Below, in pieces: positions 1 through 24,022 of a stretch of DNA of 24,022 bases. The notes below the pieces were generated by a model. The model was given only the letters and a program-made list of their open reading frames with translations. It searched no databases and was not told the DNA's origin. The stretch comes from a virus. Made by a program: the position numbers and the translations under genes. Positions within the stretch are counted from its first letter, which is position 1. Each line of letters opens with the position of its first letter. Location of the stretch: positions 1-24,022 of IMG/VR virus record IMGVR_UViG_3300037427_001466, one strand, 5' to 3'.

Positions 1-1
1 A

Positions 2-370
2 AGTGAGAAAGTCTGTGTAGAAAGGAATATCCTTGAGAGGGTGGCTAACAAGCTAGATAGTTTTGAAATTGCTAAAAAGCTTCAGCAACAATGTTTGAGA
101 TTCAGAGATTCTTGTTTTTCTCTTACATCTACTCAGCAGCAGGTGATAGGAAACCAGAATGTTGTCATTGGCAATCAAAAAAATCAGATAGAGAAGTTGC
201 AAGATATAGAATTGCAATATGATGAAATATTAGAAGTAAATGATACACATATTAAGTATTTAAAAAAAGAAAAAAAGAAACTAAAAACAAAATATACAAT
301 TTCTCTTGTTGGGGGTGGAGTACTAACAGTAGGTTTAACTACTGCACTTTTGATAAGTTTATTACAATAA
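2..370 (+). CDS. Partial coiled-coil protein with C-terminal membrane segment; spanin-like candidate
   Basis: The frame is open from the first complete codon at base 2, so the gene probably begins before the window. A GTG at 41 preceded by GAGAGG is an alternative internal start that would give 109 aa. The visible part is mostly charged and glutamine-rich helix, with a repeated VIGNQ motif near the middle and a lysine-rich stretch (KKEKKKLK). It ends in about 20 hydrophobic, glycine-rich residues just before the stop. A periplasmic-type coiled coil followed by a C-terminal membrane anchor is the topology of unimolecular spanins, which carry a lipoprotein signal at the N-terminus. That N-terminus is not in the window, so the lysis role is inference. 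Any other tail-anchored coiled-coil protein would look the same. It lies just upstream of the terminase gene. Confidence 0.5.
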   Translation, partial: SEKVCVERNILERVANKLDSFEIAKKLQQQCLRFRDSCFSLTSTQQQVIGNQNVVIGNQKNQIEKLQDIELQYDEILEVNDTHIKYLKKEKKKLKTKYTISLVGGGVLTVGLTTALLISLLQ

Positions 371-523
371 GGCTCTGGCATTTAAGCTTTTAATTTTTTT
401 AACAAGATTTGGGAATGTTGTAATTATTTGTCAGAGCCATAAATCGCCACTAAGCATTAGAGGAAACATTTAATATTCGATGCTAGATATATTCAGTGTC
501 CTCTTTTGTTTAGTTTATTTACT

Positions 524-2656
524 ATGGGAAGTTATGCACAAGGAAAATTAAGTGCCATTAGAAATAAGAATGGTATTTGGATTAATACTCAAGTATTTAG
601 AGAAGAAGCTAATCACTTTTCTAAATATGGATATTATTGTGCAGACCCTATAGGTTCTCCTGGTTATTATGAATATTGGGATGAGCAGACAAAAAGGTGT
701 AAAGAAGGCTATACAGTTGGGGGAGTTAAGATTACTGGAGATCACTATGCATATCTTAATTTCTATCCAATTTTAAAAGTAGACTTGAAAACTTCTTCTG
801 AAGGAAATGTTGCATCTAAGATTCAGGGAATGCCTGATTTTTGGGATGGGGATTATAATTATTATTGGGCAAAGGATATTGCTTTTTATGGAATGCTAAA
901 TTTAGACATTCCTTTTTTTAATGATAATAAGAAGAATAGTAAGTCAGAATTTTTACAGAAAGCATTGGATTCTTTACAATTAGAGTTAAGAATAAGATCT
1001 GAGTTTTTATATGGTGGAAATCATATGATAGTAGGTAAGTCTAGACGTAAGGGATATTCTTTTAAGAATGCTGCTTTATTAGTAAATAACTATTCAATGT
1101 ATAGAAATTCATTGAATATAGCAGGAGCATTTATGAAAGAGTATTTATATCCTAAAGGTATTATGGCAATGGTAAATGCTTATATATCACATATAGATGA
1201 GCACACTGCCTGGAGAAAAAGTAGAGACTATGTAGACAAGATACATCATAAGAAAGCTTCTTATAGAGAAGATAATATTGAGAAAGGTTATAAGTCAGAG
1301 ATTACAGCATTAACTTTTAAAGATAATCCTGATGCTGCAAGGGGTAAAGATGCTAAATTGGTATTGTTTGAAGAGGCAGGTAAATTTCCTAATTTAGAAA
1401 AATCTTATATGGCTACTAAACCAGCATTAGAAGCTGGTAAATATACTACAGGACAAATGGTTATATTTGGAACAGGTGGTGATATGCAAAGTGGAACTAA
1501 AGATTTTGCTAAAATGTTTTATAATCCAGTACCTTATGATTTACTTCCATTTGTAAACGTATGGGATAAGAATGCTGAAAATTCTAACTGTGGTTTTTTC
1601 CATCCTGTATTTTGGAACATGGAAGGGTATTATGATGATAATGGAAATTCAGACATAGATGGAGCAATAAAAGAGGAAAAGAAAACAAGAAATAAAATAA
1701 TAAAAAATTCAAGTGGTAGTAGCACATTGAATCAGCATAACCAGGAATATCCTTTGAATCCAGCAGAAGCATTCTTAATGATAAGTAGGAATGATTTTCC
1801 TATTGAAGAATTGAGGAATCAGTTGCAAAAGGTAAAAGTTGCAAGCTTACATGTAAAGAAAGGTACTCCTGTTACTGTATTTAAAGAAGAAGGTAAAGTT
1901 ATAGCAAAACCTGATTTAAATAATACACTTAGTCCTATTTGGGATTATAAACCTAAGACTGCTGATTTAAGAGGGTGTCCTGTAATATTTGAAGCACCAG
2001 TTTCTAATCCACCTAAAGGGTTGTATAAAATAGGGTATGACCCTTATAGGCAAGATCAGAGTATGGGTACATCATTAGGTGCTGTTTATATTTATAAAGG
2101 TAATCACACTTTTTCTTATTCAAGAGATACATTGGTTGCATTTTATGTAGGTAGACCTAATACAACAGATGATTTTAATAGACAAGCTGCATTGCTTGCT
2201 CAATTTTATAATGCTGAGATAATGTATGAGAATGAGGTAACTTCTGTAAAAAGTTATTTTACTAATCATAAATTATTACATTTACTAGCTTTACAGCCTG
2301 ATACTGTTATCTCTAAGAATATTAAGAACTCTAAAGTATCAAGAGTTTATGGTATTCACATGAATGAGAAAATAAAAGATGCTGGTGAAAAATATATAAA
2401 AAGATGGTTATTAACTGAAAGAGATATTGACGAACATGGAAATAAAGTATTAAATCTGGAAACAATATATGATATAGGTCTTTTAGAAGAATTAATTAAT
2501 TATAATAGAAAAGGAAACTTTGATAGGGTTATGGCTTTTATGATGCTAATGTTCCAAATAGAAGAAGATGAATTGGACAAAGAGTATGGTGAAGAAATAA
2601 CCGAAAACCAAAAAGATTTACAAGAGTTTTATTTAAACTTATTTAAAAAAAATTAA
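524..2656 (+). CDS. terL: Terminase large subunit (TerL)
   Basis: DNA-packaging motor of 710 aa: an N-terminal ATPase translocates DNA into the prohead through the portal, and a C-terminal RNase H-like nuclease cuts the concatemer. The Walker A-like loop is VGKSRRKGYS near residues 170-179, in the arginine-containing form common in terminases. Walker B is LVLFEEAG with acidic residues at 283-284. The nuclease domain shows GYDPYR (Asp506), YENE (Glu569) and a late DRVMAF motif (Asp667), which match the three acidic motifs of TerL nucleases. I chose ATG 524; a TTG at 506 would only add six residues. The length and the region before the ATPase (ITGDHYAYLNFYPI) resemble crAss-like phage terminases. 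The portal gene follows after 6 bp. Confidence 0.93.
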   Translation: MGSYAQGKLSAIRNKNGIWINTQVFREEANHFSKYGYYCADPIGSPGYYEYWDEQTKRCKEGYTVGGVKITGDHYAYLNFYPILKVDLKTSSEGNVASKIQGMPDFWDGDYNYYWAKDIAFYGMLNLDIPFFNDNKKNSKSEFLQKALDSLQLELRIRSEFLYGGNHMIVGKSRRKGYSFKNAALLVNNYSMYRNSLNIAGAFMKEYLYPKGIMAMVNAYISHIDEHTAWRKSRDYVDKIHHKKASYREDNIEKGYKSEITALTFKDNPDAARGKDAKLVLFEEAGKFPNLEKSYMATKPALEAGKYTTGQMVIFGTGGDMQSGTKDFAKMFYNPVPYDLLPFVNVWDKNAENSNCGFFHPVFWNMEGYYDDNGNSDIDGAIKEEKKTRNKIIKNSSGSSTLNQHNQEYPLNPAEAFLMISRNDFPIEELRNQLQKVKVASLHVKKGTPVTVFKEEGKVIAKPDLNNTLSPIWDYKPKTADLRGCPVIFEAPVSNPPKGLYKIGYDPYRQDQSMGTSLGAVYIYKGNHTFSYSRDTLVAFYVGRPNTTDDFNRQAALLAQFYNAEIMYENEVTSVKSYFTNHKLLHLLALQPDTVISKNIKNSKVSRVYGIHMNEKIKDAGEKYIKRWLLTERDIDEHGNKVLNLETIYDIGLLEELINYNRKGNFDRVMAFMMLMFQIEEDELDKEYGEEITENQKDLQEFYLNLFKKN

Positions 2657-2662
2657 ATAGAC

Positions 2663-5083
2663 ATGTCCAGATTAAAAGAAACACAAAGAGTAACGCAGTT
2701 CCAAAAAAATAAGTTTGGAAGGCAGTATTATAAAGATCAGGTAGATCTTTTAGATATAAGATCATATAATAATACAAATTACGCAGGAGAAGGAAGTAAT
2801 GTAAGTAGATATAAACAAAAGAAAGTTAACTATGATTTATTTAACAATATTATAAATCTTGCTGACTTTGAATATGTTTGTAAACCTTATGGTAGTGAAT
2901 TAGGAGAACTTCCTGCTGACTTAACTAACAGAGATATTATATCAGGTAAGATAAAAGCATTGCTTGGTATGGAAGAAAAAAGACCTTTTTCTTATAAAGT
3001 AGTTGCAACAAATGATGAGGCTACTACTAGAATAGAACAAGAAGAATTTAATAGAATAAAAGATTTTGTTGTTAAGCAAATAATGGATCCTATTCAAGCA
3101 CAAATTGAACAAAAAGCAATGGAAGAAGCTCAAGGCCAAGAGCTAACTCCAGAACAACAACAACAACTTCAACAGCAAATACAACAGCAAACCCAAGCAA
3201 TGACACCCCCTGAAGTTTCTGTATATATGGCCAGGAAACATCAAGATCCTGCTGAAGCATTGGCAGAGCAGTTGTTAAATTATCTAAAAAAGAAATTAGA
3301 TTTAAAAAGGAAATTTAATAAGGGTTTCAAGCATGCTTGCATAGCAGGAGAAGAAATATATCATATTGGTATTCAAAATGGAACACCACAGGTTTCTGTT
3401 GTTAATCCTTTATTTTTTGATTATGACAAATCTCCTGATGTAGATTTTATAGAAGATGGTGAATGGGCAGTTTGTGAATATAGATTCACCCCTTCACAGA
3501 TAGTAACAATGTTTAATGATGAACTAAAACCCAAACAAATTGATGAAATATATAAATCTTATGGTACAACTCCCTCAGCTTTTGCTAATGAATTCTGGTC
3601 TTTTGATTCTGATTCCTCTGATCTTTCTGACGACACTATTAAAGTATTACATGTAGTATGGAAAGGATTAAGGAAAATTGGATTTTTAGAGTACATAGAT
3701 CCTGAAGGGAATGAGCAAGAAAAAATTGTAGATGAAACTTACAAGATGCAAAAAGATCTTGGTGATTTATCTATAACTTGGAAATGGATTCCAGAAGTAC
3801 ATCAAGGATATAAGATAAAGATTTCAGATCCTATTTATGTTGGTCTTGGGCCAATAGAAGGACAGTTTAAAGATTTGGATAATATCTATGAATGCAAATT
3901 ACCTTATCTTGGTATTGTGTATGATAATTTAAATTCAGAGACAACTTCTGTTATAGATAGGATAAAAGCTTATCAGTATTATTATAATATTATAATGTAT
4001 AGGATAGAGTTGTTAATGGCATCTGATAAAGGTAAAATATTAATGATGAACATTAACTCTATTCCTAAAAGTGCAGGTATAGATATTAAGAAGTGGCATT
4101 ATTATGCAGAAGCTACAAAAGTTGCTTGGGTAAATCCTAATGAAGAAGGTAATAGGAATATAGATATTTCTCAGATTAACAGAGTATTAGATATGTCACT
4201 TGCTTCTGATATTAATAATTATATCAACCTTGCAATGGTTATAGAGAAGAAAGCAGGAGATGCTGTTGGAATACATAAAGAAGTAGAAGGACAAATAAGT
4301 TCTAGCCAATCTGTAGGAAATGTAAGACAAACTATGGCATCTGCTTCTAATATATTAGAACCTTTATTTGAGATGCATAATTATGCTAAAAGAAATGTTG
4401 TAACAAGATTATTAGATGTAGCTAAAGAAGCTTATGCTGGAACAAAAGCAAAAATGCTTAGATATGTTTTAGATGATTTGAGTATAGGAATGTTACAATT
4501 AGATACAGGTTTGTTATCAAACTCTACATATGGTATTACTGTTGCTTCTGCATCATTAGCACATGAAGCTAAAGAGTTAGTTAAACAAATGGCTCATGCT
4601 GGAATACAAAATCAGATGTTAAACATGTCTGATATTATTAAGATTGTTAAATCAGATGGCCTACAAGAAGCTGAAGATTATCTAAAAGTTGCTGAAGAAA
4701 CTAAGAGAAAACAAATGAATGAGCAACAACAGCAATTAAAACAAATGGAAGGTGAACAACAACAGCAAATGATTCAGGCACAGAAAGAAAAAGATATGTT
4801 TGATAGAGAAACAGAAATTATCTTAGCTGATAAAAAAGCTGCTGCTGATTTACAAAGACAAACAATATTGTCTATGGGATTCAATGAAGATAAAGATGTA
4901 GATAGAGATGGAAAGCCTGATATACTGGAAGTTGCACAACATGGGTTAGATGCTGATATACAAGCAAGAAAGCAACAACTTGATGAAAATAAATTTAAAC
5001 ATCAGAAAAAAGTAGATGATGAAAAAATAAAGTTAGAAAAAGAGAAAATAAAGGAAGAAAAAAAGAATAAAAATAAGAAATAG
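2663..5083 (+). CDS. Portal protein
   Basis: Large 806-aa protein immediately after TerL and two genes before the major capsid protein, the standard position of a portal. Portals form the dodecameric ring at the capsid vertex through which DNA enters and to which the tail attaches. The central part (about residues 200-600) has the mixed alpha/beta and long-helix character of a portal, including a segment with IDRIKAYQYYYNIIMYRIELL and the SSSQSVGNVRQTM helix. Two glutamine-rich stretches interrupt it, at about residues 160-180 and again in the C-terminal helices. The tail is highly charged and lysine-rich. An EF-hand-like loop, DVDRDGKPD, begins at residue 745. The size is typical of crAss-like portals, which are larger than P22 or T7 relatives. 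The gene ends in TAG. Confidence 0.85.
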   Translation: MSRLKETQRVTQFQKNKFGRQYYKDQVDLLDIRSYNNTNYAGEGSNVSRYKQKKVNYDLFNNIINLADFEYVCKPYGSELGELPADLTNRDIISGKIKALLGMEEKRPFSYKVVATNDEATTRIEQEEFNRIKDFVVKQIMDPIQAQIEQKAMEEAQGQELTPEQQQQLQQQIQQQTQAMTPPEVSVYMARKHQDPAEALAEQLLNYLKKKLDLKRKFNKGFKHACIAGEEIYHIGIQNGTPQVSVVNPLFFDYDKSPDVDFIEDGEWAVCEYRFTPSQIVTMFNDELKPKQIDEIYKSYGTTPSAFANEFWSFDSDSSDLSDDTIKVLHVVWKGLRKIGFLEYIDPEGNEQEKIVDETYKMQKDLGDLSITWKWIPEVHQGYKIKISDPIYVGLGPIEGQFKDLDNIYECKLPYLGIVYDNLNSETTSVIDRIKAYQYYYNIIMYRIELLMASDKGKILMMNINSIPKSAGIDIKKWHYYAEATKVAWVNPNEEGNRNIDISQINRVLDMSLASDINNYINLAMVIEKKAGDAVGIHKEVEGQISSSQSVGNVRQTMASASNILEPLFEMHNYAKRNVVTRLLDVAKEAYAGTKAKMLRYVLDDLSIGMLQLDTGLLSNSTYGITVASASLAHEAKELVKQMAHAGIQNQMLNMSDIIKIVKSDGLQEAEDYLKVAEETKRKQMNEQQQQLKQMEGEQQQQMIQAQKEKDMFDRETEIILADKKAAADLQRQTILSMGFNEDKDVDRDGKPDILEVAQHGLDADIQARKQQLDENKFKHQKKVDDEKIKLEKEKIKEEKKNKNKK

Positions 5084-5115
5084 TAATTAAAGCTATTTCT
5101 ATGTTAATAAAAAAA

Positions 5116-5134
5116 GTTAAGAACTAAACTTAAC
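5116..5134 (+). other. Small hairpin between portal and scaffold genes
   Basis: GTTAAG and CTTAAC form a 6-bp stem around a 7-nt loop, followed by an A/T-rich run containing AATTTTAAATTTTT. It may be a weak terminator or a processing site in the 82-bp gap after the portal gene. The stem has little GC, so it could be chance in AT-rich DNA. Confidence 0.25.
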
Positions 5135-5165
5135 AATTTTAAATTTTTAAACTTAAATTTGTATC

Positions 5166-6257
5166 ATGATAGAAAATAATGAAAAACTGAAAGACTTTTC
5201 TTGGGACAGTTGGGATGATGCTTCACTAGGAGAAGCAAAACAAGAACCAATAGCAGATCCTGTAAAAGAAACAGAGATAGAAACTCAAGAAGTAAAAACT
5301 GAAAAAAAAGAAGAGGAAGTAACAAAAGAAAAAGAGGTAAGTTTTGATGATATTGAATTTGTAGAAGATCAAGAAGCAGAGCAAGAGGCAGGAGGTGACA
5401 CACCTTTACTATCTAAATTGAAAGATGATGGTATCTTTGCTGTGCTAGATAATGATGAATTTGCAAGTGAATGGTCAGATGAAGATTTACCAGATATAAT
5501 TGACAAAGAAGTAGATGCAAGAGTAGAAGAAACAATGGAAAGTTTCTTTGAAGAATTAGATGATGATGCTATTGCCTTTTTAAAATTCAAAAAGAATGGT
5601 GGAAGGACATCTGATTTTTTAAATACTTATACCAAATTTGACAGTGCTCCACAAGGAGATCTTGATGATGAAAGTTACCAAGAACAAGTTGTGAAACATG
5701 GAATGAAACTTGAAGGGTATGATCAAGAAGATATTGAGGATAAGATAGAATGGCTAAAAGAAGGGGCAAAATTAAAAAGACATGCCCAGAAATATGAGTC
5801 AAAATTGGAAAGAGCAAGTTCTATTGAAAAACAAAGAGTAATTGAACAGCAGAATAGAAATGCTGAAGAGGCAAAAAATCAAAGAGAAAAGTTATCTCAA
5901 GACCTAAAACAAAGACTTGAAGAAGCAAACACAATTGGGCAGTTTACATTTAACAAGCAAGACAAGAAAAACTTGCATTCTTATATGACAAAGCCAAAAG
6001 TTAGAGTTGGAAAAAACAACTATATGACTCAAATGCAGTCAGATTTACAAAGTGTTTTTCAAGATCCTGAGAAAATTTTGATTATAGCCAAACTGTTAAA
6101 AAATGATTTTGATGTATCTGATGTTATCAGAAATACTGAAACAAAAGTTACTAGAAAAACTAAAGATAAGATTGAAAGGAAGTCCACAAATTTGAAAAGT
6201 TCCAATTCCTCAACGGGAAGAAGAAAGAAAGCTCTTTTTGAATATTTTGATGATTAA
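5166..6257 (+). CDS. Putative head scaffolding protein
   Basis: 363-aa protein between portal and major capsid genes, the usual place for a scaffold. No enzymatic motif is visible. The charge layout is telling. Residues 1-150 are very acidic, with long E/D runs. The middle, about 180-260, is a glutamine- and lysine-rich coiled coil with heptad-like spacing. The end is basic (KTKDKIERKST and later GRRKKAL) before a short acidic C-terminus. Scaffolding proteins of tailed phages are typically acidic and coiled-coil with a basic C-terminal region that contacts the capsid protein, so I infer that role. I see no protease triad. It could instead be an internal capsid protein of unknown function. It starts at ATG 5166 and the capsid gene follows after 14 bp. 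Confidence 0.6.
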   Translation: MIENNEKLKDFSWDSWDDASLGEAKQEPIADPVKETEIETQEVKTEKKEEEVTKEKEVSFDDIEFVEDQEAEQEAGGDTPLLSKLKDDGIFAVLDNDEFASEWSDEDLPDIIDKEVDARVEETMESFFEELDDDAIAFLKFKKNGGRTSDFLNTYTKFDSAPQGDLDDESYQEQVVKHGMKLEGYDQEDIEDKIEWLKEGAKLKRHAQKYESKLERASSIEKQRVIEQQNRNAEEAKNQREKLSQDLKQRLEEANTIGQFTFNKQDKKNLHSYMTKPKVRVGKNNYMTQMQSDLQSVFQDPEKILIIAKLLKNDFDVSDVIRNTETKVTRKTKDKIERKSTNLKSSNSSTGRRKKALFEYFDD

Positions 6258-6271
6258 ATAATTATAAACAA

Positions 6272-7726
6272 ATGGCAAAAATTAAAAATAAGTTAGTTAC
6301 AAAGCAGATGCCTTGGCATGCTAATATGACTGAGTTGAACCACTTAGGTGCATCTTTACATGCTAGACCTGCGCAATTTGAAGGGAAAATGGCACAGCTA
6401 TTTTCTTCTAAGAATTACTTTTCTGATAACTCATTAACTTCTTCTCTAATTGCTTCTGGAAGAGAAAGATCAATTGGAAGTAATGAATGGGAATGGGGAT
6501 TGAAAGGTGCTTCTACTAAACCTCTAGTTGTACTAGAAGATTTATCAGCTACTGCTGGTTCAGGTGCAGGTAGAGCAAATTTCAAGTTAAAACTAAGTGA
6601 AAATTGGTTTGTACCAGGTGATGTTATTCATCCTGGAACTTCTAACAAGAAGTATCAATGTAGAGTACAAGAGCAACCTACTAGACAAGGTAATGGCTGG
6701 GTTTACACAGTTAGACTTATGGACGATAATGTAACTGCTTCTTTACCTGCTGCACACCAAACACCAGGAACTCAATGGGCAAAATTATTCTCAATGTATG
6801 AAGAAGCTTCTGAGCAATCAGGTAGCACTCAATATGCATTGCCAATAACCCTAAAGAACAGGTTATCACGTATGAGAAAAAAATATCGTGTAACTGGTGA
6901 TGCTGCAAATGAAGTTTTAGCAGTAGCAATTCCTGATTCAAATGGTGGAATGCACAAATCTTGGATTAAGTATGCTGAGATTGAGTACTGGCAACAGTGG
7001 TACAGAGAACTAGAAAGAAGTTATTGGTATTCTCGCAGTACTGATACTGTACTTGGTTCTAATGGAAGACCTGTTTATAATGGCCCTGGAATCCAAGAAC
7101 AACTAGAAGATTCTCACAAAGAGAATTATTCTCACTTAACTGCTGAGTTAATTGAAGAGTATCTAATGGATATTTTCTACTCAAGAGTTAAGCCTGGTTC
7201 TCAAAGACATATCAAAGCCTTTACAGGTGAGTATGGTATGTTATTGTTCCATAGAGCAGTAAATGACTGGATGCAAAAAAGTGGTTTTGTTAAGATTGTT
7301 GAGGATTTCTCAGTTAATCAAACAAAATCTCCATACCATGAAAATGCATGGCAAGCAGGTTACCAGTTTACTAAATATTCAATGGCTAATGGTTCTACTT
7401 TAGAATTGATTCATTCTCCAATTTATGATGACAGATCAGTAAACTTTGAGATTGACCCATTAACTGGCTACCCCACAGAGTCTATGAGATTTACTTTCCT
7501 TGATTTCTCAGGAGAAGGTAAAGATTCAAACATTACTAAAGTCAAAAAAGATGGTGGAATGTCACTTATTTATGTAGGTGGTATGGCTTCTCCTTTTGGC
7601 CCAGTAACAGGTAATAGTCTTGCTTCACATGCAGGAGATTACTATGAGATGCACGTTAAAGATCAGTGTGGAATTCACATTGAAGATGTATCACGTTGTG
7701 GCGAATTAATTCTGAAAAGAAATTAA
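6272..7726 (+). CDS. Major capsid protein (HK97-fold, crAss-like)
   Basis: 484-aa protein expected to form the icosahedral shell with the HK97 fold. It follows the terminase, portal and scaffold candidate in order, and its length is close to that of crAss-like capsid proteins. The N-terminal region (MPWHANMTELNHLGASLH) and the segment SIGSNEWEWGLKGAS resemble what I recall of Bacteroidota short-tailed phage capsids. Middle and C-terminal parts are rich in beta strands and aromatic residues, with no low-complexity sequence, as expected for a densely packed shell protein. The start context is an A-rich leader (AATTATAAACAAATGGC) without a Shine-Dalgarno. A strong hairpin lies 30 bp after the stop, consistent with an abundant transcript. 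Confidence 0.88.
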   Translation: MAKIKNKLVTKQMPWHANMTELNHLGASLHARPAQFEGKMAQLFSSKNYFSDNSLTSSLIASGRERSIGSNEWEWGLKGASTKPLVVLEDLSATAGSGAGRANFKLKLSENWFVPGDVIHPGTSNKKYQCRVQEQPTRQGNGWVYTVRLMDDNVTASLPAAHQTPGTQWAKLFSMYEEASEQSGSTQYALPITLKNRLSRMRKKYRVTGDAANEVLAVAIPDSNGGMHKSWIKYAEIEYWQQWYRELERSYWYSRSTDTVLGSNGRPVYNGPGIQEQLEDSHKENYSHLTAELIEEYLMDIFYSRVKPGSQRHIKAFTGEYGMLLFHRAVNDWMQKSGFVKIVEDFSVNQTKSPYHENAWQAGYQFTKYSMANGSTLELIHSPIYDDRSVNFEIDPLTGYPTESMRFTFLDFSGEGKDSNITKVKKDGGMSLIYVGGMASPFGPVTGNSLASHAGDYYEMHVKDQCGIHIEDVSRCGELILKRN

Positions 7727-7757
7727 TAAGCATAAGTAGTTTCATAATAGATTAAAT

Positions 7758-7785
7758 TGGAAGAGGAATTAAGTTTCCTCTTCCA
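7758..7785 (+). terminator. Hairpin after major capsid gene, no T-tract
   Basis: A perfect 11-bp stem (TGGAAGAGGAA with TTCCTCTTCCA) closes a 6-nt loop. It is followed by TTTAT and then a run of nine A, not by a T-tract, so it is not a classical rho-independent terminator. It could limit read-through partly, or act as a 3' stabiliser of capsid mRNA. Confidence 0.5.
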
Positions 7786-7812
7786 TTTATAAAAAAAAAT
7801 AAAATTGTAAAA

Positions 7813-8625
7813 ATGGAAAGCGGGAAAAAAGCATTAGTTGAAATAAGACCTATTGAAGTAAAAAGGTGGCATGGTAAAACAGGCAAAGATTCATTTGCTC
7901 AACCTATAACAATTAGGGTGTTGTATGATCATAAAACTGGAGGATATGCAACAGGTCTTACAAAAGAACAAGAAGAAGAATATAGTAAAAAATTAGGTGT
8001 TGATTTAAATAGTATATTTAATCCACAGAAAGCTCATCCTTATTGGGATAGCAGTGCTTCAAAGATTAAGTTACCAAATTACCCTATATTTTTAGATCCT
8101 AATATTCCTTTGGAATTTGTTAGGATTCAAAATCTAAAATCTTCTACTTTAGTAGCAAACTCCATGAAAGATTATGGAGAAAACAAATACCCTGAAGCAA
8201 CACATGTAATATATGATGAAGCAGAACAGGTAGAGATGAAAGCTACTAAGATACAGTTGAAAAAGAATTGTTACAAGTTAGCAAGCAAAATGTCTACTGA
8301 TAGAATGGTAAACATTTTGACAATAACAAGTGATAAAACAATTAGAGGTAGAAGTAGAGATTTTTTAGATGTTCAGTTAGATGAACTTATAGAAGAAAAC
8401 GCAGAATTGTTTTTGAGATATGCTAAAATGAGTGCAAAAGAAACATACATTAGAGCATCACTATTAGAAGCAATACATAAAAATATTTTGACAAAAGAAG
8501 GGGTGAGTATATATTACATGGGAGATAAGATTGCTAATTCATATGAAGATTCAGTAATTTATTTCTTAGATCCTCAGAATCAAACATTAAAAGTATCTAT
8601 ACTTGAAAAGTTAACAGCTAGCTAA
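7813..8625 (+). CDS. Conserved crAss-like structural or neck protein, function unknown
   Basis: 270-aa protein directly after the major capsid gene. I do not recognise a catalytic motif. The N-terminal 110 residues look beta-rich (VEIRPIEVKRWHGKTGKDSF, then a YDHKTGGYATGLT segment). The C-terminal 130 residues look helical, with KLASKMSTDRMVNIL and YIRASLLEAIHKNIL. The order capsid gene, a protein of this size, then a connector-like protein recurs in crAss-like genomes, so a role at the capsid vertex, head completion or neck is plausible but inferred only from position. The start is ATG 7813 in an A-rich leader after the hairpin. Its stop codon shares one base with the next start (TAATG), which suggests translational coupling with that gene. 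Confidence 0.6.
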   Translation: MESGKKALVEIRPIEVKRWHGKTGKDSFAQPITIRVLYDHKTGGYATGLTKEQEEEYSKKLGVDLNSIFNPQKAHPYWDSSASKIKLPNYPIFLDPNIPLEFVRIQNLKSSTLVANSMKDYGENKYPEATHVIYDEAEQVEMKATKIQLKKNCYKLASKMSTDRMVNILTITSDKTIRGRSRDFLDVQLDELIEENAELFLRYAKMSAKETYIRASLLEAIHKNILTKEGVSIYYMGDKIANSYEDSVIYFLDPQNQTLKVSILEKLTAS

Positions 8626-9347
8626 TGAGTATTAAAAGAATGCATTATGATGTTAAGGTAAAGCTTAACAAAGTTGATTCTCAGCAATATCGAAATCTTT
8701 TAATCCCAGAAATTGATTGGGCATTAAATGAGGCATTAAGTATTTTTATAAAACGAATAGCAGAACCTAGAAAAATACAACAACCATATGACTTTGGTTT
8801 TGAAAAGAATCAAAGAAATATAGATGATATAAGAACCATTGTGAAAGACAATGTTTCTGTTACAGCAGCAAAAATAGATGACTATAGTTATCAAGTTACT
8901 TTACCAGAAGATTATTTATACCTGGTTTCAAGTAAAGCTGCTATAACAAAAAATAATTGCCATGAAGTTTCAGCATCTTGTGTGCTAAGACAACATGATG
9001 ATAATTTTGAAAACTCTCCCTTTGATAAATCATCATTTGAGTGGAGAGAGGTAAACATAAGATTTTATGATAATGGTGTTAAGGTTTTTTCTGATGGAAC
9101 TTTTGTAATTAATTCACTTAAGTTAGATTATATTAGAAAACCTGCTTATATACATAATGCCGAAGATTTTGGATCTAGTAATCAATATATACTTCCTGAT
9201 GGGACTTTATTAACAGGCTTTCAAAACTGTGAACTTCCTTTTCAAACCCACGCAGAGATAGTAGACATTGCAGTGTTAGTTCTAACTGGTCAGTTGCAAT
9301 ATCCTGACTATAATATTAAGCGTGAAAAATTAAATTTAATTAATTAA
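8625..9347 (+). CDS. Putative head-tail connector or neck structural protein
   Basis: 240-aa protein whose start overlaps the previous stop by one base. The N-terminus is helical, with a segment around IPEIDWALNEALSIFIKR reminiscent of the opening helices of connector and adaptor proteins. A beta-rich core follows, with a Q-V-T-LPEDYLYL pattern of the type LPxDY found in many phage neck proteins. A late segment (HAEIVDIAVLVLTG) resembles the helix that closes such proteins. I infer a connector or tail-ring role in the virion. No catalytic residues are evident. It could also be a head decoration protein. The next gene starts 12 bp later after an A-rich leader, so the three genes from 7813 probably share a transcript. 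Confidence 0.5.
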   Translation: MSIKRMHYDVKVKLNKVDSQQYRNLLIPEIDWALNEALSIFIKRIAEPRKIQQPYDFGFEKNQRNIDDIRTIVKDNVSVTAAKIDDYSYQVTLPEDYLYLVSSKAAITKNNCHEVSASCVLRQHDDNFENSPFDKSSFEWREVNIRFYDNGVKVFSDGTFVINSLKLDYIRKPAYIHNAEDFGSSNQYILPDGTLLTGFQNCELPFQTHAEIVDIAVLVLTGQLQYPDYNIKREKLNLIN

Positions 9348-9359
9348 ATTGTTAAAAAA

Positions 9360-10784
9360 ATGGCAAAAAATAATGATGTATTCTCAATCATTCCTGTCCC
9401 AGCAGCTGCTGGTGATATTTTTTCAGATACAACTAAATTTGTTGGGGATCTTCCTCTTGGAAAAATAGCAGTGGTTAATGCAGACACAAACAAAGTTATG
9501 GATGCAGCAGCTGCTGCATTAGCTAACAAATTTTATGTTGCATTAGCTATAGATACAACAGGAGATGGTGTAAAAGATGAGATTTTAAAAAGTGCAGGGA
9601 ATTTTATTTCTGCAAAAAGTATCCAAGATTATGATGCTAAAAGCTACACTGCAACTGTTGAGCAAGTGATAGATGTACATAGTATTTCAGCAGATTGTGA
9701 TACTGAGTATGGTTTAAAAGTTGAGTTTAACCTAGATGAAAAATATGCTAGTTCTGGATTTAACCAAGCTGTAAAAAGTTTCATGGTAAAAACAGCATGT
9801 TGTGAAGGTTGTACAACTTGTGGTACAGGAAACTGTGCTGAACTTGTAAGACTTTTAATGGCAGATATTAATGCTGATGAAGATGCTCTAGTAGTTGCTT
9901 CTGCATTTGCAAATGTAGGTGGAGCAACAGTTTCTGTTATAACATCTGCAATAGGTGTTTGGGACATAACTCTTGATACTACCTCTTTTGCAGTTGATTT
10001 AGTAGCAGCAGATACTAAAATTACAGCAGCTGCTAAAATGGCTGCGGCTATTAATGCAAGTGATGTTTTCTCAGCAAAAAGTGATGGTGTTGATACAGTA
10101 AAAATTACAATGAAAGGTGCTGCATTTGCTGGTGCTAAAACAGTATCTAGTAGTTTTACAGGTAGTGGTACTTTAACTATTGGAGATGATGATTTACAAA
10201 CAACTGCAATTACTGATCTTACAGATGCTGCTACTGGATTTAAATTTATCTATGGTGATGGATGTCCTTCACTAAGATTAACTTCAGTTACTCAAGCTGT
10301 TAATTCTTTCTGTAGTGTTAATCCTAAATACTACAAGCAAAGAACTCCAATTATGATTGTTTCTAAAGTTGCTGAAACTGGATTTGATTGTGTTGGAACA
10401 ATTGTAACAAGTACTGCCCCAGTATTAAGAGAAGGAGCAGGTTATGATTTAGCACAAATTGAGTATGAAGTTGGTGGTTTTATTGGAAAACCAGGGCCTT
10501 ATAGAACAGGTGATTTATTAGGAATTGCTTTTTCTGACTTCTTAAGTGTAGTTAGTAAAACAACTAATTATCATATGGTAGATCTTACTTATGATGTTCA
10601 GTCAAATGGTGGATGGTTAGATTATAATAACCATTTTAATACTAAGTTTGTAGTTGCGTGTACAACAGAAGCTGCTGGACAAGCTTTCTTAGATATTCTT
10701 GATGCTGCTGTGTGTCAAGATACTGGAGCTGCTGGAAATGGATTTACAGCATTAAATGCTGAAGTTGGCGGCTATTCTTGTTAA
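9360..10784 (+). CDS. Virion structural protein, auxiliary capsid or head-fibre candidate
   Basis: 474-aa protein rich in Ala, Thr, Val and Asp, with the look of an abundant virion protein; its family is not identified. An EF-hand-like loop, DTTGDGVKDE, starts at residue 65. Cysteines 147, 148, 151, 154 and 159 form a compact CCxxCxxCxxxxC cluster that could bind metal or make cross-links. Residues about 200-290 resemble the AAxINA...VTIT-type beta domain often inserted in phage tail and decoration proteins (AAAKMAAAINASDVFSA, then VKITMKGAAF). The C-terminal third is beta-rich and Gly/Tyr-containing. The gene is followed at once by a rho-independent terminator, which fits high expression as an independent unit end. 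A major decoration, head-fibre or tail component is possible. Confidence 0.55.
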   Translation: MAKNNDVFSIIPVPAAAGDIFSDTTKFVGDLPLGKIAVVNADTNKVMDAAAAALANKFYVALAIDTTGDGVKDEILKSAGNFISAKSIQDYDAKSYTATVEQVIDVHSISADCDTEYGLKVEFNLDEKYASSGFNQAVKSFMVKTACCEGCTTCGTGNCAELVRLLMADINADEDALVVASAFANVGGATVSVITSAIGVWDITLDTTSFAVDLVAADTKITAAAKMAAAINASDVFSAKSDGVDTVKITMKGAAFAGAKTVSSSFTGSGTLTIGDDDLQTTAITDLTDAATGFKFIYGDGCPSLRLTSVTQAVNSFCSVNPKYYKQRTPIMIVSKVAETGFDCVGTIVTSTAPVLREGAGYDLAQIEYEVGGFIGKPGPYRTGDLLGIAFSDFLSVVSKTTNYHMVDLTYDVQSNGGWLDYNNHFNTKFVVACTTEAAGQAFLDILDAAVCQDTGAAGNGFTALNAEVGGYSC

Positions 10785-10803
10785 TAGAATTTGATATACA
10801 TAT

Positions 10804-10840
10804 AAAGGATTAGGGATTATTCCCTAATTCCTTTTTTTAA
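10804..10840 (+). terminator. Rho-independent terminator
   Basis: AAAGGATTAGGGA pairs with TCCCTAATTCCTTT (one bulged T) around a TTAT tetraloop, then runs into a T-rich tail (TTTTTTAATTTT). It ends the unit containing the 474-aa structural gene. Confidence 0.85.
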
Positions 10841-10874
10841 TTTTCATTATCTATATAATAATGTGTAGATATAC

Positions 10875-10907
10875 TTTGTACTTTTTAAAAAAAAATGTAT
10901 ATTATTG
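10875..10907 (+). promoter_or_regulatory. Possible Bacteroides-type promoter between two terminators
   Basis: TTTG at 10875 and TATTATTG at 10900 are 21 nt apart. The Bacteroidota consensus is TTTG about 20 bp before TAnnTTTG, so the second box has one mismatch. Initiation would fall near 10914, before the terminator at 10938. In AT-rich DNA such a match can occur by chance. Confidence 0.22.
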
Positions 10908-10937
10908 AAAACCAATCAGCTCTAAATATAATAAATT

Positions 10938-10977
10938 AAAGGCTTTGTCTCTGAATCAGGGCAAAGCCTTTTTTTTT
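10938..10977 (+). terminator. Strong rho-independent terminator
   Basis: AAAGGCTTTG pairs perfectly with CAAAGCCTTT (10 bp), with a short CTG/CAG stem inside the loop, followed by nine T (10969-10977). It stands 13 bp before the next start codon, so it either ends a short upstream RNA or attenuates entry into the surface-gene block. Confidence 0.85.
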
Positions 10978-10990
10978 AAATACCATAAAC

Positions 10991-11428
10991 ATGCATAAGA
11001 AACCATCAGGGTTATATGATATAATCAATGAGATTAATAAATTAAAAAAATGTCTTTGTAATGAGGGTATAGATTGTAGTCCAACAACTAGTATTTTACC
11101 CAAACTTACTGCTTTATCACCAACACCTCCTCCCAGGCAAGTAATAGCTTCTACAGATACAGGTGGAGTTTCTTGGCAAGATATAAAACTATGTAAGACA
11201 TTTGAATCAGGAGAATGGGATGTTACTGATTTAACAATAGCAGCATCAGTTCATGGTAAAGGCCCTTGCCCTATGATACAAGTTTATGAAGGAACTACTG
11301 CTGCTGGTTTTAGTGTAGTAAATGATACAAACTTATTAATTAAAATAGATGCTGGTGGTGCTGGTAATATTACACTAAAATTACTTGGTGGTTATGCAGC
11401 ATTTAATGGCAAAATAATAATAATATAA
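10991..11428 (+). CDS. Small virion-surface protein candidate with N-terminal Cys helix
   Basis: 145 aa. Residues 1-25 form a predicted helix ending in KKCLCNEGIDC. A proline-rich linker (SPTPPPRQ) follows. A C-terminal beta domain of about 90 residues ends in an alternating hydrophobic pattern (ITLKLLGGYAAFNGKIIII). Short helix, linker, beta-sandwich is the layout of small trimeric fibre or decoration proteins, so I infer a surface role. No known family is recognised. Five cysteines are present. The CLCN motif recurs at the C-terminus of the next protein. The start at ATG 10991 lies just after a strong terminator, so expression must come from read-through, antitermination or a promoter I could not place. 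The next gene begins 1 bp after the stop. Confidence 0.5.
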   Translation: MHKKPSGLYDIINEINKLKKCLCNEGIDCSPTTSILPKLTALSPTPPPRQVIASTDTGGVSWQDIKLCKTFESGEWDVTDLTIAASVHGKGPCPMIQVYEGTTAAGFSVVNDTNLLIKIDAGGAGNITLKLLGGYAAFNGKIIII

Positions 11429-11429
11429 A

Positions 11430-11981
11430 ATGGCATTAACATTATCTAAAAATACAGATTGTACACAGTTAATAGCAGTACAAACTCTTATCAATAGTGG
11501 AGTAGCAGAAACAGGAACTATTGGTCTTACTGTATATAAAAATTGTTGTGATTGTACAGGTTATCCAGTAACTGTTGTAAAAGATGGCGCAAATTTGCCT
11601 ATTAATGTTGTTAATAAATATGGTATTTCTGGAACAACAATTACATTAGAACCTGGAATATTAGGAACAGGTATAACAAAATTTCCTGATGGAGTATATA
11701 AAGTTGTAATTACAGTAACCAAAGATGCTGATGGAGATGGGGTAGATGAAGTTACTACAGAAAGTAATTGTTTCTTTATGGATTGTTCTACTTCTTGTGA
11801 GGTTGCTAAATATATAAAAAATCTTCTTAAAACTCCTGCTGATGTTGAAGCACACTTATTACATTTTGGTTTAGTAAACGGAAGTAACTGTAATTGTAAT
11901 TGTGATGAAATGTGTTCTCTTTATACAAAATTATATAATATATTAAATAATACAGAAGCTTGTTTATGTAACTGTACTTAA
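11430..11981 (+). CDS. Cysteine-rich virion protein candidate, member 1 of a paralogous pair
   Basis: 183 aa with 14 cysteines. The N-terminal 110 residues are beta-rich and contain NCCDC and an EF-hand-like loop DADGDGVDE at residues 99-107. The C-terminal part has FMDCSTSCEV, a helical stretch, NCNCNCDEMC and a final CLCNC. Its second half aligns by eye with the end of the next protein: YKxxIxxx, then FxDCxTxC, a helix, ExH, GL, Cys-rich loop, final helix. I infer a shared terminal domain used for attachment or assembly. Cysteines may bind metal or form disulfides once outside the cell. No enzyme motif is seen, and no named family is recognised. Confidence 0.5.
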   Translation: MALTLSKNTDCTQLIAVQTLINSGVAETGTIGLTVYKNCCDCTGYPVTVVKDGANLPINVVNKYGISGTTITLEPGILGTGITKFPDGVYKVVITVTKDADGDGVDEVTTESNCFFMDCSTSCEVAKYIKNLLKTPADVEAHLLHFGLVNGSNCNCNCDEMCSLYTKLYNILNNTEACLCNCT

Positions 11982-11991
11982 AAAAATAAAA

Positions 11992-12912
11992 ATGGCAGAT
12001 TTAATTTTTTCAAATACAGAATACAAAGCTGATGGTGAAGGATGTACTAATGTACTTGTAAGTATATCTACTGCTGGACTTAATTATCTTGATTATATTT
12101 TTGATCTTAAAACAAAAGATTTTAAAGATATAAAAAAATATACAGTTGTATATTCTAAAGATTGTAGAGATACAGGTGGAAGTGTTGGTGAAACAACATT
12201 AAATATAGCTCCTGATTATGCATTTGGTATAACTAAAAAAAGTTGTATATATCAAACATCTGGTGCAATAAATAAATATACTGTTCAACTAGATGGTATA
12301 AATGGTAATTTAGTTAGTGGAATTAAATTTAATACATCAGGAGCATCATTAGTTACACATTCTTTTGTTAATACATTAGGTGTTCTTACCTTTGTAATAT
12401 CTACTGATAAAACAAACCCTTCACAAGCATTTGATATAGAAATAACAACTACTGCTGGATTTATCTATTCTGGTAGTTTAACAATAGTACAAGATATAAC
12501 AATAAATTGTGGATGGGATGGAACATTTGCTAGTCCAATATCTTTTCCATTAACAACACCTGCAACTAACCCTCCTGCTGTAGTGGTTAATAGTGGAGGA
12601 AAATTAAAAGTAAATAGTTTATTTGCATTAGCAAATCTTACTCCTGCTTTATATAAAATTAAAATATGTGAAGTAGATTTTAATGATATTGGATATTGTG
12701 TAGAAAATGCACAATTTATAGATTGCCATACTACTCCTTGTGTAGAATCTACTTTATGTGATCCTACAGAGGATGTGTGTAATGTTATATTAGAAGTAAA
12801 AAAACAGCATGAGGCAATGATCTATGGTTTAGATTGCTGTAATGAATCAAAAAGAAATTTATTAACCCACTACATTAGAATATACTGTTCTAGTGAAGCA
12901 ACATGTTTATAA
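11992..12912 (+). CDS. Cysteine-rich virion protein candidate, member 2 of a paralogous pair
   Basis: 306 aa with 14 cysteines. The first 230 residues are Ser/Thr/Gly-rich and beta-stranded, in at least two domain-sized halves (about 1-110 and 110-200), as in phage fibre proteins. The C-terminal 80 residues resemble those of the preceding protein: ALYKIKICEV, QFIDCHTTPC, then LCDPTEDVC, a helix with QHEAMIYGLDCC, and a final helix. It differs in carrying a longer N-terminal beta region, so the pair may present different exposed domains on a common base. It starts at ATG 11992 after TTAAAAAAATAAAA, an A-rich leader. Function is not known; a surface or tail role is inferred from context. Confidence 0.5.
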   Translation: MADLIFSNTEYKADGEGCTNVLVSISTAGLNYLDYIFDLKTKDFKDIKKYTVVYSKDCRDTGGSVGETTLNIAPDYAFGITKKSCIYQTSGAINKYTVQLDGINGNLVSGIKFNTSGASLVTHSFVNTLGVLTFVISTDKTNPSQAFDIEITTTAGFIYSGSLTIVQDITINCGWDGTFASPISFPLTTPATNPPAVVVNSGGKLKVNSLFALANLTPALYKIKICEVDFNDIGYCVENAQFIDCHTTPCVESTLCDPTEDVCNVILEVKKQHEAMIYGLDCCNESKRNLLTHYIRIYCSSEATCL

Positions 12913-12913
12913 G

Positions 12914-13240
12914 ATGAATAGAGAATTTTATAAAAACAAAATAAAGTGTATTGATAATAAGCTGGGTACAATAGCTGCAAATACACAAGAAACAAAAGCA
13001 AATTTCCCATCACATCAAGAATTAACTAATCCTTCATCAGTAATTATGAGTGGTTGGAAAAAATTAGATTTTGTATGCAGTGGAGCTATTACAGTTACTA
13101 TTGGAAGTGCTGCTATTATATATCCTAAAACATTAGGTTCTACTACTGTATTAGGAGAATCTTTAGTAGCAGATGACAAAAGTGAAAATCCTGTTACTTT
13201 TAATGGAACAGGAACTGTATTAATAACTATACAACAGTAA
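12914..13240 (+). CDS. Small beta-rich virion protein candidate
   Basis: 108 aa using ATG 12914, one base after the previous stop. A GTG at 12893 would overlap that gene and is less likely. Residues 1-35 look helical (REFYKNKIKCIDNKLGTIA). A beta-rich domain of about 60 residues follows, with WKKLDFVCSGAITVTIG and a closing VLITIQQ strand. This helix-plus-beta layout, like that of the gene at 10991, suits a small trimeric decoration or fibre tip. I see no sequence similarity strong enough to call homology between the two. The family is not recognised. Confidence 0.45.
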   Translation: MNREFYKNKIKCIDNKLGTIAANTQETKANFPSHQELTNPSSVIMSGWKKLDFVCSGAITVTIGSAAIIYPKTLGSTTVLGESLVADDKSENPVTFNGTGTVLITIQQ

Positions 13241-13244
13241 TATA

Positions 13245-13994
13245 ATGAGTTTTTATATTGGTGATTCTTTTAGTCCTAAAACTATTTCTCCCACTAATAT
13301 TGTATTGTGGCTTAAATCTGATGCAGGAGTTAATGGAGGTGCAGCAGTTAATGGTGATGCAGTTTATGAGTGGGCAGATCAATCTGGTAATAGTCACCAT
13401 TTTACTCAAACTACAGGAGCATTGCAGCCAATATATAATGACTCAGTTATAGGAGGGGAAGCAGGAATAACTTTTCTTTCAGATACTCTTGTACATATAG
13501 GACTCCTGTTTGATGCTTTAGCAGCTACAGATTTTACTATATATGTAGTTATGAAGTTAAATGAAATAACAGATACAGGAACAGAAAACCAGAGGAAAAC
13601 TTTAATGAAATTTGGAACTAGTGGGTGGACTACTACACCATCAGGTTCTTGGAATGTAGGATTAGAAGGTGCTATATCTACTAATGGGGCAGGTTATCAA
13701 AGAAACTTAAGTTATACTTATGGTAATTATAATCAAATATTATTAGGCCCACCTGATTTGAATTCTCATTATATTAGTATTTTAAGTCATGGGGAAAATT
13801 ATTTAGATGGAGTGCAAAAAAATGCAGGGCCAGGAGCAACTTTGTTAATTACAGGTGACATACAATATCTTGGAGGATGGAATAATTCCTTTGGGCAATT
13901 TTCTTTATCAGAAATAATTGTGTATAATATAAAACATACAGATGCCCAAAGACTTCAAGTTGAATCATATTTAAAAGATAGATTTACATTATGA
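13245..13994 (+). CDS. LamG/concanavalin A-like lectin protein with MSFYI anchor
   Basis: 249 aa. After the short start MSFYIGDS comes a domain with the hallmarks of concanavalin A-like (LamG-type) jelly rolls: IVLWLKSDAGV, then VYEWADQSGNSHHF, QPIYND, ITFLSDTL, FTIYVVMKL, a loop with YLDG, and the closing LSEIIVYNIKHTDAQRLQVESYL. Such domains bind glycans and occur often in phage receptor-binding proteins. I infer that it binds a host capsule or surface polysaccharide. The N-terminal peptide is shared with three other genes here and probably attaches the protein to the virion. The gene ends in TGA within an ATGA overlap with the next start. Confidence 0.65.
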   Translation: MSFYIGDSFSPKTISPTNIVLWLKSDAGVNGGAAVNGDAVYEWADQSGNSHHFTQTTGALQPIYNDSVIGGEAGITFLSDTLVHIGLLFDALAATDFTIYVVMKLNEITDTGTENQRKTLMKFGTSGWTTTPSGSWNVGLEGAISTNGAGYQRNLSYTYGNYNQILLGPPDLNSHYISILSHGENYLDGVQKNAGPGATLLITGDIQYLGGWNNSFGQFSLSEIIVYNIKHTDAQRLQVESYLKDRFTL

Positions 13995-14227
13995 TAGGTA
14001 TAATAAGTACAGAAGAAAATGTGATTATAGATATAAATAATAGATTGCATGAAGCATTAACAAATGCACCTGTTAAATATGTTGCTCAAAAATATGCGGA
14101 TATATTACAAAAAGATGATGAATTTGCAATAAGAATTGTAGAAAAACCATTAGATTGGAATGAAGTAATAATGCAAACATTAACACAAGAAGAAAAAGAA
14201 AATATCCAATTATTAACATGGATTTAA
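13991..14227 (+). CDS. Small protein of unknown function between fibre genes
   Basis: 78 aa, starting in a 4-bp ATGA overlap with the lectin gene, so it is probably translated by coupling. It is mainly helical and charged (INNRLHEALTNAPVKYV, later LTQEEKENIQLLTWI), with no membrane segment, signal peptide or cysteine. Its position directly behind a fibre-type gene is where phages often keep fibre-folding chaperones, but nothing in the sequence shows that function. The family is not recognised. Confidence 0.4.
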   Translation: MIGIISTEENVIIDINNRLHEALTNAPVKYVAQKYADILQKDDEFAIRIVEKPLDWNEVIMQTLTQEEKENIQLLTWI

Positions 14228-14239
14228 AATAATAAAATT

Positions 14240-15637
14240 ATGAGTTTTATAATACAATCAGGCGGTGAAAGTAATTATGGTGCTACAACAATGGATTTTG
14301 CTATTGATGTTGGAGGTACTACTATCCAATTCAAGGACTTTACAAGTGGTGCTATATTAGATACATATCCTGCAAATAGCTGTACAGCAACAGTAAATTC
14401 TGAGGGTATCAGAATTGAATTTATTGGCGGTCAAAAGGTACTAATAAATAAATTAAATGTAGCTACAATAAAGGTAGCAGGAACATTACAAACATCAGCA
14501 CAAGCAGATATAGTTAATGCATTAAACACACTTTTTGCAAATGTAGGTGGGGGCAATGCTCCTACAATTACTTCTGGAGATATTGCATTAACAGTAGGTG
14601 ACACTATAAATTATCAATTAACAGGTACTAATGTAGTAGCATGGAGTTGGGATAGTTTACCCCATGCAAGTTTAGTTACACAAACAGGTAATCCTAGTAA
14701 ATTAATTGGAGGAAGTACTATGACAGTAGGTACTTATACTGCAGTAGCAAGAGCAACTAATTATAATGGAAGTGTTACTAAAGATATTGATATTGTAGTT
14801 TCAGCAGCTTTTACGAATACCAAAAGTTTTTCACCACATTCTGGAGGTACTTGTTACTTTCAAAAAACTGCGGCAGGGGTTGAGAATAATACACCACTTT
14901 ACAGAGCAGCAGGGAACAGTGGTAGTGCTTGGACTGCCTTTGGATGGCTAAAAAACAATGCAGGAAGTACAGACTGGAAACCCGTTTTATACTTTGGAGA
15001 TTATGGTAGTGGTGCAGGTGGTACAGGTTTGGGTAGGGTAAGATTTTATATTAGAAATTCAACAACTTGGCCATATAATACAATAGAATTATATTTTAGT
15101 TATGGTGCTGCTACTAGTCCATCCACAAATGATATTAAATTTTCAGGACTTGCAGCAGGAGTTGCAAAGAATACATGGTTTAGTTTTATGCTTGTTTATG
15201 ATGGTTCAAACACAAACAACAACGCAAATAGTTCTGATGGGTTTTCAATTTATATAAATGGAGTACAGTTATCACCTTCATGGACTGTAACAGGAGGAGG
15301 ATATGGTGGCTCAATTGAGTATATATCTGGCTTTGATAAGTCACAATTTAATATCGGAAGGGGTGAGTTATCACCTTGGGCAACGGCTTATGCTAATGTG
15401 GTCTACTTTGATGAGATAGCATTATGGCAAAGTGACCAGAGCGCAAATGCTGCTACTTTCCACAATTCGGGTACTCCTATTGATTTATCAAGTTATACCC
15501 CTTATGCATATTATAAATTTGGAGATGCAGCAACAGACATCAGCGGATATCCAATTATGGAGGACATAGGAAGCACAGGAACAGATTTAACCATGTATAA
15601 TGGAACTGTTGCAAATTATTTGTCAGATACACCATAA
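14240..15637 (+). CDS. Fibre-like protein: MSFII anchor, Ig-like (He_PIG type) and LamG-like lectin domains
   Basis: 465 aa. The start MSFIIQS is the shared anchor peptide. Residues about 20-100 form a beta region with IQFKDFTSGAIL. Residues about 107-188 resemble the putative Ig domain He_PIG: APTITS, YQLTGTN, GTYTAVARATNYNGSVT. Residues 190-465 are a LamG-like jelly roll: NTPLYRAAGN, FGWLKNN, TWFSFMLVYDG, FSIYINGVQLSPSW, ALWQSD, YAYYKFGDAATDISGYP. Apart from the anchor, the same order recurs in the C-terminal two thirds of the protein at 17495, and the lectin part is especially similar. The likely role is glycan binding on the virion. I infer exposure of the C-terminal lectin and attachment through the N-terminus. 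Confidence 0.65.
   Translation: MSFIIQSGGESNYGATTMDFAIDVGGTTIQFKDFTSGAILDTYPANSCTATVNSEGIRIEFIGGQKVLINKLNVATIKVAGTLQTSAQADIVNALNTLFANVGGGNAPTITSGDIALTVGDTINYQLTGTNVVAWSWDSLPHASLVTQTGNPSKLIGGSTMTVGTYTAVARATNYNGSVTKDIDIVVSAAFTNTKSFSPHSGGTCYFQKTAAGVENNTPLYRAAGNSGSAWTAFGWLKNNAGSTDWKPVLYFGDYGSGAGGTGLGRVRFYIRNSTTWPYNTIELYFSYGAATSPSTNDIKFSGLAAGVAKNTWFSFMLVYDGSNTNNNANSSDGFSIYINGVQLSPSWTVTGGGYGGSIEYISGFDKSQFNIGRGELSPWATAYANVVYFDEIALWQSDQSANAATFHNSGTPIDLSSYTPYAYYKFGDAATDISGYPIMEDIGSTGTDLTMYNGTVANYLSDTP
14807..15634 (+). repeat. LamG-domain repeat, copy A
   Basis: This segment encodes a LamG domain nearly colinear with 18593-19423. By eye roughly four in five residues are identical, while many third codon positions differ. 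It is a dispersed protein-level repeat. Confidence 0.8.
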
Positions 15638-15646
15638 AAAATAATA

Positions 15647-16456
15647 ATGAGTTTTTACATAGGACATAGTACAGGGTTAGTTAAACACTTAGATGTTTTT
15701 ATTTTGTCTGGGCAAAGTAATGCCATAGGGTATGCAGATGTATCTGATTTATCAAGTGCTTTACAAAATGCAGATAGAACAAATGCAATTATACAAGATA
15801 GGTATCATAATTCTAATGATGCAAATACAACATTAAATAATACAGGATGGATACCTATGGTAATAGGGAATACTGCATTAGCAAATGGATATACAGGTAG
15901 GTTTGGGCCAGAGATAGGATTTATTGATAGAGTTTTTGATTTAACTTCTTCATATACAAGAAAAGTGGCAATATTAAAATATGCAGTAGGGGGGAACAGT
16001 CTTGCTATTGATTTTGACCCTACAGGAGCAGGGAATTATGCTTATCAAAAATTAGCAACAACTATAACAAATGGACTAGCAGAGTTACTAACTGCAGGAT
16101 ATATTTATACTGTAAAAGGAGTTATATGGATGCAAGGAGAAACAGATGCTAAAAGTGCTACTGATTCGTCAAATTATCAAACTAATTTAACTGCTTTTAT
16201 TTCTGCTATAAGAACACTAATTGGAAATAATAATTTACCTTTTGTAATAGGTAATATTATCAGGACAGATGAAGCTGCAAATGCTATTACAGTAAGAGCA
16301 GCACAGGCAGCAGTAACAAGTGCAGATGCATATGCGTCTTTGGTAGATACTACATCTATGTCTCATTCAGATAATGTTCATTTAGATGCAGCAGGTCAAA
16401 TTGCTTTTGGAACTGAATGTGCTAATGAGATGAAAACATTAATAGCTTTGCCATAA
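15647..16456 (+). CDS. SGNH-type carbohydrate esterase (sialate O-acetylesterase/CE6-like) with MSFYI anchor
   Basis: 269 aa. After MSFYIGHS comes the SGNH block I motif LSGQSNAIG with Ser24 as the expected nucleophile. It continues with FGPEIGF, ILKYAVGGNSL, VIWMQGETD and a terminal DNVHLDAAGQIAFG, which supplies the Asp242-x-x-His245 pair. These blocks, in this order, are those of the SASA domain (sialate O-acetylesterase and CE6 acetylxylan esterase relatives). The expected reaction is hydrolysis of O-acetyl esters on a polysaccharide. All catalytic positions appear intact. There is no signal peptide, and the neighbours are lectin-type fibre genes, so I infer a virion-borne deacetylase acting on the host capsule or O-antigen. 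The exact substrate cannot be read from the sequence. Confidence 0.8.
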   Translation: MSFYIGHSTGLVKHLDVFILSGQSNAIGYADVSDLSSALQNADRTNAIIQDRYHNSNDANTTLNNTGWIPMVIGNTALANGYTGRFGPEIGFIDRVFDLTSSYTRKVAILKYAVGGNSLAIDFDPTGAGNYAYQKLATTITNGLAELLTAGYIYTVKGVIWMQGETDAKSATDSSNYQTNLTAFISAIRTLIGNNNLPFVIGNIIRTDEAANAITVRAAQAAVTSADAYASLVDTTSMSHSDNVHLDAAGQIAFGTECANEMKTLIALP

Positions 16457-16469
16457 ACATAAATAAAAT

Positions 16470-17084
16470 ATGAGTTTTATAATTAAATCAACAGGAGGAG
16501 GAAGTTTAACAAATGTTTCTGTACCTAAAGGATTGTGCAGATACCCAGATTTATATGGAGGTTCACCTACAATAGTAGATCAGGGGTTTGCTAATGATAG
16601 AATAAGATTTCATCCTGCACAGATGATTCAAATTTACCAAGATACTGTAATAGATACTATTAAATATCATATACTAATAGCTAGTGCTACAGATGAATGG
16701 TATTTTGGGTTATATAAATATGACTTATCTACTGATAAATATATAAAAACATGTCAATGGGATATTACTAGCTTAGGAGCTACAGGTGCAATATCTCAAA
16801 GCTTGGGTAGTCCAATAACAATAGAAGCAGGTACATATTTTATTGGAGGTAAAAGTAAAGATAATACAGCAGAAGGAGTAGGTATTGCTGCAACAGATAT
16901 AAATAGACCACAAGTTATGTGGCATACTGCTGCAACAGATATTAGTGTAACAACTAATAGGATAAATGGTTTTCAAGCTACAGTAGATTCTGCTCTTACA
17001 GTTTTACCTATAGAATTATTAAATTCTAGTATAACTTATTTCAGAGAATCTTATCCTCAATTTGTTCCTTATTTAGTATATTAA
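16470..17084 (+). CDS. Beta-sandwich fibre protein with MSFII anchor
   Basis: 204 aa, starting MSFIIKSTGGGS, the shared anchor peptide followed by a glycine linker. The body shows WYFGLYKYDLSTDKY, then a Gly/Ser-rich turn, and ITIEAGTYFIGGKSKD. The pattern of an FGLY strand, a turn and a later xxxGTYFxxG strand is seen in small beta-sandwich domains at the tips of phage fibres. I infer a binding role but cannot name a family. A catalytic site is not visible. It lies 13 bp after the esterase gene and shares its start sequence ATGAGTTTTATAAT with the gene at 14240. Confidence 0.5.
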   Translation: MSFIIKSTGGGSLTNVSVPKGLCRYPDLYGGSPTIVDQGFANDRIRFHPAQMIQIYQDTVIDTIKYHILIASATDEWYFGLYKYDLSTDKYIKTCQWDITSLGATGAISQSLGSPITIEAGTYFIGGKSKDNTAEGVGIAATDINRPQVMWHTAATDISVTTNRINGFQATVDSALTVLPIELLNSSITYFRESYPQFVPYLVY

Positions 17085-17093
17085 ATTTAAAAA

Positions 17094-17495
17094 ATGGATT
17101 ATTATAAAATATCAAAAGGTAATTTTTCTGTTACACAAAAGTACAATATAGAAGCAGAGGCTCAAGCAGTTGCAGATGATTTAGGAATAGGTTATATAGT
17201 AACATATTTATATCCATATGTACCTCCAACTTTACAAGAAAGATTACAAATGGACTTAGATTTTGGTAATCATTTAGTTTTTACTTTTGTAGAAGATAAT
17301 AGAATACAAGCTATTACTACAACACAATCAGAAGCATTGTTAGTTAAATTTAGAGATATATTAGCATTTGCACAAACAGGAGCAATAACTTCAATAGCAA
17401 CTTATTTACCTAATATATCTGTAGATGATGTATTTACACAAGAAAGAAAAGATAAGTATATTACAATGATTAATAATTATTTAAGCAAATTTTAA
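17094..17495 (+). CDS. Small mixed alpha/beta protein between fibre genes
   Basis: 133 aa, starting after an A-rich leader (TTTAAAAAATGG). Two parts can be seen: an N-terminal alpha/beta part of about 45 residues (ISKGNFSVTQKYN, DDLGIGYIVTYLY) and a helical C-terminal part with LQERLQMDLDFGNHL, TQSEALLVKFRDILAF and a final RKDKYITMINNYLSKF. There is no membrane segment or signal. Its stop overlaps the start of the 643-aa fibre gene by one base (TAATG), which implies coupled translation and perhaps a functional pair, for example a base or chaperone for that fibre. This is inference from position. The family is not recognised. Confidence 0.45.
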   Translation: MDYYKISKGNFSVTQKYNIEAEAQAVADDLGIGYIVTYLYPYVPPTLQERLQMDLDFGNHLVFTFVEDNRIQAITTTQSEALLVKFRDILAFAQTGAITSIATYLPNISVDDVFTQERKDKYITMINNYLSKF

Positions 17496-19426
17496 TGTCT
17501 GATTTATTTAATTATAGAAATACAAATTTAATAGGTTCTGTTATTGAGGGATATGAATATAATTCTTCAACTGGGGAAACTAACACTATTGCCAAAGTAT
17601 TTTATGTAATTGATAAAACACAACTTTTACTTACAGGGAAAACTGTAAAAACACAAGTTTATGTTACTGTATTAATTGATCCAACTTATACAACATATAC
17701 AAGCATTGAAACTTCCAATTTAGATTTAACTAGTATTGCTTATATTGCTACTGAATCAATAATTGATGTTAAAGAGTTTCCAAAAACAACACCTTTAATT
17801 TCAATGGAAAATGGGTTGGTAGGTGCTAACATAAAAGGGTATGAATATAATGTAGCAACAGGTCAAAGTAATACTGTTGAAACTACATGTAAAATAATTG
17901 ACAAGATGGAGATACTTGTTTCAGATATATTAACCCAAGTATATGTTTGTGTGTTATATTCTGGAACTACAGGATCTGATAAACTATATGTACCATTTAC
18001 TTCTGTTACAGAAGTAGTATCATTTGGAATTATAGATTATGGTAGACCTTCTGTATTAAGATATACAGGAATGAATTTTAAACAAGATGCTGGTTTAACA
18101 AGTGTTTTATTTAAAGATATTACTAGTGGAAATATATTAAGAGTAGAACCTATAAATACTATTCAAGCAGTAAATACAGCACCAAGTACAGATATTGTAA
18201 TACAAAGAACAGGTGGTGAAGAAATAATTATACAAGGATTAGAATTAGCTGTTACACAGATAAATGGTGTAGTAGCAGGAGCTACAATTGCAGCTGCTGT
18301 AATAGCTTTAAATGCTCTGTTTGCTCATGCAGGAAGTGTAGGAAGTGCTCCTACTATTACATCCTCTACTTCATTATCTTTGACTTTAGGGCAAGTACTT
18401 AATTATGAATTAACAGGAACAAATATTGTGTCTGTAGTTTGGACAAATTTACCAACAGGTATTGCTCCTGTAATAGGTAATATTTTTAAGATAATAGGAG
18501 GAAGTGCATTAAGTGCAGGAACATATAATTTTACTGTAGAAGCAATAAATTATTATGGGTCTGTAACAGCATCTATCTCGTTATCTATTTCTGCTTCTTA
18601 TACAAATACAAAAAGTTTTAATCCAGGTTCAGGTAGTAATGCCTATTTTCAAAAAACGGCAGTTGGAGTTGAAAATAATACTCCTTTGTATAGAGCAGCA
18701 GGTAATACAGGGCCAGCATGGTCTGTTTTTGGATGGTTAAAAAATAATGCAGCAAGTACTGCGTGGAAACCTGTTTTTTATTTTGGTGATTATAGCAGTG
18801 GAGCAGGCGGCACAAATTTAGGTAGAGTGAGATTCCATAATAGAATTTCAACTACATGGCCATACAATACAATAGAGTTATACTTTTCTTATGGCCTTGC
18901 TACTTATCCAGATGTTAATCTAATAAAATTTTCAGGATTAGCGGCAGGGGTTTCTAAAAATACTTGGTTTTCATTTATGGTAGTTTATGATGGTGGAAAT
19001 ACTAATACAGGTAGTGCCACAAGTTCCAATCCTTTTTCTATTTACATAAACGGGGTACAGTTGTCTCCATCTTGGACTGTTGTAGGTGGAGGGTATGGTG
19101 GAAGTATTGAGTACATATCTGGGTTTGATAAAAGCCAAGTAAATATAGCTAGAGGTGAAGCAACAGGAGTAACAAAATATGCCAATGTTACATTTTTTGA
19201 TGAAATGGCATTGTGGCAATCTGATGAGAGTAGCAATGTAGCAACATTTCACAACTCAGGAACGCCAATAGATTTGACTTCATATAATCCTTATGCTTAC
19301 TATAGGTTTGGTGATGCACCAACAGATATTTCTGGTTATCCTATAATGGAAGATGTGGGAACAACAGGGACAGACCTTACAGCTTATAATGGAACAGTAG
19401 CAGATTATGTATCAGATGTACCATAA
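17495..19426 (+). CDS. Large fibre-like protein: tandem N-terminal repeats, Ig-like and LamG-like lectin domains
   Basis: 643 aa. Residues about 12-95 and 108-190 form a tandem repeat: LIGSVIEGYEYNSSTGETNT against LVGANIKGYEYNVATGQSNT, later TQVYV in each. Residues about 200-280 match the beta region of the gene at 14240 (FKDITSGNIL). Residues 285-366 are a He_PIG-type Ig domain (LPTGI, IIGGSALSAGTYNFTVEA, YYGSVTAS). Residues 367-643 are a LamG-like lectin highly similar to that of the 14240 protein. It lacks the MSF(Y/I)I start, so its repeats may be a different attachment module. I infer a receptor-binding or capsule-binding virion protein. The start overlaps the previous stop by one base. 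Confidence 0.65.
   Translation: MSDLFNYRNTNLIGSVIEGYEYNSSTGETNTIAKVFYVIDKTQLLLTGKTVKTQVYVTVLIDPTYTTYTSIETSNLDLTSIAYIATESIIDVKEFPKTTPLISMENGLVGANIKGYEYNVATGQSNTVETTCKIIDKMEILVSDILTQVYVCVLYSGTTGSDKLYVPFTSVTEVVSFGIIDYGRPSVLRYTGMNFKQDAGLTSVLFKDITSGNILRVEPINTIQAVNTAPSTDIVIQRTGGEEIIIQGLELAVTQINGVVAGATIAAAVIALNALFAHAGSVGSAPTITSSTSLSLTLGQVLNYELTGTNIVSVVWTNLPTGIAPVIGNIFKIIGGSALSAGTYNFTVEAINYYGSVTASISLSISASYTNTKSFNPGSGSNAYFQKTAVGVENNTPLYRAAGNTGPAWSVFGWLKNNAASTAWKPVFYFGDYSSGAGGTNLGRVRFHNRISTTWPYNTIELYFSYGLATYPDVNLIKFSGLAAGVSKNTWFSFMVVYDGGNTNTGSATSSNPFSIYINGVQLSPSWTVVGGGYGGSIEYISGFDKSQVNIARGEATGVTKYANVTFFDEMALWQSDESSNVATFHNSGTPIDLTSYNPYAYYRFGDAPTDISGYPIMEDVGTTGTDLTAYNGTVADYVSDVP
17528..18064 (+). repeat. 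Tandem repeat of an approximately 90-residue domain
   Basis: Two copies, with a period of about 96 residues, lie in the N-terminal part of the 643-aa protein. Shared landmarks are GYEYN, TG(E/Q)(T/S)NT, IIDK/VIDK and TQVYV. The copies have diverged, so this is a protein-level repeat. Confidence 0.65.
18593..19423 (+). repeat. LamG-domain repeat, copy B
   Basis: Partner of 14807-15634. Long identical protein blocks such as FSIYINGVQLSPSW and GGGYGGSIEYISGFDKSQ are encoded with different synonymous codons, which points to an old split under protein-level selection. Confidence 0.8.
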
Positions 19427-19463
19427 ACATAAATTAATATATAACGTATAAAATAAAAACCCT

Positions 19464-19760
19464 ATGGATGAAATATTATTCAAGTTATTAGAACAAACCC
19501 CTGTTATAATTGCATTAAGTTTAGGTATCTTTGCACTTTGGAAAGATAAAAAAGAAACTAAATTAGAAATAACTAGTGAAAGAAAGGCTTCAAGAAAAGA
19601 ACTAAAAGAAACCAAAGAAAGGCATACCTTACATTTAAAGGAGTTAAATGAGTATATTAGAGAAAGAGATTTGGAAACTCTTAACGCATTAGAAGATGTT
19701 TCTTCTGCTGTAGCTACTATTCAAATTATGCTTAATGATAAATTAAGATTATTAGATTAA
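19464..19760 (+). CDS. Putative single-span holin (BhlA/UviB-like) or small membrane protein
   Basis: 98 aa. Residues about 12-26 are hydrophobic (PVIIALSLGIFALW). They are followed immediately by lysines and a long charged coiled coil (KETKLEITSERKASRKELKETKE and onward). One N-terminal membrane span followed by a charged helical tail is the layout of BhlA/UviB-type holins. It is also the layout of inner-membrane spanin subunits, so the lysis assignment is tentative. It starts at ATG 19464, 37 bp after the fibre gene, and is followed by a 51-codon ORF. A place between fibre and tail genes is not unusual for lysis genes in crAss-like phages. Confidence 0.5.
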   Translation: MDEILFKLLEQTPVIIALSLGIFALWKDKKETKLEITSERKASRKELKETKERHTLHLKELNEYIRERDLETLNALEDVSSAVATIQIMLNDKLRLLD

Positions 19761-19771
19761 ACTTTACCATT

Positions 19772-19927
19772 ATGATAAGGAAAGAAATAAATTACGAAGA
19801 AGAAAATGAAAAACTTATTTTATTTTTACAAAAGCAATCTGAAAGAATTAAGAAACTTCGTAAAAAATGTAATAAAAAAGATAAACCTGATGCAAGTTGT
19901 GGAGAAAAAAAACAACTTAAAGAATAG
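19772..19927 (+). CDS. Small 51-aa charged ORF
   Basis: ATG 19772 to TAG 19927, 11 bp after the holin-like gene. The product is highly charged: an acidic start (INYEEENEKL), a short helix (LILFLQKQSERIKKLRKKC) and a lysine-rich end with two cysteines (33 and 43). It has no signal peptide, lipobox or membrane span, so it is not a convincing spanin partner. Its coding status rests only on position, an intact frame and the tight spacing. The 75 bp after it hold no recognisable feature. Confidence 0.45.
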   Translation: MIRKEINYEEENEKLILFLQKQSERIKKLRKKCNKKDKPDASCGEKKQLKE

Positions 19928-20002
19928 GGTAAATATTTGGAAATGAGCCAAGAATAATTTATTTTACATAGTACATTATTTTTTGAAGTATTTAATGAAA
20001 AG

Positions 20003-20743
20003 ATGAAAAGTAAAATAAAGAATAAAGCAAAAGAAAAGTTCAAAAAACTAAAATTTAAAGAAGAAAATCATATTTATAGTGTTGATGATAAAAAGATACC
20101 TTCTACATCATCTTTAATAAAACAATTCTATAAAGATTTTGATAGTGAGAAAGTATCTTCTTTTGTTGCTAAGAAAGAAGGTGTTTCACAACAAGAAGTT
20201 TTAGACAAATGGACAGAAATAAATCTAGAAGCTATAAATAGAGGAACAAAGGTTCATGAATTTGCAGAAGATTATTGCAATGGTTTAGATGTTAAACCTT
20301 TTTGTGTGCAATCACAAGCAGTTGTAGATTTCTGGGATAGCTTGCCAGCATATTATGAATTAGTTTTTGTAGAATTACAAATGTGTAATGAAGAGTATTG
20401 GTATGCAGGAACTACTGACTTTGTTCTATTGGATAAAAGAGATGGTAGTTTGGTAATAGGAGACTATAAAACAAACAAAGATTTGTTTAAAAGTTATAAT
20501 AATATGTTACCTCCTTTTGATTTATTAAAAGATAATCCGTATAATCATTACCAGATACAGTTTTCATATTACCAAATTCTTTTAGAACAATTAGGTTATA
20601 GGATTAGTAATAGATTATTAGTTTGGCTAAAGCATGATGGAGGGTATGAAACATATAATACCAGCAACTTTAGTAATGTTTTAAAAATGACTTTCGATGA
20701 CAAATGGAGAAATAATACAGAGAGTGCAGAGTATGTATTCTAA
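20003..20743 (+). CDS. PD-(D/E)XK nuclease (RecB/Cas4-like)
   Basis: 246 aa. The pattern is that of PDDEXK-type RecB-like nucleases: an N-terminal HIYSVDDKKIPSTSSLIKQF segment, RGTKVHEFAE with His85, GTTDFVLL with Asp139, VIGDYKTNK with Asp154 and Lys156, and a following helix QIQFSYYQILLEQ with the conserved glutamine region. All expected active-site positions appear present. The reaction is metal-dependent DNA cleavage. No cysteine cluster of the Cas4 iron-sulfur type is evident. The position at the head of the ring, IHF-like and adaptor genes suggests a packaging or genome-processing role, but recombination or host DNA degradation is equally possible. Its 3' end overlaps the next gene by 47 bp in another frame. 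Confidence 0.8.
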   Translation: MKSKIKNKAKEKFKKLKFKEENHIYSVDDKKIPSTSSLIKQFYKDFDSEKVSSFVAKKEGVSQQEVLDKWTEINLEAINRGTKVHEFAEDYCNGLDVKPFCVQSQAVVDFWDSLPAYYELVFVELQMCNEEYWYAGTTDFVLLDKRDGSLVIGDYKTNKDLFKSYNNMLPPFDLLKDNPYNHYQIQFSYYQILLEQLGYRISNRLLVWLKHDGGYETYNTSNFSNVLKMTFDDKWRNNTESAEYVF

Positions 20744-21425
20744 AGGTGTTGAATCTGATGATAGTAGATTAAGACCAAGACACATTTATAATAAATTACT
20801 TACTGTAGCTGCTAAACTATATCAACAGCAGAAAAATAAAAAACAATTGATAAACCAATGGTCTTATCAGTTGCTTCCTTGTGTAGAAGTAAAAGAAGTA
20901 CCAATACATGAATGTCCTTGTGTGCCAACTTTAGGGTGTACTATATTCAGAACTAAACATAAAATACCTGCTCCAATATCAGGTTATTCTAAACATTTTA
21001 TACAAAGTGTTACTTCATTAGATGGGCAAATGCAGTTTGGAGAAACTAGTTGGAAAGGATATAAATATAAACAGGGTGCTAAATACACTTCTAAAAAACC
21101 TGATTATTTTATAAGAGATAATTATCTTTACATTTCATCTCCTACAAAAGTTAAAATAATTACTATAGAAGGTTTATTTGGAAATGCAGAAAAGGTTTTA
21201 AACTTTCCAAATTATTGTAATGAGCAACCTGATAACTGTGGGACAATACCTACTGTGATAGATTCTTGTATATCAATGTTTGATATTAAATTTCCTATTG
21301 AAGAGAGTATGATTGATGATTTAATTCAACTTGCACTTCAGGAATTATCTGTAGGATTTAATCAAATTGGTAGAGAAGATCAGACAAATGACGCTAAAGA
21401 TAACTTTAAACCAAATGAAAAATAA
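20697..21425 (+). CDS. Tail ring or connector-type structural protein, crAss-like
   Basis: 242 aa, starting at ATG 20697 inside the nuclease gene. The opening MTNGEIIQRVQSMYSKGVESDD and the RPRHIYNKLLTVAAKLY helix resemble what I recall of a conserved crAss-like structural protein next to the IHF-like and muzzle genes. The core has a Cys-rich turn (HECPCVPTLGC) and a beta region with FIRDNYLYISSPTKV. It ends with a helix (DDLIQLALQELSVGF). I infer a ring protein of the short tail. No catalytic residues are seen. The 47-bp overlap upstream and 11-bp overlap downstream imply coupled translation in an operon. Confidence 0.65.
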   Translation: MTNGEIIQRVQSMYSKGVESDDSRLRPRHIYNKLLTVAAKLYQQQKNKKQLINQWSYQLLPCVEVKEVPIHECPCVPTLGCTIFRTKHKIPAPISGYSKHFIQSVTSLDGQMQFGETSWKGYKYKQGAKYTSKKPDYFIRDNYLYISSPTKVKIITIEGLFGNAEKVLNFPNYCNEQPDNCGTIPTVIDSCISMFDIKFPIEESMIDDLIQLALQELSVGFNQIGREDQTNDAKDNFKPNEK

Positions 21426-21885
21426 CCTTTGCACTGTTAGGACAAGTTATGACTTTTATAAAAATAATTCACAAGAACCACTAAACCTTAAAGAATACAT
21501 AAGTATTGTTTATGGGTTTTTTAAGTTCTTACTCAGTGAAATATTTTTAACAAGAGAAACTTCTATACCTTGCAAATTAGGTTCACTTCAAATAATAGGA
21601 AAAAAGAGAAAAGGTAAGATAGATGAAAACGGGAAAATAATAGGCTTATCTCCAGATTGGAAACAAACAAATTTACTTTGGAGCAAGTGTAAAGAGTGCA
21701 AAGAAAATAAACAATTAGTGTTTCATATGAATGAACATACTGATGGAATAAGGTATAAGTTCTTATGGAAAAAAGAAAATATTCTCGTTGAAAACAAAAA
21801 TCTTTATTATTTCAAACCTGCAAGGGATGTTAAAAGAGAACTTGCTAAATTGATTAATGAAGGTAAAGAATTCTTTATAATATGA
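21415..21885 (+). CDS. IHF/HU-like protein in the tail operon
   Basis: 156 aa from ATG 21415; a TTG at 21367 would extend it further into the previous gene and is less likely. A central stretch, YGFFKFLLSEIFLTRETSIPCKLGSLQIIGKKRK, follows the IHF/HU pattern of a helix, a turn and the lead-in to the DNA-binding beta arms (here a basic KKRKGK arm). The end, YYFKPARDVKREL, resembles the closing strand and helix of that fold. crAss-like phages carry divergent IHF-type proteins in their tail operons, which supports the call. The function may be DNA bending during packaging or a structural role in the virion. The gene ends in TGA, overlapping the next ATG. Confidence 0.5.
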   Translation: MKNNLCTVRTSYDFYKNNSQEPLNLKEYISIVYGFFKFLLSEIFLTRETSIPCKLGSLQIIGKKRKGKIDENGKIIGLSPDWKQTNLLWSKCKECKENKQLVFHMNEHTDGIRYKFLWKKENILVENKNLYYFKPARDVKRELAKLINEGKEFFII

Positions 21886-22850
21886 AAGATTTTAGATACA
21901 CATCTATTAATAGAATCCTGGACAAATTAAGAAGGGATTTAAACATGGATGACCTATATGAGACTGATGTTATAGAATGGACTGGTGAAGCATTAGAAGC
22001 AATAGGAGCTATAACACAGTATGAAGATGTTCTTGCCTTTATAGAGGTTAAGAACTTTACTTGTTGTATACCTAATGGTACTTATCAAATACATCAAATA
22101 GCTAGAAACAATTGTTATAATGGCCCTAAAACAGATCCTTTATGTCCTGCTTTAGTACAGTCATCTGTAACAAGTGTAACTTCTTCTGAAGAGGTTACAG
22201 TACCTGTAGCTTTAGATTGTAATGGCAGTCCTATAAATGATTATGAGTTAGCATATTATAGACCATATTTTGACCTACAAGCAGAGTATGGTATATTTAA
22301 AAACTCAACATTTTATAATGAGTGCTTTAGTCCTATAAGACTTTCAACTAATAATTTCTTTGCTTCAGTTTCTTCTTCAGAAGATAATGCCAAAGATTTA
22401 TATAGTGCATGCAAAGATGAATATCAAATTATATCTAAAGGACAGGCATTTAGATTTTCTTTTGAAACAGGTTCTATTGCATTAGCATATGCTAAACCTA
22501 TGTTAGATGATGATGGTTATCCTATGATACCAGACCATTATTCTTACATAACAGCTATCACTAAGTACATTACTTATAAAGTAATGGAACAAAGATTCTA
22601 TAGAAATGAAAGAGGTAGTGATAGCAGATATGGAAAAGCAGAACAAGATTGGCATTGGTACTGCAAACAAGCAGGTAACTTAGGACTTATGCCTAGAGGT
22701 GAAGATGATCATCAAGATTTACTAGAACAAAGAAATCACATGTTACCGAAGTTAAAAAGATATTATGGTTTCTTTGGTAAAATGAATAAAGCTGAAAATA
22801 GAAAGTTTAATGATCCTGATGGCAGGAACAATTATTTTAGTGGAATATAA
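21882..22850 (+). CDS. Head-tail adaptor or tail tubular protein (P22 gp4-like)
   Basis: 322 aa, starting in a 4-bp ATGA overlap. The N-terminal helices (SINRILDKLRRDL, TDVIEWTGEALEAIGA) follow the usual opening of gp4/gp11-type adaptor proteins that sit under the portal. A beta segment with CCIPNGTYQIHQIA and an insert containing NNCYNGP and LCPALV come next. The second half has IALAYAKPMLDDDGYPMIPD and the long helix TKYITYKVMEQRFYR, also typical of these neck proteins. The C-terminus is charged and ends NYFSGI. I infer a structural connector between portal and tail. The large tail gene follows 5 bp later. Confidence 0.7.
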   Translation: MKDFRYTSINRILDKLRRDLNMDDLYETDVIEWTGEALEAIGAITQYEDVLAFIEVKNFTCCIPNGTYQIHQIARNNCYNGPKTDPLCPALVQSSVTSVTSSEEVTVPVALDCNGSPINDYELAYYRPYFDLQAEYGIFKNSTFYNECFSPIRLSTNNFFASVSSSEDNAKDLYSACKDEYQIISKGQAFRFSFETGSIALAYAKPMLDDDGYPMIPDHYSYITAITKYITYKVMEQRFYRNERGSDSRYGKAEQDWHWYCKQAGNLGLMPRGEDDHQDLLEQRNHMLPKLKRYYGFFGKMNKAENRKFNDPDGRNNYFSGI

Positions 22851-22855
22851 TAAAT

Positions 22856-24022
22856 ATGTCTAAACAAAATCCAACAAGACCTTTTAAGGGATTACATAAA
22901 GATGCTTCTCCTATTGATCAACCTAAAGGTTCTTATACTATGGCATGGAATGCTGTAAATGAAACTTCAGAAGGTGATGCTAATTTTCTTTCTAATGAGA
23001 AAAGTAATGAGTTATGTACAACAGCATTACCTGCTGGATATTTTGCTATAGGTAGTGTTTATTTATCTGATAATACAGCAGCTGTATTTTCCACAAATGG
23101 TACTCTTTCTCAAATTGGAATATTAGATGCTAATTGTAAATATTCAATAGTTGTCAATGGAGCTAATTTAAACTTTAGTTTATCTAATCCTATAGAGGCT
23201 ATATTTAGAATAAGAAGAGGTTGTGAAAGAGTAGTGTATTTTACAGATGGGATTAACCCAGTAAGACATTTTAATTTTGATGCACAATCTGATTTTCAAG
23301 ATGGTGCAGGTGCTTGGGATCCTGAATTATTTAATTTGTTTTTAGATTTTACACAACCTGAATTTACTGGTTTTGAAATAAATGAACAAGGTAGTTTAAG
23401 GTCAGGGACATATTCTTTTGCAATTCAATATTTAGATAAAGATTTAAATCCTACTCCTTGGAGTCATGTTACTTTACCAATACCTATTTTTGCAGATTCT
23501 TTAAAAACAAATTTTAAACAAATTTCAGGTTCATCAAATGAAGATGTAGATTCATTAGGTGGTAGAAGTCATACAAATAAATCTATAAGAATAAATTTAA
23601 ATACTTTAGATGCAAATTATGATTATTATAGATTTGCTGTTTTAGCTGCAACTTCTTCTAATCAACAAATTACAGATGTTTATGCATCTTATGAAATACC
23701 AACAACACAAACATATTTTGAATATGATGGTAATGTAACAGGGTTTACAAAAATAACAGCTGAAGAAGTTATGATAGCTCCTGTTCAAATAGACAGTGCC
23801 AAACATATAGAACAGATAGAAAACAGACTTGTTCTTGGGAATACAGGTGGAAAACAAGTTAATTATTGTGATTTTCAAACAAAAGCTTCTTTAATAGAAT
23901 CTCATTATATAGTTAAATCAGGCCCTGCTGATAAAATTGAACCTGGTTGTTCTAAAGACCCAAATACTTATTGGTTGCAAAAAGGATATATGGGAGATGA
24001 AGTATATGCTTTTGGTATAGTA
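22856..24022 (+). CDS. Tail stabilization or 'muzzle' protein, 5' part only
   Basis: Starts at ATG 22856 and stays open for 389 codons to the window end, so the gene is cut by the window and not broken. The N-terminus (RPFKGLHKDASPIDQPKGSY, then TMAWNAVNETSEGD and FLSNEKSNEL) is of the kind found at the start of large tail proteins in Bacteroidota short-tailed phages. The rest is beta-rich: FRIRRGCERVVYFTDG, YSFAIQYLDKDLNPTPWS, YDYYRFAVLAAT, VQIDSAKHIEQIENRL. In crAss-like virions such a protein forms the terminal tube of the tail and binds downstream appendages. I infer that role from the N-terminal pattern and from the preceding adaptor, ring and IHF-like genes. Confidence 0.75.
   Translation, partial: MSKQNPTRPFKGLHKDASPIDQPKGSYTMAWNAVNETSEGDANFLSNEKSNELCTTALPAGYFAIGSVYLSDNTAAVFSTNGTLSQIGILDANCKYSIVVNGANLNFSLSNPIEAIFRIRRGCERVVYFTDGINPVRHFNFDAQSDFQDGAGAWDPELFNLFLDFTQPEFTGFEINEQGSLRSGTYSFAIQYLDKDLNPTPWSHVTLPIPIFADSLKTNFKQISGSSNEDVDSLGGRSHTNKSIRINLNTLDANYDYYRFAVLAATSSNQQITDVYASYEIPTTQTYFEYDGNVTGFTKITAEEVMIAPVQIDSAKHIEQIENRLVLGNTGGKQVNYCDFQTKASLIESHYIVKSGPADKIEPGCSKDPNTYWLQKGYMGDEVYAFGIV

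Follow-up and report, generated by a model that had tools for sequence, protein, structure and literature searches.

An adhesin island in a crAss-like phage

The window, a 24,022-nucleotide stretch of IMG/VR virus record IMGVR_UViG_3300037427_001466, encodes crAss-like terminase, portal, and major capsid proteins (profile matches to phrog_6681, 6547, and 11589), as well as ring and auxiliary capsid genes that are gp34-like and gp36-like. By its structural gene set the source phage is best placed in Crassvirales, and among named major capsid proteins those of Flavobacterium phages FpV4/Fpv1 come nearest (59.5%). Downstream (3') of the gp34-like and gp36-like genes lies an island of adhesin genes (12914-19426; Table 1).

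Table 1. Features of the adhesin island and of the gene pair preceding it
Feature	Coordinates	Strand	Basis
Two 14-Cys genes (14 each)	11430-11981, 11992-12912	+	L004 conservation, 77.8% DNA
Adaptor, 108 aa: putative ~30-residue N-terminal anchor and C-terminal ~75-aa socket A	12914..13240	+	blastp, alignment, HMM
Plug-A protein 1, virion-structural/lectin-like domain	13245..13994	+	phrog_10356, E 6.8e-13, residues 8-248
Plug A peptide of protein 1, 8 codons, MSFYIGDS	13245..13268	+	
Plug-A protein 2, MSFIIQSGG, 465 aa	14240..15637	+	paralogue of 17495-19426
Plug A peptide of protein 2, 9 codons, MSFIIQSGG	14240..14266	+	
Plug-A protein 3, SASA/SGNH acetylesterase	15647..16456	+	PF03629, E 7.6e-33, residues 15-262
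Plug A peptide of protein 3, 8 codons, MSFYIGHS	15647..15670	+	
Plug-A protein 4, MSFIIKSTGGGS and adhesin beta-sandwich ('IYKYD' family)	16470..17084	+	alignments, model
Plug A and Gly/Ser linker of protein 4, 12 codons, MSFIIKSTGGGS	16470..16505	+	
133-aa partner gene of beta-sandwich adhesins	17094..17495	+	chaperone-like by position
Paralogue of 14240; 178-aa N-terminal part replaces plug	17495..19426	+	comparison with 14240

An earlier note, made from the letters alone, had claimed that four genes share the start MSF(Y/I)I, and translation of the ORFs at 13245, 14240, 15647, and 16470 bears this out (MSFYIGDS, MSFIIQSG, MSFYIGHS, and MSFIIKST). Its domain labels fared unevenly. The SGNH esterase at 15647 is confirmed by Pfam SASA (114.5 bits against a curated cut-off of 24.8). 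The translation contains GQSN and DNVH, corresponding to the GQSN and D-x-x-H motif blocks of SASA/SGNH esterases, and relatives of the protein align only from residue 13-18 or further on. The LamG and Ig labels given to 13245 and 14240 found no Pfam match. The 13245 product instead matches a PHROG family annotated as 'virion structural protein'; 14240 matches no Pfam or PHROG family, and its residues 4-465 are 65% identical (299/460) to residues 179-643 of its paralogue.

The beta-sandwich label of 16470 gains support from a monomer structure model (mean pLDDT 64). The modelled fold resembles cyanophage A4 capsid chain 9jwb_Z (Z 11.0) and the mycobacteriophage tail-tip fibres of Bxb1 (9d93_Pa, Z 9.9) and Douge (Z 8.0), a comparison by fold alone at ~14-17% identity. 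Residues 1-16 have pLDDT below 50, with the first ten averaging 32, and the fold begins near residue 44. The earlier note would have doubted docking if the peptide were buried as a first strand; in this single model the leader has no strand. The peptide might still be an oligomerisation or folding element, such as a strand that trimerises N-termini: F3 and I5 alternate as hydrophobic residues, and adhesins are often trimeric. We give this reading very little weight, as it is silent on the exact co-occurrence of peptide and socket described below and the leader is unstructured, albeit in a monomer with a mean pLDDT of only 64.

The gene at 17094 belongs to a family that accompanies adhesins irrespective of their N-terminus, and its position suggests a chaperone-like product. 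Given its occurrence with every N-terminus, we rejected this product as the docking partner of the peptide. Its model (pLDDT 94) had no match in the PDB, and a specific fold was rejected, with a best Foldseek E of 1.2 and a weak DGR Avd-like bundle at probability 0.25.

The start peptide is conserved as protein

The peptide shared within the window is not due to chance. Column frequencies from 654 unique ORF starts give an expectation of 0.004 MSF[IY]I starts among the window's 24 ORFs, and the binomial P for at least four is 8e-12 for a motif picked post hoc. When no motif was preset, 51 of 20,000 random sets reached at least four starts alike at 3/4 positions. For these and the later start counts, ORFs were called mechanically as non-overlapping plus-strand frames of 60 aa or more that begin with ATG. 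The earlier note had also called the DNA at the starts alike. This holds insofar as ATGAGTTTT is common and unchanged at all four sites; DNA likeness by itself is weak evidence, with ATGAGTTTTWTAWT at up to two mismatches giving 10 matches where shuffled sequence gave 5.3 +/- 2.3. Synonymous differences occur at codons 4-5 (TAT ATT and TAC ATA; ATA ATA and ATA ATT).

Alignment of relatives generalises the peptide to M[SAG]FxI followed by a linker, hereafter plug A. Eight viral records contain it, and their head genes fall into three or more unrelated sets. The motif was broadened after inspection of the data, and one member, L126, reads MSFNI. A Gly run after the peptide is absent from two of the four window proteins. 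Across 11 aligned plug-A genes, F3 and I5 are invariant, which supports conservation at the protein level as far as the alignment goes. Could ATGAGTTTTATAAT instead be a translation-start sequence that sets expression in AT-rich genomes, with incidental amino acids? The four window genes agree in their first nine bases, and codon 3 is TTT in 11/11. However, every base of codon 4 is variable, although the residue is always Y, I, V, L, or T; codon 2 occurs as AGT, AGC, GGC, or GCT; and other genes of the island lack ATGAGTTTTATAAT. We find this explanation scarcely credible.

A candidate socket domain tracks the peptide

Directly upstream of 13245 lies a small adaptor gene whose product is 49-61% identical by blastp to proteins at seven other loci, all seven of which carry plug A. 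HMM matches to its C-terminal domain, socket A, are confined to the eight plug-A loci, where the domain sits behind four or five distinct N-termini. Among 18 loci, socket A is the sole family present at 8/8 plug-A loci and 0/10 other untruncated loci (exact p 2.3e-5), a strict co-occurrence in a small sample that includes some close relatives; with one of each near-identical pair removed, p is 8.7e-5. The loci left out of this 7/9 figure are L120 and L114, which are closely related to L109 and L111 and do count in the 8/10 table. The 18 loci exclude L105, L106, L116, L123, and L124, whose contigs start at, inside, or just before the 17094-family gene, and the duplicates or near-duplicates L108, L112, L113, L115, L119, L130, and L131. 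Over whole records the count is 8/8 against 0/30, with five of those 30 cut off upstream.

One locus deserves separate mention. L126 was retrieved via its socket, and MSFNI was then found to open the next gene; if it is not scored as a plug, the table becomes 7/7 against 1/11 (p 2.5e-4, hand calculation). In socket-A loci, 12 of 153 ORFs open with M[SAG]FxI, against 1 of 501 elsewhere. A shared-start test within loci gave a modest enrichment (6/6321 pairs against 9/29397 at a score of at least 22). L041 and L053, which came up through chance matches and lie outside the 18 loci, have a 76-aa ORF (MAFEITNSGG) that fits the broadened motif, without socket A.

A second peptide, plug B (MAxQKYNPLL...GGGG), is paired with its own socket B at four loci (4/4 plug-B loci against 0/14 others). 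L117 has plug B but socket B was not seen; 677 bases of its contig precede the plug-B gene. The window and L003 adaptors have a common N-terminus, with 15 of 30 anchor residues of the window identical to L003:9947, but the window joins it to socket A and plug A and L003 to socket B and plug B. L004 has neither socket nor plug, yet its adhesin domains match those of L122.

At the genome level, then, a separate adaptor with a putative docking domain co-occurs with plug A, and these comparisons make the adaptor the best candidate for its docking partner. Because the two genes are neighbours, linkage alone could keep plug and socket together, with adaptor and adhesins travelling as one host-recognition island and no binding between them. 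Adaptor and adhesin genes adjoin in the window, L109, L110, and L120, and whole host-recognition modules move among unrelated phages, as described in the available text of PMC10579305. Nevertheless, the equally close 17094 family is found beyond plug A, and the socket domain rather than the entire gene tracks the plug, as the window and L003 illustrate. We consider linkage without binding unlikely.

The earlier note had looked instead to a virion base protein as the dock, and the peptide could indeed dock directly on a conserved tail hub or capsid protein, as fibre N-termini do in PhiCrAss001. There, residues 1-26 of tail fibre gp22 sit in the THA/THB tail hub, and gp21 (1-38) and gp29 (1-58) are held in hexon pockets (PMC10172136, available text); the position of the island after ring and capsid genes fits this too. 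Against it, L003 and L004, whose flanking genes are ~76-78% identical to the window in DNA, have adhesins with other N-termini, and plug A occurs beside unrelated head genes. Direct docking thus seems quite improbable to us, and the adaptor is favoured.

Domains are exchanged at the linker

Adhesin domains have been exchanged behind a fixed plug, as read from alignments that place the breakpoint where the Gly linker ends. L109 and L120 are 94.8% identical in DNA over 1046 nt ending at L109:7412 (codon 15-16), the end of the Gly run; past it they have no detectable likeness until 8001, the next ATG, from which identity is 91%. The reverse also occurs, with the same adhesin behind other N-termini. 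L122:6381 and L004:15251 share 155 of 186 residues, L122:5378 and L004:14171 share 111 of 178, and the adhesins of L107 and L110 are identical at 125 of 186 positions behind differing N-termini.

These results uphold the earlier note's modular peptide with interchangeable domains, and other phages carry the peptide before quite different domains, as it had asked to see. They move the recombination point: breakpoints sit at the linker, which rules out swapping at the start codon. The note had also counted unrelated N-termini on homologous domains as evidence against docking. Such homologues exist (L122/L004, L107/L110, and 14240/17495), but they are expected of a swappable plug, so we do not take them as fatal.

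A proposed plug-and-socket mechanism

Combining these observations, we propose that the island is an exchangeable adhesin set, a reading of the sequences that we hold to be reasonably probable. M[SAG]FxI and its flexible, often Gly-rich linker would act as a plug that binds the adaptor's C-terminal ~75-residue socket, probably entering it as a short beta strand. The adaptor's lineage-specific N-terminus would in turn anchor on the virion, the collar of the tail hub being the likeliest site in this phage. In this stoichiometry one docking site would serve four proteins: lectin-like, 465-aa multidomain, acetylesterase, and carbohydrate-binding-like beta-sandwich. Recombination at the linker end would bring new adhesins, and therefore any domain could fit behind the plug and any socket-bearing phage could use plug proteins. 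The 11430-12912 gene pair is a candidate tail hub for adaptor attachment because it follows the gp36-like gene and in view of the hub described for crAss001 (PMC10172136, available text). A tblastn search with 11992 against 50,697 phage records gave no match, and a scan with 20697 returned a single locus, on the L004 contig.

With slightly less confidence, a little above even, we extend the proposal to unrelated lineages, crAss-like phages included: these would share at least two orthogonal plug-socket pairs, graft the sockets onto their own anchors, and exchange adhesins at the linker between phages. If true, this would explain how unrelated phages use the same adhesins, since the adaptor need fit only the virion and the socket only the plug, leaving the adhesin free.

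Relation to known systems

The window has the arrangement seen in anchor-branch RBPs, in which several adhesins with unrelated C-terminal domains share one short N-terminal peptide. Such RBPs are described for Klebsiella KP34 viruses (MALxxLV) and KP32 group A, and for E. coli K1-5/K1E, Salmonella SP6, and G7C (PMC6872550). As in the available text of that source, variable domains follow an N-terminal peptide of the secondary adhesin (down to seven residues there), an adaptor or primary adhesin receives it (here presumably the adaptor), and the peptide varies by phage group. Unlike those systems, peptide and adaptor are of unrelated sequence here and the T4gp10-like domain was unmatched in sequence searches, breakpoints lie at Gly runs, two pairs extend across unrelated lineages including crAss-like phages, and four plug genes accompany one adaptor gene.

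The comparison suggests a system that works like the Klebsiella and E. coli docking peptides with unrelated parts, for which neither Pfam nor the named phage records gave a match. Adaptors had no Pfam match, no persuasive PHROG match, and no PDB sequence match. DNA pattern scans for the peptide elsewhere, a check put forward by the earlier note, gave no second array: MSFYIG matched 71 stretches, few opening a long ORF there and none with a second M[SAG]F[IVLTY]I start, and MSFII..S matched two, neither with a plug-like ORF start. The eight viral records came by way of relatives. Tblastn with 13245, 14240, 16470, 17094, L110:7414, and three adaptors found no match among the 50,697 phage records, where 15647 had three weak ones. 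Genome scans with 14240, the 17094 family, and the adaptor returned no relative, and that with 15647 three distant ones; a plasmid search found none. A literature search found no account of this peptide-adaptor pair, which does not prove absence.

PhiCrAss001 is a Crassvirales relative that holds its fibres by N-terminal segments, and the gp34- and gp36-like genes of the window keep its order. Its segments are longer and each belongs to a single protein, and the available text of PMC10172136 does not describe a peptide shared by several fibres; in PDB sequence searches with the plug proteins or their alignment, crAss001 chains were not among the matches. Alteromonas phages A5/V22 likewise have an adhesin and adjoining chaperone-like gene common to distant phages, but the available text of PMC10579305 does not mention an exchangeable docking peptide. 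That text leaves open how the A5/V22 module fits different virions, a question to which a plug with its adaptor would offer an answer.

Plug A and socket A form a testable peptide-domain pair. A peptide with linker and a matching socket gene would give a sequence rule for locating host-range genes in uncultured phages, whose adhesins, as found here, mostly match no database.

A shared leader inside a hypervariable island

Four genes of the window begin with the peptide MSF(Y/I)I, as the earlier note described and as we confirmed. The 24,022-base window is a virus record whose terminase, portal and major capsid genes are crAss-like (phrog_6681, 6547, 11589); among named phages, FpV4/Fpv1 of Flavobacterium come closest, with 59.5% identity in the capsid protein. 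Its DNA resembles that of a related viral locus, L004, until 12917 and again from 19448 onward; because only the gene at 17089–17483 is alike in between, this stretch is a hypervariable island, and all four genes sit inside it.

Features of the window and of comparison viral loci (L numbers); window genes are named by their start
Location	Feature	Observation
8625	gene	resembles crAss001 ring protein gp34 (E 4.4e-5)
9360	gene	resembles crAss001 auxiliary capsid protein gp36 (E 0.0023)
10991	gene	starts with a helical stretch (..INKLKKCLC..) similar to the L010 proteins
12914–19447	hypervariable island	
12914–13240	adaptor gene	
13245, 14240, 15647, 16470 (+)	four plug genes	
13991–14227	78-aa ORF	overlaps the end of the 13245 gene, between two plug genes; family search gave nothing above cut-off, and comparison with the loci gave no relative
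17094–17495	133-aa gene	family beside all these adhesins; model confident (pLDDT 94)
17495–18028	N-terminal part of a 643-aa protein	two similar stretches (NLIGSVIEGYEYNSSTGETNT..., GLVGANIKGYEYNVATGQSNT...), another kind of anchor
20003–20743	exonuclease-like gene (phrog_298, E 1.2e-31)	within the structural gene block; same arrangement in Fpv1
L022:4528–6626, L023:14232–16330	three adjoining proteins, another crAss-like phage	common N-terminus around DHISVKD..xFG
L010:13385–15431	several adjoining proteins	start with a similar helical stretch (..KIKCLxK..)

Chance does not readily produce such a cluster. Using column frequencies from 654 unique ORF starts in 51 loci, 0.004 MSF[IY]I starts are expected among the window's 24 ORFs, against four found, and a motif-free permutation gave a cluster of this kind in 51 of 20,000 sets. 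The DNA pattern of the starts had no significance by itself.

The leader is predicted to sit outside the fold. In the 15647 protein the Pfam SASA domain begins at residue 15, and in the model of 16470 residues 1–16 have pLDDT below 50 and lack secondary structure, with a beta-sandwich beginning near residue 44 (mean pLDDT 64, moderate). This sandwich appears adhesin-like: its fold resembles a capsid protein of cyanophage A4 (Z 11.0) and the tail-tip fibres of mycobacteriophages (Z 9.9, 8.0), with carbohydrate-binding modules ranking lower.

The peptide recurs in other phages

First scans of viral contigs for the peptide returned mostly chance matches. The neighbouring 133-aa gene 17094 worked better as a query, yielding 21 loci by itself and 27, including all 21, as an alignment. 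Proteins adjoining its homologs start with MSFIIGQPSGGGGGG (L109, L110, L120), MSFVIQGG and MSFLIEQGGGGG (L122), MGFIIETGGG (L121) or MAFTIQSGGGS (L128). The widened motif M[SAG]F[IVLTY]I opens 12 of the 654 unique ORFs against 0.64 expected; in loci holding the 17094 family it opens 8 of 39 ORFs adjoining that gene and 3 of 294 non-adjoining ones, and the twelfth, in a locus without the family (L019), is probably chance. Codon comparison shows that the amino acids of the peptide are conserved. Phages carrying the peptide belong to three or more unrelated types, as their head genes show: terminase and portal are crAss-like in L122, L109 combines terminase phrog_2 with portal phrog_7376, and L121 has the head protease phrog_94.

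The 17094 family accompanies the adhesin domain irrespective of leader and, judged by position, behaves as a fibre chaperone would. It is absent from named phage records, and Pfam, PHROG and PDB searches gave no convincing match; it is possibly a new fibre chaperone fold.

Leader and domain as exchangeable modules

Over 1046 nt, L109 and L120 share 94.8% identity as far as L109:7412, codon 15–16 of the plug gene and the end of its Gly run. Similarity is undetected from there to L109:8001, where the 17094-family gene has its ATG, and the DNA beyond is 91% identical. The same swap pattern recurs between L111 and L114 with another leader, MAxQKYNPLL...GGGG (plug B): the leader's first 72 nt are 91.7% identical, the following DNA is unlike except for short pieces, and 96% identity resumes just before the next gene. 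Conversely, one adhesin domain can follow different N-termini, as in L122:6381/L004:15251 (155/186 identical), L122:5378/L004:14171 (111/178), L111:5955/L114:2803 (161/201), L107/L110 (125/186) and, within the window, 14240/17495 (299/460). Because domains change behind a fixed leader and the same domains recur on different N-termini, leader and domain are separable modules joined at the linker.

A candidate partner for the peptide

That the peptide docks on a conserved virion protein is unlikely, given that L003 and L004 have the window's flanking genes without its leader. Gene-by-gene comparison of the islands singled out the adaptor 12914. Among the loci compared, blastp matched its C-terminal part (about 75 residues; socket A) only in L109, L110, L120, L121, L122, L126 and L128, exactly the loci with the peptide and linker (plug A), and a profile search returned the same set, eight loci with the window included. 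L126 was found through this match, and MSFNI was then seen to start its next gene. Among 18 loci with the island in view (only partly so in L117), socket A is the sole family present in 8/8 plug-A loci and 0/10 others (p 2.3e-5; 8.7e-5 after removing near relatives). In whole records the counts are 8/8 and 0/30, 5 of the 30 being incomplete upstream. As counter-evidence, a 76-aa ORF starting MAFEITNSGG fits the widened motif in L041 and L053, which lack socket A; both loci lie outside the 18 and were retrieved through chance DNA matches. For the adaptor and socket parts, Pfam gave no family, PHROG nothing convincing and named phage records no match.

Adaptor N-terminal parts differ between loci. 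The window has a short stretch resembling a coiled coil; elsewhere the part is MKVY (L109, L110 and L120), the weakly similar MKVF (L122), MIDSIT (L121) or MAILIQ (L126 and L128). At L110:6101 an adhesin is mounted directly on the MKVY anchor.

Loci with the plug-B leader have a small upstream protein with a different C-terminal domain, socket B (L107:7113, L003:9947, L111:5642, L114:738), present in 4/4 plug-B loci and 0/14 others; the 14 include L117, which has the leader without socket B on a contig beginning 677 bases upstream of the leader gene. Socket B is not alone in following plug B: a third N-terminal family, MNIIKEILGLF (MNIIKEILGLFRRNTIVTPED...; L114:1051, L111:5955, L003:10212), is also confined, among the 18 loci, to plug-B loci and L117.

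Peptide and socket could travel together through linkage without binding, the main rival explanation. It is weakened by comparing window 12914 with L003:9947, which share an N-terminus (15/30 identical; DNA similar up to roughly codon 19) and yet differ in socket, A in the window and B in L003, each matching its own phage's leaders. L004 lacks both socket and plug, and the adhesin domains of L122 stand there on N-termini of their own. We lean, with moderate confidence, towards the plug binding the socket. A peptide plug and an adaptor socket would account for all observations: adhesins would be exchanged behind the plug, and the adaptor N-terminus would suit the phage.

Secondary adhesins that dock by short peptides are known from KP34 (MALxxLV) and from K1-5, K1E and SP6 (7 and 11 residues), all in PMC6872550, and crAss001 fibres are docked via N-terminal segments (PMC10172136). 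The arrangement here differs from these in its peptide and socket, in having two pairs, in breakpoints that fall in the linker and in its spread across unrelated phages.

The DHISVKD..xFG proteins of L022 and L023 are possibly a similar array with a different leader, and the helical starts of the L010 proteins and window 10991 are possible coiled-coil anchors.
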